Shown piece after piece: positions 1-64,000 of a DNA stretch of 64,000 nt (position 1 is its first letter; each line of letters starts with the position of its first letter). Location: positions 170,664 to 234,663 of the forward strand of contig NW_004457415.1 in assembly GCF_000313135.1 (NCBI RefSeq), written 5' to 3'. Source of the DNA: Acanthamoeba castellanii str. Neff (taxonomy: Eukaryota; Discosea; Longamoebia; Acanthamoebidae). The notes beneath the pieces are model-generated. The model saw only the letters and a program-made list of their open reading frames with translations, made no database searches and was not told the origin of the DNA. A program made the translations under genes and the position numbers.

Positions 1-534
1 CAAGCAGAGCGCCTGGGGTCGGCGGAGGCCTTTCGGTGCCAGGGCTGCAACAACACCTACCAGGACTCCACCAAGCAGCTCTCCATGCAGTCGCTGCCGC
101 TCGTGCTCTGCTTCCACCTCAAGCGCTTCAAGCAGGAGGGCCTGGCCTCCACGGCCTCGTCGTCCAAGATCGACACCCACATCCGCTACCCGTTCGTGCT
201 CGACATGTCGCCCTACGCGAGCTCCACCATTGTCTCGCAGCGGCTCGGCCGCGAGCCCCCGTCGGCCCCGCCCGATCTCTACGAGCTGTTCGCCGTCGTC
301 GACCACAAGGGCAAGATCGACAACGGCCACTTTGTGTGCTTCGTGCGCCACGAGTCGCGGTGGTTCAAGTGCGACGACGCCACCATCACCCCCACCCAGC
401 CCCACCAGATCGCCCGATCCAAGGGCTCCTACCTGCTCTTCTACATGCGCCGCTCCCTCACCTACGAAGCCTCCTCCTCGTCCGCCGCCGCCCCACAGCC
501 ACCCCCGCCCGCCGCCAAGCCAGCATCTTCCTGA
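1..534 (+). CDS. Ubiquitin carboxyl-terminal hydrolase (USP family), C-terminal part
   Basis: This is the 3' part of a USP-type cysteine deubiquitinase, which removes ubiquitin from proteins. The reading frame is open from base 1, so the 5' end, including the catalytic Cys box, lies outside the window. Visible are a CxxC zinc-binding pair (CQGC, residues 13-16 of the fragment), the LPLVLCFHLKRF core strand, and the His box region NGHFVCFVR followed by W-x-KCDD, where the catalytic His and the Asp-Asp pair sit in this family. The protein ends in an S/P-rich tail of about 30 residues after the conserved SYLLFYMRR strand. The layout resembles the USP22/Ubp8 and USP3 group, but I cannot assign a subtype from the C-terminus alone. 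A canonical AATAAA follows the stop at 566-571. Confidence 0.9.
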   Translation, partial: QAERLGSAEAFRCQGCNNTYQDSTKQLSMQSLPLVLCFHLKRFKQEGLASTASSSKIDTHIRYPFVLDMSPYASSTIVSQRLGREPPSAPPDLYELFAVVDHKGKIDNGHFVCFVRHESRWFKCDDATITPTQPHQIARSKGSYLLFYMRRSLTYEASSSSAAAPQPPPPAAKPASS

Positions 535-565
535 TTGCTGCCGCTGACTTCTTCCCTTCTCTTCC

Positions 566-571
566 AATAAA
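566..571 (+). terminator. Poly(A) signal of the USP gene
   Basis: AATAAA lies 32 bases after the stop codon of the USP gene and about 120 bases before the next start codon. It is consistent with tight tandem gene packing. Confidence 0.6.
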
Positions 572-693
572 TGGAGCCCCTATTTTTTAGTACTGCTGGA
601 CAAAAACAAGGACAGAACGCACCAAAACCTGCACCAAACCACTGAACAATAACAGCAGCAGCAAGAAGAACGTCAATACGCACACCTTGGCAC

Positions 694-2050
694 ATGGAGG
701 GCACAACAAACTTCAAAGACATTGCCGAATTGTGGGCACTGCTGCAGCCGTCGCTCGACCAAATCATTAGTGCGGAGGAAAGCGGCGACGCCTCCCAGCG
801 GCTGCCCACGCATACCTACAGCCAGCTCTACTCGTGAGTGCAACCCCCTCTCATTTATTATTTTTATTTTAAATTATTAACATAAAATGATTTTTGCACT
901 GCAGGGTGGTGTACACGGTGTGCACGAAGGCCGAGTGCCACCAGGCAGGCGTCGTGGACCAACTCTACAAGCGCGTGGGCCAGTTCGTTGACGGCTACTG
1001 CCGGGAACGTCTTGCGCCGCAGCTGCGAGGGCTGCCGCCCGATCGCCTGGTGCCACAGGTGCGCTCCCCCTAGCCCCTTCCTGGCGATGATGACACAACA
1101 CACCACACACACCACACACACCTTGTATTCTCATTGTTTTTGTGGGCTTGTGGTGACTTCAGGTGCTTGCCCGGTGGGGGAGGTTCACTACGGTGCTGAA
1201 GAGGATCACCAGCATTTTTTCCTACCTGGTACGCACACGCACACCCGCACGACACCCAACACACGCACCACCGCACGAAACGTCCGACACACGCACGACA
1301 ACTCCTTCGTTTGCAACGTCTTCTCACATTCGACCGCTGCAGGATCGACACTACTGCCAGAGCCTTCGGCTGCGCACCACCAAAGAGGCCGGCGTCAACA
1401 GCTTCCGGTTGCTCGTGGTGGATCCCGTTGGTGCGTCCCGTTGGACCGTCTCGCCTTGCCCCGGCGACTGCGCGCGGCCGCGCGTGCTTGCTGATGGCCA
1501 TGCGCTGTGTGTCAACAGTTGAGGAGCTGAGCAATGCGGTCTTGAACGGTCTTCAAGCGGCGCGGGCCTCCTCCGGCTCTGTAGCCGAACCCGACCAGCT
1601 GAAATCTGTCAGCCAGATGTTCGTGGAGCTCGGGTTGGACAAGCTCTTCTTCTACCAGGAGAACATCGAACAGCCTTACCTGACACAAGTGAGGTACGTT
1701 CCCCCCTCCCCCTTTTCCTCTTCTCTTCCCGCCATCGTTTGCGGTCTGCCGCGCAACTCAACCACCTGGTTGAACCGGGCATCTTGAACACAGGGCCCTC
1801 CTCAGGAGCGAGAAGGCGAGCCTTCAGGAAGTCGAGGACGCACAGCTGAACCAACAGGCACGTAGTCGCATGCCTCTCTCTCGTGTGTGTGTGTGTGTGT
1901 GTTGGTGTGAACTCACTGGCTCTCCGGCTGTCGTTCACTCAGTTGAGGAGCATCATCGACAAGGAAATGGCCATTGCTCGCCAGGTCCTGCACGCGTCCA
2001 CCGAAGCCAAGGTGGAGCAGCTCCTACCACAGCAGACGAGCCACCAATAA
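694..2050 (+). CDS. Short cullin-repeat protein lacking the C-terminal RING-binding half
   Basis: This multi-exon gene starts at ATG 694, with a first exon to 833 and a donor GTGAGT. The spliced product carries the N-terminal cullin-repeat fold: a YSQLYSVVYTVCTK helix, LYKRVGQFVDGY, then a DRHYCQSLRLRTTKE stretch that matches the LNRxW/DRxY region of cullins, and SQMFVELGLDKL followed by YQENIEQPYL. In full cullins (about 750 residues) these motifs are followed by more repeats and by the cullin-homology domain that holds RBX1 and NEDD8. Here the last exon ends in TAA (2048-2050) after roughly 270 residues, and a poly(A)-like AATAAA overlaps the stop. The protein could therefore bind an adaptor but not a RING partner. 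It could be a natural cullin-repeat-only protein comparable in design to animal CACUL1, or a truncated paralogue. Exon borders inside the gene are my reading and are not tested. Confidence 0.7.
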
Positions 2051-2431
2051 AACCACCCTTACTACGCTGCTCTATGCAAGGGCTGTGCATTGTATGTATG
2101 CGCAAGTGGTGCGTATATGTCGTGCGTGTGCGAGACGCACCTGTCTAGCGAGCGAGTGAGGGTCTCAGACGATAACGAGGAGAAGCGAATGCGGAGGTAC
2201 TGATGGCGGGAGAGAGGTTGGTACTGGTTGTGACAACAACCCCGGGTACCTTATACTTGGTGATCAACACATTGCTGGGCTTGCCGTTGTGCTCAAGGTG
2301 CTGTTCTTCGGCTTGGCCAAAGTGACATACTCCGAATTCTTTCAATTTCGATTAACGAAATTAAAGCTGAAATAATTTCTTTTTGTTTGAACCTGTTCCT
2401 GTTTGGACCCATTATTACATAATCAATCAAG
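2051..2431. other. Intergenic, cullin-like gene to NCKAP1
   Basis: No gene is supported. The last 90 bases before 2432 are AT-rich and probably hold the NCKAP1 promoter and leader. Confidence 0.4.
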
Positions 2432-5400
2432 ATGTCGAAGGTCGCTGAGAAGCTGACCATTCTGCTGGAAACGGGGAGCGGATTCCTCATTCGATTGTAC
2501 AACACCAAGATCAAGTACACCCCCGAAAGCAAGACCCGACCCGCGTTCCTCGTGGATCCCGTCTATGCCAAGGTGGTGGCTGCCTTCGGCAAGAAGTTTC
2601 CCGAAATCCCTACCGATCTCGACAAGGTACGCCCAGGGTTTGCAATTACTTTTATTTTTTGATCTTGCATTGACCTCCCCCCCCTTAGACGCCCGGCTAC
2701 GAAGTGTTCTTGAGCAAGGCCAAGCAGATTTATGAGGAGTTGGAGCCCGACTTCGACACCTTCGTTGACGCATTGGAATGGGTGAAGATTACACAGCAGA
2801 CTCTTAGCGACATCTCCACGGCCACGGCCGAGCTTACGGTATTCCCCCCTCCCCCCATCGCGCGTTTTTTTAAATTGAAACACGCCGCGCAACAAATGCG
2901 CCGATTTGGCATCTTATGAGCGATCTGCTGATCGCCATCTCCAACCTTGATGTCGTGTTCTTCTTCCTCTTCCTTCATCACTAGTGGGCATACACCCCGG
3001 TGACGACCGAGAAGTTTTTGGACCTGGTTACCATGTACTGCCAGGTGAACCTCCTGTGGTCCCTCATCGCCGACCGACGCACCATCGCCGCCGGCTTCGC
3101 CCGCGCCTTCAACGTCGTCAAGTCGCAGAACGAGTCCAACTTCCCCAAGGTGGCTCAGTACCTGGTACGCTCCTCCTTCCTCATCACTGTAGTAAGTTAG
3201 CTGTGGTTGTTGCTCACATGCAGCTGTCATCATCATCATCATCTTCTCTCTCGACCACGTAATGTTAGGCCAACTACGCCGATCCGTTCAAGAAGCTGCG
3301 GGAGGACTTCAAGCCCTTCACCAAGCGCGTGAGCCAGGCGCTGGTGTCGCTGCTGCCCTCGTACTCGAAGCTGAACAACCTCGAGCAGCTGCGCAAGGAG
3401 GGCACCCTCAACATCACCCTCAACCCGGAGAAGCTCGCCCTGCCCTCGCAGGACATGACCCAGCTCGACCTGCTCTCCAAGGAGAAGATGTACGCCTGGG
3501 TCGTCTACGGCCAGCTCTTCTGCCCCGAGGAGTTGGCCATGCCCGGCGCCCTGGACCTATGCCGCGTCGTCCTGTCGCAGGCCTACCGCGCGCCCGTCTT
3601 CCGGAACATCTCGATCCCGATCCACAACTTCTACTCCGACGCCTGGAAGAACTTCAAGTCCAAGACCTTCAAGCTGAACAAGGAGAAGAAGATCATCGTC
3701 GACGGCCTCCAGGCCGCCACCGCCGGCCACGGCTTGATCGGTATGCGCGCGCCTGCGGAGGTTTTTTGGGTCATGATGTGAACTAACGTGTTTCGTTTGT
3801 GTTTCGTTTTCGTTTTCGTTTCGTTTTTGCAGAGCGTCGTAACTTCCGCATCTACCTTCGCCAGAGCCTGCGCAGCTTGCTGGGTCTGCTCAAGGACTTC
3901 CCGGGCCTCCTGGGCCCGAAGGCGATCGTCGTGTGGAGCGCGCTGTCTGCCGCCAAGGCCGAGGTGTTCTGGTACTTCCGACACATCAACGCGCCGCCGC
4001 CGAAGAAGGACAAGTTCAACGAGGACGCCCTGCGCGACCAGCACATCTCCGAGCTGCTCCACCTCATCAACCAGATGTCGGCCCTGGTGAGGCAGCACCA
4101 GCGCATCATGCAGGCCTACTACCTCGAGTACCTCCACGAGGCCGATCGCAAGGCGCTCGAGGACCAGATTCGCACCATCCCCGCCCACGCCCCCATCTTG
4201 CCCATCCTCAAGTCCATCCTGAACGACCTGCAGTCGATCTCCGTGGAGTCCTTCATGGCTGGTGCGCCCACACGCACACGCACACGCACACGCACACGCA
4301 CACGCACACGCACACGCACACGCACACGCACACGCACACGCACACGCACACGCACACGCACACGCACACGCACACGCACACGCACACGCACACGAATCAA
4401 GATGGCTTACATGTGTCGCTTGTAGGCACCGAGTACAACTTTGACTCGCTCCGTCTCAACTGGGCTCGCGTGGAGGCCACTCTGTCGGTGGCGTCGTCCA
4501 CGATCAACCCGTCCGCAGTCAAGGAGCTCGTCCACCGGGGCAGAATCATCTGCCTGCACACGCGCAACGTGGACGAGATCGAGGAGCAGATCGACCTGCA
4601 CGCCTCGCTCAAGGCGCTGTGGTACTACCGCGAGAGCCTGGTCCAGGTGTTCGACAAGTCCATCATCGACGGCCCCGCCAACCCGCTCAACTGCATGGCC
4701 TTCCTCCACCTCCTGTCCGAGTTCCCCGAGAACGCCACGGGCTGGTATCCCAAGGAGCGGGAGATCATCGGCTCCGTTTCCGTCAAGCTGGCCGAGGACA
4801 TGCTCAACAAGATCACCCACCGCGTCGCCTCCATCGTGTTCGAGATCGGTACTGTGCGTGTGTGCGTGTGTGCGTGTGTGCGTGTGGGTGGGTGTGTGTG
4901 TGTGCGTGTGGGTGTGTGTGTGTGCGTGTGGGTGTGGGTGTGTGCGTGTGGGTGTGTGCGTGTGGGTGTGTGGGTGGAGTGGTCTACCGCGACCAGTGCG
5001 CTGATTCGTGTTTTCTTCCCATTTGCAGGCAAGCATAACATGATCTTCAACAGCCAGCTGAACCACGTCAACGGTGCCCACCCGCTGCTCGCGAGGCTGA
5101 AGGACTTCAAGTTCGACAAGAACTACGTGCCACCCACCACGCCCGGTACCGAGTCGCAGTACAAGAACAGGAAGGAGCTCGACAACCTGCGCCTTTACGA
5201 GCGCAACGTGCAGCAGCTCTGCGCGGCCATGCACGAGGTGATCGACATCACCATCTACGACACGGCCTTCACCCCGCGCGAGTACCTGCGCGATAAGCTC
5301 GTCGAGGTGCTCCGCCGATTTGTCAAGAAGGCGGTCCTCCTTGACGAGCAGAATTTTATCGTCCAGCGTCCCTCCGTCCTGGTACACCGTCACTGCCACA

Positions 5401-7376
5401 CGCAACACACGACACGACCAACGACACACACTCACGACACACGCGTGGATTGATTGTTGGTTGCTTACCTTTGCTTCGTCAAATTAACAGGAGAACAGGC
5501 TGCAGCTCTTCACCTTCACCGTTCGTCTGCTGGAGAACTACGTGTCCATGGACATCACCGGCTCGCTGAGGCAGTTCGTGCTCGGCCAGGTAAGTAACTC
5601 GCACGAAGTCACCACACACACACACACACACACATGCCGTGTGTGGCCTTGTGGCCAGCTTCACCAACTAAGCCACCACGAAACGGTTTTACGTATGTAA
5701 CGTGTACAGGTGTACAACAACGGCATGTCGGACATCAACAAGGTCGATTTCACGGTGGACAGCGAGCTCGTGTGGCGCGAGGATGCCGACCTCGGCAAGG
5801 TCCTCACCAAGTGGTACTCTGATTTCGTGTCCAAGCGCCTCACCACGCCCGGCCTCTGCTACTCGCTCAACCGGTACTCGCCTGTTATTATTTTATATTA
5901 TTTATATTATTTGTATTTATTCATTATTCATTATTCATTATTCATTATTTTTCTCACCGATTTGTGTTTTCTTTTTCTTTTCTTTTTACGGGATGATAGG
6001 AAAGCGTTCATTTCTCGTGCGGACGTGCGGGCGGTGCTGCCCTTCCGTCCGGAGGAGTACGCCGACCTGGCCGAGCTGCAGGCGCTCGTGCGGCTGGTGG
6101 GTCCCTACGGCGTGCGGGCCATCCACCGCGAGACGATGAAGTTTGTCGCCTCCAACATTGCGCCCATCAAGGAGGTGCTCGCCCTCAACCGCAAGACGCT
6201 CTCCGACATCAACGCCAACTACAGCAAGGACGTCACGGTCCACCTCAAGGCCCTCCGGGAGGTCGACACCTTCATCAACCGGTCGATCGCCATCGGCAAC
6301 GCCCTGCAGTTCAGGCAGCTGCTGCTCGAGGCCCAGCGCTCCGTCGCCGACAAGGACATGCCCTTCCTCGCCCACGCTGTCGACAACATTTTCGACCAGG
6401 TGCGTCTCGTGTGTGCGGTGCGGTGTGGTGTGTGTGCGTGTGTGCGTGTGCGGTGTGCGGTGTGTTCTAATGATTGTTTGGTTGGCGTGTGTTATATTCT
6501 AGTATCCGCGAAACACGTTCATGAAGCCGGAGTACCTGGAGCTGGACTCGCTGGCGATGACCCTCGGTCTCGACCTGGGCTCGGCCGACCAGGCCCTCAA
6601 GGCCGTCCTCTGCAAGGTCATCGGCGAGCAGGACAAGTGCGTGTCCCCCCTCCCCCATCCTCTCCGCCTACGTTTGGTCAGCGTTCTGACCCGGGTGGTG
6701 GTGGTGGGTGGTGACGTTTGGTTGGCAGGGAGCTGTGGTTGCTGCTGCCGATCATCTACGCCGCCGCGTTCGTGTCGTCGAAGACGTGGTCCGAGGCCAT
6801 CTTCCACCCGGCCATCGAGGGCCACGCCAACAACGTGCACACGCTCTCGCTGGCCATCAACGCGCTGCTCGTCGCCACCAGAGCGACGTCGACCAGCGAC
6901 AACGAACGAGAGATCATCGACCTGACCAAGAAGTTCATTGAAGCCGCCTCGTATGTCTCTTCACTCTCTGTTTGCTTCGTTCCCTCGCTGACCCCGCACA
7001 CGCGCACACACACACACACAGGTGTATTCTACTGAAGCAGGCCCAGCAGCCGCCCAGGCAGGTGGAGAAGGTGGTGCAGAGCCTGCCGTCGGTGCTCATA
7101 TTCATGGACAAGTTCGTGGAGGACTCGCCGTTTGTCACGCAGGAGGTGCTCGAGGCCTGCCTCCCCTACGCCCTCCTCCGGTCCATGTACAAACAACTCT
7201 ACGACACCAAGACCCAGGGCAAGAAGGGTAACTACCGCACGCAACACACACACACGACACACACACGACACACGCACACACTAATTGGTGGGCGATATGT
7301 GGAATGTGTGATTACAGGCAAGGCTGTGTTGGCCGCGGGCGGAGGTGCTGGCGAGCAGGCCGAGGACAACATGTAA
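2432..7376 (+). CDS. NCKAP1: Nck-associated protein 1 (Nap1/HEM family), WAVE regulatory complex subunit
   Basis: Nap1 is a large helical scaffold of the pentameric WAVE/SCAR complex, which activates Arp2/3 at the plasma membrane downstream of Rac. The first exon (2432-2626) encodes a start typical of the HEM family (KVAEKLTILLETG, then FLIRLYNTK). Fourteen exons can be read: 2432-2626, 2689-2838, 2985-3164, 3269-3740, 3833-4261, 4426-4848, 5029-5381, 5491-5589, 5710-5873, 6000-6399, 6503-6636, 6729-6950, 7022-7227 and 7318-7376. They give about 1,160 residues, close to the ~1,130 of animal Nap1. Downstream motifs (a LPMHEL-free helical protein with MYAWVVYGQLFCPEEL and NPLNCMAFLHLLSEFP) fit the family. 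Several introns are almost pure CA/GT-rich hexamer repeat. No domain is missing, and ATG 2432 is the only reasonable start. Confidence 0.93.
4264..4395 (+). repeat. (CACACG)n array filling an NCKAP1 intron
   Basis: About 21 uninterrupted copies of the hexamer CACACG occupy nearly the whole intron between the exons ending at 4261 and starting at 4426. The purine-pyrimidine alternation is perfect. Confidence 0.95.
4855..4980 (+). repeat. (GTGTGC)/(GTGTGG) array in an NCKAP1 intron
   Basis: Degenerate GTGTGCGTGTGGGT repeats fill the intron 4849-5028. The repeat is on the opposite strand relative to the (CACACG)n array in another intron of the same gene. Confidence 0.9.
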
Positions 7377-7566
7377 GCGCGCTGCAGGCCTTGGCATGCC
7401 CCAACGTCCCACCCCCATACCACCACCCTCAACTCTTTGTACAAGACAGTCGTTGTGCCACCATCCACCACCATTTCTTCTTCCGCCTCAAAAGGCGATA
7501 ACAACGCACACATGCATTTAAGCAAGAATTGCAGAAGAGTGATTGTATTGAAGGTGGTATCGCGCT

Positions 7567-7893
7567 TTAGAAGAAGAGGGAAAAGAAGAAGGGCGACAGG
7601 CCGGCAGCGGCTGACGAGTCGGTCGAGATGTAGAGCAGGGCTCCGTTGCTGTTGCCCACGAGCCCGGAGGACTTGGTGGTGGTGACGGGCGCAGTGACCA
7701 CCACCGCCGGGGTGGTGACCGCCGTGGCCGTGGTGTCGACCTGTGAGACGGTGGGCTCGCCAATGTAGGTGCCCGCCACGGCCGAGGAGGAGCCCACGAT
7801 CGTGACGTCCTTGTCGTTGGCGCTGGCCGTGCTGGCCAGCACGAAGGCCACGATGAAGAGTGCGGCGGCGAGCAGGGTGAAGACTGATCTCAT
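7567..7893 (-). CDS. Small secreted, probably GPI-anchored Ser/Thr/Val-rich protein
   Basis: This is a 108-residue single-exon product. I chose ATG 7893 (not an upstream non-ATG codon) because it puts a textbook signal peptide at the N-terminus: MRSVFTLLAAALFIVAFVLA, then a small-residue cleavage site. The mature part is rich in Thr, Val, Ala and Ser, with no Cys. The C-terminus has small residues (SSAAAG) followed by a short hydrophobic end (FFFSLFF), which is the layout of a GPI-attachment signal, although this tail is shorter than usual. I do not recognise a family. A surface-coat role is inferred only from the topology. A TTTAAA element lies about 85 bases upstream of the start. Confidence 0.6.
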   Translation of the reverse strand: MRSVFTLLAAALFIVAFVLASTASANDKDVTIVGSSSAVAGTYIGEPTVSQVDTTATAVTTPAVVVTAPVTTTKSSGLVGNSNGALLYISTDSSAAAGLSPFFFSLFF

Positions 7894-7989
7894 CGTTCTG
7901 GGCTCGGAGGCGGCTTGGTAGTGGTGGTGGGTTAGAGTGCACTGGGCAGGAATGGAGCCTGTGGGAACGTGTGTTTTAAATCCCACCAA

Positions 7990-8430
7990 CCAATAGGAGG
8001 TCTTTCAACGAACAGGTTAGTGGCCTGGTGATTGGACGCCGGAAAATGGGCGAAAACCATGATGGTTCTGTGATCACTCCTTTTCCTCACCCCACAACCG
8101 CCCCCCCAATCAGTCATCAACGGAGGTGAACTGGTCACAAATTGGGCCAAGTTTCGTGCATCAGATCCACGTGACGACCGACGTCCAGGCACACGACACG
8201 AGACCTCTGACGAGCTCCACTACGAGCCCAAGCGGCAACTCGCCCAGCAGCTCGTTGGCACGCGATCCTCGCCTCGTCGTTCTTCAAGCGCATCGGACAG
8301 CAGGGCACCGTCGACGCCGGGCTGATCGATTGGCTCGCGAACAACTCCAAGCGCAACGATCGCGTCAACATTCAGGTGCAAACATCTATTAGCCGGAAAG
8401 CGGAGAAAAGTGGTGACTCCATCAACAGAC
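7990..8430. other. Intergenic with a possible decayed coding fragment
   Basis: Between the GPI-like gene and the dynamin gene, 8126-8380 on the plus strand has coding-like composition in shifting frames. One frame reads INGGELVTNWAKFRASDP and later ELHYEPKRQLAQQLV. A second frame reads SFFKRIGQQGTVDAGLIDW then LANNSKRND. No single start, stop or splice arrangement joins them, so I treat the stretch as a possible gene remnant of unknown origin. Confidence 0.3.
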
Positions 8431-10362
8431 TTAGCTCTTTCCTCCTTGGAGGGAGGCTATGGAAGCGAGGGCGTTGTGAAGGTTCCTGCTCTCGACGTCC
8501 CACTTCATTCGCTTGTCAGCCACCGCTGCGGCTTCGGCGATCAGCTGCGCCTTGACCTGTGCGACGTCGGAGGTCCCCGTGACACCACCAAGCCTGGTGA
8601 CCATGGCATCGATGAGCTCGGCCGACAGCGCGCACATGGCCGCTTCGAGGGGGAGGAACACCTCCTCGTGGATGATAGTCGTTAGCAGCGCCACAACGCG
8701 AGCCTGAAGATCCGTGTCCCAGCCGGTGCTGGGCTGCTGAAGCTCGGGGTTGCTGTCGAAGATGATGAACAGGACGCCCGCCTTCCTCACCAGTTGCTCC
8801 TCGGCGGCCTGCGCGCGCGCACTAAACTGGGAGGTAATGACTGCCTCGAGGGTGTCGAAGAAGCACTTGAAACGGGCGAGCTTGGTCACACGTAGCTGCT
8901 TGGCTGCATCGAGCAGCCGCTTGACCGCCGCGGCCACGAACGTCGCCTCCTGCAGCACCTTCACCGCACTGTTAAGACAGCGAGCCTTGACCTCACTCGC
9001 GTGGTAGGGGTAGGACTGGCCTCGCGCTTGGGTCGACCGGAGAGACGCCACTGGCTGCACGGCCACCTTTGCCAGGGCGGCAAAGACGGCCTCGAACTCA
9101 ACGCCGTGGGTGGAGAAGAACTGGCTGACGTCCTGCAAGAGCTGCGGCAGCTGGTCGGCGGTGCGAACCGGCCCCAGGCCGTCGAGGTCGCGCTTGAGCT
9201 TGTCGATGCGTGCGTTGATGGCGAGCTTGGCCTGCGTGGCCCAGGTGCTCTCGACGTAGGTGCACATCATCTCGACCAGCTTCTCCACCAGCACCAGGCT
9301 CGACGCCAGCTTCTTGTCCACGTAGCCCGGCAGGTTTCGGTTGAACCACTCGACCTCTTCGATCGCGGCCTGCTCGAGCGAGTAGCCCCTGGTGCCCTGG
9401 GTGTCGCGGTTGCGCACGGCCACGTAGCCGTTGGCCAGCGGTATGTAGTCCTCCGACTGACCGTTGAGCTGCCGCTTGAACTCGTAGAACTTGTCGTGCT
9501 CGTAGCGGCTGTTCTCGGCCAGGTCGGACTTGGTGAGGACGCCGATGGTGTTGCCCAGCTTATGGTGTTTCTTGACGACCGTCAGGGGGCGGTAGTTGTG
9601 CATGCGGTCGCACGCAGACATCACCAAGAGCACGAGGGTGTGGTCCTGTTTGAGGTACTTTTCCACCAGCGACTCCGTGCTCTCCTTGATGTTCTCCGGC
9701 TCGCCCGCACGCGCGACTTCACAGGTTCCGGGCAGGTCGATGAGGGTGAGGTTGGGCACCCTGCTCGATGTCACCTCCACCACCACCACGTCCTCGATCA
9801 CGCCTGGTTTGCCCCCCCCCGAGCCAAAATAAGTCCACTAAACTATCTAATCTAACCAAACTAACTCAAATCAGGTAACTCAGCAGAGGGTGAACGTGCC
9901 TGCCAGCGTGGCGTTCCTGGCCTGTACTGCTTGTTCCATGGTATCGCGCACCAGTTTCTCCACGGCCTCGACGGGCAAGAAGACAGACCAACTGCTGGTG
10001 CTCCTGTCGGCGTACTCCATCCTGGCCCGCACAAACGCCACACCGTCGCGATAGGCCTCCTCGTGGTCTTCGCAGAACCTCGTCATGTCGGTTGGGCTCA
10101 TGTGCTTGAGCTGGAGCTTGATGGGCATGCGCGTGCACATCTTGTCGGAGCGAGGGAAGAACTTGAGCATGGCGATACGCTCGAGAACGGAGCTCTTGCC
10201 CGAGCTTTCCTGGCCGACGACGATGATCTGCGGGAAGGAGAGCTCGGCGACTTCCGACAGGTCGTTACGCAGCTCATCTAGCGAGGAGATGAGCGAGCCA
10301 GCCCTCTTGAGCAGTTGGAAGTGGAGGCCCAGACTGAGTGGGTTAGGGTCAGGAGACGACAT
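8431..10362 (-). CDS. Dynamin-superfamily GTPase, Mx-like
   Basis: This is a large self-assembling GTPase of the Mx/dynamin type, 611 residues, from two exons: 9900-10362 and 8431-9803 (463 + 1373 = 612 codons exactly). The G1 P-loop GQESSGKSS is at residues 50-58, G3 is DLPG inside NLTLIDLPGT, and G4 is TKSD. A long helical middle/stalk region follows, with a GED-like helical C-terminus. There is no PH domain or transmembrane helix, which fits Mx-type rather than classical dynamin architecture. The start at 10362 gives a short N-terminus before the bundle-signalling helix. The only intron that keeps the frame uses a GC donor (GCAG/GCACGT) rather than GT, and it restores an LAGVIEDV strand just before the G3 segment. 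The cellular role (membrane fission or antiviral-like) cannot be told from sequence. Confidence 0.85.
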
Positions 10363-11394
10363 CGCTGGGAGGCTGGTTGGTAGTTGTTGTGAAAAGAGTT
10401 TGGTCCTCTGTTCGATTACACCCCCGCCGCTTGGTAACAATCGTTACCAATGTGTTCCTTTTCTTGCCTTCGTTGGCGTCATTTCTGTTTACTCAGCAGC
10501 GCTAACGCCAATGGGGACCCCTGTTACAAAAAAGGCTTGAGCAGCAGCACCTGGTTAGCTGCCCGGGCACTGGAACGCGATCCGGCCAGCGTGTGGGACA
10601 CGCACAAGTCCACGTACAAAAGCCTGCACGACACAACACACGCTTTCTATACAAACCGACGGCAATATCACCTCTCGGTTTTAATTTTGTTTTCTTTTGG
10701 GATGTTCCATTGTAACATTTCAAAATGATAAATATTAAAACCAGTCCATGAATAATCAGTCTTCTTTTTCCTATGTTCCTGCTGTATTGTCCATCGGTAT
10801 CCCTATGATTCAGCCTGCCCTACCAGCTCCCCAACCACTACCTCCACCCTGCAATGCACTCCATTTGAAGAACTACAAATGAGCATCTTGGCTGAACCGT
10901 TCAGTTGGTTGTTCTCATTGCCTGTCCAAGATGTCTCCATGGTGTGTGACAGGATTGAATGTCCAGCAGGCACTCCAAGGCGCACACCAATCCCAAGCAC
11001 CTGTCAGTGTGATGGAACACAGCAACCAAGAGCAGATAACCCCTGGATACAAGTTCACCAACTTCATCAAACACACCTTCCAAGATGTGGGCAGTTTTGT
11101 TTGCATCCCAGGGTACAGCACATGAAGGACCCCAGTGTCTCTTCCAACCCTCACAATACTCAGTGCGCCAGTGCGTCGACGACGTGGTGCGCATTGTGCC
11201 GCGCGGGGGATCGTGACGTGCACCGGCTGCTGTTGCAACATGCGCGGAGGAGTTTTTTTTTGAAACCAACGAAAGGACTTGGATCCGAGTTTCGTGTTGT
11301 CTGCCCCACGTGGTTGAACGGCGACCAGTACTCCATGAACGAACCTTTCGTTGTTGTTTGTGGGTTCATCGATGGAGTGGTGTTGGGGGATCAA
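10363..11394. other. Intergenic, including a CpG-poor block
   Basis: No gene is supported. Positions 10740-11160 are unusually CpG-poor for this genome: I count three CpG in about 420 bases, against a very high density in flanking genes. Non-overlapping reading frames there are short and not recognisable. Confidence 0.5.
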
Positions 11395-14300
11395 CTAGGA
11401 TGGCGGCTCGAGAAGGCGCGTGATGAGGACGGATTGTGGGAGGCTCACGGCGTCGCGCACCCGACCGGCGAAGTCGGCGTTGGCCTGCCGCAGCTGCCCG
11501 GCCACGGCCCGCTGCTCCTGCTCCACGGCGTCGCCGCCGCCCGCCGCCATCGCGTGTGCGCACACATCTGACGCAATGACGTGTCAGCACACCACCCATG
11601 TCAGCCCATTGTGTTGTGCGTGTGCGTGTGCGGTGGTGCGTGTGTGCGTGTGCGTGTGCGTGTGCGTCAACAGCCAATGTAGCGTACGATTGCTGAGGCG
11701 GAGCGCGGTGATGAGCGAGGGCAGGTCGCGGAGGGCGCTGGAGGACTTGTGGGCCAGCTGCAGCGACTGACGAGCGGCGCCCACGTTCTTCGTGTCCTGC
11801 AGGATGCTCTCCGCGATGGCGTTGTAGACCTGCGCCGTCATCTGCGGGTTCTCCAGTCCGAGCTTCAGCACGCGCGCCAGCACCTCCCTGCCATCGTAAA
11901 GGGGGGGGGGATGAGACTCGTGTGCGTGTGCGGTGCGTGCGGCGTGTGCGGTGCGATGCGTGTGCGCGTGTGCGGCGTGTGCGATGGGAGAGGGTGAGAG
12001 ACCTGGCTGAGGCGGATTGGGAGGAGTGGAGGTTGAGAAGCCCGCGGACGAGCAGCCCGAAGGCTTGCACCGGGCGAGGGCTCGCCTCGACTTTCTTCCA
12101 ACACTTGCGCAGCCCTTCGTCCACCTGGCAGTAATGATGGGGGCAGACGCGTCAGCCGCGTGCGAGCGCTTTCAGGCGTCGCACACAGACGCGGCACACA
12201 CGCAACGCAGACGACGTTGAATAGAGAGGTGCGTGTGCGAGTGCCTTCTTGAAAGCGGAGGCTCGCAGAAGCGCGAGGCAGGCGAACAGGTCGGCGATGA
12301 CGGCAGTGTCCCATTGCTGTTGCTGCTGCAGTATCTGCCGGTTATTCGCGGACCACGAGGCCGAGCGCCCACCCGGTCAGCGCATACGACACAGAAACGG
12401 CGCTGGGCGAGCCAGCGAAAGAAAAGAGAATTAGTAGTGCAGTAGTGTAGAGTACCTGGCTCGCGACGATGTAGTGGGTGGCCGCCTGCTCGGGGAGACA
12501 CACGGTGGCCAGGTGCCCGGCGAGTAAGTGGGCCGTCGACGGCCATTCGGGGTTTCTGTCCGCCCACGCGCAGTTCATGTCCAGCATGTCCCACAGCACC
12601 TGACACCCCCACCGCCACCGCCACCGCCTACGTGAGCGCCCAACGGAAGGTGGTCCCCCCCCCGGCCGCTAGATACCTGGACGGCTTGGGCGTAGTCGGA
12701 TTGGGTGAGGTGGGCGAGGAAGAGCTGTTCGAGGAGGGCGAACTTGAGGCGCAGGAGGCTCATCACTTCCCGGTCCTTCGTTTTCAAAATCTCTATCATC
12801 GCTTGCCCGTCCCGCAGCACTGTCACACACACACGACACACACACGACACGCACGACACACACACGCAACGGCACACGGCACGCGGTCAAGCCTTCATTT
12901 GTACAACGCCGGCCGGCTCTCGAGAGAGAGTTGGGTTGTCGTACCCACTGTGTACATGCGGTCCCTCCCCAGCAGAACTGCACACAAACGTGGTTAGTCG
13001 TGAGCCAACCGCGCGTGCGGCATCTGTGCGCATTGGTGTGGTGATGAAACCGCGGGAGTGGGGGTGGGAGTGAGCGCGTACCGTCGATGCGGCTGCGTCC
13101 TTCCTTGAAGAAGGTTATGGCCCGTGATGGCACGCTGATGCGATCCACGGCGCCGCCCGCGTAGTAGTAGTAGGCGCCCAGCATGCTGGCGTCGCACCAC
13201 TTGAAAAACGAACGCACCACCACCCCCTTGGCGTTGACCCCCTGCCAAGCCAAGCCCATCGCCACCGCCCGCCCGTGCCAGCCCGCATGAGCGACGCGGC
13301 ATTGCCACACCACAGGGCAGGCGCATGCGCGGTTGTTACCTGAACGTATGCACAGATGCTCTTGGCGTGGGCCTTGGCCCGGGGCACGTCGCCCTCGACA
13401 AAGCAGTGCTCGAGCGAGAGGATGTCGTACATCACCTGTAGGCTCACCCACGTTTCATTCTTCACCGACGCCAGCGTCAGCAGTGACACAACACACACAC
13501 ACCAACGCAACAGAGATTGAGATTGGAGGTGCGGGGGCTGAACCTGGCCTTGGGCGAAGGCGTCGTGCGTCTGTTTATACTGTTGCAGGTGCTGCACCAC
13601 GGCGCCGATGTCTCGTCGAGCAAACGCCAGGTACGTTTCCACCAAAATGAAGAGGGCCTGGCCACCACGTAGAATGATAATTCCAAAAAGAAATATAAAA
13701 ATATGGTCAGATGAATAAATGTCAGTGAGAGGAGGAACGGGTGGGGTCGGTGGAGGTGTCGGTACGAGAAAGTGTGGCTGGTCGGCCTGCGTGGCGATTT
13801 GCTTGGCCTGGGCAATGTATTTGAGCGCCTGGGCGAGGTTGTGCTCCTCCCACGCCAGCTTGGCCAGCTCCAGCAGGAAGTATAATCGCCACTCGAGACC
13901 CACCCTGGCGATGGTGGATGATGATGTGTTAACATTGCAGCCATGCGCCACAGCGACGACGAGACGGTGGCGATGACGCGCAATAGCGAGTATGTATACA
14001 TACCGTTCGGCGACGTCGAGGGCAAGGTGGAGGGTGTGCTTGGCGGCGTTACGGTTGACGTGTGCATCGCCCGTGGTGGCCTTCCGCTGGGACACAATGG
14101 CCACGTGCCGCAGCGCTCGCACCTCTTCCTCGGGTCCTGCACAGCCCTAGGTAGCCAGCACACAAACGTTTGTGTGCCTCGGTCGATCAGCATCCATCAA
14201 CGTGTGCGGTGCCAGCGCGTGGTGTGAGTGCGTTGTGGACGAACCTCGCGCATGAGCAGCAACTGCCAACAAACACAACCAAGGGCTCAGGTCAGCATCC

Positions 14301-14640
14301 CCTCAAATCTTTCTTCATCTCCATCCTTCGTTAAAAAAAAAGAAGAATTTGACGTACAGCGCGGTCAAGATGGGCCTTGGCATGTGGAAGGGCGTGAGGA
14401 TGAGGGTAGGCAATGAGAAGGTGGGCAATCTCGAGCCTCAGCGTCACCTCGAGACCCGGCCGGGCCGACAAGAGGGGGGGCCGCTCCCTTGCTGATGGCC
14501 ATCAGACAGCGTACCGCCTCCGTCATGCCCCCTCCACCCCCTCTGCTGCTCTGGCTCTTCAATGCCCTCCCGGCCCTTGCCCACAGAGCCCACATGGCGG
14601 CCTCCATCGTCCGCAAGTCCCTCATCCCTCTCCCTTCCAT
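11395..14640 (-). CDS. MAU2: MAU2/SCC4 cohesin-loading factor
   Basis: MAU2 (Scc4) partners NIPBL/Scc2 to load cohesin on chromatin. It is a TPR-like superhelical protein. Exon products in order (right to left) show LRLEIAHLLIAYP and HAKAHLDRA near the start, WRLYFLLELAKLAWEEHNL, LFILVETYLAFARRDIGAVVQHL, MYDILSLEHCFVEGDVPRAK, LKFALLEQLFLAHLTQSDYAQAV, and a last exon ending NADFAGRVRDAVSL then LLEPPS before TAG (11395-11397). ATG 14640 or 14607 are both possible starts. In exon 1 the frame reading MTEAVRCLMAISK and the frame reading LEVTLRLEIAHLL are offset by one base between 14481 and 14490, next to a run of seven G. This looks like an assembly error or a real frameshift rather than an intron. 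Several introns hold GTGTGC repeats. Confidence 0.8.
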
Positions 14641-15072
14641 CTTTTTGTGTTTATTTTTCTTTCGCGCCAAAATATTTAATTATTAATTAACTATTCTGTG
14701 TTTTTTTAACCCCAATCGATCATCCCCGAAAAGATGGAGTGGATTCAAGAGAAGAACGAGGCGTGGTCGTGGCGAGGGGGAGAAGAGGCAGACGTTCCCA
14801 CCAGAGCTCGGCCACGTTCGACGAAGATTTCGAGAGGGGCGGAGCCAAGAGGCTCAACCGGCGACATCTGCGGGAAATGGAGCGCCATATTTCTAAACCC
14901 AGCCAACGGAACGCCATCTCGCCACCACAAAACGAGCTCGCATCGGCGAAGCGCCATGCCATCATCACCCTCGCCGCCGTCATCATCGTCCCAATCGTCT
15001 CTTTGAGTGAAGAGAGCAAGTGTGTTCAGCTTGAAGTGAGAGTGCAACGGCCAGAAACAACAACAGAACAGA
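14641..15072. promoter_or_regulatory. Divergent upstream region between MAU2 and the J-like gene
   Basis: The two genes start on opposite strands here. The AT-rich part around 14670-14710 (TTAATTATTAATTAAC) is a plausible core promoter. An open frame on the plus strand from ATG 14734 looks compositionally random and is not annotated as a gene. Confidence 0.4.
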
Positions 15073-15570
15073 ATGCCACGCGAGGAGGACTACTTCAAGG
15101 TGCTGGGTCTGCGGAGCAACGCGTCGCTGCAGGAGGTCACGACGGCCTACGAGGCGCTGGCGGCCAAGTGGTACCCGCTCAACGTCCACGAGAACCCCGA
15201 GTTCGCCCACGAGATGTACCGGAGGGTCTGCGAGGCCTACCAGGCCCTCAAGGCCCTCCTTCTGCCCGGCCAACGACAGCCGCCAACTTCGGCCACTTCA
15301 TCCTCTCACGATGATCGGCTGGATGATTGCGCCAAGCCAGTGCTGGTCCGGCGGCCCAGCCTGGTCATGCAGCGCGGAACCGAGGGCGGGGATGGCGAAG
15401 GACGTCTTCGGTCGAGGAAGCGACCAACCTCCGCGCCCGTCTGCGCCAGCAAGATGGACGCCCTCGCCCAGCCTCAATCGGCCGATCACAAGCAGGCCAA
15501 CTTTTCGATTTTCGAAGCGCTCTACTCCCAGTGGGAATCTCAGATGCGCACCACGCTCTGTCTGCGATGA
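15073..15570 (+). CDS. J-domain-like protein lacking the HPD motif
   Basis: This is a single-exon protein of 165 residues. The first 60 residues follow the J-domain pattern: DYFKVLGLRSNASLQEV (helix I and the turn to helix II), AYEALAAKWYP, then NPEFAHEMYRRVCEAYQAL (helix III). Where active DnaJ co-chaperones have His-Pro-Asp between helices II and III, this protein reads YPLNVHENPE, so the Hsp70-stimulating tripeptide is absent. The remaining 100 residues are Ser/Arg/Pro-rich and probably disordered, apart from a short hydrophobic FSIFEALYSQWE segment. It is therefore a J-like protein that should not stimulate Hsp70 ATPase in the usual way. The ATG at 15073 follows an A-rich leader. The divergent neighbour is MAU2. 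Confidence 0.65.
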   Translation: MPREEDYFKVLGLRSNASLQEVTTAYEALAAKWYPLNVHENPEFAHEMYRRVCEAYQALKALLLPGQRQPPTSATSSSHDDRLDDCAKPVLVRRPSLVMQRGTEGGDGEGRLRSRKRPTSAPVCASKMDALAQPQSADHKQANFSIFEALYSQWESQMRTTLCLR

Positions 15571-15835
15571 TCTCGCCAGCGACGTGTAGATGACGCCTTT
15601 GCCCTGTAAATCTTGTATAAAAAAATGAACATAAATTTCTGTACAATCTGCGGGAGCGCTATTGAGTGAAAGCGAGAACGCCTTCTTCGTTGAACTGCTC
15701 TTCAGCTCTTGGGGATGAGGCTGGCTTCCTTGAATGTGGGCTCCTTAAATACACCGCTTGCAAACTGTTGAAGGTCATTCACAACAAGCTCCACTCTCAA
15801 GCCAGCACCCTACGCTCCCTTTCCCACATTCAAGA

Positions 15836-16371
15836 ATGTCCATTGTCTCTGGCACTGGCGCTGTCCGCCTCACCGAAGATGTGCACTCGGCCGTCCTCGC
15901 CGTCAGCCGCCGGTACGACTTCGACGCTTCCTCCTCCGACTCGGAGTCGACGCCCCTCTTCGTGCCCTTCTGCACCCTCAAGCTCGTGGACGGGTCCCAG
16001 TCCACCTTCACCATCGACGTCTCCTCTTCAACGACTCCACACTCCTCCGCTGACGCTGGTGCTGTGCCCGCGACCTGGGAGAGCCTGGTGGCGAGCCTGC
16101 CGCGCGACCAGTGCCGCATGGCCGTGGCCCAGGTGCCGTGGCGCGCGCACTCTGACAGCGTCGTGCGCACGCGCCTGGTGTTCCTTCTCTGGGCGCCCGA
16201 CTCGACGTCGACCAAGGAGCGCATGATGGCGAGCATGTTCTCCAAGGGCGCCAAGGGCCTGATCGACCAGTGGGGGCCGGCATGAGCCTGCCGGTGCAGG
16301 CCTCGGGCGTGGATGACCTCTCGCTGGAGGACGTGGAGAACAAGATCCGCGCCAAGGCCACCGTCAAGTAA
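15836..16371 (+). CDS. ADF-H (cofilin/coactosin-like) actin-binding protein, frameshifted near the end
   Basis: ADF-H domains bind actin monomers or filaments. The start at ATG 15836 gives VSGTGAVRLTEDVHSAV, a beta-sheet core, then the family's signature strand-helix TRLVFLLWAPDSTSTKERMMASMFSKGAKGLI, matching the W-x-P-x-x-x-x-x-K-x-K/R-M-x-(Y/A)-x-S motif of cofilins and coactosins. The frame runs into a TGA directly after WGPA at about 16276, in a GGGGG run. One base further, the other frame continues with LSLEDVENKIRAKATVK and stops at 16369-16371, a normal ADF-H C-terminal helix. The feature length (536) is one base short of a multiple of three. I read it as a single-base deletion, either real or an assembly error. 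The gene is convergent with the SpoU gene, 90 bases away. Confidence 0.75.
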
Positions 16372-16461
16372 GCGAGTCTCATGTTTGAACAACAAGAAGA
16401 CATGAATATAAACTGCTGTACATACACATGGTAGTGGCCTCTTCTTCTTCTTCTTCTTTTC

Positions 16462-17312
16462 TCATGATGGGTGCTGTCTGCAGTACTCATAGAGGCCGAT
16501 GGCGGCCGCGCTGGCCACATTGAGGCTGTGCGGCGGCCCGTTGAGTGGTATCTCGACCACTGCACACCATCAGAGCCATCACCACAACTCAGTCAGAACA
16601 CGCGAAGGGCATAGAAAGAGAAAGAAGAAGGCACGCACCTCGATCACACACGGCAAGTATGTCGGGCGGGATGCCCTTGTTCTCGCTCCCGATGACGAGG
16701 ACCGTCTTGCGGGCAAACCGGAAGTCGTAGAGGCTCGTCGAGGCTGCGGTCTGTTCAAGGCCCACCACCTCGTAGCCCTCTTCCTTGAAGCGCAGGAGTG
16801 GGTGTCGAAGCGTGTTCACCACCTTGAACCACGATCCCGAGCTCGCACTGCCCTCGGCATCACCGCTCTTGTTATCCTTCGCACTATCTTGAAGCAACAC
16901 AGCATCGCGCGCCACCTTGTTGAGCAGCTTGGCCGTGCCACAGCAGACCAACTGTCGCACCTGCAAACACGAGCACGTTCGCGCTGCACCCTCGCACACC
17001 CAGGCGTCAGCTCTGGGTGCAGGTCACTCACGTGATTGGGGGGGGGGTACCAATGGCGGAGACGTTGACGTTGGACTTGAGCGGCACGCACGCCACCACG
17101 ACCTCGCGTGGGCGGAGGAGGGGTACGGGTGGCTTGTGTCGCTGCATCTCCAAACTTCCTTCGGCTTCATCTGCTGGTGGGGCGTGCGTGAACACGCTGC
17201 GCGTTGTTGTCCACCAGCCCGACTTGGATGTGCCGCACATTGTCTGGCGAGCACTGGCCCACACTCTGTCTGCTCGCGGACGAAGCAGTGCAATCGTGGC
17301 TGTTCTCTTCAT
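16462..17312 (-). CDS. SpoU/TrmH-family RNA 2'-O-ribose methyltransferase
   Basis: SPOUT enzymes transfer methyl from S-adenosylmethionine to ribose in tRNA or rRNA. Motif 1 is present as REVVVACVPLKSNVNVSAI followed, after an intron, by an RTC/RQL helix. Motif 2 reads VLVIGSENKGIPPDIL, and motif 3, which forms the trefoil knot with motif 2, reads VEIPLNGPPHSLNVASAAAI, ending YEYCRQHPS before TGA (16462-16464). The length suggests a compact, single-domain enzyme related to TARBP1/Trm3 C-termini or bacterial TrmH. The N-terminal start is unclear (ATG 17312 or 17147). The first intron, next to a run of nine G at about 17040, does not give a clean phase in my reading, so a homopolymer error is possible there. 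Confidence 0.75.
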
Positions 17313-17677
17313 TTGTGTGCAAGCAAGAAAGCGAGATGGAAAGATGGTAGGATTTTGATGCTTTAATACAACTGACAGAGATTTATGTACAGCGGCGGCA
17401 GTTGATGTTTGAGACCACTGCCACACAACCCGTTCGGGAAGGTGATGCAGATGGTTCATTCGGGAGGCCGCCCGAAAGGACGAACGACTCAGATGGCATC
17501 TCGAGATCGCACTTCGATTCCGCAAGGGTCCGCAGAACGGGAATCGACTTGCGGCATCGCGGCAGGTCGTTGAATCCACCGAGTAGAAGGAAAATTGCAG
17601 AGGCAAGATCGTTGTGTTGAATCGCCTCCTTGAGGAGAGGAAGAGATCGAGAAGAGAAGAACGAAGCTCGATCGACT

Positions 17678-18631
17678 CTATGGCCGGCTCGAATCCTTGT
17701 CGCTCGAGTCGCTGCGAGAGAGTGCCGACGGGGGGATCATGCTCTTCTGCAGATCGTGCATGGCCATGGCCCCCATCGGACCCATGCCGCCACCCATGCC
17801 GCCTGGCGGGAAGGTGAACTGCAGCGCATTGAGGACGAAGCTGCGCATGTAGTCGAGCTGCTCGCGGATGAGCTTGTTCTCGGCGTGCAGGAGCTCCACC
17901 TGCGAGGTGAGGGTCGAGTTCTCGGTCGAGAGGGTCTCCACACGCGCCTCGAGCTCGAGGATGTGATTCTTTTGGCGCTTCCTGAACTGCTGGGCGGCCT
18001 TGCGGTTCTTGAGGAGACGCCTCTCGCGCTCGGGAAGGGTGCCGTCACCAGCGCCGACGTCGAGATCGTCCTCCTCGTCCGAGAGGTCGAGTTGCGCCTG
18101 CTGCTGCTTCTTGGTCTTCTTGGCCGCCGCGGATTGTGCGGCCTTCTTGGTAGGGGCGGTGCCCGTGCCATTCGATGAGACGCCATCCTTCTTCCTCTTG
18201 CGGTTGGCGTTGAGGGCATCGGGAGGCACGGCCGTGGTTGAGTAGGTCGGCGCGAGGCCAGTCTTGCCGAGCATGGGAGGAGGCTGCTGCTGGTTGCTGT
18301 GGATGGAGAAAGAGTTATAAGTTGAATCAATGAGCATTGTGGCAAAGTAGCTGCACGACAGTAATTTTCTGAATCGAAAGGAGGCGAGCAAGTACCTCTT
18401 GAGGCTGGGGGGCGGGGTCAAGTCCATCGCGAACTCGGCGAACAGGGAGAAGTAATCATGCTCGGACGGGGTCGCGTAGCCCGGGTAGTAGCTCGATCCA
18501 TCCGCGCCGCTCTGAATGAATTGATCGATGGGCGCATTCTCAGAGAGCGTCGGGTGCGCGGGCGGTGCGAGGACTGCCGAAGGGTTGAAGGGAGGCCTGA
18601 ACATATTGGTGTTGTGGTGCGGTTCCGCCAT
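17678..18631 (-). CDS. bZIP transcription factor
   Basis: This 284-residue basic-leucine-zipper protein comes from two exons. The intron 18297-18395 (99 bases) is in frame and open, so it would be missed by a simple ORF scan; donor GTACTT and acceptor CACAG define it. The basic region is at about residues 168-188 with the N-x7-R signature (NRKAAQQFR), preceded by ERERRLLK. The zipper continues to about residue 230 with heptad-spaced L/V (LELEARVETLSTENSTL). The N-terminal half is Pro/Ser/Tyr-rich, with an acidic SDEEDDLD patch before the basic region. The C-terminus is Gly/Met-rich then Ser/Asp-rich. The start at 18631 (ATG) is preceded by a TATAAAT on the coding strand at 18724-18730. Targets are unknown. 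Confidence 0.88.
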   Translation of the reverse strand: MAEPHHNTNMFRPPFNPSAVLAPPAHPTLSENAPIDQFIQSGADGSSYYPGYATPSEHDYFSLFAEFAMDLTPPPSLKRYLLASFRFRKLLSCSYFATMLIDSTYNSFSIHSNQQQPPPMLGKTGLAPTYSTTAVPPDALNANRKRKKDGVSSNGTGTAPTKKAAQSAAAKKTKKQQQAQLDLSDEEDDLDVGAGDGTLPERERRLLKNRKAAQQFRKRQKNHILELEARVETLSTENSTLTSQVELLHAENKLIREQLDYMRSFVLNALQFTFPPGGMGGGMGPMGAMAMHDLQKSMIPPSALSRSDSSDKDSSRP

Positions 18632-18723
18632 TGCTGCGTACGTTGGGTGGTTGTTGGTGTAGTCGCTTACTCGCCTGCTCACGAGAAATCGTTTTGCCCT
18701 TTGCTGAAGCGCGGACTCCCACA

Positions 18724-18730
18724 ATTTATA
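18724..18730 (-). promoter_or_regulatory. TATA-box candidate of the bZIP gene
   Basis: TATAAAT on the minus strand, about 93 bases upstream of the ATG at 18631, in otherwise GC-rich surroundings. Confidence 0.5.
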
Positions 18731-18996
18731 GCGGCACCAGTCCCGGGGCGATCACCGGCGGAAAAGCTGAATAACTCGAAATTTCGACATAACGAAGGAG
18801 ATAGGACGGTCATTGGCTATTAATTACGGAGACCTGACAGAAGCCCAGGAAATTCGACGTCGTACTCACGTAAGCCTGGCGTAACGATTGATCATCGACC
18901 ACATTCTGACCTGTTGGGCGGTTGGGCGTTGCATGGAGTGTTGCACAAAAGCTGCACGACAATATCGGCGTTACACAGTGTGTTCCGACGTTCCGA

Positions 18997-19693
18997 GCTC
19001 CATGCAATGATAAGGACCAGCACCAAGGTGCAAGGAGGAGGGGCTTAGTCATGCCTGACTCACCAGTACTTGGAAAAAAAAACAAACAAAATTTCATCCA
19101 CCCTGATGTGTTTTGGACAAAAATCCACACCCACTACTTCTGTGCAATCAGAATATTAATTTTGCTTAATTGCTTATGCCCCAGATTATAGTTGATTTAC
19201 ACATCTTGTGTGAATCCAAATCCTTGCAGTGGGGATACATCACAGGTCTTGAGTATAAATTTGTACAATTCATCAGAAAGTAGAGATGAGATTCTTGCTG
19301 TACATGGGATGTAGAGCACATTGCTATCATTACATCATGTAATATCACTGTTGCTCAGGTAGCTATGGCACCTGCAACCATGACCAGTTTACCACTCTAC
19401 AACTTAATCATTATATCTCTACACTTTTTTGCTGTGTATGCTAACACACAGTGCACACAAACATCATGTTGGGGTTGGACCACATGGGATCAGCCAGTGG
19501 GTGTGATCTCCTTGAACTGGTCCAACACCTGAATCCAGATGATGGGGCTGTTGTTGCCCTTGCTGGTGAGTCTGACCACAGCCCCATGTTTTGTGTGTGG
19601 GGCTTGTGCACAAGCCTCTCTTGTATTTTGATCCTCCATTACACATGTCTCCCAAAACCAAATCATTTTTCTAGTTCATGCCAACTGATCCCT
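18997..19693. other. CpG-free intergenic block
   Basis: Reading base by base I find no CG dinucleotide in these ~700 bases, whereas both flanking genes are CpG-rich. TG and CA dinucleotides are conspicuous. There is no convincing gene. Short open stretches (for example one starting near 19466) have no recognisable motif. Confidence 0.75.
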
Positions 19694-19907
19694 GCGTTAC
19701 AACAAATCATACATTATAACTGATGGCCCAAACTGATTTTAACCACACCAAAATTTCGCCAGTCATTTTTGACCTCATTTCAAATGAGTACAAGTGCAAG
19801 AAGAGCAAGTGTATTCAGGCCATTCATTTCCACAAAGAAAAACTGGCACAGTTGATGGAGACAACGTCTTGTGCCACTAAAGGCAGAACGATTGTTGGTC
19901 ACTAAGT

Positions 19908-20716
19908 TTACTTGGGGCCGAGGTGGCACTCCTTGGGGATCTCGAACCAGGTGCTGTGGGGCTTATCAGTCTTCCACTGCTCGATGTAGTAGGAGAACTC
20001 GTTTCCGGCGGAGAAGCGGCCGAAGTAAGCGAGGATGTTGGGGTAGCCGACGGGCACGGCGACCTCGAGGGTGATACCGGCGGTCTTGTAGCCCCAGAGA
20101 TCGAACTTGGAGCCGTTGGCGGTGAAGTTGCGGACGTAGTCGGCCTTCTCAACCCAATCCCAGAGCTGGGGCATCTTGCCGGTCAGGGACTTGGTGTGGC
20201 AGATGGGGGTCTTGTCATGACCAGCGTGGATGACCTCGAAAGCCTTACCCTACACGAACAAAATCAAAATTGCGATGGGGCATTAACAATTAATCCGGCA
20301 AGGATTGGGGGGGAAGTAGAATGAAGAATGCGTAATGAATGAGGAAATCGCACCTTGTCGAACCTCTGGAGCTCGTAGACGTTGAGGTGCTCAGCACCAC
20401 CGAAAGCGAAGGCCTCAAGGGCCTTGCCGTCGGGCTGCGAGACGTGGTACCAGCCTAACAGATGGAGGAACGGTCAGACTTGGTATCGATGATTTTGCGG
20501 AGGTAAAGACGAGCGGTAATGAAAAGAGATAATAAAATGGATGGAGATCATGGGCGGAAGCAGGTACATACCCTCGCCGAAGAAGAGGGTGCCGTTGTTC
20601 TTGATCTGCACGAAGCCCTTGGACTCGAAAGTCTCGGAGAGCTTGGGCCTGGTCTGCTGGGCAGCAGCGCAAGCGATCGCGAGAGCGAGGACGACGCAGA
20701 TGAGGAAGGAACGCAT
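19908..20716 (-). CDS. Secreted protein of unknown function (ependymin/LolA-like fold possible)
   Basis: Three exons: 20572-20716, 20354-20454 and 19908-20249. ATG 20716 begins a clear signal peptide (MRSFLICVVLALAIACAAA, then QQTRP). The mature ~180 residues contain SETFESKGFVQI, an aromatic-rich beta pattern, two Cys (PICHTK and PKECHLG) and N-glycosylation sequons NNGT, NFT and NGS. The arrangement PICHTKSLTGKMPQLWDWV then TLEVAVPVGYPN and a final Cys is reminiscent of secreted ependymin-related/LolA-like lipid-binding proteins, but I would not assert homology. The product is probably exported or vacuolar. The gene lies just downstream of the pseudo-ATPase gene on the same strand. Confidence 0.7.
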
Positions 20717-21056
20717 GGCTGTGTGAGGGAAGTCTGAAGATTGAAAGAGCAAGCCGCCGCTTTGTGTTGGCGGCAGAGGTCCGATTTAATTTTAATGAAA
20801 GTGACAAATTACTCTCCTAACCAATGATCGATTTTCGTCGACCACTAAAACCAGGCAAAAGTCTGCTTTGTCGGGCAAAAGATTGGCGGCAGAAAAGTCT
20901 GGGCCACCGTGAGCTGTGGTTGGTCGGCGGCATAACGGTTGGACCAACATTGGCCCACCACCTCTTCCCCCACCTTTTCTTGTGGTGAACAAGGGACATT
21001 GAGGTTTGATTTTGTGCGGTGGTCCAGTGAGAACTTTGTTTGTGCCATCAGCATCA

Positions 21057-24000
21057 TCACTGTAGAGTACAGCCACCGCCCTCGCCCTTCTTCCTCACAA
21101 ACTCGACGGCGTCGAGAATTGAGTCCAGCGCCCCGCCCGTCATGATCGCATCCGCCGCCTGTTGCACACCCTCGACGCTCCCCTGTGAAACGCGAACGGC
21201 AAAGTCGAACCGTGTGTGAGTCCCACAACAACACAACGCAAAGCAGCCCTCGCAGTGGAGGCAGTACCGGTGCGGCGATGCCGACGTCGGCCACGGCCAG
21301 GCCGGCGCAGTCGGCCAACTGCGCGCCGGTGGCGACCACCACCTGTCCAGAACAGATGGGGTTAGTGTCTTTTCCATTGCGGCCAACTGCTGGCCTGCTG
21401 GCTGGTGCCGCCCGCGCGTACCTCCGACTTTCTCATCATCTGGGCCGCTCTGACGATCTTGAGCTTCTGGCTCGCGTCCGTTCTTGGAAGAGTGACAAAA
21501 GAAAGAGAGAAGAAAGCGATGCGTGAGTCGAGAGATGCTCGAATTGCAGAGGGCAAAGAGTGGGGAGGGAACACGCGTACCCAGAGATGACGACTTCGTC
21601 GTGGGTTCTCATGATGTGCGAGAGGCCCTCCTCCATCATGAGCGCCATCTGGCTGCCGTCGAGCACGATCGCCTTGGCCTGCTCCAGCTTCTCCGGGTTC
21701 AGTTCGTCGACCATCACCCCCTCCTTCTTGGCAATATCCTCTGGCGTCTCCTTGGTAATGAGACCCATCTTCCGTGCCATCACCTTCACCGCCGGGGCGG
21801 AGTCCTGGTGCGTGTGCGGTGGTTCGTTTGCGTTTGGCGGTTGTTTGGAGGAGTGGTCGGCTGCCAGGGCTTGCGGCGCGCAGGGGAGGCTGTACCTGGG
21901 AGACCATGATGATTCGAATATTGGCGAGCTTGCAGCGTTCAATCGCGGACGGGATGGTCTTGTAGACGCGCGACCCCATCGACACCAGGCCGAGGAAACA
22001 CAGCTCTTTCTGTTGATTCGCGAATCGATCGATCGAACGAAAGAAGATGTTCGTTGAGCAATCACGCGAGTGAAGGTGCGCGCTCGAGCGAGAGACGACG
22101 CACCAGGGGGAAGTTGGGCGTGTAAAAGTCGAATTCAAAGTCGTGCGGGTAGTCTCTGCTATTGAGCGGCAGCTGCGCGAAGGCCACCACGACCTCACCG
22201 TAGCCTGCACGTCAAAAGGCCAATATGAGTGCACGTGAGATCGTCGTTTTTGCTTGGCGCCCAATAAATAAATAAAAATATTTGCATGAATAAATAGAAA
22301 AGACAGTGAAAGGCGATGTGCGTACCTTGGAGGATCATCGCCTGCTCTCGGATCTCCTTTTTGCTGGTGTTGTCGAGCTTCTTGCTCTGCCCCAGCAGCA
22401 TGTGCGTGCTGCAGTGCTGCAGTACCACCTCGAGCGGACCGGTCAACACCGCCAGAAAACCGGCCTTCGTCTGCGTGTGGCGGTCATGAAATTGCCGATT
22501 GGGTTGAGTGACCACGCTCAGGCACAACGCATACGAGTTGAAGTTGTTGGTGGGGGGGAAATCACAACAAACCTCATCTTCTCCACCGACGTGCGGACCC
22601 TTCGCCCACCGGTGAACGCTCACGTGGCAGTCGTTCAAGTCATCGGCCACCTTCTCCCACGCATTACGCATCTGTGTGTAGTGCGCAAGTACAAACGCCA
22701 TTGGGAGTGTAAGCGGACAAATGTGGTTGTGCGTGGCATGTGAGCGGGCGGTGTTGGGTCGCGCGACGTACGATTTCGCTGCAGAAGGCGTCGTCTCGTC
22801 GCTTCATGCCCAGCGTCGGATTCTTTTCGTAGAAGCGCAGGAGCGCACCGCTGGTGTTGTCCCACTCTTCGACGTCGAGGTGGTCGATGTTGAGCTTGGT
22901 CTTGTTCACGCCGTCGGGCACCTGGAAGAACGCGTTGCAGCCCAGCACGCAGGCCCGCAGGAGCGCGTTGAACGTGGGCTCGCCCTCGGGCAGGGTCGAG
23001 GTGGCCTCGCGGATCTCCTTGTCGATCATGATGTAACTCACCGAGCTCTTGTTCTCCGTGAGCACACCGGCGGCGTCCACTACCAGAGTCGTCACTCGGC
23101 CCAAGCGGCTCGCTGGGTGGGTGGGTCGTGCAGAATGTGAGCACGTGGCATACCAACTACATTGGAATGTTGTGCGGGGAGGCCATGGTATGCATACCAG
23201 CGTTGGGTTCCTTGAAGAGGAGGCCGTTCTTGGCGAGCTGCTTCATGATGGGCTTCTTGGCCTTGGGTCCGCCCTCCTTTCTCAGCTTGGCGCTCTCGTT
23301 GTCCTTGATCATTCGCGCCAGCAGCGTACCATCACCTGCGTTCCCGCGTGGATGCGCCCCCATCAAGATCAGCCAACTGACTCGCCGGCGCGCGTGGCTT
23401 TGTGTGGGTGCTTACCCGTGCGGACGACGATGCCCGTTCCCTCGCCATCGACTATGGAGGTGCCATAGAAGATGAGATTCTCGCTCGCCAGGTAGTTCTC
23501 TGTCGTCATGTCCACCTGCCATCATCATGTGAGCACGAGAATAAGAGATAAAGGACAACTGAATGGGCACCAAGCAAGCGTACCTGGCGTGGAATGGGCT
23601 CGGGGTCGCCAGTGATCATCGAATTGTCGACGAGCAAGTCGACCGTGTTGATGCCCACCACCCGCATGTCGGCAAAGACCGGCCCCGTCTCCAGAGTCAC
23701 CACGTCCCTGCGCGGGGGCGATCAAGTCAAGCAAGGCGGCCGCGTTAGTATCGCTCGCCTCCGAGGCACTGACAGACAGGGCAGAGACGAGAGGGCATTC
23801 AGGCGTACCCGACGACCAGTTCTCGGGACTCGATAGCCTTGCGATAGCCATCACGCCTGACCAACACCTTCTTCGTGGCGAACTCGTCGATGTCGAGCGT
23901 GGGGCTCTTGACCGTCGGATGATTCGGCCCGTTGCGGCCCAGCTTCTGCTCGGCGTCCATGGTGGAGAGTCCCTGTTGGATGCTCGTGCGGAAGCGCGCC

Positions 24001-25208
24001 TCGATCGCCTCCACCGACAAGATGTGATAGTCCTGAGGTTGAACAACGCACCACACACTCATAGTCAGCAACTCGGCGCCTAGCTCGCACACATTCGAAA
24101 GTGATGTGATTGCGATTTGGGAGTGGTTCGGTACGAATATGTCCTGGAGCGCGTATCTCCTCTGCAGCCCGCGACCGATGCCACCATCGTTGTCACTCGA
24201 ATCGTCTTCGTCTTCGTCGTCGCCGCCGTTTCGATCCCGCGCCTTCTTGTCGTCGGGCCGGTAGCCGGCGATCGTGTTTCGGCGGCTCCCGTCGTCGACG
24301 TCGAGCACATCGGCGCCGCCGCCGCCCGTCCTGAGGCTCTGCGTCTGGCTGGCGCTGAGCTTGGCCTGCGTCGTCGTGTCGTCGTTCCTGCGCTGGAAAA
24401 ACGAGCCCTTCTTTCGTTTGGGCTTGTCATCGCTGCCGTTGGTGTGTGTATCTTCCTTGTTGCTCCCCTTGTTGCTGCCCTTCTTCCCCTTCTTGTCGTC
24501 AGCTCCGCTGGTCTTGTCGCTCCGCTTCTCCCGCCGAGACGACCTGGGCGTCGTGTTGTGGTCGTCGGCGCTGGCGCGTGGGGACTTCACGCTCTGTCGC
24601 TCTAGCTCCTCGATGCTCTTCTGCGAACTCTTCTTCCTGCACTTGTTCCGCTTCTCCTTCTCCCTTCTGCTCTCTTCCTCCTTGGCCTTTTCCTTCTCTC
24701 GCTGTCTCTCTCTTTCCCTCTCCCGGCCTCGCGCTGAATCCAATGGGTCGCCCATGTCGTCTTCCGGATCGTCATCTACTCCCACGCGATTTTCAGATTG
24801 AATTCGGGGGGGGGGCAATCTATTAATGGCGTGTAGATGGGGCAAAGTACCTTCTACGTCTGGTATCAAACCTTCCGTTGCGTCTGGGCTGCGTGGAGTG
24901 ACCCCCTCGCTGGATGCGACGTCGGGGATGGCGCCCTCTGTTGCGTTTGTAGTGCGTGGGGAGCACGAGAGCTTGGTTCAATCGCTAATGGAGGGGAAAT
25001 AAAATGGAGCCGGTTCGGTACCTTCCTCATGCATGTTCTCGTCCACGCTCTCCTCGTCGCCTTTGGGTGAGACCGGCGGTGGTGTACTGGGCTCCATCTT
25101 CTTCTTCGTTTGTATCCGGCTGCCCCCTCCCCAGGCCGTGGTAGTTGTAGTGGGGAGGGGAGGCGGCTTGCCGTTATTGTTATTCACCCTCGGTTGGATC
25201 CTAGACAT
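21057..25208 (-). CDS. Soluble, transmembrane-less Na+/K+-ATPase alpha-like pseudo-pump with CaaX-type tail
   Basis: Spliced exon products align in order with the cytoplasmic parts of a P2C (Na,K-ATPase alpha) pump. A Lys/Glu/Arg-rich N-terminus is followed by DYHILSVEAIEARF, the A domain (GDVVTLETGPVFADMRVV, VDNSMITGDPEP), the P domain start (TTLVVDAAGVLTENK), the N domain (LTGPLEVVLQHC, VVVAFAQLPLNSRDYP), LCFLGLVSMGSR, IRIIMVSQDS, and the hinge equivalent VVVATGAQLADCAGL. All membrane helices are absent. M1-M2 and M3-M4 would fall inside continuous exons (about 23800-24030 and 23180-23340) that join the flanking domains directly, and the protein stops about 45 residues after the hinge motif, so M5-M10 are gone. 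Catalytic motifs are altered: DKTG to DAAG, TGES to TGDP, DPPR lost, TGDGVND to TGAQLAD. The last four residues, CTLQ after a Gly linker, form a CaaX box. The protein may act as a membrane-tethered nucleotide sensor or scaffold, which is inference. ATG 25208 opens exon 1. Confidence 0.82.
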
Positions 25209-25666
25209 CTCGTCTTATCGTCGCCTGTCCTCTCGCTCTTGCTGAAGTGATCAATCAGTAACCTCTTGGTGTCTCACCTCTCCACCTCCACTCCTTCCAC
25301 ACTCTTTCCAGGCTTTCCCTGTTGTGTCTCAAGGACTGTTCCCTTGTGTGGAGCTTTGAAGAGCCCCCCCCCCCACAGCTCAGGCCCACCGGTGTGCACC
25401 GTTAGCGTCGCCATTACCTGGTTTGGTAAGTGACACGAGGGAAATAGAAAGAAGGAAAAAGCGAAAAAAAATTGAAAAGAAATGTTCTCGGGGTGCCGCA
25501 AGACGAGAAATTTGGTGGTCTTATTTTATTTTGGTTGCGGCGAGGACGAACTCGCTCGGTGCATTCCCAGGAATATAGTCTTGGATTGCGGCTCTTTGCA
25601 CACCTTTCGCTTGATCTCGTTCGAACTATTTATTCCCTCCTTCTCTTCCTCTTGGCATTCACAGCA
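25209..25666. promoter_or_regulatory. Divergent upstream region
   Basis: Shared 5' region of the pseudo-ATPase (minus) and the RhoGAP-WD40-kinase-SH2 gene (plus). It holds an A-rich stretch at 25440-25480 and no supported ORF. Confidence 0.4.
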
Positions 25667-26290
25667 ATGGATCCCTCATCGGTATGCCCCCCCCCGCCGG
25701 AAATTGTGCGAATTCGGCAGCTTCATTTATAAGCATCAAGGCCAGCATACCACGGCCCGAGAGCACCCCACATCTGGATGGGTGCAACTCTGAAGGCAGA
25801 ATTCAGATGTTAATATCAACTCTCGGGTGTGTGTGTGTTGCGTGCAGAGGCCCTCTGGTGATGGCCCCTCGCTGGGACGACAACGGCAGACCAACGGGGC
25901 CGTAGGCGCTGGCGGCGAGGCAAGTGCAGGCGTTTTCGGGGTGGCGCTGGAGGAGCTCCTGGCGCGGGACCGAGAGGCGCGGCCATGGCTGCAAGTGCCC
26001 CTCTTCGTCAAGAAGGCCCTCACCTATCTTACCGCCTATGGTGCCGACCTCCTCTCTCCTTGACCGCACTCACTCTCTCGGTTCATGCACACACACACGA
26101 CTGACCTGAGGCCTGGTCGCTGGCGATTCTTCTTTCCAGGACTGCCGCTGGTGGGCATATTCAAGGCGGCGGGCTCCGGACCCGAGGTGCAGCGCTTCCA
26201 GGAGGAGATCAACAGCGGCGAGGCGATCGACTTCACCAAGGTCGAGGACGTCAACACCGTCTCGTCCCTTCTCAAGACCTTCCTCCGCCG

Positions 26291-26336
<46 letters not shown>

Positions 26337-29300
26337 CCAGCGCTAGGCACTGACATGCACACGGCTTGGATCATCACTGCGCACAGGCTGCCAGATCCGC
26401 TGCTGACGGCGGCGCAGTTCGAGCGCTGGACGAAGGCGTCCGAGATCCGCGACGGGGTGGAGCGGGTGCAGGAGGTGGCACGTCTCGTCGCCGCCTTGCC
26501 GCCGGCCAACCGCGCCGTCCTGGCCGAACTCACGCGGCTCCTTCACATGGTCCACCTCAACTTCGAGGTACTCCTTAACCACTTTCCTTTGTCTCGCCTT
26601 TGACTCAACAACTCACGTCTGCGCCTCACGTCGGCCGACGCGAAACAGAAAACGCGAATGGACGCACAGCAGCTGGCCTCCCTGTTTGCGCCGCACATGC
26701 AGTGGGCGCCGACCGGACACCCGGCCGCCGGTGCGCTGGACTGGCAGGTGCGGATGAACGATCTCGTGGCGCTCATGATCGTCAACTACGGCCTTCTCTT
26801 CGAGGCCGAGGAGGAGGACCACTGCAGCGCCAAACCTGCCACCCGCAAATACGGCCGCTTTCTGCGCAAGGTGCGTGCCGCGCCTGCCACCCCCTCCCGC
26901 CCCCACTGATGGCAAGTCGCTCACACGTCGCTTCGTGTGAATGTCGCGGGTTGTGCCACATATCTCTATCTATAGATGACCGGCCACCACAAGTCAATCG
27001 GCGCTGTGGAGCGCGTGTGGGGCGGCGACAAGTGGCACGTGTGGTCGGGCGACTCGGCGGGTAGCATACGCGTGTGGGAAGGCGAGGACCTGCGCTTCCT
27101 GCGACAGCTCGACTCTGGCCAGGTATCACTCGCATCCGCGCCGGGCGCATTGTATGAACGTCCGCCCGCTGACCCGCTCGGTTGTGTTTCTCTGCTTAGG
27201 GTCGCATTTTTTCGATCAAAGCGGTGGGCCCGCACGTGTGGACTGGGGCGGAGAGGTCCCTCCAGATTAGGGACGCACGAGGCGTGCTGGTCAAGGAGGC
27301 CCCGGGCGCAGTCTACTCCATCTGCCCCATCGGTACCGACGCTCCCCTCTTTGTCTTGTCTCGCCTTTCCGTTCCGTTGGCTCACTTCATTCGACGAATG
27401 CGCTGCAGTGCAAGGGAACACGGTGCACGTGTGGACGAGCGGTGATGCCAAGCTCAAGGTGTGGAATGCGAGCAAGCTCGACGTCCACCGGGAAATCAAC
27501 ATCGACGCCTTCGTGCTCGCCATGACCCAGGTCGACGGCCAGATTTGGGCCGCGTGCAACGACAAAAAGATCCGCATATTCAACACCAAGGTAGATGCCC
27601 ACATCTCCAGATCTGGCCCTTTCCCTGGCTGCCGCTTACTTTTCTTTTTTTCGCTGCAGACCTTCAAAATGGAGAAGGAGTTCGAGGCGCACTCGAGGAA
27701 GGTGAACGACGTGGTGGCGGGAAAGGACTACGTCTACACCTCGTCCGACGACCGCGCCGTGTCCGCCTGGCAGACTGATACCACCACTCGCGTATGCAAG
27801 GTACGCGTACCTCCACACGCGATTTCGCTTCCATCGCTGCGCGAGCTGACGACAGCTGGTCGTCCAGGGCAAACAACACACAGGGCTCGTGTACGGCCTG
27901 GCGTGGTCGGGCCAGCACCTGTGGTCAGCGTCGTGGGATAAGGTGCGAACTATCGTCCAGCCTTCTCCCGTGCCCACATGAATGAGCACACCGAGCTGAC
28001 TCACGCACGCACTGTTCCACAGTCCATCGCGGTATGGGAATCAGACCTTGAGCTGGGCGCGCGCTTGTGCGGCTATCACACGGACGCCGTCTCTAGGTAG
28101 CTCCCCCCCCATCCAAACCACGTACAACGATCGCGCTGCACAAGCCCACTCTCTCACACATCGGGGCCGCACCTCTCTCCCCCTTCATCAGCTTGCTGCT
28201 TATTCCTTGCCGCCGCCGACCCGGCATGCACGGCTGGCTGCTGGTGTCGGCCTCGTACGACAAGACGCTGTGCTTGTGGGCGCTCCCCGAGGGGCTCTGC
28301 ACTCTGCCGCAGCCCAACCTGCCCATGGCCGGCAGCCTCGCCGGTACTTGTCCACACTCGTCACCACCCGACACGACGATCTTTCATTCACGTCCCTGCC
28401 TCTGGTCGCTCACCCGCCTCGTTCGCTCTCGACAGGTACCAGTCTATCGGCGACGGCGGTGTTCCACGCGGACTCTATGGCGGCGTCGCACGCCTTCGAC
28501 CGGTCTATGCGACCAGACCCCATTCTCACGGCGACCACGGCCGGCCCCATGCCCTCCGGCACCGCTTCGATGCGGTACTTTGCCTGACCACTCTCGCGTT
28601 GTGTTGCTGTCTCGTGCCGTGTCGTATGCGTGTGCGTGTGCGTGTGCGGTGGTGCGTGTGTGCGTGTGCGTGTCGGTCTGTCAGCAGTTGCTGAGCTTTT
28701 TTTTTCGGGGCAACCATAGGCTCGGGGCGGTGGACGGCCGAGGCGGTGTGACGGGAGGACTGGAGCGATGGGAAATCGACCCGTTGCTCATCAAGAACCC
28801 GGGCACGTCGCTGGGCACGGGTTCGTTCGGTACCGTCTTCAAGGCTGAACTCCACGGCAAGCCCGTCGCCGTGAAGAAACTCTCCACACAAAAGTTTGAC
28901 GACAAAACCCTGGTGCGTCCCCCCTTGCGACACACACACAACACACACGGAAGCTGACTGGTTGGTGATGATGATGGTGTGCAGGACGACTTCAGGAAGG
29001 AGGTGGCGATCATGTCGACTCTCCGGCATCCGAACGTGCTGCTCTTCATGGGCGCGTGCACGCAGCCGGGCAATCTGCTCATCGTCACCGAGCTCATGCC
29101 GCGCGGGTCCGTGTACGACCTGCTGCGCGATCGGAGCCTCAAGCTGTCGCTCAAGCGGAAGATGCTCTTCGCCAAGGACGCCGCCCTCGGCGTCAATTGG
29201 CTCCATCGATCCAAGCCCCAGTTCCTCCATCTCGATCTCAAGGTATTCTTCTCTTCTGTGTGTCGTGCGTGGTGCGTGTCGTGTCGTGTCGTGTCGTGTC

Positions 29301-30610
29301 GTGAAGCCGGCATCTTCGGGGAGGCGGGACACGTGGACTACTCGTCGTGCGATGTGGGCTGACGTGCGCCTCTGCGTGACAGGCGGCCAATTTGCTGGTG
29401 GACAGGAACTGGACGGTCAAGGTGGCCGATTTCGGTCTGAGCGTGGTCAAGAAGGACGCCGCGGCGAAGAAGGAGAAGCACGGTCCCATCGGCACGCCGC
29501 TCTGGATGGCGCCCGAGGTGCTGATGAACAAGGAGTACAACGAAAAGGCCGACGTCGTACGTCACCTCTTCTGTATTATTATCATTTCCTGTTTTCTTTG
29601 ATTTTTTTGAATTTTTTTGTAATTTAATCACGCGATTCGGTGTGCGCAGTACTCGTTCGGCATAGTGCTGTGGGAGATCCTGTCGGGGCAGGACCCGTGG
29701 GCGGAGATCGAGTCGCTGGCCGAGCTGGTGGAGGCGGTGTGCGTCGACGCGCGGCGACCAGTGCTCCCGCGCGACATCCCCCTGTCGCTGCGCGACCTCA
29801 TCAACGCGTGCTGGCACGGGGACATGGACCAGCGCCCGTCGTTCGAGGAGATCATCCCGCGGTTCGACTACATCATCATCGACGGCCTCCTCCCCGATCC
29901 CATGGCGCGCCAGCTGTGGCGTGACCGCTTCCTGGGCATGACCACGGTCAGCTGGCGCGCCTTCGCCGAGGCCTTCAGCGAAGTCATTCGCGTGCCGCTG
30001 CCCAAGGACCCGCGCGACATCAAGTGGCAGTGCCTGCGACGCGTGGCGGCCGACCCGCGCGACGAGCAGCAGGTCTCGCTCGAGTCCTTCGCCAAGATGC
30101 TCCACTGGTTCGGCCCGCTGGCCGAGCCCAGCGTGCTCGACCGCATCCACGATCTGCTGCGGGAGCGCTACTTCCACGGCGAGATCTCGTCGCAGGAGGC
30201 CGAGCGACGCATGGGCGGCGAGAAGAAGGGCACCTTCCTCCTCCGCTTCTCCAGCCGCGACCTCGGCTGCTACGCGCTCACCGTCGTCGACGGCAAGGGC
30301 GCCCTCAAGCACTACCGCATCACCCACTCCCCAGGCTCTCCCTACGCCATCGGCAAGGTACGCCCTCGTGTGTGCGTGTGCGTGTGCGGTGGTGCGTGTG
30401 CGTGTGCGGGGGGTGCGTGTGTGTGCGTGTGCTGAGCAGAGTTTTTCGTGGTGTGTATGACAGGTGGAGTGCCCGTCGTTGGACGCGTTGATCAAGCGCT
30501 ACAACAAGGAGCTCAACCTCAAGCGGCCATGCCCGGGCTCGCCCTACGAGCCAATGTTCATCGCTCACGACAGGGATCAGGTCTCCCTCGGCTACCAGGC
30601 CGTCGAGTAG
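25667..30610 (+). CDS. RhoGAP - WD40 - TKL protein kinase - SH2 fusion protein
   Basis: Exons: 25667-25681, 25848-26040, 26140-26290, 26387-26567, 26649-26870, 26976-27122, 27200-27332, 27409-27590, 27660-27800, 27868-27942, 28023-28096, 28192-28343, 28436-28574, 28720-28912, 28985-29242, 29383-29556, 29650-30357 and 30464-30610. These sum to 1,095 codons. RhoGAP (about residues 25-235) shows IPLFVKKALTYL-like LQVPLFVKKALTYL, then GIFKAAG, LPDPLLT and DAQQLASLFAPHM. WD40 repeats (about 255-570) include SGDSAGSIRVWEG, TSSDDRAVSAW, SASWDKSIAVWE and SASYDKTLCLWA. The kinase (about 629-880) has GTGSFGTV, VAVKKL, HLDLKAANLL, DFG, and GTPLWMAPE. The SH2 domain (about 984-1075) has YFHGEISSQEAE and FLLRFSS with the phosphotyrosine-binding Arg. 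The kinase+SH2 half resembles Dictyostelium SHK kinases. No in-frame ATG precedes the kinase half, and donor CG/GTACTT at 28575 to acceptor ATAG at 28719 joins the halves in phase. Without that intron the first half would end at a TGA at 28585-28587. Confidence 0.82.
28628..28675 (+). repeat. Intronic GTGCGTGTGC repeat with GCGGTGGTGCG core
   Basis: Same motif as at 11615-11668 (MAU2) and 30369-30431 (this gene), lying in the intron that joins the WD40 and kinase halves. Confidence 0.8.
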
Positions 30611-30849
30611 CGGCAGAGTAGTAGTTGTAGTGAATCATGAGCCCACCACCTCAACCCCAACCCCACCCTCTCTCTCATCAACTCCAGACCACCAAAGACC
30701 CCTTTGTATCTTTGTTCCTCTTTCTCTGCCACATACAACCATCAACACCACCATCTTCATGACCTGCTAGCAGAAGCTGTTTGTCTGCACGATTTGTGCA
30801 CAAAGCCTCGCAAAGCTCACAATTCGTGTACTGAGCACTACACAAGAAG

Positions 30850-32967
30850 ATGGACAAGGTGGAGGAGAGCGGCAGCGGCTACGAGGTGCTGACGGAGGAG
30901 AGTGCCGCACGCTGGCTGTGGCGCCTGGCAGTGGCCCGCGAGCTAATGGGCGGGTCGGGACCGAATGAGTGGTCCGTGGCCGAGGTGGGCGACGGCAACC
31001 TCAACCTCGTCTTCATCGTGCAGGGTCCCCACGGCGCCCTCGTGGTCAAGCAGGTTTACTTTCTTTCTTTTCTTTTATTGTATTGATTAATGATCTCAAT
31101 ACTAAATATGTTTAAAACAATTAATAAAAAACATGCGACCAGGCTCTGCCCTACGTGCGGTGCGTGGGCGAGGGCTGGCCGTTGTCTGCGCGTCGGGCGT
31201 GGTTTGAGTGGGAGGGCCTGTCGGAGCAGCACCGCCACGCCGCGGGCCGGGTGCCGACGCCCATCCACTACGACCCCGCCCTCTTCGCCTTCGCCATGTC
31301 CTACCTCTCCCCGCACATCATCCTCCGCCGCGGTACACCCTCTCTGCCGCTCGCCTGGCACCGCTCGACCCGCTTCTCTCATCGCCGGTGTGTCGTATGT
31401 GTGCGGCGGTGCGGGTGCGTGTGCGGTGCTGCGTGTGTGCGCGTGTGCGGAGGAGCGCGCAGGTGTGGTGGAGGGTAGGGAGTACCCGCGAGCCGCGGAG
31501 CACTTGGGCGAGTTCCTCGCCCGCACGCTCTACGCCACGAGCGTCCACAAGCCTCTACCGACCACCCACGAAGCTTCGGCCGAGCGGCGCCGCCAGATCG
31601 AGTTCTTCGACCAGAACCACATGCACACCATCACCGGTCAGCCCCCTCCCCCCACTTTGGCTCACCTCTCGACCTCACCATTCTATGTGCCGCACACGCA
31701 CACGCACACCCACACCCACACGCACACGCACACGCACACGCACCACCGCACACGCACACGCACACGATAGAGGAGCTGTTCTTCGTGGATCCCTTCACGG
31801 ATTGCTCACGCAACCGCTGGAACTCTCCGCATCTCGATGACGTCGTGCTCGTACACTTCNNNNNNNNNNNNNNNNNNNNACCGCGCTCTCTTCTGCTATC
31901 AATTTGCGAATGACACGAGAGATGTGCGGCATGTGCGGCATCAGGAGCTGCGCGAGGACGAGGAGCTCAAGGAGCGGGCGGAAGAGCTCAAGGTGAGATT
32001 CCTGACGCACAAGGAGGCCCTCCTGCACGGCGACCTGCACACGGGCTCGGTCATGGTCTCCCCCGACGACACCCGTGTCATCGACCCCGAGGTTCGTGTC
32101 ACCACCACCACCACCCACCACACGTGTCACCCATCTCTTAGCATTGTCTCACCCGGCCCCAATGCATTGTTCACATCCCAGTTTGCATGGTTTGGACCCA
32201 TCGGTACAGCTCACGCGCACAGCACACACCGCACGCAACACACGTGTGTTGGCGCTGATGGTGGTTACTGTGTGTGATTCGTGGGTGCGTTGATGTAGGT
32301 TTCGATGTGGGACTGCTGGTGGGCAACCTGCTGCTGGGGTTCTTCAGCCAGGCCGGCCACGCCGACAAGGAGGGCCAAAGCCATGCGGGCGGGCGGGAGG
32401 CCTACAAGCTGTGGCTGCTGGACACCATCCGCGAGCTGTGGCGCCACTTTGTGCGCCGCTTCACCGCCCTATGGGAAGCGGACCGCGAGGACTCAGATCA
32501 CGAGGTGTGTCCGGCCTTAAACACACACACGACACACACACACACACATAACACAAGGTGGGAACTGATTGTGCGATTCTGCAGCGAAGAGAGGCGGAAG
32601 CGGCGGTGGAGCAGGTGTGGGTCGATACGCTGGGTTACGCTGGGAGCGCCATGATACGGCGGATCGTGGGACTCGCCCACGCCCTCGAACTCGACGCCAT
32701 CGAGTAATTCCACAACGCACACGCACACGCACACGCACAACGCACAACGCAACGCGACAACACACGACACGTACGAGGTGGAAAGGGTTTGCTGATTGGT
32801 GGATTGGGTGGATTGGGGTCAGGGATGCTGCCGTGCGCGCCCAGTGCGAACGGAGAGCCCTGGCCCTGGGCCGCGAACTGGTGATGGTATCTCGTCGGCC
32901 TCAATCAGCCCTGGTCACCGTCGACGCCCTGTGCCTCCGCGCCCAAGCCATTGACCGGCAGAGCTAA
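30850..32967 (+). CDS. mtnK: S-methyl-5-thioribose kinase
   Basis: Methylthioribose kinase phosphorylates 5-methylthioribose in the methionine salvage pathway. It has an aminoglycoside-phosphotransferase-like fold. ATG 30850 starts [20 protein letters not shown], followed by the nucleotide-binding [13 protein letters not shown] and [19 protein letters not shown], a signature of the family. Further exons give [25 protein letters not shown], the catalytic loop [14 protein letters not shown] (HGDLHTG), [17 protein letters not shown] (the metal-binding Asp segment) and [19 protein letters not shown]. The gene ends at TAA 32965-32967. It is interrupted by a 20-base assembly gap (31860-31879) between HLDDVV and LREDEEL, so part of the protein is unseen. 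Introns carry CACACG/GTGTGCG repeats. Confidence 0.9.
31860..31879. other. Assembly gap (20 N)
   Basis: Run of N inside the mtnK gene. Confidence 1.
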
Positions 32968-33090
32968 CGTTGTTACTCGCAACACACACGCTGCCTGCCG
33001 TCACCTCTCCAGCAGCCCTTCTTTTAGGTTTCAGTCTGCCTGCCTACAGTCTCTCTTCGCATGTACAGTATGTTGTTTTTCTAACACCAA

Positions 33091-33161
33091 GATTCCGTGG
33101 TGCAACGGTAGCACGCAAGCCTAACACGCTTGAGGTCGCGAGATCAACACTCGCCGGAATC
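33091..33161 (+). tRNA. tRNA-Val (AAC)
   Basis: The cloverleaf is complete: acceptor GATTCCG/CGGAATC, D-arm GTGC/GCAC, anticodon stem CAAGC/GCTTG with loop CTAACAC (anticodon AAC), T-arm GCGAG/CTCGC with loop ATCAACA. Discriminator A at 33162, followed by a T7 run (33164-33170) as Pol III terminator. Identical in sequence to the copy at 61665-61735. Confidence 0.93.
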
Positions 33162-33275
33162 ATTTTTTTGTCGTGACATTCTCCCGTTTTTCCTGCTTGC
33201 GGCTACCAAACAACCTGGAGGACGCGTCACTACGCTGGTTTTGCTGCGGCATAATAAATTACTAACGACTGTGGC
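33162..33275. other. Short spacer after tRNA-Val
   Basis: Contains the T-run terminator (33164-33170) and the 3' flank of the TPR+PH gene. Confidence 0.4.
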
Positions 33276-36200
33276 TCACAACTCTTCGTTGAGGTCCTTC
33301 CCGCGAGACGCGCGCTTGCGAATACTGGAGAGCATGCCCAGCCGCCCCTTGCCCTTGGCCACGCCCGCAGCGCCGCCTTCGATCGCGCTCCCGCTTGGTC
33401 GAGAGGGGATCACCGAGATGGCCTGATAAATCGCGTCTGTCCACTGGTCTCGCTGCTTCGCATAGTCCACCACCACATTGAACGTTCTGTGTCGTGTCGT
33501 GCCATGTCGTGTGTCGTGTCGTGTCGTGTGTCAGCTACAATGATGCGTGCAGCTCGTGAGTGGGGGTGGGTACCGCCCGGGTGTGACGAGGTGAAACCCG
33601 TAGCCGTCCTCGTCCCAGCCGTCGATGTCAGTCGCCTGACCTTCCCCCTTTCGGGTCTCGGCCGAGACCGCCGGGTCCTCCCGCTCGTTCTCGGGGCCGC
33701 CCTTTCCCTTGAGCCCCAGCGCGACCCGCGGAGCCAGCGGCGCCTGGCAGCATCCACAAATGCGCGTCAGCCCAGGTGTGCGGTATGTGCGTGGTGCGTG
33801 CGGTAGTGCGTGTGCGGTGAAAGGAACGCGGGAAAGTACGTTTGCGATGGTCACGCTGGCGACTTGGTTGAGGAGGATCTTGCCTTTCATCTTCCCTCCG
33901 GCTTCCGTGTAGTAGAACAGCTTCTTCGGCGTCAGCACGAAGAACCGCCGCTTCCTGCACAGTGCACGCCCCGCTCGGAGCAGTTAAATGATGGCCTCGG
34001 AAGGTGCTGAACAGCAGAGAAGAGCAGTGAGTACCAATTGGGGCGATTCCCGCCTTGCTTGACAGCGTATCCAAAGTAGAGAATGTTGTCCGTCTACACG
34101 GCACACACGGCACGCACACAGCACACACGGCGCACACGGCACACGAGTGTCAATCGCGAGGTGTGGTGGCGGTGGTGGTGGAGCCGTACGCGCTGTTGGA
34201 GAAGATGGCGCAGGTTCAGCCAATCCACGATCTTGCGTGTCTCTCTCGACTCGCGGTGCATCTGCAGCTGTCGCTCGGGCGCGATGTACTGTTGTTGTTG
34301 ACGATAATGACGATGATGATGAGCACAGAGGAGACCATTATTGCCAAGATCAGGTTTGCTGCTTTGTTTCACTACTAAGGCATCGATTGTGGAGTACCTC
34401 GACGTGGACTTCAAGGTAGCTGCTCCAGAGCGCGATGGCCGGTGTGCAGTCGTTTTTGTATTCAAGGGCCGTCAGGAGAGCCTCGCGCACCTTCAGTAGC
34501 AGCTGCAGCTTTGGCTCCTACGCACGCACACGCACCACCGCACACGCACACATGAAACGGGTGAGCTATGGCGCTAGGACTCGCGTAGCGGTGCGCATCG
34601 CAAACAAACGCCACACGCACCACGTCTTTCTGCCGGACGGCCTGCGCGAGGAGATCGTTGGCCTTAAAGTGCATGAATAGGGCGTAGGTGTGGCTTGTGA
34701 CACTGCGCACACAACAACGCATGCACCGCACGCGATGCAAGGCCGACACAAGTCGTCAGTGCCATCTAACGACAAAGAAGCGGAAAGAGAGAAGAGCGGG
34801 AAAAAGAGAGAAGAAAAGAGAGAAGGGGGGAGGGGGCTCACCCATCTTCGGGGTCGGCCTTGAGCGCTTTTTCGTATTTCTCGGCGGCCTCGTTAACCAG
34901 CTCTTCTCGCTCGTCCAACTTGACCTTACGCAACTGTGCTGCAGTAGCCAAGAGCAAAGTGTGAGAATGCGCACACACGACACGACACGACCAACGACAC
35001 GACCAACGACACGACCAACGACACGACCAACGACACGACCAACGACACGACCAACGACACGACCAACGACACGACACGCAGGGAAGGCGGTACCTCGCTT
35101 GAGGGCGGCGTTACCCCAAGTGCGCCACAGAGCCGCTGGTGTCTCGCTTTCGTCGTTGGAGTCGATGGCTCGCCTGTATACGCCAAGGCGCGGGTGAGCA
35201 ACACGCACACGCGAAGTAGGAGCGGGCAAGGGGGGTGAAGTCGGGTTGTAGTACTTGAGCTTGACGCAGGCTTTGGCGTAGCGCTTGTCGGCCGGTATGC
35301 CATCGCGCAGGTCGCCGCGACAAATCAACGCACACGCTGCCGAATGCTGTGTCGCCGTCAGCCAAACAAAAACTAAAACTAGAACAACATAACAAATAAT
35401 AGATAACAATAATAACTAACAAATAACAATAATAACTAAACTAAAACCAATAATTCAAAAAAAACCGATAACAATAGAATAACGCCGAAGGAGACGACGG
35501 ACCAGAGCGAGCGGGTTGTTGGGGCTCTTCTCGAGCGCGAGTTTCAGCTTCTTGATGCCTTCGATGAACCAGTTGTCCACAGCGTTCACTTTGGCTTCGT
35601 CCTGGCCCTCCCTTTTATAAACATATAAAATAGAAATAAATAGTCAAGGTTATGTTCGTCAGCAGCTCGAGCTGCGACCTGGCATCGGCGCCACCGCTGT
35701 CACGCGCGCACGACCACGCGGCCTATATAACGCTTGGCATAGGCGGGCGCGACGTACATATGGAGGTACTCCCTCTTGCCCTTTTCCTGCAGCGCAAAGG
35801 CCCACGAGAAGTAGAGGTGAAACATGCCCTCGCGCTGCGCTTCATCTTCTTCCTGTATCGCGTCGACGATGAGTGCGTATGCGTGTGCGTCGACGACGTG
35901 TGCGTGTGCGTGTGCGTGTGCGTGTGCGTGTGCGTGTGCGTGTGCGTGTGCGTGTGCGTGTGCGTGTGCGTGTGCGTGTGCAGAGAGGGAGGGGCGGACG
36001 TACGACTCCCTCGTAGACGGAGAGGGCCTGGGGGAAGAGGCGCAGGGCGTCGTCGAACTTCTCGGCGGTGATGGCCTTCTTGGCCTCGGTCACGATGCCC
36101 TCGGCTTCGGCCAGCTTGCCGCTCGCCTTCGCCTGCGACTTCTTGCTGCCTGTGGCGCGCGGAGTTAGGTTGTGTTTGTCGCGCTCTTCGCCGCCGCCAA

Positions 36201-36617
36201 CCGCCGCCACCACCACCGCGCCGGCCCATGTCCGACCGCAGCCGCGCACCAGCAACCACCACCATCGGAGGCCAGCAGAGGTGCCACGATCAGTTGCGAG
36301 CGCACTGGCAAAGGCCCGTGTGGGGCATAAAAGGCCGAAGCGCTCGAGCGCGGTTGTGCCTCGTTGTAATTTCTTCAAACACCAATCGCAGCCATCGCTG
36401 ACCAAATGGTGTTCGCTCTTTGGCTTTCCACCAACACGCACGGGGCAGTGCCAAAAGAGAGAAGGTGGAAGAGAAGGGGGGGGGGTGTACCGAGAGCGCG
36501 CTGTGTGTTGCGCCAGTCCTCCTTCTGCCAGGAGAGGTCCCCGTGCTTGTTGTTGGACTCTCCCTCTCCCGCAGCAGCAGGAGGTGCCTCCCCCTTTGGT
36601 TGCTCCGGCGGATCCAT
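33276..36617 (-). CDS. TPR repeat + PH domain protein
   Basis: Read from right to left. Exon 1 starts at ATG 36617 (MDPPEQPKGEAPP), followed after an intron by a helical SQAKASGKLAEAEGIV and KKAITAEKFDDALRLF. TPR-like units follow: HLYFSWAFALQEKGKREYL, WFIEGIKKLKLALEKSPNN, TPAALWRTWGNAALKRG, and VNEAAEKYEKALKADPEDG. Then there is a helical hairpin region (LLKVREALLTALEYK) and a C-terminal PH domain with KRRFFVLTPKKLFYYTE, MKGKILLNQVASVTI, and the closing helix YAKQRDQWTDAIYQAI. Ser/Lys-rich residues end in NEEL before TGA (33276-33278). PH domains bind phosphoinositides or proteins, so the protein is probably a membrane-recruited scaffold. Its introns include a 12-bp tandem repeat, a GTGTGC array and an AT-rich segment. 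It is divergent from RPL23. Confidence 0.75.
34979..35080 (+). repeat. 12-bp tandem repeat CGACACGACCAA (about 7-8 copies)
   Basis: Perfect minisatellite inside an intron of the TPR+PH gene. Confidence 0.92.
35897..35982 (+). repeat. (GTGTGC)n array in a TPR+PH gene intron
   Basis: About 14 copies of the hexamer, on the strand opposite to transcription of the host gene. Confidence 0.92.
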
Positions 36618-36959
36618 TATTCGCAGAGAGCTGGCGGAAGAGAAGGGGTGGAGTAGTAGACACGAAGGGGAGGCAAGAAGATGAGATGAGGAGGGTGCGA
36701 ATGAGACGAGATGGAGGGTTTACCTCACCGTGGAGGCAGGCGAACAAGAGGAGGAAAAAAAAGAACGCAAAGATTGGTGCCACGAAAATTAAATCATTTT
36801 TTAATTGCATTTTGGCCCGAGGACGAGAGAGCGAGAAGGAGAAAAAAGGGGAATATCTGTCGACAACCGCCGAGCCGAGGCAAATACCGGGTTTGGCCGA
36901 GAGGCAATCCTTCTTTCTTTCTTCTTCCTCTACATCGTCCATCCCCCCACCGAGTCAAC
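36618..36959. promoter_or_regulatory. Divergent upstream region, TPR+PH gene and RPL23
   Basis: These 342 bases separate the two start codons. They contain an AT-rich stretch at 36785-36815 and a pyrimidine-rich tract just before the RPL23 ATG, a common context for ribosomal protein genes. Confidence 0.45.
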
Positions 36960-37581
36960 ATGCCTAAGAGAGGTACGTCGCTGCTGCCCCCTTGGTCAGC
37001 TACCCTTCCATTAGAGGAAGCTTTGGTTGTGGGGTTGTACGGGAAGACTAGATTCCATCTGTTCGATTTCTGATCCGATCCCATTTCTTACGATGCGCAG
37101 GAGCGGGTGCTACCACTGGTGCTAAGTTCAGGATTACCCTCGGTCTGCCCGTCGGCGCCGTGGTCAACTGCGCCGACAACACCGGTGCCAAGAACCTGTA
37201 CGTCATCTCCGTCAAGGGCATCGGTGCCCGCCTCAACAGGCTGCCCGCTGCCGCCTCCGGCGACATGGTGATGGCCACCGTCAAGAAGGGTAAGCCCGAG
37301 CTCAGGAAGAAGGGTACGTTCTCAATCCCTCCTTTGTAGGAAGCTTTCCTCCTGACCCTTGTCTGACATCATCTTTGTCAACAGTCACCCCCGCCGTCAT
37401 CATCAGGCAGAGGAAGCCCTTCAGGCGGCAGGATGGTGTGTTTATTTATTTCGAGGATAACGCTGGCGTGATCGTGAACCCCAAGGGCGAAATGAAGGGC
37501 TCCGCCATCACTGGACCCGTGGCTAAGGAGTGCGCCGATCTGTGGCCCCGTATTGCCAGCTCTGCCGGCACTGTTGTGTAA
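36960..37581 (+). CDS. RPL23: 60S ribosomal protein L23 (uL14)
   Basis: uL14 lies at the large-subunit interface near the GTPase factor site. Three exons: a tiny first exon starting at ATG 36960 (MPKRG), a second with [23 protein letters not shown] then [15 protein letters not shown] and [27 protein letters not shown], and a third with [39 protein letters not shown] and the conserved end [16 protein letters not shown] ahead of SAGTVV. The length (~140 residues) is exactly that of eukaryotic L23. The stop is TAA 37579-37581. Confidence 0.97.
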
Positions 37582-37636
37582 ATCGGCTTGCCAATGCGAT
37601 CCCGAATTAAACACCCACCAAAACACGTTTGTAGCG

Positions 37637-38736
37637 ATGAGTTTCTTTTCTTGTTTGACACTGGTAGAGATGGAGCAACTGGTTTATCTCCAATGTTCAC
37701 AAGTGCTTGCTGTATCATGCAGATGGATGGCACCAGCTTCCCTTCTCCTGCAAACACACTGTTTCAAGCAGCCACTGAATGGAAGCAAGCCAGGTACAGG
37801 CTCCTGCACAGTTGTTGATTGAGTCCACAGCCCACTGACACCATCCTCCAGCTTTGTGGGCTCACAGGAGTGGATCAGGTCCTTTGAGATCTGCCTGTGC
37901 TTCAGCTCTCTCTTTGAGGTGGGGATGTGTCTCTGCTTCTCTATCTCCTCCCTGCTCACCTGCTCACCCACCACATCTTAGGTGGAATGCAAGATCCTCT
38001 TTGTAACATCAGGCAGTGAGATTGAGTCCAAAGGCAAGCAGCTCATGGCCCACTTCAGAGATCACAACACACCAGTGATGATTGGTAAGTGGTGCCTTGC
38101 AGTGTGGTCATGCTCAGACTTCTTACTCACCACCACCACTGAAGGTTCAACCACAGGAGGAGTGTACACCTTGCTGGGCCTGCACTACAATCCAACAGCC
38201 AACAAGATACACCAAGTGCTCCTTCTTTACCTGCACTACACCAGCAACAAAGTGCCCCAAGCCATCATGCAGTAGGGCATGGTGGGCTGGCATCCACCAA
38301 CCATCTTCTCCAACTCCATGTTCTACAATGTCTGCATGCCACAAGCCAACCAATAACACACCATCATTCACCCCAGTGTGAGTTTCAAGTTTGAACATTT
38401 GAATATGTCCAGCTACAGTTACACAGTTCCTGGACTCTAACCCACCTTTCTCCCACTTCCACCCCTGCCCTCTTGTGCATTGATGGTTTGGGGTGTTTGG
38501 TGGAGTGCATGGTGAATGCTAGCAGCCCACTCCCACCCATTTCCAGTTTCATGGTGGCATGCTGCACCCCATCTCATCCTGTAGCATCTACATAAGCAAA
38601 TGTCCTGTGCTGCATGCTCCATCATGTTAGCAGAACAGGATCAGTGTGGATGATGGGGAGCAGGGAAGAAACCACATGAACTCTATTGGTGTCTGTGGGG
38701 AAGATCCCATCAACTGTGTTGATGTTGCCACTGTTG
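37637..38736. other. 1.1-kb CpG-free intergenic block
   Basis: No CG dinucleotide occurs in about 1,100 bases, although the GC content is near 48%. It starts shortly after RPL23 and ends before the SET gene. TG and CA are enriched. Open frames are short and show no family motif (for example GTSFPSPANTLFQAATEWK near 37730). I see no intact gene. Confidence 0.8.
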
Positions 38737-38892
38737 GCGTTGTCCATTGGGTGCCACAGGGGACAAGCCACCCAACTTGGGCGACATTTCGGTCTGGCGG
38801 CTGCTTTGGCGAGGACCTCAGTGTGAGGCTTCAGCGGCTTTTTGAGATTTTGACCAACGAATTTTCGGTCAGATCGCAGAACAGTTGCGCCA

Positions 38893-40099
38893 ATGGCAGC
38901 CAAGATCGCGAAGATTGCCGCCCGGGGGCAGCAGAGCAAAAGGCCAGGGTTGAGCCCTCCATTTCCCATCCCCCACAACACAACAACCCCTTCCAGCATC
39001 ATCACAGCCAGCTCCACTCAACTGCGACTCCCCTTTGTCATCGCCCAAGCCTGCTCTCGACGGCCTGCAGCTCGTGTGAGGTTTTTTTAAGGACTCCCCA
39101 CACCTTCTTTCCCTTTCTTACCTCAGACTTCTTGTGTCTACGACACTCCATCTTCACTTTCATCTTCACCTCATCTTCCACCACCGACCGAACCACCAGC
39201 GCCCCCTCACCGGGCACCCCACCACATTCACCACGGAGTCCACCAGCGTGCAGAGCTATCTCCCTCTTCCTTCGTTCCTGAAGTCGCTGTTCGATAGCAA
39301 GAGGGGCAGCAGCAAGCAGAGCGGCAGCGGCATCGGCCTCGACGAAGGAGTCCTCAACAACCATCACCACCACTCGACCCGGCGAACGACCAGCGACCAG
39401 TCCGCTACTTCGTCATCTTCCGCCCTCGGCAGTCGACGGAACAGCCACGTCATGGGCGATCACCACTACCCGTCGACCGGCGGCGTCATGGCCACGACGA
39501 CGCCCACGCACGACGAGATCATGAGGCACTACGACCACAACTGCGTCGAGGTGCGGATGTCGGGCATCCACGGCTACGGCGTGTTCGCTCAGACAGACCT
39601 CCCGAAGGGCAGCTACGTCATCGAGTACATCGGTAGAAAGATGGAGCGGGCGACGATCTTCCAGGTGCTGAGCAAGGAGCAGGGCCGCTACGTGTTCAAC
39701 CTCGACGAAAAGTGGAGCATCGACGGCTCCGTGCCCGAGAACCGGGCTGGTCGCATCAACCACTCGTGCGAAGGCAACTGCCACATCAAGAAGGTCGACG
39801 GCCACATCTGGGTGGTGGCCAAGCGCGACATCCGACGAGGCGAGGAGCTGAGCTACAACTACGGCTACCGGCTGAGCGGCCTCAGGGACATGGAGAAGAA
39901 CTGGCGCTGCAACTGCGGCGCCCCCAACTGCATCGGCTTCATCCTCCGCAAGAAGGACTGGCCGGAGCTCAAGAGGAAGCTGGCCGAGCGCGAGGAGATG
40001 AGGCGTCGCCGCCTCCAGAGCCTCATGGACCTCAACAATAAGGCCAAGTCCGAAGAACCCTCCTCCGAACGCGCCCCCGCTCTCTCCCTCGTTAATTGA
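38893..40099 (+). CDS. SET + post-SET domain lysine methyltransferase
   Basis: The catalytic part is unambiguous: VRMSGIHGYGVFAQTDLPKG, YVIEYIGRKM, GRINHSCEGNC (cofactor and active-site NHSC), ELSYNYGY (catalytic Tyr), and the post-SET CNCGAPNC zinc site. SET-domain enzymes of this layout methylate histone or other protein lysines. The domain sits in the C-terminal half. The N-terminal part is low-complexity (His/Ser/Thr/Gly). The long frame has no in-frame ATG before 39452, so I propose a small first exon 38893-38948 (MAAKIAKIAARGQQSKRP) spliced with a weak GTTGAG donor to the acceptor ending at 39126. Phases match but this exon is uncertain. If it is wrong, translation starts at 39452. Confidence 0.85.
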
Positions 40100-40500
40100 A
40101 CTCCTTTCCCTCTTCCTCTTTCTTCTTCCTCTTCTACGAACCTCTACGCGACCGTCGCCTCCAGGCGCGAACTCGACACGAAACGACAACAGCCGCCTCA
40201 CGCCGCGATGACCTCTCTCTACTCTCCTCCCCCTTCTCTCGACTGCCCCAAGCCATGCTATGCTACGCTTCGTGCGACCCACCCCATGTCCATACTTCTC
40301 TGTTCATGCAAAATAGGAAAAAAACAATTAAATTTAATTTAATTCAGGCAGTTTTTCCGCTGTATTTCGTTTTTTCGATTCTTGGATATTTCCGAGCAAC
40401 ATTAATGTAATTAATAAGTTTGTGGAATGGGTTCAGTTCGCTCTGAAGAAACAACGACAAAAAGCAAGACCGAGAAGATAGAGAACGAAGAGATACCACA
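40100..40500. other. Intergenic, SET gene to metallopeptidase gene
   Basis: No gene supported; AT-rich around 40310-40410. Confidence 0.4.
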
Positions 40501-42170
40501 ATGCAGACAGGCGAGTCCTCACCCGCTATTACCAAGGTGCCGTTCGCGCGAGGCTTCGTGGTGATTAACGACTTGGCCGAGGCCAAAAAGATCCTGTCCA
40601 CTGAAGATGACTACGTGCGAGGTACTCTCATTAATCTGCTTGGCGCTTGTGATGGTTAAACCTAAAATATTTGTTGTTGATGCGGCAGGCCTGAGCGTGT
40701 TCGACCTGCAGGCCAAGACGCAGGTGGACGACCGCGAGGTCACCGTCGCACAGTTCATGAGCCACCAGGCCGCCCAGGTCCTTCCCTTTGCCGAAGCCGA
40801 CGTCCAGGTTTGCTCTTCGCCACTGTTGCGCTCTTTTTAATTTTAATTTTATTCTTTTATCTATTATTTTGTTTTGTGTATTAATCTGTTGAATGCTGTG
40901 GTTGGGGTGGTGGTGGCGAGACAGAAGCTGGAGGCCATGATCAAGTCGGTGTCGGCCAAGCTGGAGGCCTACCCGCTACTGCCCTCGCTGGTGCCCGAAA
41001 TCGTTCACCTCAACATGACCACCGGTGCGTCCGCTGGCTCGCCCAACGATTACAAGAGGCCAACCGAGAACTGCAACTGACGTCCCCTGTGTGTGTCGCG
41101 TGTGTGTGTGCGTGTGTCGTCTGTGTGTCGTGTGTGTTAAAGGATTGGAGGAGGGTACGGCGGCGTACTGCCGAGGCTTGAACGGGATCTTCTTGCCGCA
41201 GAACATGATCCAGTGGACGCCCTCATGGGGCTCGCTTCCCATGCACGAGCTCTTCACGCACGAACTGTGGCACATCATCTCACGGTGCGTTAGCCACCGG
41301 CTCTTGAAAGAGAATGACGACGACCACCACTCGCTCACTTCGTTACGACGCTTATTGTGGTGTGTGTGTTGTGTTTCATATTCTCTAGAAACCTGGAGAA
41401 GTCGCTGCGCGACTCGGTCTATGCGTGCATCGGGTTCCGGCCCTTCAACGCGCCGTTCCAGTACCCCGCGCCCATGGCCAACCGCAAGATTTCCAACCCC
41501 GACGGGCCCAAGTTCGAACACTACATCCGCTTTACCACCGACGACAGTGCGTGTTGCAATGAAGTCACCGATGCTTCAAAGCTGTGGCATGGCCCTAACA
41601 ACGGTGACACACGTTTACTTCCAGGCGGCGGTGAGCTGACGGCGCTACCGATGATCTACTCGCGGCACCCGGTGTACTCGAAGAAGATCGCACCAGTGTT
41701 CTTCCGCTACCTCGCCGTGCAGATGATGGCGGTGCGGCAAAACGACGACGGCGTGTGGGTGCCCGCCCAGAATCCCAAGAAGGAGCCTGGCACCGAGAAG
41801 ACATGTACGCTCCCACTCAACGCGTACCACACCGATTCTGGTGCTTACTCCGTGTCGCGTTGGTGTGTTGTGTGTGCGTGTTGTGTGCGCAGTTGATGAT
41901 CTTTACCTGCTGGACATCGATAGTCTGCCAGAGAGCTTTTGGTCACAGATTGGCCGCAACACTGCATACTTCTATCATCCCGACGAGACCACTGCTGATA
42001 ACTTTGTCATCCTGGTACCTTACCTGTCCTCCCCTTGGTCCTCTTCCCTGCCAGGTGTGATGTTCACATTCTCCTGTACAAAAACTACACAGATCCACAA
42101 GGACACCAAGACTGCAACTACTCCTGCCATTGTGCAAAAGCTGGCTGCAGTGTTTGGTGGAGACTTTTAG
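40501..42170 (+). CDS. Putative zinc metallopeptidase (HELWH motif)
   Basis: Multi-exon gene from ATG 40501 (QTGESSPAITKVPFARGF). The fourth exon carries MHELFTHELWHIISR, which contains a HExxH zinc-binding helix (HELWH). Upstream is LNGIFLPQNMIQWTP, and downstream are conserved DGPKFEHYIRFTTDD, YSKKIAPVFFRYLAVQMM and FYHPDETTADNFVIL. The third metal ligand probably lies in the last of these segments, as in other bacterial-type metallopeptidases with HPxExxADNF ends, but I cannot prove it. A final exon (ATPAIVQKLAAVFGGDF, then TAG at 42168-42170) is reached by an intron from GTACCTT to CACAG and lies in CpG-poor DNA. There is no signal peptide, so the enzyme looks cytosolic. Confidence 0.7.
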
Positions 42171-42420
42171 GTGTACCATCCACATGCTTAGGTGTACAAC
42201 TACAACTTTAGGTGTACAACTACTTCCATCTTACAAGCATACCATGAAATTGTCATGTCAACAGAACATATTTCTAATCACTCAGGCCATGCGTCCATCT
42301 TTACTGCCGCTTTACAACTTCCATAACTTGGCAGTAAAGACACAAAGATGTGGGGGGGCCAATGTTGCAGTAGCAGGAGATGCAGTGAATGAAAAGGGGG
42401 AGGGAGGGGCAAAAAGATAT

Positions 42421-42490
42421 GCATCCGCCGGGAATTGAACCCGGGTCTCCCGCGTGGCAGGCGGAAATCTTGCCACTGGACCACGGATGC
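42421..42490 (-). tRNA. tRNA-Gly (GCC)
   Basis: Acceptor GCATCCG/CGGATGC, anticodon loop CTGCCAC with anticodon GCC, T-arm CCGGG/CCCGG with loop TTCAATT; discriminator A. The sequence is identical to 60324-60393, and part of both flanks is shared as well. Confidence 0.94.
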
Positions 42491-42554
42491 TTGTTCTCTT
42501 AGATGTGTCGTACTTCTCTTGAATGAGGGAGGGCGACTGCAAAGCTCTAAAATC

Positions 42555-42860
42555 AGTTTCTATTGGCCTCTGTTCTCTCACGTTCTGGGGTGGCGAAGAG
42601 TGCTCACGTTTGTTCTCGGCCTTAGGGTCCGGATCTTGTGATGCTCTTCCTGATCGTAGACAACGCCAGCCAACCACTTGCTGCAGAACCGAGCGTTCTT
42701 ATTTGGGGAAACACGCAGAGCAAACTTGTTTTCTTTTACTACAACACGCCACAAGACGACACGATGGGATCGAGACCACGAACAAACTTCAGGGCACAGC
42801 AAGCGGCTGGAGCTGATGCGTGGGCGCAGCGAGGCAACAACAACGGGCCACAAAACAACA
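42555..42860 (+). repeat. Near-duplicate of the 43020-43320 promoter/first-exon segment
   Basis: Both copies contain the run from TTGTGATGCTCTTCCTGATC through the start codon and the GSRPRTNFRAQQAAGADAWAQR coding start, with small indels. They flank the 160-N gap, so this may be two haplotypes placed in tandem or a real duplication. Confidence 0.85.
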
Positions 42861-43020
42861 NNNNNNNNNNNNNNNNNNNNNNNNNNNNNNNNNNNNNNNN
42901 NNNNNNNNNNNNNNNNNNNNNNNNNNNNNNNNNNNNNNNNNNNNNNNNNNNNNNNNNNNNNNNNNNNNNNNNNNNNNNNNNNNNNNNNNNNNNNNNNNNN
43001 NNNNNNNNNNNNNNNNNNNN
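42861..43020. other. Assembly gap (160 N)
   Basis: Run of N between the two copies of the duplicated segment. Confidence 1.
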
Positions 43021-43226
43021 AGTTTCTTGTGGCCGCTGTTCTCACACGTTCTGGAGTAGGCGAAGATTGCGTTTGTTCTCATCCTTCGGGACCGGATCTT
43101 GTGATGCTCTTCCTGATCGTAGACAACGCCAGCCAACCACTTGCTGGCTGCAGAACCGAGCGTTCTTATTTGCATAAACTTGTTTTCTTTTACTAAGCAC
43201 ACCACAACACGCCACAAGACGACACG

Positions 43227-44194
43227 ATGGGATCGAGACCACGAACAAACTTCAGGGCACAGCAAGCGGCTGGAGCTGATGCGTGGGCGCAGAGAGGAGG
43301 CAACAACAACGGGCCACAAAACAACAACGGCGGCGGTGGCTTCTTCAGCGGCTGGGGCGGTGGAGGTGGAGGCCCGCAGCACCAGCAGCAGTGGGGCGGG
43401 CCTCCTCCTGGCGGCTACAACCACGGAGGAGGCGGCAGTGGCTTCTTCAGAGGCTGGGGTGGTGGAGGTGGAGGTGGTGGAGGTGGAGGTGGTGGAGGCT
43501 ACGGGCAGCAGCAGCACTACCCACCGCAGCACGGGGGCTACGACGACGATGGTGCACAACAAGCTCCCGGGGTGGGGAACAACCCGTGGGGTCCCTTTGC
43601 CAACATACGGCTCACGCCCACAACCATTGCCAAGCTCTTTGCCAGGTGCGCCTCATGTCTTGTCTTCTTCTCTCCCTAGCAAGTGCGGGTGGTGACGACG
43701 TTAGATTAACATTCATCTTTCTGTTCTGCAGCTTGTTGATTGATGCTATCGGCTTCGCTACGTATGCGGTGCCGGTGCTGGGCGAGGCTGGCGATGCGGT
43801 GTGGGCGCCCATCAGCGGCTTCCTCATATTCCTGCTCTACGGCAACATATGGCTTGCTGGCGCTGGGTACACACTGCTCCCTCATGCCCCTCTCTCATGT
43901 TCTCACCTTCACCTCACCCTGGTCCTCGCCCCCCCCCCCAGCTTTGTGGAGGAGCTGATGCCCGGCCTGGACTTCATCCCAACCGCCACACTCGGTACCC
44001 CCACCCTCCCCGCTTTCATTCTTCGCGCTTCGTTCTTTTAACGCCGCACACGCACGACCGCACACGCACACGCACACGCACTCACAACAGCGTGGGTGGC
44101 CGACAACACGGGCCTCCTACGGGCGGGCCAACAGTTTGGGTTCCTGCGCAACCTCTTCTCCATGTTTGGCGGCGGCGGCAACGCAGCGCGCTAG
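43227..44194 (+). CDS. Glycine-rich integral membrane protein
   Basis: ATG 43227 opens an exon with a 110-residue Gly/Gln/Pro-rich, low-complexity N-terminus (long oligo-Gly runs, GGFFSGW and SGFFRGW repeats). It is followed by TIAKLFAS. The next exons give LLIDAIGFATYAVPVLGEAGD and AVWAPISGFLIFLLYGNIW (two hydrophobic helices), then FVEELMPGLDFIPTATLAWV and a Gly-rich end. The core, with its LGEAGDAVWAPIS and EELMPGLDFIPTA motifs, resembles small conserved membrane proteins of plants and algae with similar signatures. I do not know a function. The stop is TAG 44192-44194. Confidence 0.75.
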
Positions 44195-44539
44195 CGCAGT
44201 GCGTGCGCGTGGGCGGTCAGTGACGATCAAAGTGGGTGGATGTATTCCTCTGGCATACTCGAATCTAAATAACACAGCCAAAAGCGTATGTACAAGGAAC
44301 GCACACCACCAACATCAGAAGAGAGAAGAACAAACAACACAAGTGTAGAAGGTGACACGGCGCGCACCAACTACAAAATAAAATGACAGAGAGTAGAGCA
44401 GAAGAGAAGAGAAGAGAACAGAGCACCGGAGGAGGAGAGAGAACGCGCTGGGGGTAGCGGATCAATCGCAACGCTCCCGCCCACGCGTGTGTCTCTCGGT
44501 CCGAGGAGTGAAACGGGCGAGGGGTGGTAGCACTCCACT
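44195..44539. other. Convergent intergenic region
   Basis: 3' ends of the membrane-protein gene and the CHO2-type gene face each other. AT-rich, with no gene. Confidence 0.5.
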
Positions 44540-45636
44540 CAGTTGGATTTCTTGAGGTTGAATTGCTGCTTGGCTTCCTCCATCTTGTCCAACAGCATCT
44601 TCTTGGTCTCCGTTGTACGTTTCTGTTTGATGAGAACAGGAGGAGAAGGAGGAAGAGGGGAGAAAGAAGAGGATAGCGCATGTGAGTTGACCGACTGAGT
44701 TGATCTCGTGATGTGACGCCGGGTGCGTGCGTGCGTGTTTGTTTGTTTGTTTGTTTACCTTGAAGCTGTCGATCTCGGTCATGACCTTGGTCTCGAGCTC
44801 CTTTACTCGGGAGGAGAGCACCGGGCTTTGCTCAATCGTCTCCTTGACGATCGACTGTAGAGCGCCACCATACAGAGCACACGTGAGCCATAGGAGAAAA
44901 ACTGGATCAAATCGCGCGAGGGCGTGGCGGCTTGACGACGCACCTGAATCGCCTGGGCAGCGCCAGACCGAGGCCGGAGCTTCTCGCCGTAGAGCTTGCT
45001 CATGTGCGGCCTGGAAAGTAGTTTGGGTGGGGGGGGGCAAAGCGTGAGCAATCGAGGCCACGAGAGAGCACTCAAGTGCGGTGTGACGAGCGTACTTTTC
45101 GACTTTGGCGATGAAGAGCCAGTTGCACAGGTGGGAGAACAGGGCCAGGGCGAACACGCTACCGCTGTTGGCAATCAGCGCCGCTGTTGACGATTAAAGT
45201 TGAAGTTGGTAAGCTGTGGGACTTGCAAGAGAGAGAGAGAGAGGTGTGGTGGGCGCGGTGCCACAACGCACCTCCGTAGTAGCCGGCGAAACCGGTGACG
45301 ACCTCGGGGTTGTTGATGAATCGGTAGATGCCGGTGTAGTACAGCTTGGAGGGCACCTCGTCGATGAAGAAATCGCCGTAGAACCAGCCGAACTCGCCCA
45401 GCACCTCGAACGTAGAGACCGAGCTCCACAGGTTGATGCTGATGAGGACGACACCGATCGTCACCTGCATCCAGTAGAAGTTGTTGGTGCGGAGGTCGAA
45501 CACGTTCTCGGGCACGTCGGCCAGCTTGTAGGCGCAGCAGAAGAAGCTCACCCACGTCATCGTGAGCGAGAGGTTGAAGAGCCTGCAGGACGGAAACGAT
45601 TTCCAAAATGACGTTAGTAAGGATATGCTGTGTGTG

Positions 45637-45681
<45 letters not shown>

Positions 45682-48027
45682 GTTGTGTGTGTGTGTGTGT
45701 GTGGTGTGGTCGCGTACTTCTTCCAGTTGCGGAAAGCCTGGCGCTTGGTGTAGCCCTTCTCGAAGTAGGTCGCAATCCAGCCCTTGTCGAACGACTGGCG
45801 ATAGAGGATGTAGCCCAGACCAAACGAGTGCACGCAACGCCACACCACCGCTTGGCTGCAACGAAAAGAAAAATGAACAACACAGTTCTTCGAGTGTTGG
45901 TGTGGAGCGAGAGGTGAAGGCGATGCGTACATGACGTAAAACACAAGGTGGAGATCCATGAACACAGTGATGACGCTATAGAAGAGGATCAACAACATGA
46001 ATAAATCGGAAGACCTGTGTGTTGTGTTTGTGTGTGTGTTTGTTGATTAAAATGGTAGCACACGTCAGTTGTTGCAGGAGGCAGAATGAAGTTATTGATG
46101 TTTGCAAAATGCAGTGAAGATGTGCCACTTACCGAAGAGGGTTGAAGTTGTAGAAGACGATGAGGTCCTTGCGGAAATAGCCGGTCTTGGCACCGTACAG
46201 CACCGTTTGGGTCTGAGTGTCCGGGTCTTCCACCATGTCGGGGTAGATCTACATCGCGATGGCCAGATGTGCAAAAGCACGCAACCGCGATGAGCAATGG
46301 CGGCGTTTTGTTCGACTCAAAAAGCAAGCGTCGGGCGAAACGGCGCACGAGGCGGGGCGGAGTACAAACCTTCTTGATGTGCGGTGTTTCTACGAGGTTG
46401 AGGAAGAAGAGCTGGCAGATGTGGGCGAACAGCGACACGTACAGAATCGTGTAGGACTGGCCGATCAGCGAAGCGCCGTACATGAACAGGTACCTGCGAT
46501 GTGGCGAATGGATCTCGTTAGCCTGTGCATAGGAATGCGGACGGGTACGCCGGAGGTCGCGGCCTGTCGTACCCCAGCGTGTACATGGGATGCGGGAAGA
46601 TGGAGAACACGCGGTTGAAGGTGAGGGAGCGCTCCATCATGAAGAAGAAGTCGCCCCAGTCTACATGTGTGACACGCGAAGAGAGAGAGAGAGAGAGTGG
46701 TTAGCGAACGAAGTGCGCCAGTGCGAGTGTGGAGGAAGAAGTGTGGCCGTACACCAGGCATAGTCCTCGACGACACGGTAGGCGTCCATTTTAGCCCACA
46801 CGCTGAAACCGATGAGAGCCGCCCCGGCCTGAAAAAGAAGAGCACGTGAGAATTCGAGTGGAGCGAAGTGAAGGGCACGGGTTGTAGATAAGGTAGGAAT
46901 ACCAGGTACGACAGGAGGACGAGGCCGTCGACTTGGATTTGCCAGGGCCAGTCGGCAAAGACAACGCACAACAGGATGTAGGAGGCGAGATCCATCGCCA
47001 GCACGAGGTCCACGAGCAATCGCCAGGCCAGCCACGCGTTGAAGCCCGCCGGACATTGCTGCATGGTTGCGATGCACGACCACAAGAACAGAGTCAGCAA
47101 AAATGGCCTTTTTAATAGGAAAAAAAGAAATAAAAATAGATAAATAAATATGTAAAATGAAATGGCAAGCGAGCGACGGAGCTAAACGAGAGAGTAGTAC
47201 TACTACTACGCACCTTGTAGTCGTAGTCCGACTCCATGTCGGAGGAAATGAGCCTCTTGAGGATGCCGTAGAAGGTGGCGTCGGGGTGGGTGATCTTGGT
47301 CCACCACTTGGTGAAGAGCGATGACGTTGATTGCTTGTAGAGCAAATAACCCAATCCCGCATCGTAGGCCAATCGCCAGAACACAAAGAACGCGACGTAG
47401 AACTGTGGTGCCGCGAACGCATAAAATCAGCACAAAACGTCTGGGTCCGGCCAAGTCCGAGACCATGCACGCCACGAAATGAGCAAATTGCGTACCCATT
47501 TCGGCAGCGGCATAAAGGCCAAGAGGAGGCAGACGCCACCCGCCAGCCACTTGAGGAAGCTGGTAACGCACAGCTTGAAGAACTGCTTCTCAAACGGGTT
47601 GGGCGTCTTCGGCACCGGAAACCCTACATTTCGGAATTAAAGAAAATTTGAATTGAATTTCTGATTAAATCGAAAGATGAGGCTGATTGTACGTACGTTC
47701 GCCCTCGGTAGTGATGCCCATGTAAATGGCACCTACATTCGAGTCCTTACGATCCGAATCGCTTCGAGCCGCTACCGGGGGCAGCTCCTCGGTCACCTTC
47801 CTTTGTCGCAGCGTACTCTCTTCTTCGTTCTCATCATCTGCCCCGACATCGACGTCGCCGTTCTCAACCTTTTCATTGTTGGTGGCAGGGACTGCCTCTT
47901 TCGCGGCTTCAAGCTCGGCGGCATCATCTTCCTGCTTCAATTCTTCCTCCGCAATGGGAGGTTGTTGAGTGCCTGCGTCATCTGACGAAGGAGCCAGATC
48001 GAGGCGGTCAGCCTCCTCCCCACTCAT
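44540..48027 (-). CDS. CHO2: Phosphatidylethanolamine N-methyltransferase, Cho2/PEM1 type
   Basis: Cho2 makes the first methylation of phosphatidylethanolamine toward phosphatidylcholine in the ER, using S-adenosylmethionine. ATG 48027 starts an acidic cytosolic N-terminus (about 110 residues). It is followed by many membrane helices ([39 protein letters not shown]) and two PEMT-type modules: [25 protein letters not shown] then [14 protein letters not shown], and [20 protein letters not shown] then [27 protein letters not shown]. The tail is helical and charged ([19 protein letters not shown]), ending KKSN before TGA (44540-44542). The duplicated module and the acidic N-terminus are family traits. 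Introns are many and contain GT/CA repeats, including one at 45628-45702. Confidence 0.88.
45628..45702 (+). repeat. (GT)n/(GCGT)n repeat in a CHO2 intron
   Basis: Run of GT dinucleotides, then eight GCGT units, then GT again. Confidence 0.9.
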
Positions 48028-48366
48028 ACTTACGCAGCTGAATCACAACAGAACCAGCGGCACACGAGCAGAGCTACGCAGGCGGTGTATGCGACGACGC
48101 GACCTGGCTGACGTGGCCGCAGTCTTAGCCAGTTTCAACTTTCCACATAATTTCCGCAGCCATTTCGTTTGGGACTATCGGCCTTCGGTGAACTATTTGG
48201 CAAAATGTTTGGAGCGCTTTGCATAAAACCTTTGGCTTGTTCGAAATTGTCAACGGGCAGCTTTCGCGCCAAAACGCAAGTAGGGGCGTTGGTCGGACTG
48301 CTGAGATCGTAGAGAATCGTTACAGACAAGGAGAAGATCTTGAGTGGATTGCGAAGGTTAGAAATC
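48028..48366. promoter_or_regulatory. Divergent upstream region, CHO2 and NDC80
   Basis: These 339 bases separate two opposite start codons. No other gene is present. Confidence 0.45.
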
Positions 48367-50804
48367 ATGGGGAGCAGAAGGGGAACGCTAGCCAACATCA
48401 CAAATCTGCAGGGGCGACCATCGATGCTTGGTCCTCCGGCGCGGACCAAGCCAGGCGAAGGGGGAGCCGATAAACCCAACCCGCGATCTACCCTGAGCGG
48501 ATTGCCCCGTCCATCTCTTGTGCCTCGCGCCTCGATCCAGAACCCGAGAGCCTCCCTCATTCCTTCTGCTCGTCCCTCGCTGAATCAGAGCGGCATCCGG
48601 CGGCTCAATGCTTCATCTATGGCCGTAGGCGGTCAGAAGAAGGATCCTCGAGATTGGAAGGACAAGGGATTCGTCGTGACGTGCCAGAAGCGCCTGATGA
48701 AGTTCTTCTCCGAGTCGGGCTTCCCATATGCGTTGGGTCCCAAGACGCTCACCTCGCCATCGAACAAGGAATTCTTCCAGATGTTCCAATTCCTCTACCA
48801 GCGCTTCGACCCCTCCTACAAATTCGGAGCCAAGCCCGAGGATGAGATCCTCCCGCTTCTCACCGGCCTCAACTACCCCTTCAAGATCACAAAGGTGCCC
48901 CATCTTCGCCTCGAGCGAATCTGTGGCTTTGGTGTTGGCGTCTAACAACAGACGCCTCTATGGCTCGAACAGAACTCGCTTATCACTCCAGGAGCGCCTC
49001 ACGTGTGGCCTTCGCTCATGGGCGCACTGTTGTGGATGACCGAGTTGCTGGAATACAGCGATGTTGTGGGCCGACACCAAGACGATGACTTCGGTACGGC
49101 CCGTTACGAACATACCTCGTGTGTGTGTCACTGCCATGCTAACGACGTTAGAAAAACAGGCAACGACGAAGAAGACAAAGACAAATGGACATGCACCTTC
49201 ATCACCCAAGTCTACGGCGCCTGGCTGAATGGTGATGATGAAGAGTTCGACCGCCTCAACGGGGACCTGATCAACTTCTACGGTACGCAGCGCATCTACA
49301 CTCTTCTTCTTCTTCTTCTTCTTCTTCACGCAATGCCCAAGTCGTCAGCTGATCGAACACGCCTGCGCTCATCTCGTACACAGAGTCGAGAAGACAGATG
49401 GAGATCTCGAATGTTGAAAACCTGAGCAACTCGATCGAGGCTCTCTCCAAGGAAATCGAGCAGATCGAGAACGCTCCTGTACGTCTTGTCCTCCTTGTGC
49501 GCATCGCTGGCGATCCGTGCTCTGACATGATGTTGTGACTTTCTTTTCCTTGCGACAGTCCCGCATCGACGCTCTGAATCGCAAGAAGGAGGATTTTCTG
49601 AGCGACATCAGCAAGTTCAAGAAGTTTGCTGCCACCATGCAAGACCAGAAGGACGCCGTCGTGGCCGCCATCGCGGAGATGAACGGCACCATCGAAGCCG
49701 AACGTACGTCGAACAACCCAAATGCCTCTTTTTTGCGCAGAAACGCAGTAAACGCTTTACTGATGCTGCAACGCCGGCGTTGTGATAACAGAGCGCGAGC
49801 TGGAGCAGCGCCTGAAGGAGAACCAGGAGCTGCAGACCATCATCGACGCACAGGACATCACGCCCGCCGATGTCGAGAGAATGATGTCTGCCAAGCATTC
49901 GCTCGAGCAGTCCTTGCAGCTTCTCTGCGAGCAGCGTGACAGCATCCAGAAAGATGTGTGGACACGGTACGCCGCACCCACCCCAATGCTGCTCATCACT
50001 GCGGCACTTGACTTACGCGCGCACACTGTTGCGCCTGGCAGGGAAGTGGAGGTGCAGAAGGCCTCGGATAGCTTGGACCGAGCGATCAGCATGTTCAACG
50101 CGACGGCAACGAACCTCCGCCTGGTGGGCGCGTCGGCCAAGTATCCCAAGGACATCATCAGCGACAGCTTCAAGCTCATCACGTTCGCCCCGCACGCGCC
50201 CACCGCCGACCGAATGCTCAACTGCTCGATCAAGCAGGACATCAAGCCCTGCCTGTTCAAGCTCAAGGACCATCTGCTCGAGAAGGCCAAGTCGCTCCAC
50301 GACAGATACATGGACACGCACATGGAATTGGAAGCCATCTGCGAGACCGTGGACGAGCAGCGCGAGAGCGCGAACGCCATCGAGGCCAAGCTACAGCACT
50401 CGATCCAGTCCTATCGCACCAACAAGCACTCCATCGCCGAAGCCGCCAAGCGAAGTCGTACGTCAACCCAGACCCTACGCACCACCGCTTCTTCTTCTTC
50501 TTCAATAGCTCACCCCTCTGGCCGCACTTTCACAGAGGCCGAGGTGGAGAACATTCGACAGGAGGCCAAGAAGATGCGTGCCGATGTGGCGATGATGTGG
50601 GCGCAGAGCGAGCGGGCCGTGGCGGGAGCGGGCGAGACGGTCGAGGAGCACGAGAAGAACTGCGCGCGCGAGAGGGAGGCCATGGTACAGTTCATCACCG
50701 AGACGCTCGGCGCGCTGATGGAGCACAAGGACAACATCAGCGACACGTTGGCCGCCCTCAACCAGAGACTCGACGACGAGTTGGCTGCCTGCGAGAGTCT
50801 TTGA
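48367..50804 (+). CDS. NDC80: Kinetochore protein NDC80 (HEC1)
   Basis: NDC80 forms the microtubule-binding arm of the outer kinetochore. ATG 48367 starts a basic, Ser/Pro/Arg-rich unstructured tail of ~90 residues (RPSLVPRASIQNPRASLIP), the Aurora-target tail of the family. The calponin-homology domain follows: DWKDKGFVVTCQKRLMKFFSES, SNKEFFQMFQFLYQRFDPSYK, LTGLNYPFKITK, then, across an intron, GAPHVWPSLMGALLWMTELLEY. The rest is coiled coil (ISNVENLSNSIEALSKEIEQIE, EREAMVQFITETLGALMEH), ending at TGA 50802-50804. The order and spacing match NDC80, and the predicted length (about 600 residues) is normal. Several short introns lie in the coil region. Confidence 0.93.
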
Positions 50805-50982
50805 GAGCCTTTCCTATTTGCTTTGCCTTCTTCTTGCTGTATAATCAAACACACCACTTGCTACTCACTTGCCTCACCCGTAACATTACACATCTTCTTG
50901 GTCTAGACGATGTAAAGCCAAGCCAAGGCAAACATGTTGTACAACTTCTTTATGAAGTGAGAAGGACAGACAGGCACACATG

Positions 50983-53900
50983 TCATGTCCAGTACTTGAG
51001 CGAAATGTCATCCAGCATTGCTCTGCGGGCAACTCGCAGCTTGCGCGAGAACGAAGCCGTCCTGTAGGCCGCCAGCTCGGCGTTGATCACTGCACGCACA
51101 CAGTGTGGGCGGAGTGAAGGGGCAAGAAACACGGTGAGCTGTGTGCGCAGCAAAAGAGAGAGGCGAGACGAGGGCAACTCACGTTTGGAGAGGAAGAAGT
51201 CTCGGAAGCTGCGCGGGTCATCCACCGAGAACACGGCCGGCTTTGGTAGCGTGGGTCCGAACAGCGGGACCCCGTCCTTGGCCGTTACCGCCACCCTGTG
51301 AATATATGAAGGCCACACCAACCGCGATATATCTCGTGAGCCACCATCGCACAGCCGCCCACGTCAGAACAGGGCGGACCTCAGGTGCGACGCGTTTCCG
51401 TTCTCGTCCCGCTTCTCCACACGCACCAGCACGACCACATCTGCACGATGGGGGGGGGGAACGCAGACGGTATGAGCCCACGCACGGTGGTGTTTAAATT
51501 TGGGAGAATGAGTGGGTGCGTCGTACGGATGAAGTGGGACTTGATAAGGCTGGGACAATACGATGCGGTCGGGTCGTCCAGGAACACGATCAGCACAATG
51601 TCGTTGCCGATGTGTCGCTTCCGCTCGATCTACGCCACACACGCGCGCGTCGCGTTATTTTACTGTCCGGTGTGTGCGTGCGTGTGCGGCGTGTGCTACA
51701 CGTACCTGTTGGGTATCGTCTGGCGTGTAGGGGAGTAGCGTGGAGACGTGGTACATGATCTGGTTCTCCCGCCACTCCGTGTAGATGGAGTCTGTCCCCG
51801 TGATGTCGTTTTTTACATTGAGCCCGCCCGCGAACTTCTCCCACCCCTGCAACCGCACCCGATTTCCCAGCAACTGGAGGAACGTCTCGTAGTCCGCACT
51901 CCCCCGCTCTGCGTGACACACCGGCAATCATAAGTCCTTGTGTGTGCTTGTGCGTGTGCCGTGCCGTGTGTGCGTGTGTGTGTGTGCGTACGGTTGGAAA
52001 AAAAGTGCTCCTCCGAGTCCTGACCCTTCTGCACCAGCACGACGCCGAATTTGTACTTTCGAGGTCGCTGCACCACCAGAAAAAACAAAGGGTCGTTAGA
52101 GATTGCACGCGCGGCTGCAGTTTAGAAGTGTACGTGCGCACCTCTTTCTCTTCGAGGTTGACGATGGCCTGTGGCAGCTGCGGATGGTCGATGTGTTTCA
52201 GGCAGCCTGCAAGTGAGCACCCCCAAGCCCTGTCAGCCAGGTCTTCTCCCGCACGCAATGGAGTGAGCCGGGCAAGGTACCAGTCGTGAGCAGGAGCGGG
52301 AAGGAGGCCTCCACGACCTTGTGCGCCCACCCGGGAGTGGCCGCTGCCGCGCCCAGCGCACTGGCCGGTACCACCGCCTTCTGGTCACCCTGCAACACGA
52401 CGGTTACCGTGTGAAATTGTCCAAGCGATTGAGCTAAAATGAAGAACGTGTAACGTACGTCTTGTGTGAGGACCATGATGCTGTATTGGTAGTTGCCGGA
52501 ATCGTCCTTCTCTCGCTTGGCGGCGGCAATCACCGTGCCCAATGGAGTGTCCACTCCGATGAAGCACGTGTGTTCTGCGAATGGAGTCGCGTTCCCACCA
52601 GTCAGACTTCCGTGTGTGCTTGTGTGTGCGTGTGTGTGTTTGTGTGTGTGCGTGCGTGTGTGTGTGTGTGTGTGCGTGTGTGTGCGTGAGTGCAGGAGCG
52701 AGTACCGTGTGGGTAGTAATGCTCCTTGTACCAGTTTTGTTGGAGGAAGCTGTAGTAGTTCGCTTCCGTCTGTGTGCCGCCAAGCTGAGTCAGCAACCAC
52801 GCGCACTCCAGGCACTCCGCGAATGTTAGCCGCTGATACCTTGATGGTGTAGTCGTATTCACATTCGACGGTGAAGCCCTCGCACTGAGCCACCAGTGGC
52901 AGCACCGCCTTGAAGCCGAAGCCCTTCCTGTTCTCCTCCTTGACCAGCCGGAGGGAGGAGAGGCTCTTCCGCTTTCCGGTCGTCTTGGTGGTCTCGCCCG
53001 CGGTGTTGTCCTGTTCCCACGGCGAGCCGGCCTTGACCCAGCTCAGCCTCTTTTGCCCAGGTCGTTCGTCGCCCGACGACTCGCTCGCTTCCTTCGAGGC
53101 CTCACCACCGTCGGTCTGCGATTGGGGAGCAGTGGCCGCATCGTTGGTGTAGTCTGCCGATAGTGAACGCTTGGACAAGTCGCGCCGCCGCTCGTTGCCA
53201 GCGTTGTTACTGCTGCCGCTGTTGTTGTTGTTGTTGTTGTTGTTCACTTGACCCTCCTCGCCGCCGGTGTTCTTCTCGCTCTCAACGCCGTCTCCCTTGT
53301 TGTCGACCTGGGCGTCGGCGTCGGCTTCGTCCGGGTCGTCGATTCGCGGCGCGATAGCCCTGGCTTCGCTTAGCGAGACTCGCTGGCGGGTCCGCGTGGG
53401 AATGGGTGCCGAGCTGGCGATCATGCGCAGGGTCTGGCGCTGCTGGAGATGAGGGCTGCCACCGGGGGAGGACGAGGCCGATGATGAGGCCGACGACGAG
53501 GACAGGACCAGGTCCAGCTCGTCCAGGTCGAGATCGAGCGCCTCGCCGCTGGCCACTCGCTCCAGCAGCTTGACCTCAGCCTCGAGCGCGTGTACCTCGG
53601 CCTCGAGTGCGTTGAGCGTGTGCACGTTCTCGCGGTCGCAGTGGTATGTGTCGTAGTCCTTGGCGGCCTCGCCGGCCGCGGCCAGCGTCGCCAGTATAGA
53701 CAGGCGCCGGCGCTCCTCCTTTGGCGCGTTGATTTCGGCGCTGAGGCGATGATGGCGCTCGCTGACTCCTTCGGACATCAAAGAGCCGCTGGTTCGCAGG
53801 AGGTTGTTGGGAGTCGCCGCTGCGGCGTCGGTCTGGCCCGGGCTCGTGGGATGTTGTTGTTGCGAGCCGACCACCGCGGTCGAGAGGGGCGGGCTGCTGG

Positions 53901-54535
53901 GCTCTTTGTGGCGGGAAAGCAGGCGGCTGCTACCGATGCCCACGATCCAGGGCGCCACCTTGGACGGTCGGCCGGTGCCGCGAATGTGGGCCGCGGCGGC
54001 GGAGGCGTCGTCGCCGCTGACCGTCGCAGAGCGTGTGCCGACGGAGGCCGACGAAGACAAGCGACTGCGCAGCACTGGCGCGTCCTGGCGCGCGGTGAGG
54101 TCCTCCACTTCCTGGTCCTTGAGGGCCAGCTGCAGCTTGAGCCTGGCCACCTCCTTCTCCAACTCCTCGCAATACGACTGGACAAGAACAAGAAACGACC
54201 AGGCAGCGGTCAGCGGCCGAGCTATGACGATGTTCTTTAAGTAGTATTGGAGGGAGGGGGGGAGGTGAGAAGGGGAACACCTTGTAGTAGTTCAGCTCGT
54301 TGTGCTTCTCTTGAAGCTGCATTTGGACGCTCTGGAGCTGCGTGTTGAGAATCAGTGTGTCTTGCTGCTGCCCCGATTTGTTGAGATTCAGCTGCCCGGT
54401 CATGGTACCGCTGCGGCGAAGGGTGGCCACCGCCTCCACGAAGATGCCACCCCCACCGCCCCCGCCCCCGCTACTGTTCATACCGCCCCTTTCGCCCTCG
54501 TGCGTGGGAGATGACCTCCCCTTCTTCCCCCACAT
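50983..54535 (-). CDS. Rap GTPase-activating protein with N-terminal coiled coil
   Basis: The C-terminal catalytic domain is clear: GNRVRLQGWEKFAGGLN, TGTDSIYTEWRENQIMYHVSTLLPYTPDD, then KRHIGNDIVLIVFLDD and a TLPKPAVFSVDDPRSFRDFFL segment near the end. RapGAPs use an Asn thumb, the N of IGND, and it is present. ATG 54535 starts MWGKKGRSS and an oligo-Gly stretch. Two coiled-coil segments follow (TQLQSVQMQLQEKHNELNYY and VARLKLQLALKDQEVEDL), then a long Ser/Ala/Asp-rich, low-complexity region with an Asn run. The GAP domain starts with KGFGFKAVLPL and VECEYDYTIK. It should inactivate Rap1-like GTPases at the cortex or membranes. TGA is at 50983-50985. Introns have CA/GT repeats, e.g. around 52618-52690. 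Confidence 0.85.
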
Positions 54536-55066
54536 TTGAGAGCGGCCTATCGATGGAGCTGTTGAGGGAGGCCTCTGATCAAGAAGATGAAGAAGGAAAA
54601 ACGGGAACGAGAACAGGAAGAGTGGAAAGGAGGAGGTGCTGGCTGCTGCTGGGCGCGGGATGAGGTAATCAGGAGCCCAAGTAGCGAAGGAGGAAAGGAG
54701 TGAAAGGTTCAAACCGGGGGCGTGTAGCGCTCCGCGTTGTTGAGGAAGCCAAACGAGACGCCCAGACGCCCACCTCTTTCCGTGCACAGTTGACCAAACA
54801 GGCACACAGGAAAGGAAAGGCTAAAAAAAGCTACCAAAACAAAAACTGGAAGTGGGTGCATCATAATACTGATTTAAATCTTGGTCTCGTCGCAGGCCAT
54901 TAATTCACCTCCTAATCTCTAGTCTCGTCGCGCGGGGCCGCATTCGCAGCAGCCTCTGAGGCCTAAATATTAACCTTGTATTTCCATTGAGCAGAGAAAG
55001 CAAAAATAAAAAGGTAAATGTCAAAAAATAAAACGCTAAACGCGAATTTCCAGCTGCACAACGAGG
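54536..55066. promoter_or_regulatory. Divergent upstream region, RapGAP and TAF11
   Basis: 531 bases; AT-rich near 54960-55040. No gene supported. Confidence 0.4.
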
Positions 55067-56068
55067 ATGGAGCTCGACGATATGGAGGATTCGAACGAGG
55101 CGTCTTTGGAGGACTTCCCCAGGGGCACCAAACGAAAGGCGGCCGAAGGCGACTCTGAAGAAGATGATGAGGAATCCAATCCTGGTGCGTACCAGATGAT
55201 CGCCATCTCAATTGAGTTCCATTTCCTTGTCTAAATGATGGGCACTTTGCAGAGGATTCGGAAGAGGGAGAGGGAGAAGGCGAGGGCGAGGGAGAAGGCG
55301 ACGAAGAGGATGGAGAGGATGAAGAGTCAGCCGCCAAGAGACGCAAGCTGGCCGAGGCCGAAAGAGCGGAGGAGGAGAAGAAGCACAGAGAAGAGACGAC
55401 CAAAATGATCGGGTGCGTTGCTGCTGCTCGCATGCAGCGTTTGCAAGCAGAGCGTCTCAACGCGCTGCTGTGCTGCCATTACGGCAACTAACCTCTTCCT
55501 CATTCCCTTTCTTGATCCTCCATCGCGCAGTGAGATGATGAAACACTTCACCCCCGAGCAACAGAACCGCTACGAGGCCTATCGACGCTCTGCATTCGGA
55601 AAGAACGGAATCAAGAAGGTTCGCACGCACGTGTAACACAAACGCATTCTCGTACCGGTGCACCGTGCCCGTCTCACTTCATGAATGTACAGCTGATGCA
55701 GAGCGTGTCTGGAAGCAACGTTAGCCAGAAGACGGCTATCGTGATGGCCGGCGTCTCTAAGATCTTTGTGGGCGAGATCGTCGAAACGGGTACCTGTTCT
55801 GTGCTCCGCTGATCAGTTCACATCACTGCCCAGCACACTCTACACAGCGCTCGCAGTGTTTAATTCATCAATCAAGCAATCAATCAATCACACTAACGTT
55901 CCACCCGTCTTGTGCTGTGACATTGCAGCGCGCACGGTGATGGAGGAGTGGGACGAGTCTGGACCCATCCGTCCGCGGCACCTGAGGGAGGCCTACCGCC
56001 GCATGCAGCTCAAGGGCAAGATCCCCTCCGCCGCCACCTATACCCAGAAGAAGATCTTCCGCAAGTGA
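55067..56068 (+). CDS. TAF11: TFIID subunit TAF11
   Basis: TAF11 pairs with TAF13 through a histone fold in TFIID. ATG 55067 starts an acidic, Glu/Gly-rich N-terminal half (EGEGEGEGEGEGD), with KRRKLAEAERAEEEKK. The histone fold follows: HFTPEQQNRYEAYRRSAFGK, LMQSVSGSNVSQKTAIVMAGVSK, IFVGEIVETARTVMEEW, and RPRHLREAYRRMQLKGKIPS, which match the TAF11 consensus closely. Five or so exons; the last ends KKIFRK and TGA 56066-56068. Length is about 190-200 residues. Confidence 0.93.
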
Positions 56069-56225
56069 GGCCGCGACGACAGCGCTGCCGTGGTGGCTAC
56101 GCCAACGTTGCGCAAGTGTTGTGCAGCTGTGTGTGCGTGTGCGGTTGCATTCCTTGGATAGTTTGGGCTCTTGGCCTGGGCGATCGGCAATAAAGTGCAG
56201 ACACGAAGTTTTGATTGTGACGAAG

Positions 56226-57141
56226 ATGAAGTTTGCATTCAATGCCTGGGGGCGAACGCTGGCTCTTGCCGGTGGCTATCGTACGTACTCTCTCTTGGTA
56301 GACATTATGCATTTGTCACTTTTATTTCAATAATCGGCTCTAAACACGGATGAACGTAGTGGCCATCAACGGAGGCATCGTCAACTTCTTTTATTCCAAT
56401 CCGTCTGAGACTCTGTGCACTATTTGCGGTGCCTACTGCGTGTGCCGCCCCCCCCCAACACTTCACTTGTTTATTTATGTATCGTTTTATTTATTTATTT
56501 ATTTATCATTTTTATTCTGTACCAGTAATCGCACGGCCGCGTGACTGCGTTCTTTCGCGCTACACTGCTCACGCTCACGCTTTGGCATGCACGTGTGAAT
56601 GCAGGGCCGTTGGGGTCTTGATCTATCTCTTCCTGTATCCGCTTAAGCTTGGCTCCTGGTGGCTTGGTCCCATCCTCTGGATCGTCAACTTCAACCATCT
56701 GCCGCTGGGGATTGCCCTCATCCTGTACATGCCACACCCTTCCCCCTACTGCCCTCAATTTCACGCCACTCTTTCCGTATTGTGCTCTCGAGTAAGAGTG
56801 GGTGGCTGATGCAACTGCCCTAACTGCCGCAAGCAACAGTATGTCGTCCCACAAGTGCTAATAGTAGCTCTTTCTCTTCGCTTTTCCAGGCTGGGTCCCT
56901 TCTGCTCGGTAGTGGTACCAACGGTGCTCGCCGGGGTGACCATCGTGCTGGCTGGACTCTTCTACGTCGTTGCCGGAATCAGGTGAAGTGTGCTTTTGCG
57001 CACGACTGTTGACTTCCCTTTGCCGCCCTGACACATGACCAACCGCGTTCACCTTGCGTGCAGGCGAGAGAAGGGCACTCCGCTCAAGGAGCTCATGTGG
57101 AACTGTGGCGATGACCCGAAGTCCAAGGGAGGCCGCGAGTA
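56226..57141 (+). CDS. Small multi-exon membrane protein
   Basis: Candidate start ATG 56226 gives KFAFNAWGRTLALAGGY, followed by an exon with AINGGIVNFFYSNPSETLCTICG. The next exon contains two hydrophobic segments, VGVLIYLFLYPLKLGSWWLGP and NFNHLPLGIALILYMPHPSPY. A further exon has SVVVPTVLAGVTIVLAGLFYV, and the last has EKGTPLKELMWNCGDDPKSKGGRE and TAG at 57139-57141. There are three or four membrane helices in all. I recognise no family. Not every splice junction is clean in my reading, so the model is provisional. Confidence 0.5.
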
Positions 57142-57527
57142 GTCAGCCCCTGCGGTTCATCATTCTTGTAATTATCTCATTTTGTGTTTATTTGACTTCG
57201 TAAAGCCCGCCATTTCCGTCTCCCGCAACGAACGGGCAGACGTTCTGCCTTCATGTTTGTCCGGACTTGCTGACTTAGCGCTCGTCGGCGTGGTTGCCGG
57301 GACGGGGGAGTTTATAACGAGTTGCTTTCGCCAGAGAGGGGAAAAAACAGGGCTTGGCCAGCGCGGGAGTGGTCGTTACCCCAATAATTTGTGTCGACAG
57401 GTAACGCTGCGAGGATACGGTCGCCCACCACACAAACAAAGTGACGCCCAGGAAGCGAACCACTGTGCGACCTCGAGAGTGTGCAGAGAGAACCAGCAAC
57501 CAGAGGCGCGTAGGAAGCAGCAAGAAG
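57142..57527. other. Intergenic
   Basis: Upstream of the PAS gene. No ATG in the PAS gene's frame before 57528 looks usable. No other gene is seen. Confidence 0.4.
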
Positions 57528-59774
57528 ATGAAGAAGATCAAGGGAAAGGATAACGCGAGGGATGGGAAGGAGAAGGATGTGGCGGGCGACAACGGGAGCA
57601 CGGCCGAGCTGGCGAGGTTGCAGGCGAAGGACCCAACAACGTGGACCGTTAGCGAAGTGGGCAAATGGCTCGATTTCATCGAGCTGGGCCAGTACAAACT
57701 CATCTTCATCGAGAATAGCATTTCGGGTGCTGAGTTGTTCGAGCTCGAGGCTGAGGACTTGGCTTCCATCAACGTCAGACAGCTCGGCCACAGGAAACGC
57801 ATTTTGAAGCGAATTGCGCAATTGAAGAAGAATTCCAAGGCCGCCTTCCAGGCTCGCTCCGAGGATGGCAGCAGCGATTCGTCGAGCGGCGATGGCGCTT
57901 CATCTTCAAACGATCCCTCCTCGCGCGCCTCGTCATCCAAGACGGGGCGAGGGGCGTCATCGACGGCTTCTTCCGCCTCCGATGAGCAGATGCTCAAATG
58001 CTTCTACGGCGAGGATGTAACCGTGCTCAGGGTGAAGAGGGACATAACCTTCACCAAGCTCAACTCGAAGCTGAAGGCTGAGTACAAGAAGGACATGGAG
58101 GTTGCCTACAAGGACAGCGACGGCGACGTCATTCCCATCACCAAGTCGGCGCATCTCAAGGCTGCGATGAAGGAAGCCGACGGCCGAGCTGTTCGACTGC
58201 AGCTCAAGCCTCGCGACACTGTCGGCGTCGATGGCGCCATTAACGCTAGCGAGATTTTGCTGCTCGACAATTTCGTCGACGGCTGCATCCTCATCAACAG
58301 ACGCGGCGTCATCACCTTCTTCAGCGCTGCCGCCGAGAAGCTCTGGGGCTACACACGTCGCGAAGTGCTCGGCAAGCCCATCAAGATCCTCATGCCCGAG
58401 CAGGGTACCTCCCCCCCTTCGCCACTACGCCATCACTATGCGCATCTTTCCATTTGCGGTTCTTCTCGAGGGGATTCCCTATTTTGTGCGAGTTTGTCTC
58501 GTTACTTCTTTTCTTCATCTCTCGCGAGCTTGGACACGTGTCGTTGTAGACGCTGATCCATACGTTCTCTCCTCGTGACTCATGCAGTCGGTCGCCAGCA
58601 CGATGAGTACCTGAAGAACTACCTGGCCTCGGGTGAACCCAAGATCTTGGGCAAGCCCCGTATGGTCATCGCCGAGAGGAAGGACAAGTCGACGTTCCCC
58701 ATCTTCCTGTCCGTAAGCGAGCTCAAGGTCGACAAGGGCAAGGAGCGTGTGTTCATCGGTACCGCCAAGGACATGTCCAGCGTCAAGGCCGCCTCTCAGT
58801 CCAGCGTGTCGGACGGTACTACAGGCCTCCCTTTCTCTCGTCCTTCTCGTTGGTTCTTCTCACTCTTCTCCTTCTTGTTTGAGCGCAGGAGCCATCGACT
58901 TCAGCATCCTAGACAACATCCTCGACGTCGGCATCGTGATTAACGAGAAGGGCCTGATTCACTTCTTCAACAAGAAGGCCGAGGAGTTCTTCCAGTGGAA
59001 GAGAACCGAGATCATCGGTCGCAACGTCAAGATGCTGATGCCCAGGTACCTGCTTGCCCCCCCCCCGCCAGCTAACGCCTTAAACTTCAACTCACGTCAT
59101 CTCTTCTTCTTTAACTGCGTGCAGTCCGTTCAGCGATGAGCACGACAGGTACCTGTCCAACTACATGAGCACCGGCGAGGCCAAGATCATCGGCTTGGGC
59201 AGAGACGTGATCGCACAGAAGAAGGACGGTTCGATTGCGCCCGTCCACCTGGGCGTGACGGAGCAGGGTCTGGAGGGCAACAAGTTCTTCACCGGCATCC
59301 TGCGTCCCATCGTCGAGGAGAAGAAGAGCGACAAGACGATTCTTCAGGAGGAGCGCGAGGTGATCGATAATCTACTCATCCCGGCCATCATCATCGACGA
59401 AAAGGCCACCATTCACGGCTTCAACAAGACCGCCTCGGAGCTGCTCGGCTTCTCGCTCATCGAAGTGGTCGGCAAGAACGTCAAGATGCTCATGCCCAAC
59501 CCCGACAAGCAGAGGCACGACGGCTACATCAGCAGCTACCTGAGGACCGGCAAGGCCAAGGTACGCTCGTCGTCGCCTTCCCCTCCCCTCGCGCCAGTGT
59601 CACCATTGTACTGACGAGGGTTCGTCGATTCATCCCTTTATGCAGGTGCTCGGAACTGGTCGGGACGTCGTGGCCCTCCACAAGGACGGCACCATGTTGC
59701 CTGTGCGCTTGTCGGTGACGGAGAGGAGGGACGGCGAAAAGAGAATCTTCACGGGCGTTTTGCAGAAGCTCTAG
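57528..59774 (+). CDS. SAM - PB1 - triple PAS domain protein
   Basis: ATG 57528 opens a Lys-rich start. A SAM domain (residues about 36-101: WTVSEVGKWLDFIELGQYK, LFELEAEDLASI) is followed by a Ser-rich linker and a PB1 domain (about 155-235: LKCFYGEDVTVLRVKRD, YKDSDGDVIPI). Three PAS units follow (VDGCILINRRGVITFFSAAAE, LDVGIVINEKGLIHFFNKKAE, AIIIDEKATIHGFNKTASELLG), each with the LMP and (H)D(R/G)Y(L/I) segments and a downstream GRDVVALHKDGT-like strand typical of FixL-type PAS. Introns sit at equivalent places near the end of each PAS unit. There is no kinase or output domain, so it is probably a sensor/adaptor that oligomerises through SAM and PB1. TAG at 59772-59774. Confidence 0.85.
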
Positions 59775-60323
59775 ATGCCCAGGTGCCACCCCGCTCTCTT
59801 CCGACGTTTGACGACAACACCTCTCGCTCACGTGACTCTACTTTTCTGCTTTTCTGGTTCTCCAAAATGCCTCCAGAGAGTGCTGGATTCGCGGGTGTAA
59901 TGTAGGACGGAGAGCGCCATGACGACGTAGGTACCTCAAGCAAGTCAACTCAAAGCCAGAGAAAGGATAAGGAGAAGTGGAGAGTATGTCCATGTGCAGT
60001 GAGTGTGGGTGTGTGCCATGTAGGAATGTCATATATAAAGGACAAAGCTTCTTTTCTTCCTCTGTCTCTTAGGAGCTTGTTAGAGTCCAGTTGGTCTTGT
60101 GCAACAATACAAGGCCTGTGGCAGGAGCAGTGCTTCAGGTCATCACTGATGAGTTCTGTGTATTCACCAACAGTCCTGCCCAACGCCAACACTTCTGGCA
60201 CTTAGTGGCTTGGTTGGGGCGCAGTTGCAGACCATACCCTGTCACTTGGGTTTGGTTGTAAATGTTGAGGTAGTTGAGAGAACAAGCATGCTTCCTCTTA
60301 TGCTAGCCAATCTAAGAGAACAA

Positions 60324-60393
60324 GCATCCGTGGTCCAGTGGCAAGATTTCCGCCTGCCACGCGGGAGACCCGGGTTCAATTCCCGGCGGATGC
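60324..60393 (+). tRNA. tRNA-Gly (GCC), second copy
   Basis: Identical to the tRNA at 42421-42490. The upstream ATCTAAGAGAACAA and about 90 downstream bases are also shared, so the unit was duplicated with its flanks. Confidence 0.94.
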
Positions 60394-60698
60394 ATATCTT
60401 TTTGCCCCCCCCCCTTCATTCACTGCATCTCTCCTGTGCTGCAACATTGGCCCCCACATCTTTCTGGGCCTAAAAGTTTTATTTTGGTGGGACCACCTTT
60501 TAAAAGGATATTAACCTCACTTCTCACTAATTGCTTTTACTTTACTGTTTTTGCCACATGGTTTGCAGGTGTAAATTCCAGCAACCTTGCACGTTGAGTA
60601 AGTAATTCAACATGTTGGGTACACAGCCCGAAAAAAAAATATGCAGAAAAACGAATCAGCACCCCTCCTACATCTCTGTTAGAGACAAAAATTGAGTT

Positions 60699-60770
60699 GG
60701 AGGAGAAGGGTATCGATCCCTTTACCTCTCGCATGCTAAGCGAGCGCTCTACCATCTGAGCTACACCCCC
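60699..60770 (-). tRNA. tRNA-Ala (AGC)
   Basis: Anticodon stem CTCGC/GCGAG with loop TTAGCAT (AGC); T-arm AAGGG/CCCTT with loop ATCGATA. The G3.T70 wobble that AlaRS recognises is present. Pair 6-67 of the acceptor is T-T, so either the gene is slightly degenerate or the mismatch is tolerated. Discriminator A at 60698. Confidence 0.85.
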
Positions 60771-61027
60771 GTTACTTACATTATGACTCACAGTGGCCCA
60801 ACATTACAAACATATCATTCATTTACCAGGACTAATATATCTCCTAAAAGCCCATAACGGGAAGAGCCTGAACACATGGGCCTCCATCACAGTGGTCAGC
60901 GAGTTGTAGGTGCTCAATCTCAAGGGCCTGTAGGTGTGATGTGATGACCTTCTGCTGCTCAGCATCCAGGTCTACTGTTGCTCCACATGCACACCTGAAG
61001 GAGGATAGGAGGAGGAAATTAGACATC

Positions 61028-61099
61028 TCCCCCGCCGGGATTTGAACCCGGGTCGTCCGCGTGACAGGCGGAAATGCTAGCCAACTACACCACAGGGGA
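61028..61099 (-). tRNA. tRNA-Asp (GTC)
   Basis: Acceptor TCCCCTG/CGGGGGA (one G.T pair), anticodon loop CTGTCAC (GTC), T-arm CCGGG/CCCGG with loop TTCAAAT. Confidence 0.92.
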
Positions 61100-61664
61100 C
61101 AATGTGCTTTGTGGCAGAGTGTCAACAGCTGCCAGGTTTTTTTTTTGAAGGGGAGCTCAAGTACTTGCCACTGATGGGGAGCTTGGACATTGACAGCCCC
61201 TTCTGGGGTCACAGTTGGTTGGTGCTCACAATTCTTCCCCTTCACAGCAAGCTTGGTGATAAGCTGAAGGCACATATGGCTTTTTACCAGCCCCAATCTC
61301 ACCATCTTGTTTCCACAGGTCTCCATGAAATCTCTAGTTTCCTTTCATGCTTTTTCAATCCAAACTTTTATTTGTGTCTGTGTCACTCCTTTCATCCACA
61401 GCCAGCCCAACAAACACTCACATTGGGGCTACAATCCACATGATGGTGGTGTGAAGTTGTATCTTTCTTCCAATTCTCTGATCCAGGGTGTAACAGAGTG
61501 GCATAGTGGTCACCAAAATGTTGCTAACAATCATGAAGTACACAAACTGCTCTGCTGAAATGCTCATGACATCTTTCACCATTTTTTAATCTCCAATTCT
61601 TGCTGGAGCAAAATCTGCACCAATGTGGAAAAGGGTTTAAAAAACATGACCTGTTATCACCCAA

Positions 61665-61735
61665 GATTCCGTGGTGCAACGGTAGCACGCAAGCCTAACA
61701 CGCTTGAGGTCGCGAGATCAACACTCGCCGGAATC
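61665..61735 (+). tRNA. tRNA-Val (AAC), second copy
   Basis: Identical to 33091-33161. Flanks are similar only for a few bases (CCAA upstream, CATTTT downstream). Confidence 0.93.
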
Positions 61736-63991
61736 ATTTTACGAGTGAACAATTTGGGTTTTGGGACAAGGCCCAAGCCTGGTGTGTGGTATTTTTTGGT
61801 TTGTGATAAACCAGACACAAACCAAATTTGGAAAAAACAAGCAAAAAAATTGAAAAACCTAAAAGGTAAGTTCTTTCTGACACAAAATAATGAGAAACAA
61901 ATCCAGTGCATGTAAGACCAATAACTCCACTGGAAGGGCTAACCACCATCTCCCTTGTGGGAAGATAGGTGTCCCAATGGCCTGGTTGTTGTGTAACTCC
62001 CAGACTCACATCCACACACCTACTGGACCTTTTCAAAATTTGACTTCCAGCTGGCTGGCAGCAAAGTGTAGCCACTGTATCACACCAGCATTTCTCAAGT
62101 TTTCTTTAATGGAGAAAGTGTGTTTAATTTGCAGCTCATGGCAGGCACAGAGAGGTCATGACCAGGAAGATGACTGGACTGAGGAGGAGGTGGAAGAGGA
62201 ACACCTGCAAAAGAGAGAAGGGAGGAGGAAGAGGAGAATGGAGGGCAACAAGTTGAGGAGGAAGGCAGAGGTGCAGGAGAAAGGTGGAGAAGGAGTACTG
62301 AGGGAACAGAAAGATGGCAGATTGGCAGATTGTTCTGGGACACAGAGGAGGAAAATGAGGCATTGTCAGAAGCCAATTGCTGAGGCTGAGGTAGGCTTCA
62401 ATCCTGCTTGTGCTGAAGATGTTGCCATTGCCCATGCCACCTGCCCAGCCAGAACTCAGGTAGATCCTGGCAGTAGAGGCTCTGCCAGTGTCATGGCTGG
62501 CCAATCTTGGTGTGTGTGTTGTATGTGGAGCTGATTGCTGCAGGGAAGCCAGGGATGCTGTTGTGGGGAAGAGCACACTTGACTTGATCTGGCCAGGAAA
62601 TCTTGTCTCAAAATCTCAAAATTTGATCCAGAGAATTGGCAGAATGTGTTGGATCTACTCCATGAGGGTGGACATCAACATCTTCGTGGGTGTGACCTAC
62701 AATCAAGAAGCTGAAGACAATCTCCTTGAACACATCAAGTGCTGTGAGCAAACTCTGTTATCATCACCCTTTTTTCCAACCTTAACAATCATCTCAGCTC
62801 ATACACCCCAGGCTCTCCATGACCACACACCCTCTATTTGCAAGCTGATAATTGCTATGCTGAGAACAAGAATACTTACATCTTTGCTTTCCTCAGCCCT
62901 TAGGCCATGCAAACTGAGGGTGAAGTGGGATAAAGTGGAAAAGTGGGAATAGCTCCTATATCCCATAAAGAGAAACTGCTCATGGGAGCTATTATGGGAA
63001 GTTAATCTGTGTGGTCATTTTTTTAATTAGATGGGCACACAGAAGCATGACAAGAGGTATCTGCTGTGGCTGGCAATAAGGGCAGCACTGGCTGCTGTGG
63101 CCATCACTGACCCCATGGCGAAGTCACTGGGTCAGGACATCCTTCTGGCCATTTCCTGGTGTGGGTCACACCTTTTCTGAACATATTCCCACGCCACATG
63201 GCACATGTTCTGTAGGAATGACAAGGAAGTGTTTTTTCCAGGAGAACACACATGGCCAGATGGCAGAGGCCACATGCAGAGGGGCATGTTGGACAGGGCC
63301 AGGTGGTGGGGGCCAGGTGATGGGTGGGATCTGGTCCATGGTCCACATTATGGGCTCAGTATTCCCAGACATCACATTTCACAAGACCACCCAGATTTGC
63401 ACATGTGGCAGAGTCCAACTTAGCCATGTGGCAATATCACACCTGAGGAAAACCCTGAGGGAAATGGGATTTCCCTACAATTACCACCAGAGTTAACTCT
63501 CCTATATTATACATTACCAAGGGGTAAATAAAGGACTTCTTCTTACACAACAAGGGTGAGGACCTCCCTGAGGCCCATCTACTTGAGACCCAGCTGGTCT
63601 AATTCCCCTACACTCCTACACACAACAACAGCTCTTGATTTGTACATTTCAGTCTCAACCATTTCTCTATCTGCAGGATCTGCACAAAAGCTGAAAAAAT
63701 GGCACTTTTGCACAGTCTTCTGTACAGAAAAGTGCATTGTTCCCTTACAAAAACAAGTCACTGACCCTTTTTCATGAACACCTGGTTTAATGAATGGAAC
63801 TGGTACAGCTGCACAGATTGCCAGATGTGCACACTCAAGTCTTGCCAGCAGCGCTGTCAACAACATCACCACTAACTGCCAAGTGCAAGATCAAGCAGCA
63901 GTTGAGGGTGTGAGCATGCACAAGCCCAAGGGACGTAACATTCCAAAAAGTTAGTTGCCCACAACTCTTCAGTATTAATCTGAAACAACAA

Positions 63992-64000
63992 GCATCCGTG
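63992..64000 (+). tRNA. Start of a third tRNA-Gly, cut by the window edge
   Basis: The last nine bases (GCATCCGTG) match the 5' end of the tRNA-Gly copies and are preceded by ACAACAA, like the other two (AGAACAA). Confidence 0.45.

Follow-up and report, generated by a model that had tools for sequence, protein, structure and literature searches.

A membrane-less P2C ATPase headpiece with a CaaX tail in Acanthamoeba castellanii and Balamuthia mandrillaris: a candidate prenyl-anchored pseudo-pump

A gene on the minus strand of the window (the whole stretch of 64,000 nucleotides of Acanthamoeba castellanii DNA that was analysed) was found to encode the cytoplasmic headpiece of a P2C-type ATPase from which every membrane helix is missing and most catalytic motifs have been altered. 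The protein ends in a CaaX box and carries a basic stretch where the M3-M4 helices of a pump would be, and the orthologue in Balamuthia mandrillaris shows the same losses, the same kind of tail and the same basic scar. We consider it probable (roughly 0.6) that this is a prenyl-anchored, membrane-less P2C pseudo-pump which acts by partner binding. An ancestral P2C ATPase gene would have been stripped of every membrane helix and of most residues for phosphorylation and ATP binding, with the headpiece (A, P and N domains) retained. A CaaX lipid at the former start of M5 would hold the headpiece on the cytosolic face of the membrane, assisted by the basic patch at the former M3-M4 entry, and the headpiece would probably face the membrane as in a pump. 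Its surfaces could provide scaffold or adaptor functions, the long charged N-terminal arm extending its reach, and neither catalysis nor transport would take place; catalytic death, prenylation, orientation and scaffolding are the parts of this proposal that we infer.

Gene structure and loss of the membrane helices

The features of the gene are as follows.

21057..25208, minus strand: complete coding sequence for 928 aa in 16 exons, ending with TGA at 21057-21059
25208-25022, 24937-24851, 24775-24135, 24032-23809, minus strand: exons 1-4, GT-AG joins
23707-23584, 23515-23416, 23335-23198, 23112-22772, minus strand: exons 5-8, GT-AG joins
22671-22573, 22470-22326, 22204-22104, 22009-21896, minus strand: exons 9-12, GT-AG joins
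21804-21581, 21482-21422, 21342-21268, 21182-21057, minus strand: exons 13-16, GT-AG joins
24135..25208, minus strand: exons 1-3, N-tail, aa 1-305, low-complexity, 42% charged
24630..24734, minus strand: Arg/Lys/Glu-rich stretch, aa 106-140 (place computed)
23865..23921, minus strand: M1-M2 scar, aa 343-361, inside exon 4, pump flanks joined
23289..23900, minus strand: A (actuator) domain, aa about 350-470, exons 4-7 (PF00122)
23602..23613, minus strand: TGDP replacing TGES, aa 412-415 (aligned columns)
23211..23300, minus strand: M3-M4 scar, aa 467-496, inside exon 7, basic (net +7)
23066..23077, minus strand: DAAG replacing DKTG, aa 513-516, phospho-acceptor Asp retained
22137..23023, minus strand: N domain, aa about 531-718, PFNS and the KGAPE Lys lost
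21129..22136, minus strand: second part of the P domain, aa about 719-905, without DPPR, TGDH and the first TGDGVND Asp, QKL Lys retained
21310..21330, minus strand: TGAQLAD replacing TGDGVND, aa 867-873
21060..21095, minus strand: tail RKKGEGGGCTLQ, aa 917-928, with basic cluster, Gly linker and CaaX box
21071-21060, minus strand: CaaX box CTLQ, near the M5 start of pumps

All 15 introns are of the GT-AG type with lengths of 68-121 bases, and the single in-frame stop follows immediately after the codons for CTLQ. The 16-exon model, predicted from sequence together with homology, is regarded as confirmed at that level. As a sequence-only reading of this DNA had suggested, the exon products correspond in order to the A, P and N domains of a P2C pump, joined in frame. 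When the pump part was searched against its own genome (an assembly of 38.4 Mb in 250 contigs), its own exons were the sole matches and the gene thus appears to be single-copy. Residues 106-140 of the N-tail probably form a long charged helix, judging from the structural model of the orthologue in Balamuthia, whose own N-tail (41% charged) is predicted to be disordered with two long helices.

Residues 306-928 were found to correspond to the half of a P2C pump that lies in the cytoplasm. Profile comparison with P-type ATPases, a check proposed together with the sequence-only reading, placed TIGR01106 (Na,H/K antiporter alpha subunit) first among 17 families with an E-value of 2.2e-86 and a score of 290.7 bits, which falls far short of the curated cut-off of 946.1 bits for this family. 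The closest solved structures in the PDB are H,K- and Na,K-ATPase alpha chains (E 1.6e-69). Pfam recognised the A domain (PF00122, E 9.4e-19, aa 358-475) and the N-terminal cation-ATPase segment (E 6e-06), and the membrane part, PF00689, was absent at E-values up to 1. In a tree without oomycete sequences, the amoeba proteins grouped with P2C and fungal P2C-like pumps with support of 100/99.

The flanks of M1-M2 and of M3-M4 are joined directly within exon 4 and exon 7 respectively, as had been claimed. The spacing from RNGPN to VVGDV is 47 residues in both amoeba proteins and 45 in five oomycete proteins (described below), as against 113-119 in six P2C-type pumps. Similarly, 60 residues separate TGDGT from the Asp of DAAG in the window protein and 63 in Balamuthia, compared with 116-123 in the six pumps. 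The corresponding spacing in the oomycete Achlya is 58 residues when counted by hand up to LVVA; the computed oomycete values of 76-93 overrun, with the end column placed elsewhere. The protein also stops before M5, with just 42 residues after ADVGIAA compared with 284-446 in the six pumps. No hydropathy peak of at least 1.6 (Kyte-Doolittle, 19 residues) was observed in the window protein or in the Balamuthia orthologue, and among the 18 oomycete proteins there was one marginal peak in four and none in fourteen. At least three such peaks were present in every one of the 260 fetched proteins outside the pseudo-pump sets. Membrane exons hidden in introns were considered and rejected, because the introns are of only 68-121 bases and the junctions lie within exons.

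Altered motifs and the CaaX box

All the motif changes given in the sequence-only reading (DAAG, TGDP, loss of DPPR and TGAQLAD) were seen in aligned columns. The DKTGT position is occupied by DAAGV, so that the phosphorylated Asp is retained while its Lys and Thr neighbours are lost. In Balamuthia DKTG has become DMGG and TGDGVND has become TGFLPND, and TGES reads TGDP in both amoebae. DPPR is replaced by SRVY in the window protein and by PRPM in Balamuthia, and TGDH by SQDS and SSEG respectively. The losses of PFNS and of the KGAPE Lys, together with the change of TGDH to SQDS, go beyond what had been noticed earlier. None of the 20 aligned pseudo-pumps (window, Balamuthia and 18 oomycete proteins) has either of the ATP-site features, PFNS or the Lys of KGAPE. 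Residues retained in both amoebae are the phospho-Asp, the Ser/Thr of motif II, the QKL Lys and the final Asp of TGDGVND.

P2C pumps need their membrane helices and these motifs to transport ions, and the first Asp of TGDGVND is a Mg2+ ligand. From pump biochemistry, the losses would be expected to abolish both phosphorylation and ATP use. As would be expected of a pseudoenzyme, the fold is kept, catalytic residues are lost although some remain, and the loss is conserved in the orthologue. The four residues retained in both amoebae would also suit a working soluble HAD-type enzyme, in which the remaining Asp would either become phosphorylated or work on a small phosphate compound, with no transport. 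This we regard as unlikely: the protein lacks the Lys-Thr that follows this Asp, the initial Asp of TGDGVND, the TGES Glu and the ATP-site residues, and the phospho-Asp itself is missing from the oomycete relatives (0 of the 17 in which the region is present).

A headpiece that senses nucleotide or ions is a further explanation, and the A, P and N domains that have been kept could in principle still close together. The cation sites of pumps, however, lie in the membrane part that is missing here, and the absence of PFNS and the KGAPE Lys from the two amoeba proteins and from every one of the 18 oomycete proteins weakens the earlier suggestion of nucleotide sensing. We therefore hold a sensing role to be improbable.

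The lipid box proposed earlier is present, with CTLQ following a Gly linker (GEGGGCTLQ), and a CaaX end is conserved in Balamuthia, where the tail VKKKSGGGGCMVQ ends in SGGGGCMVQ. A basic cluster precedes the linker and the box in each protein (VRKK in the window, VKKK in Balamuthia). Defined as C at position -4 with S, M, A, Q or C as the last residue, a CaaX end was observed in just one of the 279 fetched proteins, that of Balamuthia, besides the window protein. In both amoebae the 21-residue segment of the headpiece with the highest positive charge (+7) is the stretch replacing M3-M4, and the net charge of the whole headpiece is -14 and -11 in the two proteins. All three cut edges are on the side that formerly faced the membrane, and at two of them there are features suited to membrane binding, which suggests that the headpiece probably sits on the membrane in the orientation of a pump.

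With regard to the type of lipid, GGTase-I is reported to accept Leu, Phe or Met at the X position (PMC9231725), and a CAHQ end is described as unmodified by human GGTase-I (PMC11152559). Gln at X therefore points to farnesyltransferase. Among six scored candidate loci of the Acanthamoeba genome, the beta subunits of Rab GGTase and of GGTase-I were seen and that of farnesyltransferase was not.

Relatives, origins and possible partners

The Balamuthia orthologue (P0001, 1075 aa) was the sole clear one among the 7,993 candidates scored in the protein search, with an E-value of 2.5e-135 and 41% identity over 100% of the pump part. Each of the first, second and third protein searches scored about 8,000 candidates sharing most words. 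The second, which used a three-row profile, was dominated by ordinary pumps and no new member was recognised among the approximately 8,000 scored. Every pump exon (4-16) matches the orthologue, at 29-59% identity. Identity is 51% in the M3-M4 scar region (aa 471-507) and 61% in the last 23 residues, against 43% over 515 aligned columns, so the replaced parts are conserved as well as the core. The two proteins were joined in the tree with support of 100/100. The headpiece of the Balamuthia model has pLDDT values of mostly 70-95 and its best PDB matches are P2C pumps.

P0001 shares with the window protein the deletions, TGDP, the basic scar, the Gly linker and the CaaX box, and differs from it in DMGG, TGFLPND and a longer N-tail. 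The database entry calls it 'Potassium-transporting ATPase alpha chain 2', a name that does not fit this make-up as judged from the sequence. Because both proteins share the deletions, altered motifs and a CaaX box, the design predates the split between the two lineages and has been retained since. This is also strong evidence against a one-off case or a pseudogene. A decaying copy would be expected to lose motifs and domains, but the frame is intact over 16 exons, the third-codon-position G+C of the gene is 0.82, the scars lie within single exons and the same design is found at 41% identity in Balamuthia. A pseudogene, gene-model or assembly artefact was thus rejected, and we assign it a negligible chance.

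More distant relatives were found in oomycetes. A Saprolegnia protein (P0023) is 25% identical over 98% of the query and leads to 17 further membrane-less P2C-like proteins (P0230-P0246), giving a group of 18. Thirteen of these are named from Saprolegnia, Achlya, Thraustotheca, Aphanomyces, Pythium and Globisporangium, and the remaining five are assigned to oomycetes on grounds of similarity. Incomplete sequences are P0243, which is marked partial, P0246 and probably also P0236. Like the window protein, these proteins with a P-type ATPase A domain have a P2C-like headpiece without helices, junctions at nearly the same places and lost motifs: TGE is kept in 5 of 17, and neither the KGAPE Lys nor the first Asp of TGDGVND is found in any of the 18. 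They differ from it in that the phospho-Asp is gone too, none of the 18 has a CaaX end, and they carry a C-terminal tail of their own. The database entries of the amoeba and oomycete relatives were observed to be named as pumps or as hypothetical proteins.

The number of origins was considered from several sides. The oomycete group alone falls among P2C and fungal P2C-like pumps (98/93). In one tree the amoeba and oomycete groups join with support of 95/89, both on long branches, and holding one or the other group with P2C pumps gave p-AU values of 0.078-0.175. Shared derived residues between the two groups were found in 5 of 117 columns compared with 1-5 of 148-192 in eight control pairs; with no clear excess, they were rejected as proof of a single origin. 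Taken together, the trees, p-AU values and residue counts may be compatible either with one ancient origin or with two beheadings. Capture by viruses was rejected, as tblastn in one scan gave no relative among 60 stretches of viral contigs. A tentative possibility is an ancient eukaryotic pseudo-pump family of single origin, in which a Na,K-type headpiece was freed before the amoebozoan/stramenopile split, or passed between the lineages, and kept as a binding module. The acanthamoebid lipid at the place of M5 would then preserve the orientation of a pump, and shape changes of the headpiece could serve as a switch without transport.

Another explanation is that the protein regulates a genuine P2C pump, or acts as its decoy, by competing for the partners of that pump in the cytosol. 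This would agree with a surface that descends from a P2C headpiece and with the complexes of human P2C pumps and NDRG3 named in the titles of solved structures. Nine P-type loci with PF00122 matches were taken from the Acanthamoeba genome and compared with pump subfamilies, the labels of which we assigned ourselves, partly from source names. None was clearly best matched by a P2C pump. Three loci were best matched by heavy-metal (P1B) pumps and one by a proton pump. L026 and L029 were closest to P2 pumps other than P2C, with P2C second for L026. L027 matched a proton pump weakly (53 bits), L028 gave weak matches to a fungal P2C-like pump (36 bits) and to others (35 bits), and L030 matched none of the pumps compared. 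In addition, the pseudo-pump query matches only its own exons in the genome. Binding to a true Na,K pump, which had been put forward earlier, is therefore weakened, with L026 and L028 ambiguous or weak, and because no P2C pump was clearly seen among the nine loci a decoy role has become less likely; we give it a slender chance. The earlier idea of a soluble pseudo-pump returned to membranes by a lipid fared well in its core, since the protein is membrane-less, catalytically altered, CaaX-ended and conserved in Balamuthia, but two of the functions suggested for it, nucleotide sensing and binding to a true pump, have lost ground. The preferred explanation, partner binding by a lipid-anchored headpiece, makes use of neither catalysis nor transport.

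Comparison with known systems

The classic example of a catalytic headpiece that is meaningful only with its membrane helices is the P-type pump. A headpiece retained without helices and with altered chemistry in two amoeba genera, together with a parallel oomycete form, suggests that the A-P-N module is useful by itself, perhaps as a partner-binding platform. It also means that database proteins named sodium/potassium pumps may not be pumps.

No description of a membrane-less P2C protein was found in the open-access literature, where the comma and slash spellings of Na,K-ATPase are not searchable, and the consulted part of a 2023 review of P-type ATPases (PMC10654040) mentions neither 'soluble' nor 'without transmembrane'. 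The sequence-only reading knew of no described protein of this design. That agrees with the literature searched but is overstated, as the design is not unique to this genome: Balamuthia has it too, and the databases contain this one amoeba orthologue and the 18 oomycete relatives.

The P2C ATPases themselves (Na,K- and H,K-ATPase alpha, TIGR01106) resemble the window protein in the order of the A, P and N domains, in fold, in sequence and in the N-terminal segment. The window protein differs from them in lacking M1-M10, in its altered DKTG, TGES, DPPR and TGDGVND and in its lost ATP-site motifs, and the CaaX tail and the long charged N-tail are features of its own. The P4-ATPase part of Plasmodium guanylyl cyclase has kept its membrane helices and is fused to the cyclase. 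This appended domain (PMC7858053) is alike in being a P-type ATPase part that serves signalling. Pseudoenzymes and lipid anchors are both known, and a membrane-less P2C pseudo-pump is new as far as we have searched. The soluble P-type ATPase of Methanococcus jannaschii is reportedly an archaeal HAD enzyme with its catalytic motifs kept, a description that sets it apart from the amoeba proteins. It resembles them in being related to P-type ATPases and in reportedly having no membrane helices; its solubility is named in the title of Ogawa 2000.

Other genes of the window

A total of six tRNA genes were found in the window using Rfam, located at 33091, 42420 and 60324-61736, and the last of these regions is a cluster of about 1.4 kb in which four of the six genes are distributed over both strands. 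Protein family matches were observed in the following open frames:

3843-5453, plus strand: Nckap1 match (PF09735, E 1.2e-50)
8431-9837, minus strand: dynamin N and M domain matches (E 2.5e-09 and 1.4e-07)

The longest stop-to-stop frame in the whole window, 697 aa in length, lies at 52198-54291 on the minus strand, and a Pfam search of this frame at E 0.001 gave no match.

The pseudo-pump gene and its neighbours

Close to the 5' end of the gene for the membrane-less P2C-like headpiece (the pseudo-pump), an open frame on the opposite strand (26976-27941, plus) weakly matches WD40 repeat families, with a best Pfam E of 2.1e-06, which does not reach the family cut-off. Past the 3' end lies a short frame (20474-20785, minus) with a putative signal-peptide-like start, MRSFLICVVLALAIACAAAQ. 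Within exon 2 of the pseudo-pump (24851-24937, minus), a small internal repeat was noticed by eye, formed by EGAIPDV and EGLIPDV.

Oomycete relatives

The Saprolegnia protein P0023 and 17 further database proteins (P0230-P0246), whose entries call them either sodium/potassium pump subunits or hypothetical proteins, form an oomycete family that is P2C-like, membrane-less and without the motifs, and that carries a C-terminal tail of its own.
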